Source of the DNA: Prosthecobacter debontii
Lineage (GTDB): Bacteria > Verrucomicrobiota > Verrucomicrobiia > Verrucomicrobiales > Verrucomicrobiaceae
DNA: 64,000 bases
Assembly: GCA_945860295.1 (NCBI GenBank)
Contig: CAMAQH010000001.1
Coordinates: forward strand, 186,001 to 250,000
Direction: 5' to 3'
Under the pieces are notes generated by a model. That model worked only from the letters and a program-made list of their open reading frames with translations. It made no database searches and was not told the origin of the DNA. Below are positions 1 to 64,000 of the stretch, piece after piece. Within the stretch, counting starts at the first letter, position 1. Each line of letters starts with the position of its first letter. Position numbers and translations under genes: made by a program.

Positions 1-1392
1 GGATGGATTTTGCTGGCGGTGTTTGCGATCACGGGCGGCTGGTTGCTCTGGATCGGACAAACGCAGTGGCATTGGAGTCCACTGACCTTGAAACAGTTCC
101 GCCGCTTTCGTGAGATCAAGCGTGGCCATGCCTCGTTCCTGGTTCTGCTCGCACTGGTGGGCGTGGGATCACTCGACACGCTGATCGTGGGCAAGCGTGC
201 GCTGGTTGTCCGCTATGAGGGCAAGTTTTACTTCCCGTTTGTGACGGACGCGAAGCCCGCGACCACCTTCGGTCTGAACGATGAGTCGGAGACGGATTAC
301 CGCGAGTTGCAGCGTCAGTTCCGCGAGTCCAAATCGTCGAACTGGGTGCTTATGCCCATCGTGCCTTATGATCCGAAGCTCGACACTCCGGAGGCCATCG
401 AGGAAGTCGTGATGCGTGAGGGTGTAGCTTATCGGTTGAGTGAAACCAAGCCCTTCGATGGTCGCGGGCACACAACGTTTCGCGACAAGCCGCAGCAGAA
501 ACGTCAGGAATGGGTCTTCCGTCATGGTTTGAAGCAGGGCGAGATGCTCGGCTGGGATGCGAGCAACGAGCAAGTGGAGAAAGCCACTTTCGACAAGGGC
601 AAACGCACCGCCTACAACGACTTCACTGAAGGCAAAGCAGCAGCGCTTGAATCGAAAGCCTCTGAAACTATGTTGACGGTGGTTTATCCGCCTTCACCGC
701 CATCTTGGGCGCAGCGACACTTCCTCGGCACGACTTCGATGGGTGGTGATGTTCTAGCCATTCTCTATGGCGGCTGGCAGCAGGCGATCATTGCTTCGAT
801 TCTGTTTGTGACCTTCGTTTTCGTCGTCGGCATCGCTGCGGGCGGATTGCTCGGCTACTTCGGCGGCGTGTTGGATCTCGTGGGCATGAGGTTGATCGAG
901 ATATGGTCGGTGCTGCCGTTCCTGTTCATCGTCATGATCGTCAGCTCGATCATCAGTCCAAATCTATTCCTGCTGGTGGTCATCATCTCGCTGTTCAGTT
1001 GGATGGGCACCACGATCTACATCCGCACGGCGGCCATGAAGGAGAAAGCGCGTGATTATGTAGCCTCCGCGCGGCTTCTTGGTGCCAGCACGGGGCGCAT
1101 CATCTTCAAGCACATCCTGCCCAACAGCATCGCCATCTTAGTGACACTCGCACCTTTTGAAGTCTCCGCGATCATCACCTCTCTCGCCGCGCTGGATTAC
1201 CTCGGCTTCGGTTTGCCGCCGGAAGAACCGAGCTGGGGCCGCCTGCTGCATGAAGGCACCGAGGACTTCAATTACCCCTGGATCGTATGCAGCGCCTTCG
1301 TGGCGATGACCACAGTGCTCGTGCTCGTCACTTTTGTGGGCGAAGCCATACGCGAGGCCTTTGATCCCAAGAAATTCACGACTTACCGATGA
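1..1392 (+). CDS. oligopeptide/microcin C-type ABC transporter permease (DppC/YejE-like), 5' end truncated by window
   Basis: ORF 10..1392 is open to the window edge; C-terminal permease region with PNSIAILVTLAPFEVSAIITSLAALDYLGFGLPPEEPSWG typical of the OppC/YejE family. Confidence 0.9.
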   Translation, partial: GWILLAVFAITGGWLLWIGQTQWHWSPLTLKQFRRFREIKRGHASFLVLLALVGVGSLDTLIVGKRALVVRYEGKFYFPFVTDAKPATTFGLNDESETDYRELQRQFRESKSSNWVLMPIVPYDPKLDTPEAIEEVVMREGVAYRLSETKPFDGRGHTTFRDKPQQKRQEWVFRHGLKQGEMLGWDASNEQVEKATFDKGKRTAYNDFTEGKAAALESKASETMLTVVYPPSPPSWAQRHFLGTTSMGGDVLAILYGGWQQAIIASILFVTFVFVVGIAAGGLLGYFGGVLDLVGMRLIEIWSVLPFLFIVMIVSSIISPNLFLLVVIISLFSWMGTTIYIRTAAMKEKARDYVASARLLGASTGRIIFKHILPNSIAILVTLAPFEVSAIITSLAALDYLGFGLPPEEPSWGRLLHEGTEDFNYPWIVCSAFVAMTTVLVLVTFVGEAIREAFDPKKFTTYR

Positions 1393-3326
1393 GCACTGGG
1401 CACATGATTTCATTCGCTCGCAAAGCTGCTCTCATCAGCTGTGCCGCACTTGTTGTTGCTTGTTCCGACTCCGACGACACCCGCTTCCCGCCGTATGACA
1501 ACACCGAGGAGGTGAAAGCCTATTGGAAATCAAAGCCTGACTTCTTCCAGTGGAAGACATCTGCGGATCTCCCGGCGAGTCTGAAATGGGAGCACGCCGC
1601 CGATGTGCCGGAGTTTGGCGATCCGCGCGCCAAGAAGGGCGGCACTTTACACGACTGGCATCCCACTTTCCCGCCGACCTTTCGCAAAGTCGGCCCGGAT
1701 GCGAGCAACGCTTTTCGCGGTGAACATCATGACAACATCGAGATTGGTCTGATCACGCGCCATCCCGATGAGGATGTGTGGATTCCTGGTCTGGCGAAGG
1801 AGTGGGCCATCTCCGAAGATCGCAAGACCGTCTATTTCCGACTCCAAGACAAGCTGACCTTCTCCGACGCTCATCCTGTCGGGGTGGAGGACTTCTTCAT
1901 GACCTTCTTCGTGATGACCAGCACGCACCTGAAGGATCCTTGGTACAATGACTGGTACACGAAAGAATATGCTGGGATCACGAAGTTCGACGACCGCACT
2001 TTCTCGATCACGATTCCTGAGCCCAAGCCGGACCCCATCTGGTATGCGATGATTCCGCCCAGCCCGCGGCACTTCTACCGTGAACTCGGACCTGACTTCC
2101 CAGCGCGCTATCAATGGCGGATATGCCCGGTGACCGGGGCTTATGTGATCGACCCTGCTTTGATGAAGCGCGGACGCTCCATCACGCTCAGCCGAGTGAA
2201 GGACTGGTGGGCACGCGATCTGAAGCACTACCGCTACGTATTCAATTGCGATTACCTGGAATACAAGATCATCGCCAGTCAGGATAAAGCTTTCGAGATG
2301 TTCCGTCAGGGCCAGTTCGACTACTATCTCGCCGGCCTGCCGCGCTATTGGTATGACAAGGCGGAAGTCCCCGAGATCTATCGCGGCTACATCGAGCGGC
2401 ACATGTTTTACAATGAGTATCCGCAGGTCACCTGGGGCATCCGTATCAACGAAAGCAAGCCGCTGCTCGACATTCTCGATGTGCGACTCGGCATCAGCTA
2501 CGCGATGAACTTCCAGAAGGTGATCGATGTGGACTTTCGTGGCGACAAGACGCGCATGAACAGCACGGTGTCAGGCTTCGGCAAGTTCACCAACCCTGAT
2601 CTCCGCGCCCGGCCCTACGATCCGGTCAAAGCACGCGAGCATTTCGCGAAGGCTGGTTTCACCAAGGCCGGACCGGATGGCATCCTGCAAAACGCGGAGG
2701 GCAAAAAGCTTTCCTTCACACTCACCACCTTCAACTCCGGCACCATCACGCCGATCATGCTGCGCTTGAAGGAAGAAGCCAAAAAGGCCGGGCTGGAGAT
2801 CAATGTCGAGGGCCTTGACTCCACGCAGATGTACAAGAAGCTCGACCAGAAGAACCACGAGATGGGCTTTGCCGGATTCGGCGCGCAGCCTCCGTATCCG
2901 CGCTTCTGGGACGACTACCACAGCGCCAACGCCTTCAAGATCGGCAAAGACGGCAAGCGCGAGATCGTCACCGACACCAACAACATGACGCAGACCGCCG
3001 ATCCCGCGCTCGATCCGCTCATTGACCAGCATCGCAAAGCGAAGACTGAGGAAGAAGTGCAGCGTCTCTCCTGGCAACTCGCCAAGCTCATCGAAGACCG
3101 CGCCTGCATCATCCCGGCCTGGGAATCGCCGTTTTATCGCCACATGACCTGGCGCTGGGTGCAGTGGCCTGCGAAGGGCAATGCGCGTAAAAGCCGCGAG
3201 CCGATGGATGCTCACATGTTCTGGATTGACGAAGATGTGAAGCATGAAACGAAGGAAGCCATTCGCACCGGGCACGATTTCGGCGAAACCCTGCGTGTCT
3301 TCGACGCCTACAAAGCCAAGCAATGA
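1389..3326 (+). CDS. extracellular solute-binding protein family 5 (YejA/OppA-like lipoprotein)
   Basis: signal peptide with lipobox-like ALVVACS; SBP_bac_5-like sequence; ATGA overlap with upstream permease. Confidence 0.9.
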
Positions 3327-4303
3327 GCAGCACCATCCTCCAGGTCGAAAACCTCGTCACTGCGTTCGATACGGACGCTGGGCGTATGACCGCCGTCGAT
3401 GGGGTCAGCTTCGATGTGCCAAGTGGCAAAACACTCGGCATCGTGGGTGAGTCCGGCTGCGGCAAAAGCGTCACGGCTTTTTCCATCACACGACTGTTGC
3501 CTCAGCCGCACGGTAAGATTCTCGGCGGCAGCATCCGCTTTGAGGGACGTGATCTGGTGACGCTGCCACTTGATGAGATGCAGAAGACCCGAGGCAACGA
3601 GATATCCATGATCTTCCAGGAACCGATGACCGCGCTGAACCCGGTGCAGACAGTCGGCAGGCAGCTTGCGGAGGCCATCCTGCTCCACAAGGAGTGTAGC
3701 AAGGCCGAGGTGCTCGCGCGCAGCATCGACATGATGAAGAAGGTGCGCATCCCCGCGCCTGAGCAACGCTTGAATGAGTATCCGCATCAGCTCAGCGGCG
3801 GCATGAGACAGCGCATGATGATCGCCATGGCGCTGATCAACAAACCGAAGCTCCTCATCGCCGACGAGCCCACGACCGCGCTTGATGTTACCGTGCAGGC
3901 ACAGATCCTGGAGCTCATCGCCGATTTGCAAAAGGAGATGGGCATGAGCGTCATCCTCATCACCCACGACCTCGGTGTCATTGCTGAAGTCTGTGATGAA
4001 GTCGCCGTCATGTATGCCGGACGTATCGTCGAGCGGGCAAGCGTCTTCGATCTCTTCGCCAATCCGCTTCACGCCTACACCCAGGGGCTGCTGGAAAGCA
4101 TCCCGCGTCTCGACAGCAAGCCCAAGACGCTATTGAAAGCCATCCCCGGCAATGTCCCCGGCATCGCCGACTTCAAGCCCGGTTGCCGATTCGCCGAGCG
4201 CTCCGGCCGTGAGCACAATCAAGCGCATCTGACCATCCGCCCGCCCTTCGTCGAGATCGCGCCTAACCACTTCGTCGAGCATTGCCCCATTTGCGTCTCA
4301 TGA
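3323..4303 (+). CDS. oligopeptide ABC transporter ATP-binding protein (OppD/DppD-like)
   Basis: Walker A GESGCGKS, signature LSGGMRQR, Walker [17 protein letters not shown] overlap with upstream gene. Confidence 0.95.
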
Positions 4304-5268
4304 GCCTCCTTACCGTCCAAAACCTCCAGCAGCACTTCCCTGTTCGCGGCGGATTGCTCCGGCGCTCTGTGGCTTCGTGCAAAGCGGTCGATGGGGTGAG
4401 TTTCAGCCTCGGTGAAGGTGAAACACTTGGCCTCGTCGGTGAATCTGGCTGCGGCAAGACCACACTGGGCAAGGCCATCGTGCGGCTGCTCAAACCGACC
4501 GCCGGCAGCATTCAATTCGACGGCCAGGACATCACGCACGCCGGTATCGGTGCGCTGCGTCCGATGCGGCGTCATGTGCAGATGATCTTCCAAGATCCGG
4601 CGGAGTCGCTTAACCCACGCCACACCGTGCGGGATATTTTGGAGGAGCCCTTCATCGTGCAAAAGATGGGGACGAAGGACGAGCGTCGGAAGTGGGTGCT
4701 CGATTTACTCGACAAAGTCGGCCTGACTGCGAGTTCGACAGATCGCTTTCCCTTCGAGTTCAGCGGCGGCCAGCGCCAGCGCATCGGCATCGCGCGCGCC
4801 ATTGCTTTGAAGCCGAAGCTCATCATTTGTGATGAGCCTGTCTCAGCGCTGGATGTTTCTGTGCAAAGCCAAGTGCTCAATCTTCTGCTCGATCTTCAGC
4901 GCGACATGGGCCTGAGCTATCTTTTCATCGCCCATGGCCTCAACGTCGTGAAACACATGAGCGATCGCGTGGCAGTGATGTATCTCGGCAAGATCGTCGA
5001 ACTTGCCCCGGCTGAGGAGCTGTATCACAACCCACGCCACACCTATACCAAAGCGTTGCTTGATGCGATTCCCATGGCAGACCCGACGAAGCGGCGCGAG
5101 CGCCAACTGCTGCGCGGCGACGTGCCTTCACCGATCAATCCGCCGGCCGGCTGTGCCTTCGGACATCGCATGAAGCACCCGAATTGGGAGCAGAGTGTGA
5201 ACATGGATCTCACGCTCAAAGAAATCTCGCCGGGGCATTTCGTGCAACCTTGCCCATGCTGCACCTGA
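4300..5268 (+). CDS. oligopeptide ABC transporter ATP-binding protein (OppF/DppF-like)
   Basis: Walker [36 protein letters not shown]; start moved to ATG 4300 overlapping previous stop (ATGA). Confidence 0.95.
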
Positions 5269-5293
5269 GTTTTGCGCAACATAATTTTGTGCA

Positions 5294-5340
5294 CCGCTTT
5301 TAAGCGGATCTGGGGAGACAACCGGCTTCAAAGAAGCCGG
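5294..5340. terminator. two hairpins between convergent genes
   Basis: CCGCTTTTAAGCGG (5294-5307) and CCGGCTTC-AAA-GAAGCCGG (5322-5340) between the oppF-like stop and the convergent DUF1501 stop. Confidence 0.6.
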
Positions 5341-5365
5341 CTGAAGTCGGGCTTCGATCGAAAAG

Positions 5366-6835
5366 TTAAGCAAAGAGTTTCGTCACTGGCTTCGCCTTCA
5401 CCAACTCACGAGGCTGGTTGAGATGATTGTGGACGATGGTCTCAGGGTCGATACCGACGGCGTGGTAGATGGTGGCGAGCAGTTCCATCGGATGCACGGG
5501 ATCTTCCGCTGGGGCAGAGCCGGTTTTGTCGGATTTACCGTGGATGTAGCCGCGCTTGATCCCGGCACCACCGATGATGGCAGTGTAGCAGTAAGGCCAG
5601 TGGTCACGACCGTCGGCGCTGTTGCCATTGCCGGAGGTGGACACGCCTTTTTCTGGGCTGCGACCAAACTCACCGAGGGCGACGACAAGTGTTTCATCAA
5701 GCAGTCCGCTGGAGTCGAGATCTTCAAACAGAGCACTTAGACCTTGATCAAGCATCGGCCCGCTCTGGTTTTTCATGCGTTGAGTGAGGCCGACGTGATG
5801 ATCCCAGGAATGGTTGTCGGAGTTGGCGACCTTGGGCCAGATGAGTTCGACTACGCGTGTGCCAGCTTCGATGAGGCGACGCGCCAACATGCAGCTTTGA
5901 CCAAAGGTGTTGCGACCGTAGCGATCACGCAGTTTTGGTGACTCACGGTCGAGAGCAAAGGCATCACGAGCACGACCGCTGGCGATGAGATTCAGGGCCT
6001 GATCGTAGTAGCTGTCGAGGCTCAGATCTTTCACAGCAGCCTCGATGGTCGGCATCTGGTCGTTGATCGCATCACGCAGTTTGGCGCGGCGTTGAAGGCG
6101 GACACTGAAGAGGTCGGGGCGCAGTTGCAGATCTTCGATCTTGATACGGTCCATCTTGCCCATGTCGAGGTCGTCACCATCGGGATAAAGTGTGTAGGGG
6201 TCGTAGGACTTGCCGAGGAAGCCTGCGGTGCCGCCTTTGCCGACGACATTGGATTCCTGGAGCGGGCGCGGCAGCATCACGAAAGGCAGCATCGGCTCAT
6301 CCATCGGCTTCAGACGGATGATGTTGCTGCCGAAGTTCGGGTAGTCTTTCGGGCTTGGTGGCTCGAGCTGGCCGGACGGGCTGACTTTATCCGTCGTGTA
6401 GCCGGTCATGATCTGGTAAATGGCCGCCGTGTGGTTGAACAAGCCGTTGGGCGTGTAGCTCATCGAATTGATCATCGTGAACTTGTCATTCACCTTCGCC
6501 AGTTGGGGCAGGATCTCGGTGAAATGATGGCCGGGCACCTTGGTCGGGATCGTCTTGAAAACGGAGCGCACCTTGTCTGGCACGTTCTCTTTTGGATCCC
6601 AGAGATCGAGATGGCTCGGACCGCCCTGGAGATAAATCATGAGCACATGTTTCGCTTTTCCCCAGCCCACGCGGCCAGCGGCGGCGGAGTTCACGGAGGC
6701 GGCCTGGGCACGGAACATGCCGTTCAAAGTCAGGCCCATCATGGTAGCACCGCCCACGCGCAGAATATCGCGCCGGGTCATGCCGAGGTCTTTGTCACAC
6801 AGGTCTTTGCCGAGAGCGCCAGGGATGCGGAACAT
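5366..6835 (-). CDS. DUF1501 domain-containing protein (Tat-type N-terminus)
   Basis: [11 protein letters not shown] Tat-like motif; [41 protein letters not shown] typical of DUF1501. Confidence 0.92.
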
Positions 6836-7000
6836 AATGTTTTGGGATGTGCGGAGAGTTTACGACACTTGGCCTAACGAAGCCAAGCGAGAAATGATAA
6901 CCCACCCCATACGACACCCGACTCCTGTTCTTGCTGCCCACATCATCTCAGCGGGAAAATCCATCCCAAGGCGGGGAAGGACCAAATGCATCTGGGTTCC

Positions 7001-8413
7001 TCACTTCCAACCACCGCCTAGGGCACGGATCACCTGCACCGTAGCGGTCAGGCGTTGGCCGTCGAGCTGGGCCTGGAGCAGGCGGGTGGTGAGCACAGTG
7101 CGGTCGGCATCCACGACCTCGAAGTAGCTGGACAGACCTTTGTCATAACGCAGGCGCGCTAGCTTGCTGGTGTCTTGGGCCGCTGTGAGCGCCGCGGTCA
7201 CGGCAGCGCGCTGGCGACTGTAGGCGTTTACATCGAGCATGGCGTTTTCCACTTCCTGCAAAGCGGTGAAGATGGCTTGCCGATAACTTGCTAGGCTTTC
7301 GTCATGTTTGGATTGGGCGGCGCGTAGATTGCCCCGAAGGCGTCCGCCTTGAAAAAGTGGGATCGTGAGCTGCGGGCCGATGTTCGCCGTGCGGCTCTTC
7401 CATTCCAGGAAATCCTCCGCGCCCACGCTCTCGAGTCCGCCGCTGCCGACGAGACTGAAGGCCGGGAAAAAGTTCGCCTTGGCCACGCCGATATTGGCAT
7501 TGGCCTCACGCATTCCTTGCTCCGCCTCACGGATGTCAGGCCGGCGCAGGAGCAGCGCACTGGGAACTCCAGCGGCGATGGATGGCGGAGCTGGCAGGCG
7601 GCGATTTTTTGTCAGTCGGAAAGCCGTTGGGGACTCACCGCAAAGCACCGCCAGCGCATTCTCCGTATTGCCACGCTGGCGCACGATATTGATCATGTCG
7701 TTGTTCGCCAGCTCCAATTCGGTGCGTGCGCGTGCCACGTCCATCTCATTGGCTAGGCCGCCTTCAAAGCGGGATTTCTGGAGCGTCAACGCTTCCTGCC
7801 TGAGCGCGATTGTTTCACGCAAAATTTGCTCCTGGGTATCCAGCGATGCAGTCAGAAAAAAACTGCGCGCGACTTCCGCCGCGACAAGTAGCCGCTGAGC
7901 TGCTAGGCGATCTGCGGCAGCATCTTCACGGGCCCGCGCCGCCTCCACGCTGCGGCGCACACGGCCCCAGAGATCGACTTCATAATTCAGCCCCATGAAA
8001 ATCTGGTGTCGATCACGCTCGAGTGCTGGAAGCTTCAAGTTGGCAGGCAGATTGGCCCCGATGCTGTTGGCTGATGAATGCTCATAGGTTGCATTGTTTT
8101 GCAGATTGAACTGAGGGAACCAATCCGCACGCTGCACGCCTGACATGGCCCGAGCCGTCTCCATACGAGCCTGTGCTCCGAGCAGATCCTGATTGTTCGC
8201 CAGTGCACGCGCGACGAGTTCATTGAGCGTGCTATTCCGAAACAGCGTCCACCATTGATCTGGCATCGCTAGATCAGACATATCAGCGCGCTGTTTCCAG
8301 CGAGTGGTGAGCTTCATCTCAGGGAGCTTAAAGTCAGGCCCCACTGTGCAGGAGGTGAAAAGCAAACTGCTGGCAAAGCAGGCCATTGGTAAAAGATCGT
8401 GGCGTATCATCAT
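7001..8413 (-). CDS. RND efflux outer-membrane lipoprotein, NodT/OprM family
   Basis: lipobox FTSCTVGPDF; GLNYEVDLWGRVRR, LLLRRPDIREAE, GPQLTIPLFQGGRLRGNLRAA. Confidence 0.93.
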   Translation of the reverse strand: MMIRHDLLPMACFASSLLFTSCTVGPDFKLPEMKLTTRWKQRADMSDLAMPDQWWTLFRNSTLNELVARALANNQDLLGAQARMETARAMSGVQRADWFPQFNLQNNATYEHSSANSIGANLPANLKLPALERDRHQIFMGLNYEVDLWGRVRRSVEAARAREDAAADRLAAQRLLVAAEVARSFFLTASLDTQEQILRETIALRQEALTLQKSRFEGGLANEMDVARARTELELANNDMINIVRQRGNTENALAVLCGESPTAFRLTKNRRLPAPPSIAAGVPSALLLRRPDIREAEQGMREANANIGVAKANFFPAFSLVGSGGLESVGAEDFLEWKSRTANIGPQLTIPLFQGGRLRGNLRAAQSKHDESLASYRQAIFTALQEVENAMLDVNAYSRQRAAVTAALTAAQDTSKLARLRYDKGLSSYFEVVDADRTVLTTRLLQAQLDGQRLTATVQVIRALGGGWK

Positions 8414-8546
8414 GGCAATTAGAGTTTAACATGGGTTATTCGCCATGAATCATTTTGCAAACGTCAGCGCGTGGATTGTGGATGCCGACTTGCTCCATCA
8501 GCGAGCAAGCGTTTACCTTCCGCACATCCATCACCCCATTTACGCC

Positions 8547-10052
8547 ATGAGCACGATGACACTCCAGAAACTCCAGACCGCCCTCGCGACCGTGCAAGAT
8601 GAACTCCATCGAGTGAAAGGGCGGCTCGACGAGCTGGAAAAGGTGGTCAGCATCGATCACGATCAAGATGGCATTCGCCGTGTCTATCTGGAGTGTACGG
8701 ACTTTGTACTCAGGCCTGCGGACGACCAGCGGCAGATCGCGGTGCACTTGGGAGCGGACGCTGAGGGTGGCTATATCCACCTGCATTATCCAGACTCAGC
8801 GATGCCCGCTGTGGACATCGGTTTCGAGCCTTCGGGTGATCCTCATTTGCAGCTCAAAGGCAAGGATTACAAGGCTCGTACAGACCTCTTCATTCGGGAT
8901 AATTGCGGCTGCGTCGCGGTGCTCTCAGTGGCCGGCAAACCGGGCGCTTTGATGCGTGCTCAAGATGATGGCGGATCCATCGCCGTGCTTCAGGCCGATG
9001 GTCAGGCGCGCGCTGTTTTGATCCATGGCGGTCATGAATCTCCCACTGTCGAAGGCGCTCCACCACCGATCACTACCAACCTCATTTTTGCTGATGGCAA
9101 TGGCCACACCATGCTGAAACTGCGTGCCGATGAAACGGGTGGCATGTTGACCGCAGGCATCGCCGGACAATCAGACGCCATCGCACTGGTGGCAAGGGAG
9201 GACGGCCCCGCTCTGCTCATGCATAGCCCGGCAGAGGATCACAGCGTTTCCATCCTGGCCATGACCGGGGCTGCTGAGATTTGCGTCCATGAAAACAAAA
9301 TCCCCGGCAACGGCACACAGGCCAGTCTCACAGCAGGTGAGTTTGGCAGTAGTCTCGGATTGCGCGGCATCGGCGGTCAGAAGTCGGTGGACATTTCTGC
9401 GCTGGATGTGGCCAGCAGCCTAACCATGCATGATGCTCAGGGTGATGTGCGCGTCATGCTGGCGCATCACTTCGGCAGCCATTCGGCGCTCACTTTACAT
9501 AGTCTGACCGATGAGGAAGGTCTGCGCGCCATCGCCAGTGCTGATGTCTCCTCCATCGAGATCATCTCCCCGGTCGATCCCCACACCAAAGTGCTCACCG
9601 CAGTCACCGCTGAAAAAGCCGTCACCATAGTACAAAAGCACCACCGCCCCATCGTCATGTTTGGAGAAGGAGATCAGGGCGGCGTGATTTGTGCCTATGG
9701 TCCCACCGCAGAGAGTGCGGGCATCGCTTCCATCTCAGGTGGCCCCGTCGCAGGCTCCGTCGTGCTAGCCACGGTGGACGGTACCGCACAGCTCACGCTT
9801 GATGCCACCGATCACGGCGGCAGGATGCTTATCAACAACGACCTCGGCTTCCAGCGTGTCGCCATGGGCGTCTATGAAGAAGCTGGTGGCCTGCATCTGA
9901 ACAATACCGGCAGCATCGGCATCCAGGCCGTGGCGACTCCGAAAGGTGGCGTCGTCACCGTCAGTGATCACGATGGTAACCCCATCGCCAGTTTGCCGGA
10001 AAGCGATGGTGAAGACTCGGGTGATTGGGGCAAACTCCCCGACAGCTTTTAG
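8547..10052 (+). CDS. hypothetical repeat protein: N-terminal coiled coil plus beta-strand-rich repeats
   Basis: start set at ATG 8547; heptad-like LQKLQTALATVQDELHRVKGRLDELEKVV followed by repeated short GG.i.v...dG.p.a.l units; no signal peptide. Confidence 0.75.
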   Translation: MSTMTLQKLQTALATVQDELHRVKGRLDELEKVVSIDHDQDGIRRVYLECTDFVLRPADDQRQIAVHLGADAEGGYIHLHYPDSAMPAVDIGFEPSGDPHLQLKGKDYKARTDLFIRDNCGCVAVLSVAGKPGALMRAQDDGGSIAVLQADGQARAVLIHGGHESPTVEGAPPPITTNLIFADGNGHTMLKLRADETGGMLTAGIAGQSDAIALVAREDGPALLMHSPAEDHSVSILAMTGAAEICVHENKIPGNGTQASLTAGEFGSSLGLRGIGGQKSVDISALDVASSLTMHDAQGDVRVMLAHHFGSHSALTLHSLTDEEGLRAIASADVSSIEIISPVDPHTKVLTAVTAEKAVTIVQKHHRPIVMFGEGDQGGVICAYGPTAESAGIASISGGPVAGSVVLATVDGTAQLTLDATDHGGRMLINNDLGFQRVAMGVYEEAGGLHLNNTGSIGIQAVATPKGGVVTVSDHDGNPIASLPESDGEDSGDWGKLPDSF

Positions 10053-10057
10053 CCGCG

Positions 10058-12091
10058 ATGTCACGCGCGTTCATCCTCTTGATTCTGCTGCTTTCTCAAG
10101 CCGCCGCCCAGAGTGTGCTCACCCGCGCCCTCGACATCCGCACGTTGCCGTATGAGCGCTCTTTGGAAAAGTTGCCCGTCGATCTCACCGCCACGGTCGG
10201 CTTTGTCGAAAGCGGCGGCACGGTGTTTGTTCAAGACGACAGCGCAGGCACGCATCTGCATTTCAAACCGCCGCGCAATGACCTTCGTGTCGGCGACCGC
10301 GTGCAGGTCAAAGGCATCACCATGGCCGGGCTTTACCTGCCCGGAGTCGAAGTCGTCGAACTACAAATCCTCGGCCACGAATCGCCTCCCGCTGCTGTCT
10401 CCGCCGCCTATGACGATCTCGCCTCAGGGCGCTTTCATTATCAACGAGTCGTCATCGAGGGCCTCGGCCGCACGCTGACGCCGCTGGATGAAAATCGCTC
10501 GCTGCTGCGCCTCGCCATGGGCAGTCGAGTGATCGAGGTGCGCGTCGATGCGCCGCTGGATGCCGCGCCGTCGCTTATTGATGCCCGGCTGCGTATCACC
10601 GCCCTCGCCGCCGGGGGCATCAATGACCGCCGCCAGCTCGTCTTTCCTTACCTCCGCGTCACGGATTGGAGTGATGCCGCCCTCACGCAAAGTACCGCCG
10701 CGCCGGACTCGCTGCCCGTCATCTCCGTCGCCGCGCTGCTGCGATTCGGTGCCGCCGACGAGCCACATCACCGCGCCCGCATTCGCGGCACCGTGCTCGC
10801 CGCCTTCACCGATGGCCGCGTCTTTCTGCGGGATGTCACGCCGCCACCGCCGCGCGAAACACCGAAGGACGAGCCACCCAAGCCGCCTCAATCGCCTTCA
10901 GTCGCCATTCGCCTCACCTCGCCAGTCGATCTGACCCCAGGCCATCTCGTCGAAATCACCGGCTTTCCCGTCATGACCGGCTTCAGCGCTTCGTTAGCTG
11001 ATTCACTCGTGCTTTCCACCGAACCTGCTGACGCCCCTACTGCCGAGTTGGTTTCTCTCAAGGAGTTTCAAAACGGCTCGCACGATGCCGATCTTGTCCA
11101 GCTCGCCGCACCCGCCATCTTGAACGACTTCTTCCGCACCAGCGATGGCTACGAGCTGCGCCTCACCTCCGGCGGCACTTCCATCCGCGCCTTTCTTCTT
11201 CAAAACACCGCCCCCAGTCTCCAGCTTGGCTCCGTCTGCCAGCTCACCGGCATCTGCCTCGTCGAGTCCGCCACCTCGGACAAAGGTTTCCGCTCCGAGC
11301 CCGACCGCGCCTCGCTCCTCCTGCGCTCCTCCGCTGACATCCGCACGCTCAGCACCGCGCCCTTTTGGAATGCCCGCCGACTCGTTTTCGCCATCGCCCT
11401 GCTCGGAGGGCTGGTGCTGCTCACCCTCATTTTGCTCACCCTCCAGCGCCGACAGATTACCCGTTTGGAAAGCAAAATCGCCCACCAGGCCACGCTCGAC
11501 GAGCGCCAGCGCATCGCCCGCGAGTTTCACGATACCCTGGAGCAAGAACTCACCGGCCTCTCCCTCCGGCTCGATGCCGCCAGCAGCCGACCGCTCGAGG
11601 AAAAAGCCCGCACCCTGCTCGAAACCAGCCGCAGCCTCGTCTCCCGAATTCAGAGCGAAGCCCGCAACCTCGTCTCAGACCTCCGCGAAACTGGGCACGC
11701 CACCACCTTGACCAAGGCCCTCCAACTCCTCGCATCCCGCGCCCCCGAGGGCATTGCCATCACGCTTGACCTCCACCCCATCGGCCCCATCCCGCCGCCC
11801 GTCACGCATCACCTCCGCATGATCGCTCAGGAAGCCATCACCAATGCCCTCAAACACGCCCACCCCACCCACATCACCCTCCACCTCTCCGCCACTCCAT
11901 CCCTCCTTACGCTCCGGATCACCGATGACGGCCAAGGCTTCGACCCCACCGCCCAAACCCACGGCCAACCCGGCCACTTCGGCTGCATCGGCATCCGCGA
12001 ACGAGCGAGGAAAGCCGGCTCTGAGGTGCGATGGGAGAGCGAGGTGGGGAAAGGCACGGCGGTGTGTGTCGAGCTACCGCTTGGGAAATGA
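10058..12091 (+). CDS. NarL-type sensor histidine kinase (HisKA_3/HATPase) with long repetitive periplasmic region
   Basis: DERQRIAREFHDTLEQELTGLSLRLD H-box, HHLRMIAQEAITNALKHA N-box, DDGQGFD; signal peptide, single TM near residue 460; start at ATG 10058. Confidence 0.92.
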   Translation: MSRAFILLILLLSQAAAQSVLTRALDIRTLPYERSLEKLPVDLTATVGFVESGGTVFVQDDSAGTHLHFKPPRNDLRVGDRVQVKGITMAGLYLPGVEVVELQILGHESPPAAVSAAYDDLASGRFHYQRVVIEGLGRTLTPLDENRSLLRLAMGSRVIEVRVDAPLDAAPSLIDARLRITALAAGGINDRRQLVFPYLRVTDWSDAALTQSTAAPDSLPVISVAALLRFGAADEPHHRARIRGTVLAAFTDGRVFLRDVTPPPPRETPKDEPPKPPQSPSVAIRLTSPVDLTPGHLVEITGFPVMTGFSASLADSLVLSTEPADAPTAELVSLKEFQNGSHDADLVQLAAPAILNDFFRTSDGYELRLTSGGTSIRAFLLQNTAPSLQLGSVCQLTGICLVESATSDKGFRSEPDRASLLLRSSADIRTLSTAPFWNARRLVFAIALLGGLVLLTLILLTLQRRQITRLESKIAHQATLDERQRIAREFHDTLEQELTGLSLRLDAASSRPLEEKARTLLETSRSLVSRIQSEARNLVSDLRETGHATTLTKALQLLASRAPEGIAITLDLHPIGPIPPPVTHHLRMIAQEAITNALKHAHPTHITLHLSATPSLLTLRITDDGQGFDPTAQTHGQPGHFGCIGIRERARKAGSEVRWESEVGKGTAVCVELPLGK

Positions 12092-12157
12092 TGAAGGCCG
12101 AATTTCGGAATGCCAAACGAATGTCGAATGAGCAATGACGAACGTCTGAGCAATGGC
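12092..12157. repeat. degenerate 7-nt periodic tract
   Basis: ...atgtcga/atgagca/atgacga/acgtctg/agcaatg between histidine kinase and response regulator genes. Confidence 0.6.
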
Positions 12158-12321
12158 AACCCCACTAGCGGGAGCCAGTGTTGAACGCGGGGTTGGGGTG
12201 GTAGTTACGTGGAAACATCGAGAACAGAGTGTCTAGTGGGGGTTGTCCATCCGCGCTTGTTCTGCTTGGCTTCGTCCTCCCAGCGGTTCCAGTAGCTGTG
12301 TTGCTCGCGCCCTTACTTCCC

Positions 12322-12936
12322 ATGATCACTCTCCTCCTCATCGACGATCACTTTGTCGTCCGTAGCGGCCTCGTGGCCTCGTTGGAGCTTGAGGACGATT
12401 TGAAAGTCATCGGCGAATCAGATCGAGGTGAAGATGCAGCATCTCTGTTCGCCCAGAATAAGCCCGACGTCGTCCTCATGGATATCCAGCTCCCAGGCAT
12501 CAGCGGCATCGACGCCACCGCCGCGCTGTTGCGGGAGCATCCTGCCGCCCGCGTGCTCATTTTCTCCACCTTCGCCCGCGATGATGAAATCCAGGCCGCG
12601 CTGAAGGCAGGAGCGCTTGGTTACCTGCAGAAATCCTCTTCACGCAACGATCTCCTCACTGCCATTCGCACCGTCGCCAGAGGCGAGTGCAGTTTGCCAG
12701 CCGAAATCGCTCAGCGCCTCAAAGACCGTCTCGCTGAACCCGAGATCACCCCGCGTGAGCGTGAGATTCTGGCACTCGTCGCCCAAGGCAATGCCAACAA
12801 GGAAATCGCCGTCACGCTCGGCATCGGAGAGGACACCGTGAAGCAACACGTCAGTCGCATCTTGATGAAGTTCAAAGTCAACGACCGCGCTCAGGCGACG
12901 GCGGAGGCGATTCGACGAGGCTTGGTCAAGGTGTGA
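12322..12936 (+). CDS. LuxR/NarL-family response regulator
   Basis: receiver LLLIDDHFVVRSGL, VVLMDIQLPG; HTH ITPREREILALVAQGNANKEIAVTLGIGEDTVKQHVSRI; start moved to ATG 12322. Confidence 0.95.
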   Translation: MITLLLIDDHFVVRSGLVASLELEDDLKVIGESDRGEDAASLFAQNKPDVVLMDIQLPGISGIDATAALLREHPAARVLIFSTFARDDEIQAALKAGALGYLQKSSSRNDLLTAIRTVARGECSLPAEIAQRLKDRLAEPEITPREREILALVAQGNANKEIAVTLGIGEDTVKQHVSRILMKFKVNDRAQATAEAIRRGLVKV

Positions 12937-13324
12937 CAGTCGTCTCCACCGCAAGTAGCTTCAGCCCATAGGGAACGAACTTTTCAAAGTCGTCTATGTT
13001 TCGTGTCGCCACGCGCACATCACGCGTCATCGCGCAGGCAGCGATCATGCAGTCCGCGTGAGAGCCGCGTTTGCGGCTGGTATAATGAAACAAACGTGAA
13101 GCCTGCTCCGCCTCCTTCGCGGTGAAATCGAGGATACGGCCCTCGACGATGGCCTGCACAGCGTCCTTTTGCTGTTTGGTGTGCGGCCCATTCAAAAACT
13201 CCGACCAGGCGATGGCGGATACCGCCAGTTTCTCACCCAACTCCAGCCACTGGCGGATCACCGCGATGTGCGGCGATCCGATGGTGACGAGGTCGATGAG
13301 AAGATTGGTGTCCAGGTGAATCAT
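12926..13324 (-). CDS. PIN-domain toxin (VapC-like)
   Basis: MIHLDTNLLIDLV, WSEFLNG, ADCMIAACA; start overlaps antitoxin stop (ATGA); 3' end overlaps the convergent response regulator by 11 bp. Confidence 0.88.
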   Translation of the reverse strand: MIHLDTNLLIDLVTIGSPHIAVIRQWLELGEKLAVSAIAWSEFLNGPHTKQQKDAVQAIVEGRILDFTAKEAEQASRLFHYTSRKRGSHADCMIAACAMTRDVRVATRNIDDFEKFVPYGLKLLAVETTVTP

Positions 13325-13602
13325 ACTTCCCACCAGTAGCGTTTGGCCTCGCGCTCGGCCTGCACCTCTTCACGGAAGGCCTCGGCCTCTTGCACGGTGA
13401 GACCGCCGCCATTTTGCAGCCAATCGAGAGCTTTCAGTGGTTTAGGGCATTGGTCTTTCATGTCTTCTTCCTCCTTGATGCGACGCACCGCCCTGCGCAT
13501 GACCTCAGCCTTTGGGATACGCCATTTCTGCGCGAGCAGATCAAGGGCGCTGAGTGTGAACTGATCCAAAGCCATGCTGGTTCGGGTGAGTGTGTATGCC
13601 AT
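13321..13602 (-). CDS. ribbon-helix-helix antitoxin (VapB/CopG-like)
   Basis: MAYTLTRTSMALDQFTLSALDLLAQKWRIPKAEVMRRAVRRIKEEED; immediately upstream of and overlapping vapC; ORF track over-extends the 5' end. Confidence 0.75.
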   Translation of the reverse strand: MAYTLTRTSMALDQFTLSALDLLAQKWRIPKAEVMRRAVRRIKEEEDMKDQCPKPLKALDWLQNGGGLTVQEAEAFREEVQAEREAKRYWWEV

Positions 13603-13711
13603 GTGGTAACGAGTTATGCCTATACCACCCTTCATCAAGTGTTTTTTCGACCCCACTAAAGTGGGGTGACCTGGGTGCTGAAAGACGTCCGATTCAGCCG
13701 TTAGTATTATT

Positions 13712-16700
13712 ATGCAGTCGCGATTTCTTTCTGTCCTTCTAGTCCTTGCCGTCCTCCCAGCCATCGCGCAAAACGACAGCGCTGGCAACGATGTCTCGGA
13801 CAAGCCGAAGCTCACGCCGGACATGCAATGGCGCTTTGATGACTCCAAGGAGATCGGGCCGCGTGCGCCGATATATCCTGGCTTTCCTGGAACCAACACG
13901 GCCATGCTTTTCACCGGCGATGGCAAGAAGTCCGTCGTCGAGATGAAGGACAGCGAGGCTCTGCGTTTTGGACTCAATGACACGATCACTCTCGAAGCTT
14001 GGGTCAAGACGGCGGGCATCACCGGTGCGCCTTATATCATCGGTAAGGGCCGACTCGGCACCAAGAAGTTCGGCGTGAACAATCAAAACTACGCGCTGCG
14101 TCTCCAAGCAGGCAAAAGCGGTGCGCAGATCGGCTTCCTTTTCGCTAGTGCAAATGTACCTGGCGGCGAGAAGGGCGACTGGCATCGCTGGTGGTCGAAA
14201 GCGACCGTGCCCAACGCAGGCTGGCACCACATCGCCGTCACTTACACTTTTGGTAAATCGAAGAGTATCAAGGGCTACATCGACGGTCTGGAAACCGATG
14301 GTGATTGGGACATCGGTGGTGCTACGGATCGCGCACCTGTGACTGATGGCGATGCGCTCCTGATCGGCTCCGGCTCCACTCGTGCTGCCACACACTCCTT
14401 TCATGGCTGGCTCGACGATGTGGCCATCTATCGCGGCCCCGTTGACCTTGACACGCTGAAATCGCGCTATCGCTTCGTACCTCCCGCACCGCCGATTGCG
14501 ACAAAAGACGTGCCCGCAGGCCGGGTGCTCGTGCAGCTCGCCGAACAAGGCATGCCTGATGCGAGCGCTTGGCCCAGCGAACCGCCAAAGGTCGCCGAGA
14601 CTTACACGGAAGACGTCTTCGGCTTCCTCGACGTTCCGCAGAAATATGTCGATACCGGCGTGCGCGGTGAGCGTCATGTGCCCTTCCTGCTGCGTGCCGC
14701 CGCGAGCATCACCTTCCCCAAAGGCAAACATCGCGTGCTTCTGCGTGCTCGTGGTGCCAGCAATCTTTACCTCGACGGCAAAACGATCCTTAACACACCT
14801 TTACCGCCGAATGACAGCGACGGTCATCATCTCGTCGCCGATCAAAAAGACTACCTCGACCTCGGTCCCGACTTTCGCTTTGTGCCACCCGGCAATCGCG
14901 AATCGTGGTGTGAGATCGTCGGCACTGGCAAGCCGCAATTCATCGTGCTGGAGACGCTCGTCGGCAGCTACGCAGGGAAAGCCGTCCGCCGTCCTGAACT
15001 TGGTGAAACCGTGGTCGCTTGGTTACCTGAGGGCAGCGAGTCGTGGAAACTGCTAACGTCAGGCAAACGCGAAGTGCCTTACACCGACGCTGGTTGGGCC
15101 GCGTATGAAGCCGAGCGCATCGCGCATTACGATCAGGTGAATGCCAAAGCCCGTGCCGCCATGCGCGCCCAGTTTGACGGCTACTGGTCAAAGCGTCGCG
15201 GTGACGCCAAGCAGTGGCTCGCGAAGTCCGAGGAAGTCAAAGTTCCCGAGCTGCCCAAAGGCTTCCCCAAAGGCAACGCCATCGACAACTTCATCGCCGC
15301 GAAGATCGCCACCGTTTCCGATCAAGCCGCGCACAAAGGCAGCGTCGACTTCTTCAAAGATATACATCCCTTGTTCGAGACCAAATGCATCGAATGCCAT
15401 CGCGGAACCAAGGCCAAAGGCGGCCTGAAGCTCGACGCGCTCGCCGATGCCCTCAAAGGCGGCGAATCCGACGGCGCAGCCATTGAGCCTGGCAAACCAA
15501 AGCACAGCGCCCTGCTCACGCGCATCCTTTCCGACGATGAAGACGACATGATGCCGCCCAAAGGCGATCGCTTGAGCAAAGATCAGGTCTCGCTGCTAAC
15601 AAAATGGATCGAAGAAGGCGCGAACTGGCCCGAGATCAAAGCCGATCACCTCACGCTCACGCCAATCACCGACGACCTTACCTTCCTACGCCGCGTCACG
15701 CTCGACACGATCGGCGTCGTGCCACCGCTCGAAGAAATTGCCGCCTTCCAGAAGAATCCTGATCGCGCAGCGTTGATCGACAAGCTCCTCGCCGACCCAC
15801 GCTGGGCCGATCATTGGATGGGTTACTGGCAGGACGTGCTGGCGGAGAATCCAAATATCCTCAACCCCACACTCAACAACACCGGGCCCTTCCGCTGGTG
15901 GCTTTACGAGTCGCTCAGGGACAATAAGCCGATGGATTTCTTCGTCACCGAACTGCTGCGCCAAAAAGGCAGCGAACGTCTCGGCGGCCCTGCTGGCTTT
16001 GGCACGGCATCACAAAACGACGTGCCGATGGCTGCGAAAGGCACCATCGTCAGTGCCGCGTTTCTTGGTGTCGAAATGAAGTGCGCTCGCTGCCATGACT
16101 CACCCACGAACAAGTCGATGCAGGAAGATCTCTTCCAACTCGCCGCCATGCTCGGCAGCAAAGAAGTCGAGCTACCACTGACGAGCACCGTCTCAATGGA
16201 CAAGATCATTGCCGCTGGCCGCAAGCCCTTGATCCAAGTCACCCTCAAACCCGGCACCAAAGTGCAGCCGAAATGGCCTTTCGCCGAGTTCTGTGATGAA
16301 GCCGCTGCCTCCCTCGCCAGCGATCCAAAAGACACACGGGACCAACTCGCCACCATGATCACCGCGCCGCAGAACGAGCGCTTTGCGCAAGTCATGGCCA
16401 ACCGCATCTGGTCCCGCTTCATGGGCCGCGGCATCGTCGATCCCGTCGATGACTGGGAGAAAGGCAAGGCCACGCATCCCGAGCTGCTGAAGTGGCTTGG
16501 CCGCGAATTCGTGCGTGGCGGTTACGACATGAAAAAGCTCGCCCGCATCATTCTCACCTCGAACGCTTATCAGCGTGCCACTGATTCCACGCTGAAGGAA
16601 ACCAGCCCGCTTTACACCAGCCCCGCACCGCGTCGCCTCTATGCCGAGCAGATCGTGGACAGCCTCTTCGCCGCCACTGGCAAACCTTTCCGCACGGAAG

Positions 16701-17353
16701 AAGTCTGCCTCGACATCGACAACACCCGCGACCTCAAAAACGCTATCCATCTTGGTAAACCGCGCCGCAGTTGGATGCTCACGAGCACTAGTAACGAGCG
16801 CGACCGCCCCAGCCTCAACCTCCCGCGCATCCAGGCCGTCACCGACGTTCTCGGCGCTTTTGGTTGGCGCGGATCACGCCAAGATCCCACCAGCAAACGC
16901 GACTCCGACCCGAACGTCCTCCAACCCGCCATCCTCAGCAACGGCACTGTCGGCATCTGGCTCACTCGTTTGAGCGATGATCACGGCGTCACCCAGCTCG
17001 CCTTAAAGAAGCAGCCCGTGGATCAATTCATCGATCAACTCTTCCTCAAACTCCTCACCCGCCACCCCAGCGCTGAAGAACGCGAGCTCTACACCAAGCA
17101 TCTCAGCGAAGGCTACGAGTCACGCATCAACACCGCGCAGACCTCCGAGATTAAACCTACCCGCACACGCACTCCGTATGTCAGTTGGTCCAACCACCTC
17201 GACGCCGAAGCCACCAACGTCCGCATGGCCCAAGAAGCCGCCGCCCGCACCGGCGACAAGCCCACCGACCGCCTCAACGCCGACTGGCGCCAACGCCTCG
17301 AAGACATCCTCTGGGCCATGTTGAATGCTCCCGAGTGGGCGTTTAGTCCTTAG
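13712..17353 (+). CDS. LamG + PSCyt1/DUF1549 + DUF1553 cytochrome-like protein
   Basis: N-terminal LamG (ITLEAWVKT...WHHIAVTY...GWLDDVAIY); heme motifs KCIECH and KCARCH; ANRIWSRFMGRGIVDPVDDW (DUF1553). Confidence 0.93.
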   Translation: MQSRFLSVLLVLAVLPAIAQNDSAGNDVSDKPKLTPDMQWRFDDSKEIGPRAPIYPGFPGTNTAMLFTGDGKKSVVEMKDSEALRFGLNDTITLEAWVKTAGITGAPYIIGKGRLGTKKFGVNNQNYALRLQAGKSGAQIGFLFASANVPGGEKGDWHRWWSKATVPNAGWHHIAVTYTFGKSKSIKGYIDGLETDGDWDIGGATDRAPVTDGDALLIGSGSTRAATHSFHGWLDDVAIYRGPVDLDTLKSRYRFVPPAPPIATKDVPAGRVLVQLAEQGMPDASAWPSEPPKVAETYTEDVFGFLDVPQKYVDTGVRGERHVPFLLRAAASITFPKGKHRVLLRARGASNLYLDGKTILNTPLPPNDSDGHHLVADQKDYLDLGPDFRFVPPGNRESWCEIVGTGKPQFIVLETLVGSYAGKAVRRPELGETVVAWLPEGSESWKLLTSGKREVPYTDAGWAAYEAERIAHYDQVNAKARAAMRAQFDGYWSKRRGDAKQWLAKSEEVKVPELPKGFPKGNAIDNFIAAKIATVSDQAAHKGSVDFFKDIHPLFETKCIECHRGTKAKGGLKLDALADALKGGESDGAAIEPGKPKHSALLTRILSDDEDDMMPPKGDRLSKDQVSLLTKWIEEGANWPEIKADHLTLTPITDDLTFLRRVTLDTIGVVPPLEEIAAFQKNPDRAALIDKLLADPRWADHWMGYWQDVLAENPNILNPTLNNTGPFRWWLYESLRDNKPMDFFVTELLRQKGSERLGGPAGFGTASQNDVPMAAKGTIVSAAFLGVEMKCARCHDSPTNKSMQEDLFQLAAMLGSKEVELPLTSTVSMDKIIAAGRKPLIQVTLKPGTKVQPKWPFAEFCDEAAASLASDPKDTRDQLATMITAPQNERFAQVMANRIWSRFMGRGIVDPVDDWEKGKATHPELLKWLGREFVRGGYDMKKLARIILTSNAYQRATDSTLKETSPLYTSPAPRRLYAEQIVDSLFAATGKPFRTEEVCLDIDNTRDLKNAIHLGKPRRSWMLTSTSNERDRPSLNLPRIQAVTDVLGAFGWRGSRQDPTSKRDSDPNVLQPAILSNGTVGIWLTRLSDDHGVTQLALKKQPVDQFIDQLFLKLLTRHPSAEERELYTKHLSEGYESRINTAQTSEIKPTRTRTPYVSWSNHLDAEATNVRMAQEAAARTGDKPTDRLNADWRQRLEDILWAMLNAPEWAFSP

Positions 17354-17360
17354 TGGCAAG

Positions 17361-17395
17361 AACTTGAAACTTCAAACCTGTAACCTGAAACTTTA
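17361..17395. repeat. degenerate 7-nt tandem tract
   Basis: aacttga/aacttca/aacctgt/aacctga/aacttta between DUF1553 and DUF1501 genes. Confidence 0.75.
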
Positions 17396-17401
17396 CCGAT
17401 C

Positions 17402-18667
17402 ATGAAACGCCGTTCCTTTATCACGTCCGCTGCCGCTTTCGGCGCTGCGCCGCTGTTTGCTAATAACACGCCTATCCACACGCCGAAGGGCAAGGCGGAG
17501 CATTGCATCTTCATCTGGCTCGGTGGCGGCATGGCGCAGATCGACACTTTTGACCCTAAGAAGCTCGGCGATAATATGGGCAAGCCGCAGAAGGCGGGCT
17601 CGCTCTACAAGGCCATCGACACCACGGTCAAGGGCGTGCAGGTGACTGAGCATCTGAGCCAGACGGCGAAGGTCATGGAACATGTCACGGTAATGCGCAC
17701 GGTGAACCATCACGTCATCGACGAACACGCCTTCGCGACCAACATCGTCCACACGGGGCGCATGATCTCGGGGAACGTGGTGTATCCAAGCATCGGCTCC
17801 ATCATCGCCAATCAGCGTGGTGCCGCGAGTGCTGATGTGCCGGCATATATGTTGATCGGTTACCCGAATGTGAGTCGTGGCCCAGGGTTCCTCGGTGCTA
17901 GGAGTGGCTACGTTTATCTCACCGACACCAACACGGGGCCATCGGGCTTCACCCGGCCTGAATATGTGGACGAAAAGCGCGCGGAGATTCGTCATCAACT
18001 GCTGAAGCCGCTGATGGCACGCACTGCTAAAGGCTCTTCCGCCGCAGACTATGAATTGGCCCAACAAGAAGCGCTGCGTCTCGCTGGACCGAAGTTCATG
18101 CGCCACTTCAATCTCAAGGAAGAGCCTGACACGCTGCGTAACGAATATGGCGGCGAGTTTGGTCAGCGCTGCCTGCTTTCTCGTCGTCTCGTGCAGGCCG
18201 GCGTGCGATTCATCGAAGTCTCGCACAACCTCAACTTCATGAACGGCACAGGTTGGGACATCCACAACGAAGGCTACAAGAACCAGCACCTCCTCATCCA
18301 AGAACTCGACACCGCACTTGCTGCCCTCATTCGCGACCTGAAAGACAAAAAGCTCCTCGACAAGACTCTCATCGTCGTTGGCACAGAGTTCGGTCGCCCA
18401 CCTGAGTTCGACGGACGCGGCGGACGCGGACATCAAGGCACCGCCTTCTCGATGGTGTTAGCTGGTGGTGGCTTGAATCACTGCGGCGCTTATGGTGTCA
18501 CGGATGAACTCGCGAAGAAGCCAGTGGAGAACCCTGTGCCGCTCGTTGATTTTCACGCCACAATACACGCCGCGATGGGCATTGATCCAAGCAAGGAACT
18601 CATGGACGGCACGCGCCCTGTGCCGATCACCGATGGCGGTAAGGCGGTGGCGGCTTTGTTTGGCTGA
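17402..18667 (+). CDS. DUF1501 domain-containing protein
   Basis: [49 protein letters not shown]. Confidence 0.93.
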
Positions 18668-18682
18668 TTCAGGTAGAGAATA

Positions 18683-18710
18683 CCGTGCCACTTTTATGGC
18701 ACGGGATTTT
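18683..18710 (+). terminator. intrinsic terminator
   Basis: CCGTGCCA-ctttta-TGGCACGG followed by gATTTT, 15 bp after the DUF1501 stop. Confidence 0.8.
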
Positions 18711-18789
18711 GAGAATGGTGAAGGCTGCGTTAACGGGATGACCTCAAACGCTGGATTGAAAGTGCTGCCAGTGAACTGGCAGCGCAGCT

Positions 18790-18979
18790 TCACAGTCGCA
18801 CCGTCGCACCGTCGCGGTAGAACACTCTGGTGAATGCGCGAAGCTTGCCTGCTTGATCCAGAATGCTGCCGGTGACGAGGCCGTTGGCTTTGTTCAAAGT
18901 CACCACGGGCTTGGAGGGTTCCCACCAGCACAAGAGCCAACAGGCTGAGGTGTGTTTTCGTGGTCTGTGTTTTCATAAG
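18790..18979 (-). pseudogene. remnant of a secreted protein (signal peptide and C-terminal segment in different frames)
   Basis: MKTQTTKTHLSLLALVLVG signal peptide, then a frame change to EPSKPVVTLNKANGLVTGSILDQAGKLRAFTRVFYRDGATVRL*. Confidence 0.5.
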
Positions 18980-19130
18980 ATGGATAAGGTCGTTGCTCGA
19001 GGGAGCAGCGTTGTGCCACCAAGCCACTTGCAAAACCCTGAATTTACCGGGACTTGCGATGGATGGTTGATATAAGAAAAGCAGCGCTCATTGAAGGAAT
19101 GGGAGAGCTTTCGGCCAAAGAGAAACGCTT

Positions 19131-19400
19131 TTGCAAGACAACCTCACGGATATGCCACAGGTGCATTGCGCCCACGGCTGCAAAAAGAACGCCAAAGGCC
19201 ACACCAATCACTGGATTGGTTACAAGCTGTGCCTGAGCACTGGAGATGCAGATGTGCCGCTAGCCGCCTACTTGAGCGGAGCCAATCTGCACGACAGCCG
19301 TGTATTACCATCTCAAGGGCAACCACGGCGGGTGCACGGTGAGAGTGAGAGGAGCGAGCAAAGTGATGACGCATCTCATGTTTGGTGTCGTTGTGATGAG
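19131..19400 (+). pseudogene. degenerate DDE transposase remnant (IS4/IS5/IS1182-like)
   Basis: CKKNAKGHTNHWIGYKLCLSTGDADVPLAAYLSGANLHDSRV, then frame change to YYHLKGNHGGCTVRVRGASKVMTHLMFGVVV, resembling transposase middle and C-terminal motifs. Confidence 0.7.
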
Positions 19401-19520
19401 CGCCAAGACGCGCGCTTCATCACTCCAGGGGATGAGCTGCGCTTTATCAGATAGCGGCTGTGCGAAGCGGTTCATGCGGACAACTCCCGTGGTGGTGAGT
19501 GTGATGGTGCCAGTGCATGC

Positions 19521-19841
19521 ATGAACGAGCAAGCCTTCGGCTCGGGCTTCTTGCTCGAACATAGCCCACGCTCACTTGGACTCACGATGGTCAATAGATT
19601 CACCGCTGACACTTCCTCCGCCACCGCTGACCGTCTGCGCCTCTGGAGTGGCTACTTCAATGTCGACGACAGCACCTATCGCAACTTCTTCTTCCAGCAG
19701 CGTTCGACCAGCAGCGCCTGGATTCAAGAAGACGACACCACACAACTCGATCAAAGCGCGCAGACACTCCTGCAACCCGGTCAGGCATTCTTCATCCTCC
19801 CGCGCGCAGCTATGCCGGATCGCGCGGAAGATGCGCCGTAA
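19521..19841 (+). pseudogene. possible remnant of a TIGR02597-like C-terminus
   Basis: ADRLRLWSGYFNVDDSTYRNFFFQQRSTSSAWIQEDDTTQLDQSAQTLLQPGQAFFILPRA resembles the C-terminal layout of the 50949-51986 protein. Confidence 0.3.
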
Positions 19842-20363
19842 TCAAGGCACCTTCACCCGCTTGTGAATGATCGTGCCTTCCAGAGTCGTCTGCCCCTGAT
19901 CTCCAGTGAAAGTCACGTTGGAGTTCATCGTTTCTTTGTCAGCACCTTCAAGAGTGTCCTGCACGGCGATGCTACCATTGCCATTCCCCGTGATCGCTTT
20001 TAGATCCATAACGAGTGTCACGTCAGACACGCTTCCCTCAAAGCGAATCGTCTGCCCATCACTGCCTGTGAGCACCGCCTCGTAGCTATCAGTCGCCGAG
20101 TTGTGAGTGATAGCCCAATTAAACTTCTGCGTGTCACCATTCATCGTGCGTGTTCCTTCGATGGAAAAAGAGTCCGTAGCGTCCACCTTGCCTGTCCAGG
20201 TTTCCGTGATGGTGACAACCTTGTTGTTCTCGCCCGTGAGCTTCCCCTCAGCCTTCCACTCACCGATGAGGTGCTTGAAGAAAGCATGCTGAGTCAGATC
20301 AAGGGCGCTGCATGGCAGTGAGAACAAGGCCAGAGCCGTGAAGATAGTTTGAATCGGTCGCAT
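19842..20363 (-). CDS. secreted hypothetical protein, lipocalin/DUF1579-like
   Basis: signal peptide; FFKHLIGEWKAEGKLTGENNKVVTITETWTGKV. Confidence 0.65.
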   Translation of the reverse strand: MRPIQTIFTALALFSLPCSALDLTQHAFFKHLIGEWKAEGKLTGENNKVVTITETWTGKVDATDSFSIEGTRTMNGDTQKFNWAITHNSATDSYEAVLTGSDGQTIRFEGSVSDVTLVMDLKAITGNGNGSIAVQDTLEGADKETMNSNVTFTGDQGQTTLEGTIIHKRVKVP

Positions 20364-20402
20364 CGGAGCAGGCTATCACTCCGGCGCATTCCAGTGCAAG
20401 TC

Positions 20403-21215
20403 TCAAAGCAACGCTTGTGCATTGCCCTGCTGCACGGCCACCAGTTGCTCAGATGTCAGCACGGACTCCTGCAACTTGAGCGCACTCGACTCCCAGTAAA
20501 AGAACGGGGCGTGTGAGCCGAAGCACAGCTTCTCGGTGGGCCAGGATTTGAGCAGGTTTTCCACGCCGCCCACGCCTTCGATCATCGCCATGTCGAGCCA
20601 GAGATTGGTGCTGCCTTGCAGCGTTTTGGTCACCATCGCCGCATTGGCATTCAGAAGCATGACACGGGCACTTGGCACACGTTTCATAATCTCAGTCAGT
20701 GGCTTAAGATCAACTGGCGCGACTTGGGTGAGCGGATGCTGAGTGCGCTGATCCTCAAGTTGCGTGACGATTTGCACAAGCACTTGCCGGGCGCTCGCCA
20801 ACTCCAGCAATTGCGTGAAGCTCGGGTCATCTAGAGTGTAGCCGTGATGGCTTGGGTGCAGACGCAGGATATTCATGCCATGGGTGTCGACACAGCGGTT
20901 GAAGTCATCTTTCCAAGCTGGCAGCAGCAGATGAATCGAACCCGCAGGCCGTAGTCTCGGCTGGTGTTTGCAAGCAACGGCTAGACGCTGGTTCACAGCG
21001 GCGATGTCCCGATGCAGGAGCGCTTCAAACGATCCAGCCCAGGCTTGATCGATGTGGTGCTTGCTGAGGAAAGCACTGTCGACCTGTGGTAGATCACGAT
21101 TGGGATGACGACCGAGATGGAGGTTGCAGTCGATGACCCTCGTTTGCTTTTCATCAGCCACTATAGGCGCTGCGGCAAATGCTGCGGTGTGTCCGAGAAA
21201 GTGTCTTCGATTCAT
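20403..21215 (-). CDS. amidohydrolase-like TIM-barrel protein
   Basis: MNRRHFLGHTAAFAAAP leader; VIDCNLHLGRHP; KLCFGSHAPFFYWESS; ATGA overlap with upstream gene. Confidence 0.75.
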   Translation of the reverse strand: MNRRHFLGHTAAFAAAPIVADEKQTRVIDCNLHLGRHPNRDLPQVDSAFLSKHHIDQAWAGSFEALLHRDIAAVNQRLAVACKHQPRLRPAGSIHLLLPAWKDDFNRCVDTHGMNILRLHPSHHGYTLDDPSFTQLLELASARQVLVQIVTQLEDQRTQHPLTQVAPVDLKPLTEIMKRVPSARVMLLNANAAMVTKTLQGSTNLWLDMAMIEGVGGVENLLKSWPTEKLCFGSHAPFFYWESSALKLQESVLTSEQLVAVQQGNAQALL

Positions 21216-21997
21216 GCCTTGATTCCTTTCGCTTCTAGGATCGGCAGCATCAGGCCGCGCAGGTTGTCGCAAAAAATCTTCTGCTTGTCCGCCTCGCTGA
21301 TCTGCGCGCCGTGAACTTTCGCTAGCTGGCTGGCAAAGCTGCGTCCTCCGCTGTCGCTGCCGTAGATGATTCGGTCCGCGCCGAGTTCGCGCACCGCCAT
21401 CTCCGTGATGCCCCAGGTCGGGTCACTGCCCGCGAGATCGGCAAAGAGATTCTTCTGATCACGGATCGCTCGCAGACCCAGTTCCCAGGTGCCTCCTGTG
21501 TGTCCGCAGATGATTGGCACCTTCGGGAAACGCTTGGCCAAAGCGACGAGATCATCAGGCGTCGATTCACCCACGTAGTTGCCATTCGTCTTGAACCAGG
21601 TGTGCTGAAAAATCACCGCCTTAAGCTCCGCCGCCCGCGCGATGATCGGATCGATCTCCGGCACGTTGCAGTGCTGCGCTACCCACAGCTTCACGCCCAA
21701 CATCGGCCCATTTGCCACACAACGTTCCAGCTCTGAGAGACTGCGCTCAATGTGTTTGGCGCTGAGATAGACAAAGCCAAATGCACGGTCCGAATGCTTG
21801 TCGAGCGCGCGTAGCACTTCGTCATTCTGCTTCACCAGATCATCGGGCGTCGGGTCCTGCGCCCACTTCATCCCCATGTAAATGCACAGTCGCTCAATGC
21901 CGACGCGGTCCGCATAGCGCAGCAGTTCACTCAGTCGATCCTCCGGCGTAAGCCCGGCGACACCGCTCAGATGACAATGTAGATCCCAGATTCGCAT
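21212..21997 (-). CDS. amidohydrolase family protein
   Basis: MRIWDLHCHLSG, PIICGHTGGTWE, RIIYGSDSGG. Confidence 0.85.
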   Translation of the reverse strand: MRIWDLHCHLSGVAGLTPEDRLSELLRYADRVGIERLCIYMGMKWAQDPTPDDLVKQNDEVLRALDKHSDRAFGFVYLSAKHIERSLSELERCVANGPMLGVKLWVAQHCNVPEIDPIIARAAELKAVIFQHTWFKTNGNYVGESTPDDLVALAKRFPKVPIICGHTGGTWELGLRAIRDQKNLFADLAGSDPTWGITEMAVRELGADRIIYGSDSGGRSFASQLAKVHGAQISEADKQKIFCDNLRGLMLPILEAKGIKA

Positions 21998-22090
21998 GGG
22001 AAGTTAACGGAACGCCGCCATGATTTCCGTCACGCTTTCCAGAACCGTCAAAGCCGATGCTCCGTACTCGGAGCGTTTGGAGCACTGCTT

Positions 22091-23005
22091 TTAAGCGGCT
22101 CTGGAATCCCCTGCGGTGAGCAATCCAGCGCGCATCGCTTCCAATGGTGCAGGTTGATCAAACCAGTGCTCAAACGAGATCGCGCCCTGATGAAGAAGCA
22201 GACACATGCCGTCAGCATGTTTGGCTCCTGCGAAGTTGGCCTGCTGAATGATATCCGTCGGGCCAGTGGTGCGATACACCATGTCATAGACGAGATGGCG
22301 TGACTCCAGTGAACCCGCTGGCAGCAACGGTGCGTCTTCTGCCTTCATGCCCACTGAGGTCGCATTCACGATGAGATCCACATTCGCTAAATGCTCAGCG
22401 AGATCATGCGATTCGAGTGAGCAAGTCTGTAGCCGTGCCTGCCAAGGCGTGGCTTCCCGAAGCTCCTTCACCAGTGGCCCGAGTTTAGACGCCGTTCGAT
22501 TCGCTAGCACCAAGTCACGACAGCCAGCAAGCACACTTTGCACCGCCACGGCACGCCCTGCGCCACCACCTGCACCAATGATGAGGACACGCAGATCTTT
22601 GATCTCTGCCCCGAATGCTTCCTTCACGCTGCGCAGGAAACCTGGGCCGTCTGTGTTGTAGCCAAACATCTTTCCATCGCGAATCGCCAATGTGTTCACT
22701 GCTCCGAGTTGCTGAGCGAGTTGATCGACAACATCCACCGCATCGAGTGCCTCAAATTTGTGCGGGATTGTGATGTTCACTCCGATAAAGCCTTGTTTCA
22801 CAAAGAGTCCGAACGCTTCCTTCACACTACCGACCGGCACTTGCACGCGGACATACTGCGCGTCGATGCCGCAGGCTTGCAGCGCCGGGTTGTGCATCTG
22901 CGGTGATTTGGAATGTCCGATCGGATCGCCGATCACTGCCAGCCGCGCAGGCGGAGTTAGGGCAGGGAAGTCATGGAGTTGGTCGAAAGTGAAGAAGTCA
23001 GCCAC
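22091..23005 (-). CDS. aroE: shikimate dehydrogenase
   Basis: AVIGDPIGHSKSPQMHNPAL, NITIPHK, NTDGPGF, LIIGAGGGAGRAV, NATSVGM. Confidence 0.95.
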   Translation of the reverse strand: MADFFTFDQLHDFPALTPPARLAVIGDPIGHSKSPQMHNPALQACGIDAQYVRVQVPVGSVKEAFGLFVKQGFIGVNITIPHKFEALDAVDVVDQLAQQLGAVNTLAIRDGKMFGYNTDGPGFLRSVKEAFGAEIKDLRVLIIGAGGGAGRAVAVQSVLAGCRDLVLANRTASKLGPLVKELREATPWQARLQTCSLESHDLAEHLANVDLIVNATSVGMKAEDAPLLPAGSLESRHLVYDMVYRTTGPTDIIQQANFAGAKHADGMCLLLHQGAISFEHWFDQPAPLEAMRAGLLTAGDSRAA

Positions 23006-23101
23006 GTTCCAGAGATGGCGCTGCGGAGCGAATGGTCAAGCTGTCGCACATCCCGGTTGACGGAACGCTCTGCACTGAGCACTGAGCATTTGATATTGTT
23101 C

Positions 23102-25108
23102 ATGGCCCGCGACTACACGCTACATACTTCAACTTCCTCAGCCCCTCGCATTGACTACAAAGCGGAGCTCAATGAGCAGCAGTATGCTGCTGTGACCGCG
23201 CCACCGGGACAGACGCTGGTCATTGCGGGCGCTGGATCGGGAAAGACTCGGACGCTGACGTATCGCGTGGCTTGGCTACTGGATAATGGTGTGCTGCCGG
23301 ATCAGATCCTGCTACTGACTTTCACGAACAAAGCCGCACGTGAAATGCTGGATCGCGTGACAGCTCTGGTGCCTGTGGACATACAGCGGCTGTGGAGTGG
23401 CACGTTTCACAGCATCGGGAACAAGCTGCTGCGTTGGAACTCGGAGCGCCTCGGTTATCGCAAAGGTTACTCCATCATGGATCGTGAGGATCAGAAGGAT
23501 CTGCTGGAGACCGTGGTGAACAATAGCGGCATCGACACCGCAGGTTTCCGCTTTCCCAAAGCCGAGGTGCTGGGCGACATCTACTCGATGGCGAACAATA
23601 CCTGCATGTCATTGCCGGAGATCGTCGCCTCGCGTTATCCCTATTTTGATCATGCCCTGGATCATATCATAAGCCTTCGGAAGCTATATCAGGCGAAGAA
23701 GGTGGAGACGAACTGCATGGACTTTGACGATCTGCTCACGCAGTCCGTGCGCTTGCTGAAGGAGAACGAAGACCTGCTGGAGCGCTATCGTCGGCAGTTC
23801 GAGTTCGTGCTCGTGGATGAGTATCAGGACACCAACAGCCTTCAGTCTGAGTTCGTCGAGATGCTCACCGGTGTGGATGGAAATCTCATGGTCGTGGGTG
23901 ATGACGCGCAGTCGATCTACTCTTGGCGTGGTGCAGATGTGACGAACATATTAAACTTTGCGGATCACTGGCCACGAGCGCGTTCGCACAAGATTGAGGT
24001 AAACTACCGCAGCGTGCCTGAGGTGCTCGCTTTAGCCAATGCAAGCATCGCGAACAACCGAGCGCAGATTCGCAAGAACCTCCAGCCTGCGCGTGAAGGG
24101 AAGGGGACGCTTCCCGCACTCGTCCCTCTCGACAGTGGTAGTGCCCAGGCATCCTTCGTCGCTCAGCGCATCTTGGAGCAGCAGGAGGAAGGCGTTGAGC
24201 TGAATGAGATCGCTGTCATTTATCGCGCGCATTTCCACAGCATGGAGATTCAGATGGAGCTGACGAGTCGCGGTATCCCTTTCAAGATCACCAGTGGCCT
24301 GCGTTTCTTTGAGCAAGCGCATGTGAAGGACGTGGCCTGCTTCATGAAGTTCGCTGTGAATCGGCGTGATGAAGTCAGCTTCATGCGCATGGTCAAACTC
24401 ATCCCCGGTATCGGCGGCAGCAGCGCCACGAAGTTGTGGAATGCTTGGCTCAAAACGGATGCCGCGAGCGCTGAGGTGATGACTGGAAAGTTCAGTGAAT
24501 TGCTACTGCCCATGACGGTTCCAAAGAAGGCCCGCGAGAGCTGGGATCAGTTCGCTTACACGTTGGATGAGCTGATCGTCGATGGTAAAGTCGCCACGCC
24601 GCCGGAGATGATTCGCAGTGTTTTTGAAGGCGTGTATCAGGAGTACATGCAGGCCAAGTTCAAGAACGCCGAGCAGCGCGAGCAAGATCTGGAGCAGCTC
24701 AGTAATTACAGCAGCCGATTCACTGATCCTCTGGACTTCCTGAGTCAGCTCTCACTGCTCAGCGGCGTGGATACGGATAACAAGCCTGATCAAGAAGAAC
24801 GAGATGCGGTAACTCTAACGACAGCGCATCAGGCCAAAGGTCTTGAATGGCACACCGTCTTCGCCGTCTGGATGGCTGATGGCATGTTCCCGCATGCTCG
24901 TGCCGTGGAAGAAAGTGACCTCGGTCTTGAGGAAGAGCGCCGCCTTTTTTATGTCACCGTCACTCGCGCGAAGGACGAACTTTATCTCACCTATCCCGTG
25001 CTTAATCACCAAGCCCGCGATGGCGACATCCTCATGAAGCCCAGCCGTTTTATCACTGAGCTTGATCCTGAGTTGATGGAAAAATGGAATGTGCGCAGCG
25101 GCTGGTAA
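23102..25108 (+). CDS. UvrD/PcrA/Rep-type ATP-dependent DNA helicase
   Basis: VIAGAGSGKTRTLTYR, LLTFTNKAAREM, VLVDEYQDTN, VVGDDAQSIYSWRGA, TAHQAKGLEW; start at ATG 23102. Confidence 0.95.
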   Translation: MARDYTLHTSTSSAPRIDYKAELNEQQYAAVTAPPGQTLVIAGAGSGKTRTLTYRVAWLLDNGVLPDQILLLTFTNKAAREMLDRVTALVPVDIQRLWSGTFHSIGNKLLRWNSERLGYRKGYSIMDREDQKDLLETVVNNSGIDTAGFRFPKAEVLGDIYSMANNTCMSLPEIVASRYPYFDHALDHIISLRKLYQAKKVETNCMDFDDLLTQSVRLLKENEDLLERYRRQFEFVLVDEYQDTNSLQSEFVEMLTGVDGNLMVVGDDAQSIYSWRGADVTNILNFADHWPRARSHKIEVNYRSVPEVLALANASIANNRAQIRKNLQPAREGKGTLPALVPLDSGSAQASFVAQRILEQQEEGVELNEIAVIYRAHFHSMEIQMELTSRGIPFKITSGLRFFEQAHVKDVACFMKFAVNRRDEVSFMRMVKLIPGIGGSSATKLWNAWLKTDAASAEVMTGKFSELLLPMTVPKKARESWDQFAYTLDELIVDGKVATPPEMIRSVFEGVYQEYMQAKFKNAEQREQDLEQLSNYSSRFTDPLDFLSQLSLLSGVDTDNKPDQEERDAVTLTTAHQAKGLEWHTVFAVWMADGMFPHARAVEESDLGLEEERRLFYVTVTRAKDELYLTYPVLNHQARDGDILMKPSRFITELDPELMEKWNVRSGW

Positions 25109-25307
25109 GCCTCTTTAGAACTTCAAATCTTGCGGGAAATTGCGGATCAGATCATCATCGGTGTAGGGCTGTTTGTCAGGCCCGTAGTAGATGAGCTGGA
25201 ATGCGCAGCCAAGCGCACAGGTGCAAACCAGGCTCAGTGATGAGCAAACGAGGAAGAGCCTGAGTGGCTATGATGGTTGAGGATCCTAGCTCCACCCAAC
25301 CATAATT

Positions 25308-25727
25308 ATGAAGCGCCACGAACCTATCTCCAAAATCATGAGCACTCGCTTGGTCACCGTTCATCACGGCGACCCTATTTCGAAAGTGCGTCAACTCGCC
25401 ACCCAACATGGCGTTCATCACATTCCAGTCGTCAATGGTGATCAACTCGTGGGCATCATCAGTTGGTCGGACATGCTGCGCGTGAGCTTTGGCGACGCCT
25501 TCAATGCCGACCAGCGTTCGGTGGATGCGACCCTCGATCACACTTTTACCATCGAGCAACTCATGCAGAAGAACCCGGTGACACTAGAAGACAATGCAAG
25601 TGTGCGTGATGCAGCCGAAATCCTAGCCAAAGGTGATTTCCATTCTATCCCCGTGGTGCATGGCACGAAGCTTGTCGGCATCGTGACTTCGACGGATCTG
25701 ATTAAGCATTTGCTGGATCAAATTTAG
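25308..25727 (+). CDS. tandem CBS-domain protein
   Basis: KIMSTRLVTVHHGDPISKVRQL...HIPVVNGDQLVGIISWSD and second CBS repeat. Confidence 0.92.
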   Translation: MKRHEPISKIMSTRLVTVHHGDPISKVRQLATQHGVHHIPVVNGDQLVGIISWSDMLRVSFGDAFNADQRSVDATLDHTFTIEQLMQKNPVTLEDNASVRDAAEILAKGDFHSIPVVHGTKLVGIVTSTDLIKHLLDQI

Positions 25728-25834
25728 TTCAGTCATTTCAGCGCGGATATGACCCCAGTGAGGGGCGTCTTAATTTCTGGTGAAAGCGTCTCAGAGATTG
25801 AGCGTGATCTGCTGCGGCCTTGTCTTGTGTTGCC

Positions 25835-26476
25835 ATGCGTTTAATTCTTCTTTCCAGTCTGGCCTGTGCGTGGTGCTGCTGTGTGTTGATGGTGCGTTTC
25901 CATGCGGCGGGTGATCTGTCCTTCCGCTTCATGATTTGGAATCTGTTTCTAGCCGGTATTCCTCTGGGGCTTAGCCTGCTGATGCCCTACATCCGCTCGG
26001 CCAAGATAGCGGTGATGGTCGTGCCTGTCTGGCTGCTCTTCTTTCCTAATGCACCGTATGTACTCACTGATCTCATGCATCTGCGTGAGCGGTCCAATGC
26101 CCCTTTCTGGCTTGATCTGCTGATGCTGCTATCCTTTGGACTGGTGTCACTCTGGATGGGCTTTCAATCACTACGGCTGATGCAGGACTGGGTGTCGCAG
26201 CGCTACGGAGGCATCGCCAGTTGGTGCTTTGCGTGTGGCACGCTGATTCTGACAGGCTTCGGCATTTATCTTGGCCGCTTTCTGCGCTGGAATAGCTGGG
26301 ACATCGTGACCCGTCCCTGGCGCTTGATGGCCGATATTGGCGACCGTGTGATCTATCCACTGGAGCATCTGCGCACCTGGGGATTCACGTTGGGTTTCGG
26401 TGGTCTGCTGGTGCTTGGCTACCTACTGTGGGTCTCTAGCCAAACGGATGAAGCCCGCGCAACGGCACGCCGCTGA
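25835..26476 (+). CDS. DUF1361-like membrane protein
   Basis: multiple TM segments; FFPNAPYVLTDLMHL, IYLGRFLRWNSWDIVTRP. Confidence 0.85.
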   Translation: MRLILLSSLACAWCCCVLMVRFHAAGDLSFRFMIWNLFLAGIPLGLSLLMPYIRSAKIAVMVVPVWLLFFPNAPYVLTDLMHLRERSNAPFWLDLLMLLSFGLVSLWMGFQSLRLMQDWVSQRYGGIASWCFACGTLILTGFGIYLGRFLRWNSWDIVTRPWRLMADIGDRVIYPLEHLRTWGFTLGFGGLLVLGYLLWVSSQTDEARATARR

Positions 26477-27398
26477 ATCCGGCGGCGTTGGCGGCGAGCG
26501 CGCTCTGCACATCACCACGGCGCGGCACGCCTTCCTGAGCGCCTGATTTGAGCGTGGATAACGCGGCTGCGGTATTGGCCCAGCGGACGGCTTCTTCGAT
26601 GGCGATGCCTTCGCCATAGTGGGCGGCGAAGGCTCCCGCAAAGGAGTCGCCAGCACCGACGGTATCGACTGGTGTCACGGGATGGGCGGGCACTTCATGC
26701 ACGGCTGTCTTGCTAACAATGAGCGTGGATTTACCGCCGCGTGTGGTGATGAGATGACGGATGCGTTTGGCGCTCAGGCTGTCTTTCCACTGCTCGGGAT
26801 CGGCTGCGCCAAAGACGCTGGCGGTCTCGGTTTCATTGAGAATGAGCACGTCGATGGTGACCTCTCCCCAAGGGAAATCAGCCCGGACGGGTGAGGCATT
26901 CAAAATGACTGGCACCCGCGCTTCATTGGCGATGTGGATGGCATCCAAAACGGACTCCAGTGGGAGCTCAAGCTGGAGCAGCAGCAGCTTCGTCACGGCG
27001 ATGCGCGAGCGCTGCATTTTGACGGATGGTGGCGTCAGTCCGGCATTCGCACCGAGGATGACGACGATCTGATTTTCACCTTGTGCATCCACCGAGATGA
27101 AGGCCGTGCCGGTGCCTCCGCGCACGGTGTTTAGCGAGCTGCAATTGACGCCTTCACGGCGTAGGTGATTGCGATAGTCGCGGCCATCAGGATCGTCACC
27201 CAGACAGCCGATGAGTGTGACCTGTGCGCCTTGCCGTGTGGCAGCCAGAGCTTGATTGGCTCCTTTGCCACCGAAGCGCTTTTCCAATCCCGTAGCGGCG
27301 ACGGTTTCTCCAGGCGCTGGCAAATGATCCACCTGTGTGATCAAATCGATATTGAGCGAACCCAAAACGACAATGCTTGCGGTGGATGTTTTGGCCAT
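26436..27398 (-). CDS. rbsK: ribokinase
   Basis: VVLGSLNIDLITQVDHLPAPGETV, KRFGGKGANQALAA, PVDTVGAGDSFAGAF. Confidence 0.92.
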   Translation of the reverse strand: MAKTSTASIVVLGSLNIDLITQVDHLPAPGETVAATGLEKRFGGKGANQALAATRQGAQVTLIGCLGDDPDGRDYRNHLRREGVNCSSLNTVRGGTGTAFISVDAQGENQIVVILGANAGLTPPSVKMQRSRIAVTKLLLLQLELPLESVLDAIHIANEARVPVILNASPVRADFPWGEVTIDVLILNETETASVFGAADPEQWKDSLSAKRIRHLITTRGGKSTLIVSKTAVHEVPAHPVTPVDTVGAGDSFAGAFAAHYGEGIAIEEAVRWANTAAALSTLKSGAQEGVPRRGDVQSALAANAAGFSGVPLRGLHPFG

Positions 27399-27410
27399 TG
27401 GTGGAGTGTG

Positions 27411-29984
27411 TTACTTGAGCTTGGCCAGTCGATCCTTTGTCCACGTCAGGCCCTGTTGGATGACCTCATCTCCGGGGGTTAGGGCGGCGAGTGTCTCCCA
27501 AAGCTGCGAGGCCTGGGTGAAGGCGGTTTTGGCGTCGGCTTTCTTCGTCATGACTTGGCTGGTGTGGCCGAGCACGCCATAAATCTGGGCGAGCTGGATC
27601 TGCCACTGCTTGCGCTCTGGCGTCATCGTGGTTTTGGGTTCTTTGGCTAGCAGTGTCTCCATAGCCTCGACGGCTTGCTTGATGATGGGCAGAGCTGAGT
27701 TGGGCTTGCCCATATCAGACATGAGTTCCGCATACTCACCGCGCAGCTTCGCGAGCAACACGCCGTAGCGAACGTTGTCTTTTTCGTCGGCGAGGATTTC
27801 ATTGAGCAGCTCGATGGCGTCCTGCTTTTTCTTCACGGCATCACCTGGCTTACCAGCATCCCGATCGAGCAGTGAAATATCACCGTAATTGCGGGCGAGA
27901 AAATACTTCACGTCTGCCCACTCGGGAAGCAGGCGATTGAGCTCCAGGAGAATGGGGATGGCCTGCTGATGGGCTTCAAGCGCCTCTTTGGATCCGATGC
28001 TCTTGCTGATGAGTTCCGCAAGTTCGGTGTAGGCTTCGGCGAGCAGCAATGCTTGCTCTTGATTACGCGGAGATGAACCCATGACGAGCTGCCCCATCTC
28101 GGTGACGGCATCGATTAAAGTGGTGAGTGCATCCTGAAGTTGACCTGCCTCACGCTCGGCCTGGCCTTTGGTAAACTTAGAGCGAGCGAGGAGAAACTTC
28201 TCATCAGGGATGAGGTCCGCAGCAATGATTTTTGGATCGAGCACTTCGGGGACTTTTGCCAGTGCCTTTTCTGACTCAGCCAAGTCACCGGTTTGCAGTG
28301 CGCGGCTGCCATACTCCATCCAGGCACGAGCACACTCATTGCGTGCCATTCGGTTTTTAGGATCAGCCGCCAAGCCATCCGTCAGAGCCAGCGTGGCACC
28401 TTTCAGCAGCGCGAGTGAGGCCTCACGCTCACCACGGTGATCATGAATGTCTGAGAGCAGTAGGCTGTAGCGCCCCATCCATTGCTGATAAAGCGGTGCC
28501 TGGGCTGAGCTGCTCTGGCTTTGCAGCAACTGCGCGGCCTGATCCCGAGCTTTTTGCAGGTAGGTCATGGCCTGCGCATAATCACCCAGTCGCAGATGAA
28601 TCTGGCCGATGTTCCCATAGACGCGGAGCCGTTCGACTCCGAGGGCGGAGTTCCCCTCCAGCCCAGTCAGGCCAGCCATGCAAAAGCCGAGCGCGTCCTT
28701 GAGCTGGCCTTTGGAAAATTCGACATCGAGTTGGTTATTCGTCGGTGATTGGAGGAGCTGCGTGAGGAATTGATCCACCGCATTCTGTGAATGTTGCAGG
28801 TTCGCGTCTGCGGTCAGCTTCTCATTGATCGCAGTGTCACGTTGTTGGGTGACAAGGGTGATCTTGTCATCGCGATTCTTTTTCTCTTGAGCGAGAACGA
28901 CGTCTCCCTGAGCGATGACCACTTCATCCTTCTGCGCGCGCCGTAGCTGAAAAAGCCCATAAAACGTGGCGCTGGTAAGGCCGATGAGCAGCGCTGCGGC
29001 GATGGTCTGAAGTGTGCGGACTTTCAGCGCATGCTTCTTGCGCTCCTGCACTGTTTGTTCGCGGGATTCTTCCAGTAGGTAATCTGACTCCAGCACCTCA
29101 AACTCTCGCACCACCTCCCGCAGATCTGACCAGCGGGCCGCAGAGTTTAGGTCGAGTGCACGCTCGATGATATTACGCCGGCGCTCATCCCATTTGGAGT
29201 GCTCAGGCGTGGGCCAGGTGATCTTTGGCTGACCGCGCACGGCCACCAGCAGAGCGGCGCTGTCGATTCCATGGGCTAAACCAGAGGCCGCTTTTTGCTG
29301 CACGAATGCGACCTGATCTGCCCATGCTTTTTCAGCGCGCGGTAGCCTGCCTGTGAGCAGCCGATAAGACAGCACGCCAAAGGCATACACATCCCATGAC
29401 GGCCCATAGCCGGCAAAGACACCATCTGGATTCTCTGCCTGCTCGGGGCAGAGATGCACAAAGTGATCCGTGAGCTCTAGATGATGGATGCCGCTGACCC
29501 AACCCTGGGCGATGTCGGTAAGGCGAATGCTCGACTTGGCATCATCTTCGAGCAGCACATTGCACGGGCGTAGATTCCCATGCGGAATGCCATACCTGTG
29601 TAGCCATGCCAATGCGTCGGCGATGTGGTAGATAAATCCCCAGGCTCTATCTGTCGGAAGACCATGGCAGACGGTTTCGAGAGTGGGTGTCTGCCACTGC
29701 CTGCGGCCTTGACTGTCCTTCGTCATCACACCCACCAGTGGCGTGGCCATGTAGTAGGGACTTTTGTCGAAATTAAAATCCTCTACCGCTAGCACGCCTC
29801 GATGATGCGGCATCTGCTGCATGGCGCGGATAGTCGTGCTTAGCGACTTACGGTTGATGGCCATGGAGGAAAAGACCTTCACGGCGCGGGCCTTGCCACT
29901 GGCGTTAGCTCGATAGACGGCCCCACATCGGCCACTGCCAATCAAGTCCAGTAATTCGTGTCCGGCGATCTCAGGCAGACTCAT
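27411..29984 (-). CDS. Ser/Thr kinase-like (predicted pseudokinase) + TM + TPR-type repeat protein
   Basis: IGSGRCGAVYRA, AVKVF, HGNLRPCNVLL, LTDIAQGW, then TM (TIAAALLIGLTSATFYGLF) and helical repeats. Confidence 0.88.
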   Translation of the reverse strand: MSLPEIAGHELLDLIGSGRCGAVYRANASGKARAVKVFSSMAINRKSLSTTIRAMQQMPHHRGVLAVEDFNFDKSPYYMATPLVGVMTKDSQGRRQWQTPTLETVCHGLPTDRAWGFIYHIADALAWLHRYGIPHGNLRPCNVLLEDDAKSSIRLTDIAQGWVSGIHHLELTDHFVHLCPEQAENPDGVFAGYGPSWDVYAFGVLSYRLLTGRLPRAEKAWADQVAFVQQKAASGLAHGIDSAALLVAVRGQPKITWPTPEHSKWDERRRNIIERALDLNSAARWSDLREVVREFEVLESDYLLEESREQTVQERKKHALKVRTLQTIAAALLIGLTSATFYGLFQLRRAQKDEVVIAQGDVVLAQEKKNRDDKITLVTQQRDTAINEKLTADANLQHSQNAVDQFLTQLLQSPTNNQLDVEFSKGQLKDALGFCMAGLTGLEGNSALGVERLRVYGNIGQIHLRLGDYAQAMTYLQKARDQAAQLLQSQSSSAQAPLYQQWMGRYSLLLSDIHDHRGEREASLALLKGATLALTDGLAADPKNRMARNECARAWMEYGSRALQTGDLAESEKALAKVPEVLDPKIIAADLIPDEKFLLARSKFTKGQAEREAGQLQDALTTLIDAVTEMGQLVMGSSPRNQEQALLLAEAYTELAELISKSIGSKEALEAHQQAIPILLELNRLLPEWADVKYFLARNYGDISLLDRDAGKPGDAVKKKQDAIELLNEILADEKDNVRYGVLLAKLRGEYAELMSDMGKPNSALPIIKQAVEAMETLLAKEPKTTMTPERKQWQIQLAQIYGVLGHTSQVMTKKADAKTAFTQASQLWETLAALTPGDEVIQQGLTWTKDRLAKLK

Positions 29985-30128
29985 GCGGCGTGCTCTGGGT
30001 TGGTTGTCATGGTGGGTTGATCCGCAGCAGTTTCAGACCGGTGCGGCTAGAAAGATGCAGTGTTCCTGAAAAGGAATCAAGCCATGCCTTGAAGTTGTGA
30101 ATCAAGAGCGCCGTTCAAAAGGACGGCT

Positions 30129-30737
30129 TCAAAGTTCATAAAGACTGCTCCGTAACCGCTCGGCTTCGATCAGGGTTTTGAAGCGCACCTCATCACTCTC
30201 ACGTGTGTCGCTGATCAGGCAGTAGCGGTAGTCACGCCAGTGCTGCATCTCGGCCTCAGCATTCTTCATGCGTAGCTCCAGTGCATCGTCACTCTCAGTC
30301 GCGCGGCCAGAGAGGCGGTTGCGCAGTTCATTCAGACTCGGTGGCATGACAAAGATGTCGGTCAGGCAGCGGCGGACCAGATCATCCTCACAGCCGCGGA
30401 CCTGGATCGCTCCTTGCACGTCGATGTCCATAAACACATCCACCCCACGGCGCAGGTTTTCAAAGACGTAGCTCTTCAGCGTGCCATACCAGCGATTGTG
30501 AACTCGGGCATATTCAAACAGTTCACCACGGTCCACGCGCGCCAGAAAATCAGTTTCATCGAGGAAAAAGTAGTCCCTCCCATCCACCTCTCCTGGTCGC
30601 GGTGGTCGCGTGGTGCAGGAGACAGAGAACACTGCCTTTTCGCCATCGCAGACTTTGCGGCAGAGAGTGGTCTTACCAGTGCCTGAGGGGCCGGAGACGA
30701 CGATCAGCATGCCGAGGCGCGGTGTGGTGGGAATCAT
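30129..30737 (-). CDS. gmk: guanylate kinase
   Basis: LIVVSGPSGTGKTTLCRKV, VSCTTRPPRPGEVDGRDYFFL, DIDVQGAIQVR. Confidence 0.95.
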   Translation of the reverse strand: MIPTTPRLGMLIVVSGPSGTGKTTLCRKVCDGEKAVFSVSCTTRPPRPGEVDGRDYFFLDETDFLARVDRGELFEYARVHNRWYGTLKSYVFENLRRGVDVFMDIDVQGAIQVRGCEDDLVRRCLTDIFVMPPSLNELRNRLSGRATESDDALELRMKNAEAEMQHWRDYRYCLISDTRESDEVRFKTLIEAERLRSSLYEL

Positions 30738-30871
30738 GCGCAGCGTTTAGCCATGCCACAGCCCCCGCGCAACCGCTTTGAATTGACCCTCGCGGCATCT
30801 GACAAGTCGTGGCTTCATTTCGCGTTTGTTTCCTGTCCAAAAAATGGCGCTAGCCGCCTGTACCCACTGCC

Positions 30872-33800
30872 ATGACCGCCACGCTCCTCCCAAGACTGTT
30901 TCTGATCTCTACGCTCCTCGCTAGTGCAGGCCGTGCTGCGCCGAGTCCTGAGGCGCTCAAGTTTTTCGAGTCAAAGATTCGGCCCATTCTGGTGGAGAGC
31001 TGCCATGAGTGCCACGCGGACAAGAAACACAAAGGTGATCTGCGTGTGGATAATCTGCCTTACCTCATCCAGGGCGGCCACACGGGCCCCGCTGTGGTGC
31101 CGCACCAGCCAGACAAATCACTGCTGATGAAAGCCATCAGCTATACCGATCCCGACATGGAAATGCCGCCTGATGGCAAACTTTCAGACGCACAAATCGC
31201 CGCGCTGAAGCAATGGATACTGATGGGTGCGCCGTGGCCTGAGGCCGAAGTCGCTGCTTTTAAACCAGCGCGTAAACCGGGTGACATGACGCCTGAAGAT
31301 AAAAAATGGTGGTCGTTTGTGCCGGTGAAAAACCCGCCCGTGCCCATAGCGGCCTCAGGCTCCACGCCCATTGATGGTTTCATTCAAACTGAGCTCAACA
31401 AAAACGGTCTCACGGGAAGTAAAGAAGCGTCGCCTCAAGAACTCATCCGTCGAGTCACCTTCGATCTCCATGGCCTGCCGCCAAAGCCTGAGGATGAGGC
31501 GCAATTTGTGAAGGAATTTAGCGCTGCGAAGTCGCAGGATACTACAGACAAGATTCCCACCTCACAGCCGCGTGCCGATCAGGTGCTCTCAGTCTGGGTG
31601 GATAGGCTCCTCGCTTCACCACGCTACGGCGAGCGCTGGGCACAGCATTGGCTCGACCTCACTCGCTACGCTGAGAGTGAGGGGTACCGCCTCGATTCCT
31701 ACCGCCCAAACGTCTGGCCCTATCGCGACTATGTGATCGATTCGCTCAACAACGACAAGCCTTACGACCAGTTTGTCCGCGAACAGATCGCTGGTGATGA
31801 GATCGCGCCCAATGACCCGAAAAAGATCATCGCTACGGCCTTTTTGCGCCACACCATTTATGAATACAATCAGCGGGATAGTGAAAGCCAATGGCGCGGT
31901 ATCACCAATGAAGTCACCGACGTCACTGCTGATGTTTTTATGGGCATGAGCGTGCAGTGTGCTCAGTGTCACGATCACAAATTCGACCCCATTTTGCAAA
32001 AGGACTACTACCGGCTGCAATCCTTTCTGGCCAACATCACCTGGCCAGAAGACAAGGTCCTGGCCACCGGAGCTGAAAAGGCCACGCACGCTGCGCAGAT
32101 GAAAATCTGGCTCGACGCGACCACGGAACCGCACGCGGTGATCGATGGCATCATCGAACCCAAAGTCGCCAGTGCGCAAAAGAACGCGATGGAGAAATTC
32201 CCCGAAGAAGTGCAAGTCATGTGGCGCAAAACGCGCGAGGAGCGCACGCCGTATGAAGAGCAGATCGTCCAACTCGCCTGGCGTCAGGCCGAGTATGAGC
32301 GCTATCGCCTGAAGACCGACAAGCTCAAGGAGCCGCAGGCTACTCAGCTCAAAGAGGCACAGGCCAAGCTTGCTAAATTTGATCACCTCAAACCCAAGCC
32401 ATTGCTTACCGCTTTTGTAATCGGTGAGACAGGTCCGAAATCGCGTGATGCCAAATACAAATCACGCAAAACGGGGGATGCCGAAGCCAAGCCGGGCTTC
32501 CTCACCATTCTCGATCCGAGTGATGCCATCATCCCTGAGCCCACGCCCGGCATGACCACCAGCGGACGCCGCACCGTGCTGGCCAACTGGCTCACTCGCC
32601 CTGAAAACCCACTCACCACTCGCGTCATCGTGAACCGCATTTGGCAGTATCACTTTGGGCGCGGCATCGTCGCTACACCGAGTGACTTTGGTCATCTCGG
32701 TGAGAAGCCAACGCATCCTGAACTACTCGATTGGCTCACCACTCAGTTTGTACAGGGCGGCTGGAAGATCAAGCCGATGCATAAGATGATCGTGATGAGT
32801 CAGGTTTATCGGCAGACCGCGCGCCGTGAATCTTCAACCAAAGAGCTGGTCACCGATCCTGAAAACAAGCTGCTCTGGCGCTTCCCACCGCGCCGTCTCG
32901 ATGCCGAGCAGGCACGCGATGCCGTGCTTGCTGCCAGCGGTGAACTTGATACGACGATGGGCGGAGAAGGCGTCGAAGCCGCTGAGCCGCGCCGCAGCAT
33001 CTACACGCGCAAAATCCGCAACACACCGGATGAGTTTTTGCAGAGTCTCGATGCCCCTTCAGGATTTGCCAGCATGCCCACTCGTGATGCCACGACCACC
33101 GCCACGCAGAGTCTGCTCATGATCAATGGCGACTGGCCACTCGAACGCTCACGAGCCATGGCTGCGCGCCTCGTCGCCAGCAAACCAACGAGTGATGCCC
33201 AGATCATCGATCAGGCCTACGATCTTACTTTCTCGCGCAACCCCACCGCCACGGAAAAGAGAGCCGCTATCACCTTTCTCAACACACAGCGCAGTCGTTT
33301 GAAAAAAGAACTACCGCCGCCAGCACCTGTAGTCCCCGCTATTGCAGATGCTCACAAGTTCTTCGGATCCGCAGTCTCCAAAACCACGAAAACTTTGTGG
33401 ATGGAACCAGGTAGCAAAAACGAAAAACTGCGTGTCCAAAAACCACTCCAGTTAGAAGGCAATCAGTTCGCGATCGAAGCTGTCGTCACACTTAGCAGTC
33501 TGTATCCCAATGGGTCCGTCCGCACCATCGCCTCACGCTGGGACAACGACAAAGCTCAGCGCGGCTGGGCACTCGGCGTGACGAGCGAAAAGTCAGCTTA
33601 CAAGCCTAACAACCTCATACTTCAACTCAGTGGAGAAGACTTCCAAGGAAGCCAAGCCTATGAGTTCATCACCAGTGATTTGCGCATTCCTTTGAACAAG
33701 CCCTACTACGTCGCCGCTGCCATCAACAACGTGCCTGGTGAAGGTCAGAAATTTGGCGGCACAGTCACCTTCTACACACGCGACCTCAGCGATCCTGCGG

Positions 33801-34168
33801 CATCGATGCATACCATCACGGTGCCGCATCAGATCGTTGGTAGTTATGTGAATGCCGAGCGCGCGCTTTATGTCGGTGGCCGTGAAAAAGACAAGGCCAG
33901 CCTTTGGCACGGAGCCATCGCCCGCGTCTCCATTCGTCAGGGCAATCTCGATGCTGGTAAGCTCATGACTTGGGCCGGTGCTACTGATGCTTCCTGTGTC
34001 GTCGATGTGAATGCTGATAATGCCACCGAGATGCTCAAGACCGCCTGGACATGGGAGTCCAGCGCAGCCCCAGCCACCCCGAAAGGTAAATCAGATCCCA
34101 ACCGCGAAGCCATCGCCGACTTCTGCCATGTGCTGCTCAATGCGAACGAGTTTTTCTATCTGCATTAA
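30872..34168 (+). CDS. PSCyt1/DUF1549 + DUF1553 protein with LamG-like insertion near the C-terminus
   Basis: SCHECH and QCAQCH motifs; VNRIWQYHFGRGIVATPSDFG; LamG-like FAIEAVVTLSS..TIASRWDNDK..ERALYVGGREKDKASLWHGAIARVSI. Confidence 0.92.
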   Translation: MTATLLPRLFLISTLLASAGRAAPSPEALKFFESKIRPILVESCHECHADKKHKGDLRVDNLPYLIQGGHTGPAVVPHQPDKSLLMKAISYTDPDMEMPPDGKLSDAQIAALKQWILMGAPWPEAEVAAFKPARKPGDMTPEDKKWWSFVPVKNPPVPIAASGSTPIDGFIQTELNKNGLTGSKEASPQELIRRVTFDLHGLPPKPEDEAQFVKEFSAAKSQDTTDKIPTSQPRADQVLSVWVDRLLASPRYGERWAQHWLDLTRYAESEGYRLDSYRPNVWPYRDYVIDSLNNDKPYDQFVREQIAGDEIAPNDPKKIIATAFLRHTIYEYNQRDSESQWRGITNEVTDVTADVFMGMSVQCAQCHDHKFDPILQKDYYRLQSFLANITWPEDKVLATGAEKATHAAQMKIWLDATTEPHAVIDGIIEPKVASAQKNAMEKFPEEVQVMWRKTREERTPYEEQIVQLAWRQAEYERYRLKTDKLKEPQATQLKEAQAKLAKFDHLKPKPLLTAFVIGETGPKSRDAKYKSRKTGDAEAKPGFLTILDPSDAIIPEPTPGMTTSGRRTVLANWLTRPENPLTTRVIVNRIWQYHFGRGIVATPSDFGHLGEKPTHPELLDWLTTQFVQGGWKIKPMHKMIVMSQVYRQTARRESSTKELVTDPENKLLWRFPPRRLDAEQARDAVLAASGELDTTMGGEGVEAAEPRRSIYTRKIRNTPDEFLQSLDAPSGFASMPTRDATTTATQSLLMINGDWPLERSRAMAARLVASKPTSDAQIIDQAYDLTFSRNPTATEKRAAITFLNTQRSRLKKELPPPAPVVPAIADAHKFFGSAVSKTTKTLWMEPGSKNEKLRVQKPLQLEGNQFAIEAVVTLSSLYPNGSVRTIASRWDNDKAQRGWALGVTSEKSAYKPNNLILQLSGEDFQGSQAYEFITSDLRIPLNKPYYVAAAINNVPGEGQKFGGTVTFYTRDLSDPAASMHTITVPHQIVGSYVNAERALYVGGREKDKASLWHGAIARVSIRQGNLDAGKLMTWAGATDASCVVDVNADNATEMLKTAWTWESSAAPATPKGKSDPNREAIADFCHVLLNANEFFYLH

Positions 34169-34177
34169 AGCCGCTTC

Positions 34178-35836
34178 TCAGCGGCGCATCATCGTGATCA
34201 CACGGTGCACAATCTGGGTCAGCTCGCCGGCCTCGTAGGGCTTCGGTAGAACGCCGACAAAGCCTTTTTCGAGGAAGGTCATCTGCACGTCTTCATTCAC
34301 GCTGCCGCTGGTGGCGACGAGTCGTGCATCAGGATCAAAGCGCAGGATCTCTTGCGCCGTTTCACCGCCATTCATGCCGCCACGTAGGGTGAGGTCCATG
34401 AGTACGACATCAGGTGCGGTGCCGGTCCGGGCCAAGCTTTGATAAATCTTCACGGCATCCTGGCCATTGTCACACTCAACGACTTCATAGCCACAGCGCT
34501 TCAAAATCATGTGTGCTACTTTGCGCAGATCGTCTTCGTCATCGACGATTAGCACACGGCCCGCCCCGTGTTTCAGCGGTACCGGAGCGGATGAGGCATT
34601 CGAGTTAGAGACGGCATTCAGCTCCTTAGCGGGTGGCGCGACGGCAGGTAGCAGCACGCTGAACTCGGTGCCCACATTGAGACGCGAGGTGACGCGAATA
34701 TCGCCATCGTTGCTTTTGATGAATCGTTTGCAGGTAGTGAGCCCGATGCCGTTCCCGTCAGTCTTGGTGGTGAAGGTCTCGCGGAAGAGTCGCTGCAAAT
34801 TTTCTGGCGATATTCCGCAGCCGCGATCTCGCACGCTGAGCCTCACATAGGGGCCGGGTTTTAGCACCGCATCCTGCCCGAGCGCGAGGTCGATGTTCTT
34901 CGCTTCAATATCCATATAGCCACCCTGAGGCATGGCTTGAATGCCATTGAGAATGAGGTTTTGTAGCACTTGGCTGACTTTGACGCCATCTGCCACGGGC
35001 CAGCGGAGATGCTCGCCAAGCCGGACATGCACATGAACGTTCGAGCCTGCGCTGGCGAACTTTACCGTGTCGTCAATGATGGAGCCGAGATCGACGGGTT
35101 GCTTATCATGAGGCCGCGCTTTGCAGGCAGAAACGACCTGTGAAGTGAACTGCCGAGCGCGCTTAAGACCTACGAAGATGAGCTGAAGTTCCTCATGCAG
35201 TGCGGGTTTATTAGAGCTTTTTTGGACGAGATCGGAAAGTCGCACCGTGACTGGCCCTAGCAGATTGTTCACATCGTGAGCGATGCCTTGAGCGAGTGCC
35301 GCGAGGTTGTCCTGCTTGAGTTGCTTCGCCTGAGTGTCCAGATCGTCGGCGATGAGTGGCACCGTCTTCGCCGAGGCGGCTGAAATGACCGACACAGGTG
35401 AGACGAGCAGGGTGTAGTTCAGCAGCTTACGCATGCCATTAAAGACAGCTCGGATGCGCCAGCGGCAGCGCTGCGGCTCATGACCATAAAAGTTTTGGAC
35501 TCGGCACTCGCACTCATGCATGCCACCATTTTCAACGGCGAGATTCAGACTCTGGAGTAGCGTCCGTGCGTCGAGATCGCCCATAGCTAAGTCAGTCAGC
35601 CCCATCCCGCGCAGACCTTTATCTGGCTCCACACCGACGAGAATGGCTGCAGCGGCATTGCTGAAAATCACCTTGGGGCCTGTGCCTCCGGTCGCTTCTG
35701 CTTCGATCATAAGCACTGCCTCCGGCACTTGGTCCAAGGCCACTCGGAGGAAGTAGTTGGCCGTCTTCATTTGGTCGAGACTGGACTCCAGATCGGCGAG
35801 TGTCTCGGGGCGAAGGGTGTCTTGGGAGATAGTCAT
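34178..35836 (-). CDS. hybrid sensor: PAS-like + HisKA + HATPase + receiver
   Basis: NLAALAQGIAHDVNNLLGPV H-box, GNGIGLTTCKRFI G-box, RVLIVDDEDDLRKVAHMIL...VVLMDLTLRGGMNG receiver. Confidence 0.93.
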   Translation of the reverse strand: MTISQDTLRPETLADLESSLDQMKTANYFLRVALDQVPEAVLMIEAEATGGTGPKVIFSNAAAAILVGVEPDKGLRGMGLTDLAMGDLDARTLLQSLNLAVENGGMHECECRVQNFYGHEPQRCRWRIRAVFNGMRKLLNYTLLVSPVSVISAASAKTVPLIADDLDTQAKQLKQDNLAALAQGIAHDVNNLLGPVTVRLSDLVQKSSNKPALHEELQLIFVGLKRARQFTSQVVSACKARPHDKQPVDLGSIIDDTVKFASAGSNVHVHVRLGEHLRWPVADGVKVSQVLQNLILNGIQAMPQGGYMDIEAKNIDLALGQDAVLKPGPYVRLSVRDRGCGISPENLQRLFRETFTTKTDGNGIGLTTCKRFIKSNDGDIRVTSRLNVGTEFSVLLPAVAPPAKELNAVSNSNASSAPVPLKHGAGRVLIVDDEDDLRKVAHMILKRCGYEVVECDNGQDAVKIYQSLARTGTAPDVVLMDLTLRGGMNGGETAQEILRFDPDARLVATSGSVNEDVQMTFLEKGFVGVLPKPYEAGELTQIVHRVITMMRR

Positions 35837-36050
35837 AGTCGCTAAGTGTTCAATTATTTAGCTATCACGGATAGTTTAGTAAACTTTAATTTATGGGAGA
35901 ATGATCTTTTTTGGTTCTCAATTTTGAAAATGGAGTGGTTACATTGCCAGAGTTTGGTGGTTTCGATTTGCCAGATTTGCGAGAAATCTGCAAAAGTGCT
36001 TTCCTGCTGAAGCTTGCACTCGGGAGCCAACTCGGTTTACCCTCATCTGC

Positions 36051-36557
36051 ATGGCGCCACGCTTTACAGTTTCACTTCTCCTTCTCGCCTTTGCCTTGAG
36101 CAGTTGCTCGTCAAAGCCAACGCGCTGGGACTACAATTATGTACGGGGCAAGACGGCTGTGATCATGGGCGGAAAAGCAGTGCCACCAGCCGGACTGCCC
36201 AAAGAAGTGATGCGAGCGATCAGCGCCGGAAATGAGATCGTCGGGAGGCCTTATAAATATGGCGGCGGTCACCACTCTTTTCATGACTCGGGTTATGACT
36301 GCTCGGGCACGGTTTGTTATGCGCTTCACGGGGCCGGCTTGGTGAATGAGGTGGGCACATCAGGCAGCATGAAAAATTATGGTCGATCTGGAGAGGGCAA
36401 GTACATGACCGTCTATGCAAAGAACGGCCACACCTTCATCGTGATCGCCGGACTGCGCCTGGATACTGGTTACAACGGTGAAAACGAAGGCCCCAAATGG
36501 TCCACGCGCTCTCGCCCGATCAAGGGTTATGTCGCTCGGCATCCGCCGGGTTTATGA
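36051..36557 (+). CDS. NlpC/P60-like lipoprotein
   Basis: lipobox ALSSCSS; GRPYKYGGGH..DSGYDCSGTVCYALH, KNGHTFIVIAGLRLDT. Confidence 0.8.
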   Translation: MAPRFTVSLLLLAFALSSCSSKPTRWDYNYVRGKTAVIMGGKAVPPAGLPKEVMRAISAGNEIVGRPYKYGGGHHSFHDSGYDCSGTVCYALHGAGLVNEVGTSGSMKNYGRSGEGKYMTVYAKNGHTFIVIAGLRLDTGYNGENEGPKWSTRSRPIKGYVARHPPGL

Positions 36558-36654
36558 GGCTGGCCTAGGCCAAAAGAGGCGGCACATTCCGCATGGAAAC
36601 GGGCTTGCAGAGAGGCCTTGCGCTTCTACCATCGCCACCCCTTTCTTTTACACA

Positions 36655-39384
36655 ATGGAACAACCCCTCCCTGGACAACGCTGGGTCAGCGATAGCGAAC
36701 CTGAACTCGGACTCGGCGTGGTGATGAAGGCCGAATTTGGCCGATTGGAAATCTTCTTTCCTGCGGCAACCGAGCATCGCCAGTATGCCCTGAAAACAGC
36801 CCCGCTTCGCCGAGTGCATTTCATCGCAGGAGACACGATCAAAACCCATGATGGCGAGACCGTGGAAGTCGAGTCGGTAGATGAGCGCAATGGAATGCTT
36901 TTTTACATCGGCAGCGAGCGTGAAGTCAGCGAGTCCGAACTGTCTGACACGATCAGTTTCAGCAAGCCCGAGGACCGTCTCATGGCCGCGCAGACCGATG
37001 ACCTGCGTACCTATGACCTGCGCGTCGAGGCACTGAAGCGCCGCGCTGAAATCCGCCAGTCGCCTGTGCGTGGATTCATGGGCGGTCGCGTGGACCTGCT
37101 ACCGCATCAAATGTACATCGCCAATGAAGTCGCAGGCCGTCTCGTGCCGCGCGTGCTGCTGGCGGATGAAGTGGGCCTGGGCAAGACCATCGAAGCCAGT
37201 CTGATCCTGCATCGCCTGCACCTCACCGGTCGTGCCGAGCGCGTGCTCGTGCTCGTGCCAGATGCTTTGGTGCATCAATGGTTCGTCGAGCTGTATCGCC
37301 GATTCCATCTCACCTTCTCGATCTACGATGAAGTGCGCTGCGACGTGCTGGAGACTGAGGAAGAGGGCGTCAATCCTTTCCTGGAAAGTCAGCTTGTTCT
37401 TTGCAGCACCAGCTTCCTCGCCAACTCTACATCTCGTGCCCTGCAGGCGCTCGATGCAGGCTGGGATCTGCTCGTCGTCGATGAAGCGCATCATCTGGAA
37501 TGGAGCACCGAAGCCGCCAGTCCGGCTTACACGCTGGTCGAAACACTCACCGCAAAAATCCCTGGCCTACTCCTGCTCACGGCCACGCCGCAGCAGCTCG
37601 GACCTGAGGGACATTTCGCCCGGTTGCGTCTGTTGGATGCGAATCGCTACGCCGATCTCGCGCAATTCGTAGAGGAGTCGGAGCATTATGAAGAGGTCGC
37701 CGGAGCGGTGAATCGTGTACTCTCAGGCAAGACCCTCACCGCCGCCGATCAGCAGCTCTTCGCCAAAAAATCACCGCAGGTGCAGGAGCACCTCGCGGCG
37801 ATGAAAGCAGGCACCGAAGGCGCGCGCGAAAAGCTCGTCGTCGCCCTGCTTGATGAGTTTGGCACTGGCCGCGTCATGTTCCGGAATACGCGCGCCGCCT
37901 TGACCGGCTTCCCCGAACGTGAAGCCCTGCTGGCACCGATGAAAGCCGGTGATGATCCGCTGGAAACGAAAGTCAAATGGCTCGCCACGTTGCTCAAGAA
38001 ACTGGGCGAAGAAAAAGTCCTGCTCATCTGCCGCACACGCAAGCTGGCTGAAGAAGTCCACGAGCGTCTGCTACGTGAAATCAATGTCACGGCCACGCTT
38101 TTCCATGAGGGTCTCACGCTCATGCAGCGCGACCGTCAGGCAGCGTTTTTTGCCGATGAAGAAGGCGCACGCATCCTGCTTTGCTCAGAGATCGGCAGCG
38201 AGGGCCGCAACTTCCAGTTCGCGCATCACCTCGTGCTTTTTGACCTGCCACCTGACCCCGAGTTGCTGGAGCAGCGCATCGGTCGTCTCGACCGCATCGG
38301 CCAGACCAGCACGATCCACATCCATGTGCCCTATGTGAAGGGCACGGGCGAAGAAGTGCTCGCCCGCTGGTATCACGACGGACTGAACGCCATCGAAAAG
38401 AACCTGCACGGAGCTACCGAGATTGCAGAGGGCCTGAAGGATTCGCTGTCGCCGCTGCTGGAGAAATATGATGCCAAGAAGCTCACCGCTTTCCTCAAAA
38501 AAACACAGGAGCTGCGCAAGCAGGTGACGGAGAAACTTGAGCGCGGCCACGACCGCCTCCTTGAGCTAAATTCCTGCAAGCCTGAACGCGCCGACGCGGT
38601 GATCGACGCCATCCGCAAGCAGGAGGCTGACACGGATTTTGAAGAGTTCTTCATCAAGCTCGTCGATCACTTCGGCCTGCATGTCGAGGAGCACGGAAAC
38701 CGCAGCTACGTGCTCATGCCTGATCATTTGACGACGGACAAATTCCCGGCGCTGCCAGATGAGGGATTGCTCGCCACCTTTGATCGAACTCGCGCACTTT
38801 CGCGGGAAAACATGGCTTTTCTCACCCCGGATCACCCGATGGTGCGTGGCGCACTTGACCTACTGCTCGGCAGCGAAAGCGGCAACAGCAGCTTTGGCAT
38901 GTGGCGCGGCGCAGGCAGTGAAGGCTTGCTTCTGGAAACACATTTCGTCCTCGAATGCATCGCCCCGGCGGCCTTGCATGTGGACCGATTCCTGACTGCG
39001 ATTCCAATCCGAATTGTCGTCGATCACGCGAATACGGATCGACGCGAAGACGCTGGCTTCGTGCATGCCAAGATCGAGAAAGGCAATCCGGTGAAGCTCC
39101 TCGAAAAGCCCGCCGTGAAGCGCAAGCTCTTCCCCGCCATGATGAGCACCGCGCGCAAGCTGGCTGAAGAAGCCATGCAGGAACTCATTCAGTCCGCCAC
39201 GGAAGCCATGCGTCAGCAGCTCATGGTCGAGATCAACCGCCTTAAAGATCTACGCCTGATCAACGACCACGTCCGCCCCGAAGAAATCGACGGCATGAAA
39301 GCCCAGATGACCGAGCTGGAAGATGCCCTCGGCAGCGCCCGCCTGCGACTAGATGCTTTGCGGCTGGTGCTTCAGGTGACGTAA
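36655..39384 (+). CDS. rapA: RapA/HepA-like SWI2/SNF2 RNA polymerase-associated ATPase
   Basis: LLADEVGLGKTIEASLIL, LLVVDEAHHLEW, CSEIGSEGRNFQFAHHLVLFDLPPDPELLEQRIGRLDRIGQ; start at ATG 36655. Confidence 0.95.
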   Translation: MEQPLPGQRWVSDSEPELGLGVVMKAEFGRLEIFFPAATEHRQYALKTAPLRRVHFIAGDTIKTHDGETVEVESVDERNGMLFYIGSEREVSESELSDTISFSKPEDRLMAAQTDDLRTYDLRVEALKRRAEIRQSPVRGFMGGRVDLLPHQMYIANEVAGRLVPRVLLADEVGLGKTIEASLILHRLHLTGRAERVLVLVPDALVHQWFVELYRRFHLTFSIYDEVRCDVLETEEEGVNPFLESQLVLCSTSFLANSTSRALQALDAGWDLLVVDEAHHLEWSTEAASPAYTLVETLTAKIPGLLLLTATPQQLGPEGHFARLRLLDANRYADLAQFVEESEHYEEVAGAVNRVLSGKTLTAADQQLFAKKSPQVQEHLAAMKAGTEGAREKLVVALLDEFGTGRVMFRNTRAALTGFPEREALLAPMKAGDDPLETKVKWLATLLKKLGEEKVLLICRTRKLAEEVHERLLREINVTATLFHEGLTLMQRDRQAAFFADEEGARILLCSEIGSEGRNFQFAHHLVLFDLPPDPELLEQRIGRLDRIGQTSTIHIHVPYVKGTGEEVLARWYHDGLNAIEKNLHGATEIAEGLKDSLSPLLEKYDAKKLTAFLKKTQELRKQVTEKLERGHDRLLELNSCKPERADAVIDAIRKQEADTDFEEFFIKLVDHFGLHVEEHGNRSYVLMPDHLTTDKFPALPDEGLLATFDRTRALSRENMAFLTPDHPMVRGALDLLLGSESGNSSFGMWRGAGSEGLLLETHFVLECIAPAALHVDRFLTAIPIRIVVDHANTDRREDAGFVHAKIEKGNPVKLLEKPAVKRKLFPAMMSTARKLAEEAMQELIQSATEAMRQQLMVEINRLKDLRLINDHVRPEEIDGMKAQMTELEDALGSARLRLDALRLVLQVT

Positions 39385-39439
39385 ATGGCAAGGTGCCCTC
39401 ACTCCTTGACGGGTGAGCCTCCCTGCTTCATCGAGACCC

Positions 39440-40312
39440 ATGCAGATCATTTCCGGAACCGCCATCGCTGAAAAAGTACTCGAAGAATGCCGCCGTGATA
39501 TCGCCGTGCTGGCGGCGGTGGGAAAGAAGCCTGGACTGGCAGTCGTGCTCATCGGCGATGATCCAGCTTCGCGCGCTTATGTGAGATCGAAAGACAAGAA
39601 GTGCCGCGATCTCGGACTGCATTCCGTGAAGCTGGAACTCCCGGTGACGACTACGCAGGAGCAGCTTCTGGCTCATGTCGAAGCCCTGAACAACGACCCG
39701 GCCATTCACGGTATCCTCGTGCAGAGTCCTCCTCCACCGCACATTGATGAAGCCGCCATCGTGCGTGCCATTGATCCGGCGAAAGACGTGGATGGCTTCC
39801 ATCCCGTGAATGTCGCCAAGCTCGCGCTCGAAGATCCGACCGGCTTTGTTCCCTGCACGCCGCTGGGCTGCCAGCGCTTGCTGATCGAAGCAGGCATTGA
39901 AACCAAAGGCGCGAATGCCGTTGTTATCGGACGCAGCATGATTGTCGGCAAACCGATGGCTCTGCTACTCATGGCGAAAGGCCCAGGCGGTGACGCCACC
40001 GTGACCGTCGCCCATTCACGCACTCGTGATCTGTCCGCAATCACACGGCAGGCAGACATCATCATCGCCGCGATTGGCAGGCCGCATTTCATCACGGCGG
40101 AGCATGTCAAAGAAGGCACCGTCGTTATCGATGTAGGTATCAATCGCGTCGAGGCTCCTGGCACGGAGAAAGGCTACAAACTCGTCGGCGATGTCGCTTA
40201 TGATGAAGTCGCCCCCAAATGCCGCGCCATCACGCCTGTGCCCGGCGGTGTCGGCCCCATGACCATCGCCATGCTGATGGCAAACACGATCAAGGCCTGC
40301 AAGCAGGCGTGA
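39440..40312 (+). CDS. folD: methylenetetrahydrofolate dehydrogenase/cyclohydrolase
   Basis: [73 protein letters not shown]; start at ATG 39440. Confidence 0.97.
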
Positions 40313-40318
40313 GTCATC

Positions 40319-40807
40319 ATGGAAACAAGCGCCGCCTCCCGCCTCTGCCTGTCCTGCGGGATGTGCTGCAACGGCGTGCTCTTTGAGATCGTGAAGCTCC
40401 AGCCTGAGGACTCGATCAGAGAACTGGAGAAGCTAGGCATGAAAGTGAACCGCAAGAAGACGGAGCCTTACTTTAAGCAGCCTTGCAGCTTCCTCAACGA
40501 CTGCACTTGCACGATCTACACGCAGCGTCCGACACGTTGCCGCGGCTTTGAATGTTCCCAACTCAAGCAGCTCGCTCTCGGCGAAATCACGGAGTTAGAA
40601 GCTCAAGCAAAGATTAATGAAGCTCGCCGACAGGTGGACCAAATCAAAATCATGCTCGCCACGGCTGGCGACACAATGACTGCGGATTCACTGACCGAGC
40701 GAGTCGCGCGTGTATTCGCAGAGCAGCCAGATGAAACTTTGAAAAGCGCAATCGGGGAACTCAAACTCTACCTTGCACGTCATTTTAGGACGCTCGGCAA
40801 TCAGTAG
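40319..40807 (+). CDS. YkgJ-family cysteine cluster protein
   Basis: CLSCGMCCNGVLF, PCSFLNDCTCTIYTQRPTRCRGFEC. Confidence 0.88.
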   Translation: METSAASRLCLSCGMCCNGVLFEIVKLQPEDSIRELEKLGMKVNRKKTEPYFKQPCSFLNDCTCTIYTQRPTRCRGFECSQLKQLALGEITELEAQAKINEARRQVDQIKIMLATAGDTMTADSLTERVARVFAEQPDETLKSAIGELKLYLARHFRTLGNQ

Positions 40808-40894
40808 CTTCTTGCACTGCTGGCACGCCCCCTGCGACATTATCAAATTCACACGTTGAAACTGGGATATCCGTCCCCACTTATCTCACCACTC

Positions 40895-42583
40895 ATGCCT
40901 ACCATTCAGCCGCGCCGAGCCGGTATTCTTGTTCCTGTTTTTGCCATCCGAACTGCCGATGACCTCGGCATCGGAGACACGGGTGGCGTTTGTGAACTGA
41001 TTGACTGGGCGGCGAATATCGGGCTGGGCTTTGTGCAGTTTTTGCCGATCAACGCGACGGGGGGAGACAGCAGCCCCTACAATGCCATCAGCTCCATCGC
41101 GCTGGATTACCTGACACTTGAAATCACGCCCAATGTAATCCCTGAACTAGAGGACAAATTCTTCCGCACCACACTGCGCTTCCTCGGTGGCGATGCCTTG
41201 CGCGAAGGCCCCGTGCAGTACGAAAAAGTGCGCAAGCTGAAGACCAGCCTGCTGCGTCATGCCTACAGTCGCCTGACCACGAAGCCGCAGCGCGCAAAAG
41301 AATTCGTGGTTTTTTGTAAAGCCGAGGCGAGCTGGCTGGATGATTACAGTCTCTTCCGCGTGCTGATGGACATTCACGGTCATGAAGACTGGCCGAACTG
41401 GCCTGAAGAAACCAACAGCGGTGCCAAAGCCCGAGTCTGGCTGAGCGCGCAGTCAGCGGAGATCGAGGAGAAGCTGAAGTTTCATGCCTATGTGCAATGG
41501 CTCTGCTTCAGCCAATGGCGTGCGGTGCGGGCCTATGCGGCGGAGAAGCAGATCAAGCTCATGGGTGATGTGCCTTTTGGCATCTCCTGGTGCAGCTCAG
41601 ATGTGTTTTTCGAGCCGGAACAGTTTAACCTTGAGTGGTGCGGAGGTGCGCCACCGGAGACGTATTTTAAAGACGACCTCTTCGTGCAGCGCTGGGGCCA
41701 GAACTGGGGCATCCCACTCTATCGCTGGGATGTGATGGAGGCAGATGGTTTCGGCTGGTGGCAGCGCCGCGTAAAGAAACTCACAGAGGTCTTCGACATC
41801 TTCCGCATCGACCATGTGCTCGGCTTTTACCGCATCTACAGCTTCCCGTGGCGTCCGCAGCGAAACGCGGAATTTCTGCATCTCAGCGATGATGAAGCCA
41901 AGGCGCTCACGGGTGGACATCTGCCACATTACAAGGAGCACAGTGACGACACGGATGAGCACAAGGCCGCAAATCTGGCCGCCGGTGATAAGTATCTGCG
42001 CATGATTGTGGCTGCCGCCGCACCGTATGAAGTGGTGGCAGAAGATCTGGGCAACGTGCCGGATTATGTGCGCCCACACCTGTTCAGCCTCGATGTTCCC
42101 GGCTTCAAAGTCAGCCACTGGGAAGACGATGGTCACGGTCATGTGCAACAGGGCCGCGATTACGACAACTGCTCCTTCACCACCTACGCCACGCACGATC
42201 ACGAACCGATGAAGACCCACTGGGAGCATCGCCGCCGCGACAGCCAGAGCCGGGACGAAGGTGAACGTTATCAGGGCAACAAAGAGCTACGATTCCTCTC
42301 CGAGTTCGCCGGACTGCCTGTTTGTGAGGGTGACTGGCCAGCGTATGATGACACCGTTCGCCATGCTTTGATCGAGGCCCTACTCGCGAGCAATGCCCGC
42401 TACGCCGCCTTCATGCTTCCCGACCTCTTTGCCCTGGAAGATCGCTTCAACGTGCCTGGCATCGCCAGCGGTGTGAACTGGAGCGCCCGGATGCCGGTGA
42501 CACTCACCCAACTACGCCATGAGAGTCCGTGGAAAGATGAGTGTGCATGGCTTGCTGAGGCTGTGAAACGCACGGGCAGGTAG
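40895..42583 (+). CDS. malQ: 4-alpha-glucanotransferase
   Basis: FVQFLPINATGGDSSPYNAISSIALD, GDVPFGISWCSSDVF, FRIDHVLGFYRIYSFP, VAEDLGNVPDYVRP, TYATHDHEP. Confidence 0.95.
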   Translation: MPTIQPRRAGILVPVFAIRTADDLGIGDTGGVCELIDWAANIGLGFVQFLPINATGGDSSPYNAISSIALDYLTLEITPNVIPELEDKFFRTTLRFLGGDALREGPVQYEKVRKLKTSLLRHAYSRLTTKPQRAKEFVVFCKAEASWLDDYSLFRVLMDIHGHEDWPNWPEETNSGAKARVWLSAQSAEIEEKLKFHAYVQWLCFSQWRAVRAYAAEKQIKLMGDVPFGISWCSSDVFFEPEQFNLEWCGGAPPETYFKDDLFVQRWGQNWGIPLYRWDVMEADGFGWWQRRVKKLTEVFDIFRIDHVLGFYRIYSFPWRPQRNAEFLHLSDDEAKALTGGHLPHYKEHSDDTDEHKAANLAAGDKYLRMIVAAAAPYEVVAEDLGNVPDYVRPHLFSLDVPGFKVSHWEDDGHGHVQQGRDYDNCSFTTYATHDHEPMKTHWEHRRRDSQSRDEGERYQGNKELRFLSEFAGLPVCEGDWPAYDDTVRHALIEALLASNARYAAFMLPDLFALEDRFNVPGIASGVNWSARMPVTLTQLRHESPWKDECAWLAEAVKRTGR

Positions 42584-42626
42584 CCAGCCTTGCCAGCCGC
42601 CAAAGTCGGCCTAGACCAGCGCCGTC

Positions 42627-42866
42627 ATGGAAACGGAAGCCACATCGCCACTGCGCCCCGCCACCTTTGAGGATGAGTGGGATGATCCGATGATGGCTCA
42701 GATCAAGCGTTGGGAATCCGAGGACCGCGCCGAGTTCGGTTGCTCAGAAGAGGCGCGGGTGTGGTGGGATCGGGTGCAGGGTGCCGCACCTATTTCAGGC
42801 GAGATCAAGCGCGCTCCGCAACTGCCGAAGTGGCAAGGCTACAAACTCATCCGCCTGCCCTGGTGA
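42627..42866 (+). CDS. small hypothetical protein
   Basis: 79-aa ORF directly upstream (1 nt gap) of the nucleotidyltransferase-like pseudogene. Confidence 0.5.
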   Translation: METEATSPLRPATFEDEWDDPMMAQIKRWESEDRAEFGCSEEARVWWDRVQGAAPISGEIKRAPQLPKWQGYKLIRLPW

Positions 42867-42867
42867 C

Positions 42868-43627
42868 ATGCAGCCCACAGCTGAGAAACCCTTCCGCCTG
42901 CAAGACTTTGAGCCATTCCTGACGCGGATGGTTGAGGAGGAGCAGGAAGGCGCAGTCATTGGTGGCATCGCCGTTTCTGCCTGGGCTGAGACGTTCTTGT
43001 TAACGGGAGAGAAAGCGAAGTTTGATCTTCCCATCTACAGCAAGGATCTGGATTTGAGAGGGCATAAACCTGTCTTCAGCGCGCTCGCCAAGGAGTTTCA
43101 AAACGATGGCACAGAGATTCGCGGCATGGCCTATGCCACGCGAAAGAATGCGCCTCAAATGGGCCGTGTGTTTGCGGTCTCCCTGATCTGGCGTGGTCAG
43201 CGCACCAGTTTAAAGGTGCTGGAGCGCTTGCCAGGTCTCGTCAGAGACATCGACACGCCCCCCCGCAGGCAGGCCGGCAAGTACTCTCGCCACCACTCAA
43301 GGATTCCCACTATTAGATCCCTGCTCACTTTTCATCTGCTAGCTCCACGCTGCCAACACGCTGCCAGCAGAAGGTGCTGCGAATGATGTGAAGCATCTGC
43401 GATTGTTGAATGTCATCATTCCACGTTTTCTGCAACGACTGCGCGAATCCAGCGATGTACCCTACACCGCCCGCGAGGATGCAGCGCGTCTGATGAAGTT
43501 GATCGAGGACTGCCAAACACGCCGCCATGAGTTCCGAGTACCGTTACCAACGTGGGAAGTGGATGTGCTCGTCCAGGATCTGCGTCGGCATCTGTTCTGG
43601 TGCGATTCGCGGGCGGTTTCAGCATGA
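42868..43627 (+). pseudogene. nucleotidyltransferase-like (AbiEii-type?) pseudogene, frameshift plus nonsense
   Basis: VIGGIAVSAWAE...SKDLDLRGH in frame 1 up to the C-run at 43258-43264; then frame 2 TTQGFPLLDPCSLFIC*LHAANTLPAEGANDVKHLRLLNVIIPRFL with TAG at 43340-43342. Confidence 0.7.
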
Positions 43628-43667
43628 GCCGCGCAAACATCGCAGCTTCTGCGCCGTAGGTTTGCGC

Positions 43668-45845
43668 GTGTACCGTCTCCACGTCATTCTTTTGCTTATC
43701 AGCCTCGCAGGCTCTTCGCTCGCCATCGAAGCGCCGGTGAGTTTCATCCATGATGTCATGCCGCACCTCATGAAGGCGGGCTGTGCCTCGGGTAATTGCC
43801 ATGCGAAGCCGGAGGGGCAGAACAATTTTAAGCTCTCCGTCTTCGGCTACGATCCCAAGCATGATTACAACGAGATCGTGCGTGATGATCGCGGGCGGCG
43901 TTTGTTTTTCGCCGCGCCAGAAGAAAGCCTGCTGCTGAAGAAAGCGACTGGTGATGTGCCTCATGAAGGTGGGCCTCGTATCGACAAAAAGGGTGCGGTG
44001 TATTCGATGCTCATCGCCTGGATCAAGCAGGGAGCGCCCTTTGCCATCGAAGGCGAGCCAAAGCTTGAGGCGGTGATCGTGGAGCCACGCGAGCAGCGCT
44101 ACAAAAAGAGCGCTGCACAGGCTCTCAAAGTCATCGCCAAATTTTCCAACGGCACGACCAAGGACGTGACAGCACTCACCGACTATCTTTCCCAGGACAA
44201 GGAGATGGCCACGGTCGATGAGCACGGCCTGGTGAAAGTGGGCACGATCAGCGGCGAAGGTGTGGTCGTCGTGCGCTACATGGGCCTCGTCGATGTAGCG
44301 CGCATCACCGTGCCTGCGGATAAAGTTTTGCCGCCCGAGCTGTATGCGAAGCTGCCGGTGAACAATGAGATCGACCGCCTCGTGCATGAACGGCATCAGA
44401 AGCTCGGCATCCTGCCTTCAGCGACCTGCACGGATGAGGAGTTCCTGCGCCGCGCCTCCATTGATCTGATCGGCAAACTGCCGACGGCTGAGATGGCGAA
44501 GAAGTTCCTCGCTGACACACGCGCCGACAAGCGCGCCAAGCTGGTGGACGAACTGTTGGAGCAGCCCAATTATGCCGATCATTGGGCCGTGAAGTGGGGT
44601 GATTTGATCCGGCCCAATCCATCGCGTGTCGGCGTGAAGCCCGTGTATCTGCTCGACACCTGGCTGCGTGACAGCTTCCGCCAAAATAAGCCTTACAGCC
44701 TCATGGTGCGCGAGTTGCTCACCGCGCAGGGCAGCACGCATGACTACGGACCTGTGGCCGTTTTTCGTGACAAACGCGAACCGGCGGACACCGGCGGATT
44801 CGTCAGTCAAATCTTCCTCGGCGTGCGGCTCGAATGCGCGAAGTGCCACCATCACCCGAGTGAAAAGTGGACGCAGGAGGACTACTTCCAGCTCGCCGCT
44901 TTCTTTGGCCAGATGAAACGCAAAGGCCAGGGCATCTCCGCCCCGATTTCTGGTGAGCCGGAGTTCTGGTGGTATGGCGGCAAAGGCGAAGTCACACATC
45001 CCATCACCGATGCGGTGATGACGCCAAAACCACCGGATGGCCCCGAGATGCCGTATGTCGAAGGCCAGGACCCGCGCGTCGCGCTCACCGATTGGATGGC
45101 TAGCAGTGACAATCCTTTCTTTGCCAAAGCCATCGTGAACCGCATCTGGTCCGATTTCCTCGGTCGCGGCATCGTCGATCCAGTCGATGACATTCGTGTT
45201 TCCAATCCGCCGACGAATGCAGCATTGCTCGACTGGCTGGCGCAGGACTTTTCCACCAACGATTACGACTTGAAGCACCTGATGCGCACCATTGTGAACT
45301 CGCGCACCTATCAGCTCAGTTCCCAGCCAAATGAGCATAATCTGTCGGATAACAAAAACTTTTCCCGTAGCCTGAAGCGCCGCTTGAGTGCCGAGGTGCT
45401 GCTGGACGCCGTGTGTGATATTACCGGCGTTCGCGATACTTTTAGTGGCCTGCCGCCCAATGCGCGCGCCGTGCAGACCTGGAATCACAAGCTTGACAGC
45501 GATTTCCTCGATGCCTTTGGCCGTCCCAATGCCAGCCAGGAGTGCCCCTGCGAGCGCGAGCGCAAATCCAGTGTCGTGCAGGCGCTGCACCTCATGAATT
45601 CCAACAGCCTGCAAACCAAGCTGAGCAGCAGTGGCGGCAAGATCAGTGCGCTCGCCAAGAGCGACACGCCCGAACCCAAGCTCATCACCGAGATCTATCT
45701 CACGGCCTACAACCGCCTACCCAAAGCCGACGAATTAAAAACATCCCTGCGCTTCTTCAGTACCCCCGGAGCCACCCGCCAGACCGCCATCGAAGACCTC
45801 GCCTGGGCGCTGATCAACTCCGCTGAGTTTGTGTTTAATCATTGA
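43668..45845 (+). CDS. DUF1549/DUF1553 protein with Ig-like (BIG_2-type) domain
   Basis: likely GTG start 43668 before signal peptide; GCASGNCH, ECAKCHHHPSEKW, VNRIWSDFLGRGIVDPVDDIR; FSNGTTKDVTALTDYLSQDKEMATVDEHGLVKV. Confidence 0.9.
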   Translation: MYRLHVILLLISLAGSSLAIEAPVSFIHDVMPHLMKAGCASGNCHAKPEGQNNFKLSVFGYDPKHDYNEIVRDDRGRRLFFAAPEESLLLKKATGDVPHEGGPRIDKKGAVYSMLIAWIKQGAPFAIEGEPKLEAVIVEPREQRYKKSAAQALKVIAKFSNGTTKDVTALTDYLSQDKEMATVDEHGLVKVGTISGEGVVVVRYMGLVDVARITVPADKVLPPELYAKLPVNNEIDRLVHERHQKLGILPSATCTDEEFLRRASIDLIGKLPTAEMAKKFLADTRADKRAKLVDELLEQPNYADHWAVKWGDLIRPNPSRVGVKPVYLLDTWLRDSFRQNKPYSLMVRELLTAQGSTHDYGPVAVFRDKREPADTGGFVSQIFLGVRLECAKCHHHPSEKWTQEDYFQLAAFFGQMKRKGQGISAPISGEPEFWWYGGKGEVTHPITDAVMTPKPPDGPEMPYVEGQDPRVALTDWMASSDNPFFAKAIVNRIWSDFLGRGIVDPVDDIRVSNPPTNAALLDWLAQDFSTNDYDLKHLMRTIVNSRTYQLSSQPNEHNLSDNKNFSRSLKRRLSAEVLLDAVCDITGVRDTFSGLPPNARAVQTWNHKLDSDFLDAFGRPNASQECPCERERKSSVVQALHLMNSNSLQTKLSSSGGKISALAKSDTPEPKLITEIYLTAYNRLPKADELKTSLRFFSTPGATRQTAIEDLAWALINSAEFVFNH

Positions 45846-45906
45846 TTGAGCAGCCTGACCTCAATCAGGCCGCAAGAGCCTGGCTGTTTCATCCGTAGAA
45901 TCCGCC

Positions 45907-47247
45907 GTGACTTCCCCCATGCACAAAAACTGCAACGGCCTTGGCCGTCGTGACTTCCTCCAGGTTGGCTTTGGCGCTCTGGGCGGTGTTGCGTTTTCTG
46001 ACATTCTCGCATTGCGCGCGCAAGCTGCTCAGGCGCGCGGCAAGGCGAGTCCTGATCAGATCAACTGCATCCTCGTCTGGCTCGATGGCGGCCCCTCACA
46101 CTACGAGACTTTTGATCCGAAGCCAACGGCGCCGCAGGATATTCGCGGTGAGTTTAAATCCATCCCGACCAGCGTGCCCGGCGTGCATTTTTGTGAGACG
46201 ATGCCGCTGCTCGCAAAGAGTTTTAACAAGTTCACCGTCGTCCGCTCGATCTGCCACAAAGACCCCAACCACGGCGGTGGCAATCATTACATGATGACGG
46301 GTATACCGACGCCGGTGCCGGTGGGTTGCGGCGCTTTCGTGAGCTTCCATCCATCCTTTGGCTCCATGGTATCGCATGAGCGTGGCGTGCGTGGTGGTTT
46401 GCCTGGCTACATGAGTATGCCCAGCGCATCCCGTTCTGGCGGCCCAAACTTCCTCGGCGCTCAGCATGCGCCCTTTGTGATCGGTGGCGATCCGAGCAGT
46501 AAATCATTCCGCGTGCGTGATGTCGCCATTCCTCAGGACATCAGTGATGGTCGCGCGATGAATCGCAACAGCCTGCGTGCCTCTCTCGATAACATGAAGC
46601 GTATCACGGACAAGGCAGCGGAAGATCCGACGGTGGGCTTTGATCAGTTTTATCAGCAGGGCATGGAGCTGGTGACATCGACGACCGCTCAGGCTGCCTT
46701 TGATCTGAGCAAAGAACCCGAAGCAACACGCAAGCTGTATGGAGAGAATGATTTCGGTCAGCGCTTGCTACTCGCGCGCCGCCTCGCTGAGGTTGGTGTT
46801 TCATTCTCGGTCGCCTACTGGGGAGGCTGGGATCATCACCGTGGTATCTTCAAGACTTTCAAAGATGGCTATGCTCAAAAGCTCGACCAGGGCCTGAACG
46901 GACTCATCACTGATCTCGACCAGCGCGGTATGTTGGACAGTACACTGGTCATCTGCCTCGGGGAATTTGGCCGCACACCCAAGGTGAACAAAGACGCGGG
47001 TCGCGATCACTGGCCTGGGGCGATGAGTGTGCTGATGGCGGGTGCAGGCATCCCTGGAGGGCAGATCGTCGGAGCGACTGACCCCAAGGGCTATTACGCC
47101 GCCGAGAACATTTATTGCCCGGAGGATTTTGCCGTGTCGCTTTACACCAAGCTCGGCATTGATCCGCATCAAATTCTGCACACGAACACGGGCCGACCCA
47201 TGCAACTCGTGAACGGGGGTAAGCCGATCAAGGAGTTGTTCGCGTGA
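45907..47247 (+). CDS. DUF1501 domain-containing protein
   Basis: CILVWLDGGPSHYETFDPKP, GRDHWPGAMSVLMAGAGIPGG. Confidence 0.94.
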   Translation: MTSPMHKNCNGLGRRDFLQVGFGALGGVAFSDILALRAQAAQARGKASPDQINCILVWLDGGPSHYETFDPKPTAPQDIRGEFKSIPTSVPGVHFCETMPLLAKSFNKFTVVRSICHKDPNHGGGNHYMMTGIPTPVPVGCGAFVSFHPSFGSMVSHERGVRGGLPGYMSMPSASRSGGPNFLGAQHAPFVIGGDPSSKSFRVRDVAIPQDISDGRAMNRNSLRASLDNMKRITDKAAEDPTVGFDQFYQQGMELVTSTTAQAAFDLSKEPEATRKLYGENDFGQRLLLARRLAEVGVSFSVAYWGGWDHHRGIFKTFKDGYAQKLDQGLNGLITDLDQRGMLDSTLVICLGEFGRTPKVNKDAGRDHWPGAMSVLMAGAGIPGGQIVGATDPKGYYAAENIYCPEDFAVSLYTKLGIDPHQILHTNTGRPMQLVNGGKPIKELFA

Positions 47248-48902
47248 AGATGTTTCTCCGCAGCCGCGCCCGCCAGGGCGTGGCTCTTCTCTGCATCAGT
47301 CACCTACTGGCGCAGTCGGCTACGGCCGAGGCACCGAAGCTTGAAGCGCTGTTTCCCGCAGGTGGACAGATTGGTTCAAGCTTTGTCCTGAGCGCCAGCG
47401 GCAAGCTCGAATCGGATGCGCATTTATGGACAGATGCGCCCAGCGTGTTCTTCGTACCGAACGGCAAGAAGCGTGAGTGGCAGACGACTATCACGGCAGA
47501 GGCTAAACCTGGAGTCTATCTCGTCCATGCCACCAATGCAGACGGGGCTTCAGAGCCTCGCTGGTTCAGTGTTGGTGCGTTTGCTGAAATCGCTGAAACC
47601 GAGCCTAACGATGAACTGGGCAAAGGGCAGCCTTTGGAAAAAATGCCCGTGTGCTTGAATGCGCGTCTCGACAAGAGCGGTGACATCGACGGCTACACCG
47701 TGAAGCTCGTGGCTGGACAGACCCTCGTCGGCATGGTGGAGGCCTACAGCATCGGCTCCGGGGTGGACATGATCGCCCATGTCGTGGATGAGCAGGGCGT
47801 GCGCGTGCATACGGCCAGCGATTCACGCAATCTCGATCCCATCATCGTCTTCAAGGCAGCTAAGGCGGGAACTTACACGGTACAACTCGCCGGCTTCGCG
47901 CACCCACCCTTGGCGGATGTGCGCTTCGCAGGTGCGGCGACGACCGTTTACCGTCTGCATCTCACAGGCGGCCCGGCCGTGACGCAGATATATCCTGCTG
48001 CCGTAGCAGCGACTGGTAAGACAGAGGTTGAACTGATCGGGCACAACCTTGATCCCAAGAAGCTTAAGCACAGCGTCGATGCCGCGCAAATCCGACGCGA
48101 TGGAGACATCGGCCTGATCACGCCCCCTGGATTCATTCTGCCCATCCAGACGCTGATCACCGCCAAGCCAGCGACAATCGAGAAGGAACCCAACAACACC
48201 AAGGAACAAGTCACTCCTATGCAGGTCGGCGCCATCGCCGGGCGCATTAGCGACAAGGCTGATGTGGATCGTTTTGCCATCACGATGAAGAAGGGTGACA
48301 AGCTCCAAGCGAGAGTGCTTTCCAAGCGTCTCGGCCTACCTTTGGATGCGCTGCTGAAGATCGAAGGCCCGGATGGCAAGCTCATCACCAGCGCTGATGA
48401 TCAAAGCGAGCAGATGCCCGATCCTCAGGCCGTGTGGACTGCGGCAGTGGACGGCGCTCATCAAGTCGTCGTCGAGGATCTGTTTCATCAAGGTGGCAGT
48501 GACAAGGCCTATGTGTTGGAGATCTCGCCGCCAGCGTCTGCTTATGAGGTGACTTTGGCTGATGCCAAGCCGATCACGCTCTCCGCAGGCAAGACAGTCA
48601 GTGTGAAAGCCACGGTGAAGTTGCTCAATGGCTTCAAAGAACCTCTCTTGGTTCGCGTGGCTAATCTGCCCGCTGGCGTTCATGCTACCGAAGTTTCGGT
48701 GCCTGAAAAAGGTGGTGAGGTGGAGATCAAACTTCAGGCAGCGACGAATGCTGCGTCAGGTGGTCAGGCTATCAGCATCACCGCCTGGACCAAGGCTGAA
48801 GCCGCCGTGATGCAAACAGCCAAAGGTTCACTGCGCGGCGAAAGTCTGCGTGGAACATCACTGCTTGATAGCAGTTTTCAGATCTGGCTGACTGTGAAGT
48901 AG
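47244..48902 (+). CDS. PPC (pre-peptidase C-terminal) domain-containing secreted protein
   Basis: GTGA overlap with upstream stop; EPNDELGKGQPLEKMPVCLNARLDKSGDIDGYTVKLVAGQTL and second EPNNTKEQ..ISDKADVDRFAITMKKGD. Confidence 0.85.
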   Translation: MKMFLRSRARQGVALLCISHLLAQSATAEAPKLEALFPAGGQIGSSFVLSASGKLESDAHLWTDAPSVFFVPNGKKREWQTTITAEAKPGVYLVHATNADGASEPRWFSVGAFAEIAETEPNDELGKGQPLEKMPVCLNARLDKSGDIDGYTVKLVAGQTLVGMVEAYSIGSGVDMIAHVVDEQGVRVHTASDSRNLDPIIVFKAAKAGTYTVQLAGFAHPPLADVRFAGAATTVYRLHLTGGPAVTQIYPAAVAATGKTEVELIGHNLDPKKLKHSVDAAQIRRDGDIGLITPPGFILPIQTLITAKPATIEKEPNNTKEQVTPMQVGAIAGRISDKADVDRFAITMKKGDKLQARVLSKRLGLPLDALLKIEGPDGKLITSADDQSEQMPDPQAVWTAAVDGAHQVVVEDLFHQGGSDKAYVLEISPPASAYEVTLADAKPITLSAGKTVSVKATVKLLNGFKEPLLVRVANLPAGVHATEVSVPEKGGEVEIKLQAATNAASGGQAISITAWTKAEAAVMQTAKGSLRGESLRGTSLLDSSFQIWLTVK

Positions 48903-49027
48903 GCTAGGGACGCCAGGCGCGCGAATGTCGCAAACTCACAAAACCTTTAGAGAGTTGCGGGCGTGTGCTTTATGCGGGAGAATTGGTTTGCAGGAGTGCC
49001 TGTGTGGCATGATTGCTTCGAGGCATT

Positions 49028-49828
49028 TCAGCTGTCTTTTGAGGTTGGCGCATCACTCGGCATGTTCTGGTTCTCGAAGACTCGGCTGTAGCGATCAAAG
49101 GTAAAGAAAGCGGTGGCGACGGCGATCCAGAGACCGGGGAAACCGTCGAGGAAGCCGCGTTTCAAGACGTAGGCGCGAAATAAGCGCCAGCAGGGGCGGA
49201 ACAGGTTGTGCAGCAGTGACCAGCGTCGACTCTGGCTTTGCTGGGTCTGCAAAAAGAAATCGGAGTACTGGATGTGCTTGGTCAGGTAGTGTTGGATGTT
49301 TTTGAACGAGTAATGCAGCAGATCCCCGCGCAGCGTGGTGCAGGGTCCATCGACGACGAGTCGCTCATGCACCTGCCCGCCACTGTCTGCCTGCCACTGG
49401 CCTTGGCTGCGGCGAAAGAGGCGCACTTTACGGTCGGGGTACCAGTCCCCGTGATTGATCCAGCGGCCCATGAACCAGACCAGTCGGGACATCCAGGCTC
49501 CTTCGAATTTGGCCTCATCACCGTGGCTAAAGAAGTGCTGGATTGACGTGCGCAGCTCGGGCGTGAGTTCCTCATCACAGTCCAGCGCCAGAATCCACGG
49601 CTGGGTGCAGAGGCTCAGGCAGTGATTTTTCTGCGCCGTGTAGCCGAGCCAGGTTTGAGTGACAAAGCGCGTGCCAAACTCAGCGGCGATCTCTGCTGTG
49701 CCGTCCGTGGAGCCTGAGTCAACGATCACGATCTCCTCAGACAGCCCCTCTACGCTCGTGAGGCAACGGCGGAGATTGGCCTCCTCATTGAGTGAGATGA
49801 TGGAAATGGAAAGCGGCAGCCGAGTCAT
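49028..49828 (-). CDS. glycosyltransferase family 2 (WaaE/KdtX-like)
   Basis: LSISIISLNEEANLRRCLTSV, IVIVDSGSTDGTAEIA, LALDCDEELTPEL. Confidence 0.93.
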   Translation of the reverse strand: MTRLPLSISIISLNEEANLRRCLTSVEGLSEEIVIVDSGSTDGTAEIAAEFGTRFVTQTWLGYTAQKNHCLSLCTQPWILALDCDEELTPELRTSIQHFFSHGDEAKFEGAWMSRLVWFMGRWINHGDWYPDRKVRLFRRSQGQWQADSGGQVHERLVVDGPCTTLRGDLLHYSFKNIQHYLTKHIQYSDFFLQTQQSQSRRWSLLHNLFRPCWRLFRAYVLKRGFLDGFPGLWIAVATAFFTFDRYSRVFENQNMPSDAPTSKDS

Positions 49829-49842
49829 GGGAGTTTAGAGCC

Positions 49843-49884
49843 GGTGTTGAGAGTCAATGGTTGAGAGTTGAGTGCTGAATGAGC
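49843..49884. repeat. degenerate 7-nt periodic tract
   Basis: ggtgttg/agagtca/atggttg/agagttg/agtgctg/aatgagc just upstream of the glycosyltransferase start. Confidence 0.6.
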
Positions 49885-50207
49885 CACCTGGGAGCATTCA
49901 TACCAGAAATCGGAATGGACAGCCGCAAAGGAGCGCAAAGAACACAAAAGCAAAGCTGTAGCCGCCATTCTTCACTCACCCTTTGAGTGAGGTCAGTCAA
50001 ACCCAAGTTCTTGCTTCAATCCCCTCTGTAAAATGATGGGGACTCAACGGGTTTTGCAAGTGGCTCTTTTTTTGTTGCGTCTTATCAGCGCTTCAAATGT
50101 GTCTGGACAAATGTGTCACTCACAAAATCTCGTGACGAGCGGCATAGCTTCAGCGGCCTCAGTTTCGGGCTCTCAACAATCAACAAATAGCCCCAGCAAC
50201 CCCTTTC

Positions 50208-50240
50208 AAACAAAACAACCTCAGAGCATTCACTCTGAGG
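50208..50240 (-). terminator. intrinsic terminator of the PEP-CTERM gene
   Basis: CCTCAGAG-6nt-CTCTGAGG (50219-50240), followed on the minus strand by TTGTTTTGTTTG. Confidence 0.8.
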
Positions 50241-50268
50241 CTGCTAAGAATTTGAAAGCCGAACAAGC

Positions 50269-50913
50269 TTAGCGGCGGCGGCGGTAGAAAAGACCCACCA
50301 AACCAAATCCAAGAAGCATCATGCGTGATGGCTCTGGCACGGCACCTGCGAATTGAAAATTGGCCGGCTTGATTGGGTCAGCAACTGTACCAGCAAAGAC
50401 TGAGGCATAGCTTTGAACAGCGGTGTCGGAGGGGACTGTGAATGCAGCATCAGAGAACATTCCATAGAATGATCCACTCGATGGAGTCCCATCAAACCAA
50501 ACCAAAGAGAACGCATCACCCGTTGAGATTCCAGTCGCTCCTCCAAAAGGTACAGGGTTAAGAGTCGTTATACCACCAGCACCACCTGGATCACCACCAG
50601 TGGAGGTCAAAGTTGATGTCAAAGTACTGTTTGGATCTGCAGCATAGTAGTCATCAGTGGGGACGCCACCAATATTCAGAAATCCAGAGGTGTTCAGATT
50701 AAAGACATCATATGACCCACCATTGAACGTTCCATTGGTTGTGCTGATGATAACACCCCAGCGCATACCATTGGTTCCTGCAACGGCATTGTTAGCAGCA
50801 AAGCCAGTTGCTCGCCCGACACTGATTTGGCTAAATTGAAGACTAACTGTTGCTCGTGCCGAAGTTGCAGCGAACAAACCGAGAGCGATTGCTAATACAC
50901 TAATTGATTTCAT
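50269..50913 (-). CDS. PEP-CTERM sorting domain protein
   Basis: signal peptide; C-terminal VPEPSRMMLLGFGLVGLFYRRRR. Confidence 0.92.
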   Translation of the reverse strand: MKSISVLAIALGLFAATSARATVSLQFSQISVGRATGFAANNAVAGTNGMRWGVIISTTNGTFNGGSYDVFNLNTSGFLNIGGVPTDDYYAADPNSTLTSTLTSTGGDPGGAGGITTLNPVPFGGATGISTGDAFSLVWFDGTPSSGSFYGMFSDAAFTVPSDTAVQSYASVFAGTVADPIKPANFQFAGAVPEPSRMMLLGFGLVGLFYRRRR

Positions 50914-50948
50914 ATGAGTTTAAGAGTGAGGTGTGAGATAACTAAAAA

Positions 50949-51986
50949 TTATGGCGTGAGATAACTTTGAAGATCAGTCCACACTGCTACTGTGGAATTC
51001 GCAGTGCGGAATTTACGAAATACATAACCGTAACCTGGCTGCAATTGGAAAGTCGGCACAGGTGATTCTGTGATTGAATCCAACCATTCAGTGTCAAAGA
51101 CAAGAATCTGTGAAGGAGATTTGTTCTTACCTGTGGCACCATTGTTGTAAACAAACAACTGATCGCCAGAGACCGCAGGGAATCCTACTGCTGAAAGCAG
51201 TTCTGGGATCGGGCTTGTGTAACCAACGCGAATATCCTGGTCGGTGTTATTTGCAAGCGTAGCTAGCCTTGTGCGGTGTTTACTCATCGGCACAGATCCC
51301 ACAAATGATGCAGTGTATACACTCGCACTATTGTTGCGGAAACCAAATGAGGCGCCAAATTCTAATGGTAGATGAGCCCGGCTAAGTTCGCTTACTTGAT
51401 CGATCCAAACACCAGTTCCAGCATCGAAAACTAACAGCACAGATGGCGATAGGTTGGTGCCAGCTGGGGCACTGCCTGATAGTGGTGCGAATGAAAAAAG
51501 TTCCGAGCCGTCAGGCGGACTGGAAAACAGGCTGGCTGGAGTCCAGTATGCTACAACGTCGATCTGTTCACCATTAGCGAGGACACCTGTGAGATCATCT
51601 GCAGGATCGACGGTTACTGTCACTGTGTTTCCGCTATTATTGGTGATTGGCATGGTTAGACCTTCTTTGGCTCCAGAAGCAAACTGCAAAGCGTATGTTT
51701 TATTGTTGGTTGCTAGAGGAATAAACTGACCATTTGTCCAGCCAGGAGTTCCAGACACTGTAATTGTAACAGTTCCTGAAGTGCCCGAAAATGCACTAGT
51801 TAGTCCCTTGAATTCAGATGTACGATTCAATGGGACTGCAACAATTGCATCTGAGGCGGCTGGGACGTTCACACTGACAAAGCCTACTGGGTCAGTGGTG
51901 GCGGCGAAAAGGGAACCCTGGGCCAGGGCGAAAGCGGCGAGTGAGCAGAGGATTTTGGGTGTTTTCATGGTCGTTGAATTGTTCAT
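50949..51986 (-). CDS. TIGR02597-type secreted protein
   Basis: ATTDPVGFVSVNVPAASDAIVAVPLNR, ILVFDTEWLD, LQPGYGYVFRK, typical of this Verrucomicrobia-associated family. Confidence 0.8.
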   Translation of the reverse strand: MNNSTTMKTPKILCSLAAFALAQGSLFAATTDPVGFVSVNVPAASDAIVAVPLNRTSEFKGLTSAFSGTSGTVTITVSGTPGWTNGQFIPLATNNKTYALQFASGAKEGLTMPITNNSGNTVTVTVDPADDLTGVLANGEQIDVVAYWTPASLFSSPPDGSELFSFAPLSGSAPAGTNLSPSVLLVFDAGTGVWIDQVSELSRAHLPLEFGASFGFRNNSASVYTASFVGSVPMSKHRTRLATLANNTDQDIRVGYTSPIPELLSAVGFPAVSGDQLFVYNNGATGKNKSPSQILVFDTEWLDSITESPVPTFQLQPGYGYVFRKFRTANSTVAVWTDLQSYLTP

Positions 51987-52377
51987 GTCAGGTATTAAAA
52001 CCCCGAATGTGGCTCATCGTTACTGCTTTTCTGTGACTTTGTCGATATTAAATTAGTTTCAAGATATGACTGGCACGAGTGATGATGCCACGGACTCAGA
52101 GTGGATTTCAGAGGCACGATGTGCGCATGGCACCGGAACCCTAGGCGGCTTGATTGTAGAACGGTGAGTAACTCGGGGCGCGGCAGGAAGTTGGTGATTG
52201 TTTACGGTTGCTTGACGGAAACTGATCTCGATAGCGCCTTCTGAAAAAACGACTGTAAACAACCGTCAGCGTTCGCGCAGCGAGCCTCAACAGCGGTAAA
52301 CTGCTGGCGCTGCGGACAAGTTATTTGAGAGAACTGAAAATCTTTGGCATTTCTCTGAGTCCATCGCACCCTCGGGG

Positions 52378-52399
52378 TTAAGTTAAGTGAATAACTTAA
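52378..52399. promoter_or_regulatory. perfect inverted repeat upstream of giant gene
   Basis: TTAAGTTA-agtgaa-TAACTTAA, 8-bp arms, 6-nt spacer, in the AT-rich intergenic region. Confidence 0.4.
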
Positions 52400-52808
52400 T
52401 TGCCCGGAGATTAAAATCACGGAATAAATTTAATAAATGGAAAGCTTAAGGTGAAGGCTATCAAGCCAGAGGTCACTTTTTAAGTTTGTCGGCTCATATG
52501 TCCTAAACTCTTCATTTTATCTGTGTTTGGCGTTCTTGGTATCTGCTAGCCTTGGGTTGCAGATCTGGACCCTGGGCGGCGGGTGCTGAGCCTGCGGTTT
52601 AGGGGGGGACTGGTCTGCCAGCCGCCATCTGGGAACGGCGCTCGGAGGTTCAAGCGCCCCACCTGCTGGCGTGGGTGGCGGCAAATATTTTGAGGGACTG
52701 GCAGCAAAGTCTTGACGATTTGGGTCTTTTTTTGGTAACTCGTTAGGCGGTCTGCTTTCACAACTTTTTTAACGAGGCGGAGTTTCAAATGGCCCGAACC
52801 CAAATTCT

Positions 52809-55800
52809 ATGACAATGAGTGCTTTTTTACGTTCTCTTTTTGTGTTTTTACTGCCTGATATTTCTTGTGGCCTGAGAAGTGGCTTAATGGCCTGTGTAAT
52901 TGCTGGGTTCTATGCTGCGCCTGCTTTTGCAGTGATCGATGATGAACTCACTGGGAGTGTCTGGAAGGTGAAGTATGGGGTCACGGCCACGCAATGGTCT
53001 GATGCGAACTGGTTGCTGGCTGACTCCGACGGTGACGGCATGTCGAACGGGTCGGAACTGGGCTTTGGGACGAATCCTTTTATTTCGGGAGAAGTCGTTA
53101 AAATCACGGAGATCACGGTTGGGACAACGAATGCTAACCTGACTTTCCCGACGCTCTTGGGCAAGAAGTATGTGATGCAGGGCTCGGCGACGTTGAGTGG
53201 TTTTGCGGATTTGTCACCTGCGGTGAATACGATGGGTAATGGGAGTCCGAAGACGCTGGCGGGTCCGAAGGGCAGCTTTAAATTCTTCCGCGTGCTGGTG
53301 CAGGACATCGACACGGATGGTGATGGAGTGAGTGACTGGGCGGAACTCCAGACGGGGCTGAATATTAGTAGCGCGACGACAAGCCCAGGGGTGAATGATC
53401 ACGATTTTATCGCTCCGCAATTCACGGCGGCTTACCAGATCGATATCATGGCGGTTAACCCATTTGCTTCAGAGGATGGCCCGACGGCTGGGACTTTTGA
53501 AGTGACTCGCACGAATAAGCTGAATGCGCTGACGGTGACACTCAATACCAGTGGCACGGCCTTTGGCGGCACGGATTATAATGAGGTGTTACCTGCGACG
53601 GTAGTTTTTGCGGCAGGTGAGGACAAGAAGACTCTGACGGTGACGCCGAAACAGGATGCGCCGACAAATGTGGTCGAGGGCAGCAAGTCGGTGATTTCGG
53701 CGCTGTCTCTGACAGGTGTGGTGAGTGCGTTTCCGGTCGCACTGGGTGCCAATCCGAGCGCGACGGTGATCATCGGTGATACGACCGACGCGACGGGCAC
53801 GGGTTTGCTGGCACGTTACTATGACACGGCGAGTTCGACGTATGTCGATGGAGCAAACTTTGGGCAGGTGGGAACCTTCACCTATTCACGAACTGGATCC
53901 ACGCCTTACACGGCCAGCACGATCTTGGTGCCGTTCACTTACAATGGCTCGCCAGCATTGCAGGTGGGGCATCTGGTGAGGCTGAGTTTTACCTCGGGTA
54001 GTCTTGATGGGACTACCTTTGACAATGTGAACTACAGCGTCACGGCTGTGACCCCAGGCGTGAGTTTCACGGTGGGAATTTCTGGGGCCGCTCTGCCAAC
54101 TAGCTACAATCCGACTGGCAACTTCAGCATTCAGTCATTCCCACACCCTGCTGTGATTCAGCGCGTGGATGCTACGGTGAACAATGACTGGGTCTATGGA
54201 ACGCCGAACGATGTGGCGGTCACACCGAACAATCCGGTGGATAATTACTCGACTTTTTTTGAAGGCTATCTGCACCCGACGACGACGGGCAATTACCAGT
54301 TCCAGCTCGATGCGGATGATAAGGCGCGGGTATTGATCGATTTGAATACCGATGGTGATTTCCTCGATGTCGGTGAGCAAGTCATTGAACACGGCTGGGA
54401 CACGGCTGATGGAATCCTGACGCCTGAGGTTGTAGGCACCTTCAAGCAAAGCGCAGTCATCCCACTCGTGGTTCCCGGAACGCCAGCGACCCGTTATAAA
54501 ATCCGTGTCGAACATTTGGAAACAACGGGTGATGCCCGCTGCCGACTCCAATGGCGTCTGGGCAGTGCGGGGTACGCCAACATTCCTCAGGCGAACGTTT
54601 TCAGCCATACTCGTGCGGTGACGAATTATACGGTCACCTCGTCAGTGGCGACGATCAATACTGCCGTGGTTCATGGGCTGACGGCTGGAGTCTCTACCGT
54701 CACGCTTCATTTCACCGCGGGCACCCTGTTTACGCCTCCGGCCAATTACAGCGGCACTTACACGGTCCAGACGACGCCTACGACCACAAGCTTCACGATC
54801 AATGTTCCAGGCGCTGCAAATCAAACGGCGACGAATGGATTGATGGTCGACTCCACGAGCACGACGACGGGCTGGCTGAATCAGGTCTATACCAATACGA
54901 CGTTCACCGCCCCTGCTGGTAATGTGGGTGTGGTCGCCGCTGGGGCCACGAATTCCAACAACGGCATCTGGGGCAGCGGCACGCCTGATCCGACGCTCAT
55001 CGGAAAAGACACCTTCTCAGTCCGCTGGACAGGCCAGGTGCAGCCGCAGTTTTCGGAAGATTACACCTTTGCGGTCACGGCGGATGATGGCTGCTCGCTG
55101 TGGATCAATGGGCAGTTGCAGACGCTCAAGATGCTGCCTTCGGCTAGCACGGGTGGCAGCACCTACTCCTATGATGCGACGACGGGCAATGTTACGGTCA
55201 CCTATTCAGGACTGGCCGCTGTCGCAAACAGTTTCGTTGCTGGTGAAACTGTCCGGATGGATTTCTCCACTGGCAATCTAAATCACGCCCCAACGACTCC
55301 TCCGACTTACGATTATGATCCTACAAATGGGGATGTCGTGGTTAATTATTCGAACGTCATTGTGGGTGCCGCGGGCGGGACTCGCGTGGCAGGAAGCTAC
55401 AACATTGGTGATACTGTCGAACTGGACCCAACAAGCGGTGGGATCAGCCCCTTGGGTACCCTTCCTTACACGATCACGGCGATTGATGCGCCGAACAATA
55501 AGTTCACTTTCAATACCGGGGCGCTCACCTTCACGCCGACCTTTAATATTGCCAGCATTGCTGCGACGTCTCCTTGCACAATTACCACGACGACGAACCA
55601 CGGATTGGCCTCGGGTGCCAGAGTAAGGATCACTGGAGTTACCGGGGGGACTTTTTCGGCCCCCATCAACGACTTCTACACGATCACAGTCACTGGGCTG
55701 AATACCTTCACGGTGGGATCGAACTGTACGGCTGCCGCCACAGCGGGCACTGGAAAGATCAATGCATCGGGAAACATCACTATCAACGATACGCGTAACG

Positions 55801-58800
55801 CTCAAATCCTCGCAAGCCCGGCACCCACGGCCACCAGTTTCACCGTTAACGTCGGCACGAGCAAGTATGCCAATGCCAGTGCGGGTAATGTCAACTTGGA
55901 CATCGTCAACAAATCGCTCAAGGAGTGGTCCTCGAATGGCAGCGAGCGTTTTGTCCGCATTCCGATGTTGGGTGGCACAAGGTATGACATTCAGCTCGAT
56001 TACTATGACAACACAGGCAATGCGAAATGCCAGCTTGCCTGGTTCAGCGCCAGCCAGCCGAAGCAGATCATCCCCGCAGAGCGGCTCTATCCTTCGAGTG
56101 TGACGCAGGCTCCACCTTCCCACATCGCGCCGACTACCGGGACGGCACTCGTCGGCGGGCAGTACTCATACTTAGTCGGTGGTAGCAATGGCGGGACGGT
56201 CAGCGTGACGGGCCTGCCGCCTGGACTGACTTACAATAGTGCTACGAGTTTGATCACTGGTAATGCGACGACTCCCGGGGATTACCAGGTCATCATCACG
56301 ATCACCAATGCCGCAGGCACCAGCACCTCGGTGCTGAATCTGCATGTGGAAAACACGGGCGGCACCATCGCGCGTGAGTATTGGAATAGTGTGGTGGGAA
56401 CAACGGTGGCTAATCTCAATGATGTTATTGAGGCAGGCACCGCGCCTACGGGCACGGCTAACCTTACCACACTCGAAGCGCCCACGAATTTCGGCGACAG
56501 CTATGGCGCGCGCATTCGCGGTTACATCACGGCCCCGACTACCGGCAACTATTACTTCTGGATCGCGGCCAGCAATGCGGCGGAACTCTGGATCTCGAAC
56601 GACGACGAGCCTGTGAACATCTTCAAGCGCGCGTCAGTCATCGCGGGCAACGCCACGCCGAAAACGTGGGGTAGCGAGGCAAACCAGAAATCTGCGTGGC
56701 TCGCTCTGGAGCAGGGTAAGAAGTATTACATCGAGATTCTGCACAAGGCAGGCGTTGGATCAGGCGACAACCTCGCCGTCGGCTGGGACAAGCCGATTGA
56801 TACCGATACCACCGCACCGAGCGAGGTGGTGCCCAGCTATGTGCTGTCGCCTTATGTGGCACCCGTGGCGGGACCGACTTCGGGGACGCTCTATCTTTCA
56901 ACTATGCTGTCGCAGAATGGTGCTGTGACCAATGGCGTGGGTAGCTCGACTCTGCTCCTAAGCCCAGACGAAAACACGGCCTACATGAAGCGCAGCTACG
57001 CTGGGCTTACCGGGCCTATCACCTCTGAGCACATTCACACCGATCCTTACTTGGCCCATGCATCAACGATCGTCTTTGACATCGACGCGCCGGTGACGCC
57101 TGGGGATGGATTGATCACCAATACGAGTGATCCGAACTACACAGGCACCAATCCACAGACGGGCACTTACAAATGGACGATTCTGCCGGTGGGTACACTC
57201 TCCAAGGCGGACATCATTGAGATCATCAAGCAAGGCAAGGCCTACGTTAATTTGCACACCACGATGTATCTCGCCGGTGAAATACGTGGCAACTATACGC
57301 TGGCCAATGGAACGCGTACATTCACACCGCCTCCTGCGCCGCAAGCTTGGGCGGATGACAGCAACTCGAATGACGGAGCGGCCCGATTCCTGGCGCAGGC
57401 AACTTTTGGAGCCAACATCGCTGACATCACGGCTTTGCAGGCGCTTTCACCGGCAGGCACGACAATGAATTCACGGTATGAGAAGTGGATCGACAATCAA
57501 TTCCTCATTCCTTCCAGCCAACATTTGCCAGAGGTTTTAGCGAGAGAGATGGCTGAGGTATTCGGGCCTTTTGATGTGAAGCTCGCGTTCAATACTTGGT
57601 GGAAGACCTCCCTCACGGCACCGGACCAACTCAGGCAGCGCATTGCCTATGCCTTCAGCCAAATCCACGTCGTCTCTGGGCAGGGACCGCTGGAGGATAA
57701 CTCCCGCGCGCTCTCCTACTTTTACGACCAGCTTGCGACGAACGCTTTTGGCAATTTTAAGGACATCTTGACCGACACCACACTGACTCCGACGATGGGT
57801 AGGTATCTTGACATGCTCGGGAATGATAAGCCTGATCTGTCGCTCGGGCGCAGTCCGAACGAAAACTATGCTCGCGAAATCAAGCAGCTCTTCTCCATCG
57901 GCCTTTACCGGATGTGGCCTGACGGCACGCTGATGCTTACCTCAAAGGACTCGCCGATCGACACCTACACGCAGCGTGAAATCGTTGGACTGGCTCATGT
58001 GTTCACAGGTTGGTATTACGGTTACGATGGCGTTGACCGCACCGGTTTCAATGCTGCGGCTGACTGGACGCGGCAGATGCGGGTGGTTCCTGTCCGGCAT
58101 TTCACCGGCCAGAAGCGACTGCTGAATAATGAAATACTACCGGGACTATCCGCATTAGGGGGCGTGCCGCTCGACCCTTATGCCAACCATTTGAGCACCC
58201 AGTTCAATGAGCAGGCCTACAAAGATCTGCCGACGCAGGAACTCAATGCCGCGCATGAAATGATGCACAATCACCCGAACACTGGGCCGTTCATCTGCCG
58301 TCAGCTCATCCAGCGCATGGTGACGAGTAATCCGTCTCGTGATTACCTCTACCGCGTGGTGCAGAAGTTCAACGACAATGGCGCGGGCGTGCGCGGCGAC
58401 ATGAAGGCGGTGATCAAGGCCATCTTGCTCGATTATGAAGCCCGCAGCCCGGCCCTCCTCGCTATTCCGGCCTATGGCAAGCAGCGTGAGCCTATCCAGC
58501 GTGTCACCAATGCAGTGCGAGCGCTGCGGTCGGCGAATGTCACTGGCAGCTACTCTCAGTCCGTCGCACAGCTTAACTCCACCGGTGTACCGTATATTTT
58601 AATCACCACCAGCACGCCGCATCTGCTCTCCACGGGTAACAGTGTGTTCCTTGAGTTTACGGACACCACGCTTGATCCAGCCAAACCCGCACCCTCAACT
58701 GGCACTTACACTGTTTTGTCTAATCCAGCCCCAACGAGTACGACCTATGCCATTGCAGCGCCTGGTTGGTTGACTGGAACTTACTCCCAGTCCGGAACGA

Positions 58801-60257
58801 CGATCACGGTGACCATGAGTGGCCATTATTTGCCGGGTGATAATGCGAACGTCTTCGGCGGCGCGCAGGTGCTGGCCCCAGCCAACGAGGGGCGGGCGTA
58901 TTTTGACTTCACGAGTGGTGGATTAAATACATTGGCAGGGATTGACCAAACCGTTCAGCAGGTCGTCACGACCACCTCGTATGACATTCCCAGCGGCGTT
59001 GGAAATACAAAAACACTACCGACGGTCGATGGGAACTATTCCGGCTCAACCTTCACGATCACCGCGCCAGATAGTGCGACACGCAGTGGAAACGTGATGA
59101 TTGCACGCTTCGGCGGTGGCTATTCGTGCACTGGCCGCGCGGGCACCATCACGATCGACACGAGCTACAATGGAGCGGGCACGTTTGGAGCCATGGCGGA
59201 TCATCATCTCTCCGCAGGTGATAACGTATTCCTTAATTTCACAAACTCACGGGACACGACATCGGGCGCGGAAACCTCCACCGAGAATGACCTTCTCTAC
59301 ACCATCGGTGGTGTGCCAGACGCGAACACCTTCACCGTCCAGGCCCGTGATGCCATAAACGCGGCCATGAACAGTGACAACCAGGTGGTCATCTTCCCTC
59401 TCAAAGCGCAACCTCTGGTCAGAGTCGGGACGATCAACGCACGTCCATCAACCTACACGATGGACAACACGGACACGGATCTCCAGCAGACGCCGCTCAA
59501 TGCTACCACCGTGTTCAACTACTTCCTGCCTGACTACAAGTTTGCGGGAACGCTGGCCTCACAGGGTATCACCACGCCGGAGTTCCAGCTCACGTCTGAA
59601 ACGACGGTTATCCGCCAAGCCAATTTCCTCTACAGCGGCATCTTTAATCCCTCCAGCACCACGGGGATCAGTAGCTTCAAGGCAGGGACGAATGCGTTGG
59701 TTCTCGACTTCAGCCCGTGGTTGACCACGACGGCACCGAACTTGGGCCTTGGTGTAGCTCCGACTCCCGGAGTGCCATGGACGCACAATCAAAACCTCTC
59801 AACTCTAATCGACCAGCTCAGCACGCTTTTCTCAGCGGGCCAAGTTTCCGCCACGAGCAAAGCGGTCATCAAGAACTTTGTTTCCACGCCGATTGCTTCC
59901 ATCGGACTACACGCATCAGCCTGTGTGGTGACGACTACGGTTCCACATAAATTAGTCACTGGTGACACAGTGCTCATTAGCGGTGTTACAGGAGGCACCT
60001 TTGGAGGCACTTCTGGCGCTTTGAATAACACAACGACCACTCGTGTAGTCACTGTGACGGGTTTGACGGATGGAACCTCTACCACCTTTACCATTCCCTT
60101 AGCTTGCACTGTTATCCCAACTAGCCTGACGAATGCCCACGTCTCGGTGATCCCGTATAATCAAGGCGCGACGAGCGACGTCACCAACAAACGCGACCGA
60201 CTGCGCTCCATCATCCATCTCATCCTGACCAGCCCCGATTACACCATCCAGAGATAA
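52809..60257 (+). CDS. giant secreted protein: Ca-binding-type repeats, Calx-beta-like, PA14-like domains, CHRD, DUF1800, with beta-rich modules inserted in PA14 and DUF1800
   Basis: DSDGDGMSN/DTDGDGVSDW; PA14-like GTGLLARYYDT, DTFSVRWTGQVQPQFSEDYTFAVTADDGCSLWINGQL; CHRD-like ending YVNLHTTMYLAGEIRGNY; DUF1800 AARFLAQATFGAN, NENYAREIKQLFSIGLYRMWPDG, REIVGLAHVFTGWYYG. Confidence 0.9.
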   Translation: MTMSAFLRSLFVFLLPDISCGLRSGLMACVIAGFYAAPAFAVIDDELTGSVWKVKYGVTATQWSDANWLLADSDGDGMSNGSELGFGTNPFISGEVVKITEITVGTTNANLTFPTLLGKKYVMQGSATLSGFADLSPAVNTMGNGSPKTLAGPKGSFKFFRVLVQDIDTDGDGVSDWAELQTGLNISSATTSPGVNDHDFIAPQFTAAYQIDIMAVNPFASEDGPTAGTFEVTRTNKLNALTVTLNTSGTAFGGTDYNEVLPATVVFAAGEDKKTLTVTPKQDAPTNVVEGSKSVISALSLTGVVSAFPVALGANPSATVIIGDTTDATGTGLLARYYDTASSTYVDGANFGQVGTFTYSRTGSTPYTASTILVPFTYNGSPALQVGHLVRLSFTSGSLDGTTFDNVNYSVTAVTPGVSFTVGISGAALPTSYNPTGNFSIQSFPHPAVIQRVDATVNNDWVYGTPNDVAVTPNNPVDNYSTFFEGYLHPTTTGNYQFQLDADDKARVLIDLNTDGDFLDVGEQVIEHGWDTADGILTPEVVGTFKQSAVIPLVVPGTPATRYKIRVEHLETTGDARCRLQWRLGSAGYANIPQANVFSHTRAVTNYTVTSSVATINTAVVHGLTAGVSTVTLHFTAGTLFTPPANYSGTYTVQTTPTTTSFTINVPGAANQTATNGLMVDSTSTTTGWLNQVYTNTTFTAPAGNVGVVAAGATNSNNGIWGSGTPDPTLIGKDTFSVRWTGQVQPQFSEDYTFAVTADDGCSLWINGQLQTLKMLPSASTGGSTYSYDATTGNVTVTYSGLAAVANSFVAGETVRMDFSTGNLNHAPTTPPTYDYDPTNGDVVVNYSNVIVGAAGGTRVAGSYNIGDTVELDPTSGGISPLGTLPYTITAIDAPNNKFTFNTGALTFTPTFNIASIAATSPCTITTTTNHGLASGARVRITGVTGGTFSAPINDFYTITVTGLNTFTVGSNCTAAATAGTGKINASGNITINDTRNAQILASPAPTATSFTVNVGTSKYANASAGNVNLDIVNKSLKEWSSNGSERFVRIPMLGGTRYDIQLDYYDNTGNAKCQLAWFSASQPKQIIPAERLYPSSVTQAPPSHIAPTTGTALVGGQYSYLVGGSNGGTVSVTGLPPGLTYNSATSLITGNATTPGDYQVIITITNAAGTSTSVLNLHVENTGGTIAREYWNSVVGTTVANLNDVIEAGTAPTGTANLTTLEAPTNFGDSYGARIRGYITAPTTGNYYFWIAASNAAELWISNDDEPVNIFKRASVIAGNATPKTWGSEANQKSAWLALEQGKKYYIEILHKAGVGSGDNLAVGWDKPIDTDTTAPSEVVPSYVLSPYVAPVAGPTSGTLYLSTMLSQNGAVTNGVGSSTLLLSPDENTAYMKRSYAGLTGPITSEHIHTDPYLAHASTIVFDIDAPVTPGDGLITNTSDPNYTGTNPQTGTYKWTILPVGTLSKADIIEIIKQGKAYVNLHTTMYLAGEIRGNYTLANGTRTFTPPPAPQAWADDSNSNDGAARFLAQATFGANIADITALQALSPAGTTMNSRYEKWIDNQFLIPSSQHLPEVLAREMAEVFGPFDVKLAFNTWWKTSLTAPDQLRQRIAYAFSQIHVVSGQGPLEDNSRALSYFYDQLATNAFGNFKDILTDTTLTPTMGRYLDMLGNDKPDLSLGRSPNENYAREIKQLFSIGLYRMWPDGTLMLTSKDSPIDTYTQREIVGLAHVFTGWYYGYDGVDRTGFNAAADWTRQMRVVPVRHFTGQKRLLNNEILPGLSALGGVPLDPYANHLSTQFNEQAYKDLPTQELNAAHEMMHNHPNTGPFICRQLIQRMVTSNPSRDYLYRVVQKFNDNGAGVRGDMKAVIKAILLDYEARSPALLAIPAYGKQREPIQRVTNAVRALRSANVTGSYSQSVAQLNSTGVPYILITTSTPHLLSTGNSVFLEFTDTTLDPAKPAPSTGTYTVLSNPAPTSTTYAIAAPGWLTGTYSQSGTTITVTMSGHYLPGDNANVFGGAQVLAPANEGRAYFDFTSGGLNTLAGIDQTVQQVVTTTSYDIPSGVGNTKTLPTVDGNYSGSTFTITAPDSATRSGNVMIARFGGGYSCTGRAGTITIDTSYNGAGTFGAMADHHLSAGDNVFLNFTNSRDTTSGAETSTENDLLYTIGGVPDANTFTVQARDAINAAMNSDNQVVIFPLKAQPLVRVGTINARPSTYTMDNTDTDLQQTPLNATTVFNYFLPDYKFAGTLASQGITTPEFQLTSETTVIRQANFLYSGIFNPSSTTGISSFKAGTNALVLDFSPWLTTTAPNLGLGVAPTPGVPWTHNQNLSTLIDQLSTLFSAGQVSATSKAVIKNFVSTPIASIGLHASACVVTTTVPHKLVTGDTVLISGVTGGTFGGTSGALNNTTTTRVVTVTGLTDGTSTTFTIPLACTVIPTSLTNAHVSVIPYNQGATSDVTNKRDRLRSIIHLILTSPDYTIQR

Positions 60258-60262
60258 CCGCC

Positions 60263-61765
60263 ATGAAGAATCCTTTCCTCAAAGCTCCATCCGACCTGAC
60301 GCGCCGCAGTTTTCTCCGAAGAAACGCCTATGCAGGGCTGGGTACCACGGCGATCGCCAATACGATCCTCGATCTCCGCCTGATCAATTCAGCGATGGCG
60401 GCGAATGATGTGTCGGGCTACAAAGCACTGGTTTGCATCTTCCTCGGTGGTGGAAATGACGCCAACAACTGGGTCGTGCCTACGGACACAACGACGTTTG
60501 ATAGTTACAGCGCGATTCGGGCAAACCTGTCCATCCCGCAAGGCTCGTTGCTGCCACTCTACAATGTGGGGACATCGGGTTCCCAATACGCGGATACCGC
60601 CGGACATACTTATGGCTTCCATCCCAGTTGCCCGGAACTCCAGACACTCTTTGGTGAGGACAAGCTGGCCGTGCTGTTCAACGTCGGCACCCTGGTCCGC
60701 CCCACCACTCGTTCGCAGTATTTCGCGAACACAAAGTTTTACACTCCGCCGCAGCTTTTCTCTCATAGTGACCAGGTGACGCAGTGGCAGACCTCCATCC
60801 CTGATGCCCCGCCAACCACGGGCTGGGGTGGGCGTATCGCTGATCTTCTCGACGCCAGTGCTAACTCAAATGGGAGCATCTCGATGTCGGTTTCTCTTAA
60901 TGGAGCAAATACCTTTGAAATTGGTAACCTCATTTCTCAGTATCAGGTCGCTACGACCGGTGCCGTGACAACAGCGACCGGTGCCGACTCAGCCGCGACG
61001 GGTAGCGCTCGCATCCGCGCGCTGAAAAATATCCTTGCTCTGTCAAATTCGAGCCTTCAGCGCACAGCGTATGCCGACGTGGTCGAAAATGCGATCGCGG
61101 TTGGGGATCTCCTTAACAACGCGATTACGCCAACCATTCTGGACGCATTTTGGACCGTGCCGTTTCCAAATACAACGCTGGGCAATCAGCTGAAAATGGT
61201 CGCGCGGCTGATTCAAGCAAGGGGTGCGCAGGCACCGACCTTGCCGGTAGCAACCAAGTTTAACATGAATCGCCAGATTTTCTTCTGCGGCGTGGGTGGC
61301 TATGACACCCACACTTCGCAGGTCTCGGTGAATGGAACCGACCAGCCGACCAATGTGAATGGCGCTCATTTTAAGCTTCTGGACGAGGTGAGTGCATGCA
61401 TGTTCGCCTTTCAGCGGGCCATGGAGCAGCTCACCCTCAGCAATCAAGTCACGACATTCACCGCCAGCGACTTCTCCCGCACGTTACCCACTAATAGCCA
61501 AGGCAGCGATCACGGTTGGGGCGCCCACCATCTCATCATGGGTGGTGCCGTCAAAGGCGGTGCGACTTATGGCAAGCTGCCGACCTTCGCCATCAACGGC
61601 CCAGATGACACAGGTCTTGGTCGTTGGATACCGACGACCGCGGTCGATCAATTTTCCGCCACGTTGGCTAAGTGGTTTGGCGTCGATGTCGGTTCTGCCA
61701 TGGCAGACATCTTTCCCAATCTCAGCCGGTTCTCGTCCTCGGATCTTGGTTTTATGTTCCCATGA
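60263..61765 (+). CDS. DUF1501 domain-containing protein, Tat signal
   Basis: TRRSFLRRNAYAGLG; CIFLGGGNDANNWVVP; TASDFSRTLPTNSQGSDHGWGAHHLIMGGAVKGG. Confidence 0.94.
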   Translation: MKNPFLKAPSDLTRRSFLRRNAYAGLGTTAIANTILDLRLINSAMAANDVSGYKALVCIFLGGGNDANNWVVPTDTTTFDSYSAIRANLSIPQGSLLPLYNVGTSGSQYADTAGHTYGFHPSCPELQTLFGEDKLAVLFNVGTLVRPTTRSQYFANTKFYTPPQLFSHSDQVTQWQTSIPDAPPTTGWGGRIADLLDASANSNGSISMSVSLNGANTFEIGNLISQYQVATTGAVTTATGADSAATGSARIRALKNILALSNSSLQRTAYADVVENAIAVGDLLNNAITPTILDAFWTVPFPNTTLGNQLKMVARLIQARGAQAPTLPVATKFNMNRQIFFCGVGGYDTHTSQVSVNGTDQPTNVNGAHFKLLDEVSACMFAFQRAMEQLTLSNQVTTFTASDFSRTLPTNSQGSDHGWGAHHLIMGGAVKGGATYGKLPTFAINGPDDTGLGRWIPTTAVDQFSATLAKWFGVDVGSAMADIFPNLSRFSSSDLGFMFP

Positions 61766-62328
61766 GTCGAAAGCTCTGGTTTGTCCTGTTTCTTGCGGTT
61801 TCGACGGTGGCCACCTTTTGGTATGGTGCCCGATCGAATCCCGCAAAGCCTGCTGTCCCACCCGCCGCAGCGGTGCCAAGGGCTGCAAAGATCCCATCAC
61901 CCGAGACTCCTGCCTCAAGATCGGCTGTGGCAACCAATTCTACGGGAGCCATGCCCGCTCTAAATAAAAACACATCAGTTATTTCAGGCAGTTCGCAGGC
62001 AAGTGCTTCGAGGTCTAGGCCAGAGCCGCAATCACCAGCCAAAATCGAGGCCGATGCGCTCGCCCTGAACATCCGCCATTACAGTCAACGTTTCGGCGGT
62101 AACCCGGTCGGCTCCAATGCAGAGATCGTCAGGGAGATGACCGGCGGCAATCTCAAGGGGGCGACTTATCTACCCACTGAACTCAAGCGTCTGAATGACA
62201 ACGGGGAACTCATCGACGCCTGGGGCACGCCTTACTTTTTTCATCAGAACGCCGCCAATTACATGGAAGTACGCTCTGCAGGTCCTGATAAGAAGATCTG
62301 GACCACCGATGACGTGACTGCGCGCTGA
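61762..62328 (+). CDS. membrane-anchored protein with pseudopilin (GspG-like) C-terminal motif
   Basis: ATGA overlap with DUF1501 stop; N-terminal TM, Pro/Ala/Ser-rich linker, DAWGTPYFFHQ...VRSAGPDKKIWTTDDV. Confidence 0.75.
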   Translation: MSRKLWFVLFLAVSTVATFWYGARSNPAKPAVPPAAAVPRAAKIPSPETPASRSAVATNSTGAMPALNKNTSVISGSSQASASRSRPEPQSPAKIEADALALNIRHYSQRFGGNPVGSNAEIVREMTGGNLKGATYLPTELKRLNDNGELIDAWGTPYFFHQNAANYMEVRSAGPDKKIWTTDDVTAR

Positions 62329-62456
62329 CGAGGGTTTTCTGCGCCTTGTTCAATACTGAAAGCTCGGCGGTGTGGAATAACGATAATTACTGCTTGACAT
62401 GCAGGAGGCTAATCCCTCACATTAACCGTATTTGTTCTAGCTAAGGCTATCTTTGC

Positions 62457-64000
62457 ATGAAAACATCTCCTTTTCTCCTATCGTTTATGGGTCGTTTTGA
62501 ACGACTCGCACTTCAGTTGATCGTGCTGGTCAGCGTCATCGGTATCTTGGTGACATCTGCAAATGCATACACTATTTCAACAACTACGGACTCCATCTCC
62601 AAGGGCATATGGGGATTGAAATACGGTGTTTCAGAGGCGCAGTTAGCCGACTCGAATTGGCTCAATGCGGATACCGATGGCGACGGTCTCAAAAATGTCA
62701 GTGAAATCGGCGCAGGCACCAATCCCTTTCTCGCTGCCGAACTGGTGAAGGTCACTTCAATCACGATGGCTGGAGCAGATGTGAGCCTGACTGTGCCCAC
62801 GGTCTTAAATAAGAAATATGTCGTTCAGGGTTCTCAGACACTCAGTGGGTTTGATTACATTGAATCAGGCCCGTCTTTCTCAGCGCCAGGAACGGGAAGC
62901 GATGTGACTTTGACCGCCACTAAGGGGACGAACAAGTTCTTCCGCGTGCTTGTGCATGACCTGGATTCTGATGGTGACATGGCAAGCGACTGGGCAGAGG
63001 TCGTTGCTGGCTATGACAAAAACAATGCAAACTCAGGTGGCGCCAGTTCGCCACGGGACGATGTGGTTCTGACCAGTGCCATTCCTTCTTCCAATGTCGT
63101 GACCGTCACAGTGACAAAGTCGAATGCTTTGCAGCCTGCGAATGCATTGAGCGCACCTATTGAGACTGGCTCGATCACCATCTCCCGCAGCGGCCCACTG
63201 AGGATTACCGACATCACTGTGCCTTTGCAAAAGTCAGGCACCGCAGACGCAGGAACCGACTATGAGCTACTCGATGTGCCGACGAGTATTACCTTCACTA
63301 AAGCTGCTAATGCCAATCAGGGCGGCGCTAGCTCTATCGTGATCAAGATCAATCCGAAGTTTAACAGCAGCCGCAAAACCAATGTGACGGCCATTGTTAA
63401 AGCGCTGGCAGGTGTTGGTTATACCCTGGGTTCTGCCGTCACGGGCGCTGTGGTGATCAATCCGACGGGGGTGGCGGAGGGCACAGGCCTGACGGGCAAG
63501 TATTATGCGAACGCGGCTACCAATTACACCAGTGGGAACAACTTTGGAGTCACGAAACCCAGCGAACTCCTGCTCACCCAGGTGGACTCGACGATCGATT
63601 TTACCAGTCCCTACAACGTCTCCACAAACCCAACGGGTTGGGACACACCCGCGCCGGGCACCACTCGGCCCATCACTACGACCACGGGTGTTTACTCCAT
63701 TCGCTGGACTGGGCAGGTGCTGCCGCAATACTCGGAAACCTACTCCTTTGATCTTCGCAGCAGAGAAGGTGGCAAGGTTTGGGTGAATGGCCGACTCATC
63801 ATTGATAAGTGGACCACGCAGAGCACGACGGAAAACATCAACACGATCGCATTGAAGGCTGGTGTCCTCTATGACATTAGGGTGGAGTACTTCAGCGCCG
63901 GAGCCACTCCTGAGGCACGTCTCTATTGGTGGAGTAACAGTCGGCCAAAACAAATCATTCCGCGTGAGCGCCTGTTTCCTGAGCCTGGTCAGGTTAACAA
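62457..64000 (+). CDS. second giant protein (N-terminal part, truncated by window end), paralogous to 52809-60257
   Basis: ATG 62457 MKTSPFLLSFMGRFERLALQLIVLVSVIGILVTSANA...GIWGLKYGVSEAQLADSNWLNADTDGDGLKNVSEIGAGTNPF; no in-frame stop seen to window end; PA14-like YSIRWTGQVLPQYSETYSF; absent from supplied ORF track. Confidence 0.88.
   Translation, partial: MKTSPFLLSFMGRFERLALQLIVLVSVIGILVTSANAYTISTTTDSISKGIWGLKYGVSEAQLADSNWLNADTDGDGLKNVSEIGAGTNPFLAAELVKVTSITMAGADVSLTVPTVLNKKYVVQGSQTLSGFDYIESGPSFSAPGTGSDVTLTATKGTNKFFRVLVHDLDSDGDMASDWAEVVAGYDKNNANSGGASSPRDDVVLTSAIPSSNVVTVTVTKSNALQPANALSAPIETGSITISRSGPLRITDITVPLQKSGTADAGTDYELLDVPTSITFTKAANANQGGASSIVIKINPKFNSSRKTNVTAIVKALAGVGYTLGSAVTGAVVINPTGVAEGTGLTGKYYANAATNYTSGNNFGVTKPSELLLTQVDSTIDFTSPYNVSTNPTGWDTPAPGTTRPITTTTGVYSIRWTGQVLPQYSETYSFDLRSREGGKVWVNGRLIIDKWTTQSTTENINTIALKAGVLYDIRVEYFSAGATPEARLYWWSNSRPKQIIPRERLFPEPGQVN

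Follow-up and report, generated by a model that had tools for sequence, protein, structure and literature searches.

A family of short beta-rich modules interrupts two unrelated domains, PA14 and DUF1800, of a giant protein encoded in the 64,000-nucleotide stretch of Prosthecobacter debontii DNA analysed here (the window). The observation behind the original prediction, that segments of a common pattern break up otherwise recognisable domains of this protein, was confirmed, and our results support the view that one module family entered loops of both host domains repeatedly. Recurrent domain insertion into loops of the giant DUF1800 family is, with a probability of roughly 0.78, the best explanation of the whole.

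The P1 Giant Gene and Its Surroundings

The interrupted protein, P1, is encoded by an open reading frame that is followed in the window by a DUF1501 partner gene and by the start of a paralogue, P2, while a further paralogue, P3, lies beyond the window:

52809-60257, + strand: P1, DUF1800 giant of the secreted type, 2482 aa (open reading frame and Pfam)
60263-61765, + strand: DUF1501 partner gene, 500 aa (Pfam DUF1501, 86.8 bits)
62457-64000, + strand: start of paralogue P2, which runs on past the window as L009:1457-8128, 2224 aa in total
L009:10138-16677: paralogue P3, 2180 aa, beyond the window, downstream of P2

According to the open reading frame and the Pfam matches, the domain order of P1 is signal region, TSP3, PA14-1, PA14-2, PA14/GLEYA, CHRD and DUF1800. 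P1 scored 214.8 bits against DUF1800 (PF08811; cut-off 26.1), with positions 1-320 of the profile matched as one stretch and the match broken at the site called E below, and 118.9 bits against PA14 (PF07691; cut-off 24), in four stretches. Three DUF1800 giants, each paired with a DUF1501 or DUF1501-like gene, stand in a row, head to tail, the second and third pairs at L009:1457-18292 (G000:C1:248457-265292); the DUF1501 identity was checked by Pfam for the gene in the window, and the genes behind P2 and P3 are named after their resemblance to it. Slightly upstream of the P1 gene, at 50269-50913, a PEP-CTERM sorting signal protein is encoded (27.7 bits), and a 218-aa open reading frame, the C-terminal part of which looks pseudopilin-like by eye, is located at 61672-62328 between the DUF1501 gene and P2. 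The frame of the P1 orthologue in L055 (and in L110), a draft assembly, is broken within DUF1800.

One Module Family Occupies Five Sites in P1

Modules were detected with an HMM that was seeded with five clear P1 modules and then iterated. The iterated model found modules in P1 at aa 381, 611, 864, 920, 1926, 2123 and 2369, and an eighth appeared at aa 804 once homologues had been added, giving 8 copies over the five intervals in which a common module had been reported. The module-bearing sites, as delimited by alignment anchors below, agree with these intervals to within about 20 aa. The segments are rich in T, S and G and divergent (mean column identity 29%), and the similarity among them is detectable by their own HMM: the iterated model had 0 matches at iE<=0.005 in shuffled sequences, and the homologue-enriched model had 0 in shuffled and reversed controls. 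As delimited by alignment anchors, the module-bearing sites of P1 are A (aa 353-451), B (aa 599-688), C (aa 768-1040), E (aa 1898-2227) and F (aa 2356-2463). Of the six sites tabulated below, two (A and C) lie in PA14, one (B) separates two PA14 domains and three (D, E and F) lie in DUF1800:

53865-54161, + strand: insert A, PA14-1 loop after NFG (module core 53931-54077; HMM 30.8 bits); 99 aa in P1 versus 7-11 aa in P2, P3 and module-free homologues
54603-54872, + strand: insert B, between PA14-1 and PA14-2 (module core 54648-54803; HMM 37.9 bits); 90 aa in P1 versus 9 aa in L057-L059
55110-55928, + strand: insert C, PA14-2 WINGQ loop (modules 55218-55334, 55377-55514 and 55575-55718); 273 aa in P1 versus 8 aa in P2/P3 and single-PA14 homologues; orthologues carry 1 to 4 modules here
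55548-55730, + strand: Type I module within C, aa 914-974 (Cys 923 and 973; 85 bits for Type I versus 34 for Type II)
58125-58244, + strand: loop D of DUF1800, empty in P1 (40 aa); in P2/P3 it holds a Type I module (132-135 aa)
58500-59489, + strand: insert E, at about DUF1800 profile position 320 (modules 58596-58748 and 59181-59342, with a weaker one between them); 330 aa in P1 versus 28-35 aa in compact DUF1800 proteins
59874-60197, + strand: insert F, before the last DUF1800 helix (Type I module 59892-60110, 64 bits; Cys 2372 and 2433); 108 aa in P1 versus 11-29 aa in most module-free homologues

The three giants P1, P2 and P3 contain all of this genome's 18 significant modules. The PA14 loops of P2 (from 62457) had been described as uninterrupted, and they are indeed only 10 aa and 8 aa long, versus 99 aa and 273 aa in P1. 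P2 and P3 are not module-free; 6 modules were detected in each of them, in DUF1800.

In the AF2 (AlphaFold) model of the DUF1800 part of P1, built from 23 homologues (pLDDT 73.6, pTM 0.69), helices predominate up to residue 406, followed by helices between beta blocks and by the last helices at the end. The beta blocks, made of strands alone, are residues 412-712 (P1 aa 1911-2211), in insert E, and residues 861-947 (P1 aa 2360-2446), in insert F. As all-beta blocks in an all-alpha host model, both inserts are separate from the DUF1800 fold. The model of the PA14 part was unreliable (pLDDT 56, pTM 0.30) and was set aside. A PDB fold search with the whole DUF1800 model gave nothing at E<=0.001; a search of BFVD returned a phage DUF1800 protein and many tail fibre and baseplate proteins (30 at E<=0.001, with low TM-scores).

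Occupied and Empty Sites Among Homologues

Alignment of about 70 homologues from related genomes and from genomes of named species, including the isolates Haloferula sp. BvORR071 and Luteolibacter marinus, revealed modules present or absent at the same loops. Compact DUF1800 proteins (Acidobacteria, Opitutae and others) carry no modules and have only 14-20 aa at D, 28-35 aa at E and 12-25 aa at F, versus 253-624 aa at E in the module-bearing homologues. Modules occur at E only in homologues from Limisphaerales, Chthoniobacteraceae, Haloferula and Luteolibacter, at A and E in the group around L116-L125, at A, C and E in L057-L059, and at E and F in L123. P2 and P3 carry them at D and at E, where the array is enlarged, and at none of A, B, C and F, and the P1 clade, which comprises 18 other rows besides P1 in the host tree, carries them at A, B, C, E and F. 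Module-free DUF1800 giants with short loops D and E exist in the same genus. An assembly artefact was rejected, since identical sites were seen in isolates and in many independent assemblies.

The loops themselves, besides the module, look like insertion hot spots. A second, related family (L051, L052, L054, L130 and L151) has 219-448 aa of unrelated sequence at E, for which phage head decoration proteins were the match in L051 and L052, and loop F of L052 holds an unrelated domain of 206 aa. The genes of this family with E filled by a different domain include:

L051:156-5276: second-family gene
L052:228-5948: second-family gene
L054:5380-11079: second-family gene

The E insert of the f4 lineage was also considered as a relative of the modules and rejected (hhalign probability 3-6%, from a small alignment in which one row is inexact at the N end).

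Number and Probable Order of Insertion Events

Two host trees, one of the DUF1800 core without inserts (69 rows) and one of the stretch that separates C from DUF1800 (53 rows), were concordant on the main groups. The fewest changes on them were one each for B and D and two each for A, C and F. Hosts with a module-bearing E form one group, which also includes L105, the 283-aa E insert of which is unrecognised by the module HMM. More than one insertion event took place: a single clade of C-bearing hosts was rejected by the AU test (p = 2e-25), and so was a single clade of A-bearing hosts (p = 0.008 on one tree and 0.023 on the other), while the result for F-bearing hosts was borderline (p = 0.0445). 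Counts of changes on a tree are by themselves blind to gain versus loss; gain is favoured by the short loops of the outgroups and by the unlike modules at C.

As far as can be judged from the sequences, the host trees would put the entry at E early, with one entry each at D and B and at least two at C, and F was probably entered twice. Site A appears by the host trees to have gained modules at least twice; alternatively, there may have been one gain followed by losses, or the transfer of a whole PA14 segment, since the A modules of both clades are homologous and accompanied by an extra PA14. A small recombined segment may also account for F of L123, given that a linker is common to F of L123 and F of the P1 clade.

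Type I Modules and Nesting

The Type I modules, of about 61 aa, follow the pattern ISSI..GNPCTITT..HGL.TGD.V.ISGVTGGTFS..IN..FTVTV...TFTVPVNCT. Site C holds them in P1, L082, L085 and L163, sites D and E hold them in P2 and P3, and site F does so in the P1 clade as well as in L123. Both end Cys residues are present in 23/32 Type I copies. Cys is rare in P1, yet the pairs 923/973 and 2372/2433 lie at the ends of both of its Type I modules, and each pair plausibly forms a disulfide staple.

The Type I modules at D, E and F are closer to one another across sites and clades than to their neighbours in the array, and in the Type I tree those of loops E and F are intermixed, with low support. The C1, C2 and C3 modules of the P1 clade are nearest one another, as tandem duplication would give. 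Additionally, C holds unlike subtypes in two clades: the C module of the L057 clade is closest to the A modules of the P1 clade, with 26.6 bits, versus 10.3 bits with the C1 module of that clade.

Type I copies are also nested in an older module. In P2, the copy (aa 1820-1898) comes after strand KSKVYISVLSRT of this module, whereas in P3 the copy (aa 1766-1844) comes before the homologous strand RSKVYLAFLTQT. With the inserts removed, P2 and P3 align along the host module, and the shuffle probability of the strand match is 0.0005. The differing nesting positions of Type I in P2 and P3 call for either two insertions or one move. Taken together, the empty sites, the two concordant host trees, the unlike subtypes at C, the nesting and the DUF1800 model bear out the proposal of several insertions into loops of two host domain types.

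Relation to E1_FCCH, Endosialidase Barrels and Phage Proteins

The resemblance of the modules to FCCH-like modules of phage tail proteins, as originally suggested, holds at the profile level, and the Pfam cut-offs are missed. P1 scored 22.4 bits against E1_FCCH (PF16190; cut-off 29.5), and 0/8 matches of its own genome were above that cut-off; against End_beta_barrel (PF12195; cut-off 35), the P1 C module scored 13.5 bits. At E<=0.1, 10/12 Type I modules match PF16190 (best 6.7e-6), and direct matches to PF12195 are weak (4/12 modules, best E 0.016). The connection is made by a linking profile, A5, the modules of which come from several virion proteins, among them a phage major head protein, from a hook protein and from a few proteins without assignment. 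Type I matches A5 with an hhalign probability of 98.6% (E 4.9e-16), and A5 in turn reached 1.2e-7 with the phage K1F endosialidase (1v0e, chain residues 188-245) and 0.0014 with the E1 FCCH domain (2lzj). By this profile-level homology of sequences, the modules belong to the E1_FCCH/endosialidase barrel superfamily and are distant relatives of the E1-FCCH/endosialidase beta-barrel family.

FCCH-like modules were also seen in proteins of other kinds: one lies between the D1 and C-terminal domains of a FlgE-type hook/rod protein of a class member (L166:3279-4421), and one lies inside the head-protein match of a phage major head protein (phrog_283) encoded in a genome of the same genus (L176:2894-4060).

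The K1F endosialidase binds polysialic acid at three sites, one of which is its beta-barrel (PMC12632334). Because this distant relative binds polysialic acid, it is a reasonable guess, no more, that the modules might provide a surface protein with additional contacts to glycans or the matrix.

DNA-Level Evidence and Alternative Explanations

The inserts, like their host, are under purifying selection: the dN/dS values of inserts versus host in close orthologues were 0.15 versus 0.13, 0.11 versus 0.09, and 0.12 versus 0.08. The GC content was 0.52-0.57 in the inserts versus 0.54-0.56 in the host. No long direct repeats, target-site duplications or recent near-identical DNA copies were visible around the inserts. 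A recent duplication of module DNA was likewise not found, as non-orthologous Type I copies within this genome did not exceed a nucleotide identity of 0.57, and in view of this lack of DNA-level duplicates the events are old. Thus, the suggestion of a mobile or recombining module stands as recurrent domain insertion on an evolutionary scale; it does not extend to a mobile genetic element, as neither a recombinase of its own nor boundary repeats nor recent near-identical copies accompany the module.

The same distribution could in principle result from differential loss, had an ancestral giant possessed all modules and were the short loops deletions. The change counts on the trees cannot separate gain from loss, and the A-type modules of the two A-bearing clades are related (19-27 bits), but such a history is improbable: it would require many parallel exact losses, the outgroups (Acidobacteria, Opitutae and others) have 28-35 aa and no modules at E, the subtypes at C are unlike in two clades, and the Type I position differs between P2 and P3. 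A separate acquisition from phages at each insertion, as opposed to spread inside the DUF1800 giants, is somewhat easier to accept, though still unlikely. Related modules with a strong profile match do occur in phage virion proteins and prophage-type genes, and the f4 lineage has another phage-type insert at E (phrog_2647 head decoration). However, no close donor was found: the P2 modules had none at E<=0.01, the best Type I match was at 2e-3, in a search with the L091 F module and an approximate family consensus that gives leads only, and an IMG/VR search with Type I gave no confirmed relative. Moreover, the 18 significant modules of this genome are all in the three giants, and Type I scores above 45 bits were obtained in the class sample only in giant-size frames.

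Repeated entry at the same loops and the nested copies would also suit a dedicated mobile element, intein-, homing- or retroelement-like, that carries the module. This is very improbable, as the inserts are built of barrels of 60-90 aa, with no further coding capacity and with host-like composition, and show neither near-identical copies nor long direct repeats. Inteins or introns were rejected, since the inserts are translated, as barrels whose relatives occur in other proteins. Least credible of all is that no module family exists and that the divergent T/S/G-rich segments merely have a generic Thr/Ser-rich beta composition; composition-preserving shuffles and reversed sequences gave no matches, and the profile-profile probability to independently found modules reached 98.6%.

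Proposed Course of Insertion and Its Meaning

Recurrent domain insertion, the preferred reading, would have progressed as follows. Surface loops of PA14 and DUF1800 would tolerate insertion in the three neighbouring secreted-type giants, and closed FCCH/endosialidase-type beta-modules would have entered such loops in frame repeatedly during the divergence of Verrucomicrobiae, at E first and at A, C, B, F and D afterwards in separate lineages. Local multiplication by tandem duplication (C1-C2-C3) would have followed entry, and Type I would have spread to several loops and paralogues, twice into another module. As no element is encoded, the DNA step was presumably ordinary illegitimate or homeologous recombination into permissive loops; insertion would be tolerated since the module ends lie together, and the inserts would then have been kept by purifying selection. 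We tentatively propose that the disulfide-stapled beta-module could be a protein-level insertion unit circulating within one giant bacterial family, from loop to loop, between paralogues and into modules, and that the DUF1800 and PA14 loops could be hot spots filled with unrelated domains by different lineages.

Isolated cases are the usual basis for inferring the insertion of domains into the interior of others, and the P1 family offers an unusually clear record: within one gene family, empty sites, parallel entries at a single loop, tandem growth and nesting form an ordered series. With such a series one can ask which of the loops admit a domain and for what reason. The series also indicates natural permissive sites in two domain folds, PA14 and DUF1800, and connects barrels of the phage tail type with the DUF1800-DUF1501 pairs of Verrucomicrobiota, which are poorly understood.

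Comparison with Known Systems

DUF1800-DUF1501 pairs have been reported in conserved operons, and the part of that report considered here does not describe inserts (PMC5122149). P1 and its next gene resemble these pairs, as they pass the Pfam thresholds of DUF1800 and DUF1501, respectively; they differ from them in the inserts, and many of the DUF1800 proteins compared here are compact. The modules equal E1_FCCH (PF16190) in length and motif pattern, but sit in DUF1800 and PA14 loops, often with a Cys pair. The phage endosialidase barrel (PDB 1v0e, 3gvj and 4hiz) is linked to Type I through A5. The promiscuous Ig-like domains of phage structural proteins work in a comparable way, with a small beta-domain added at many places of surface proteins. 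The case described here differs from these in that the module belongs to another family and occupies a number of interior loops, in two host folds, of a giant bacterial protein.
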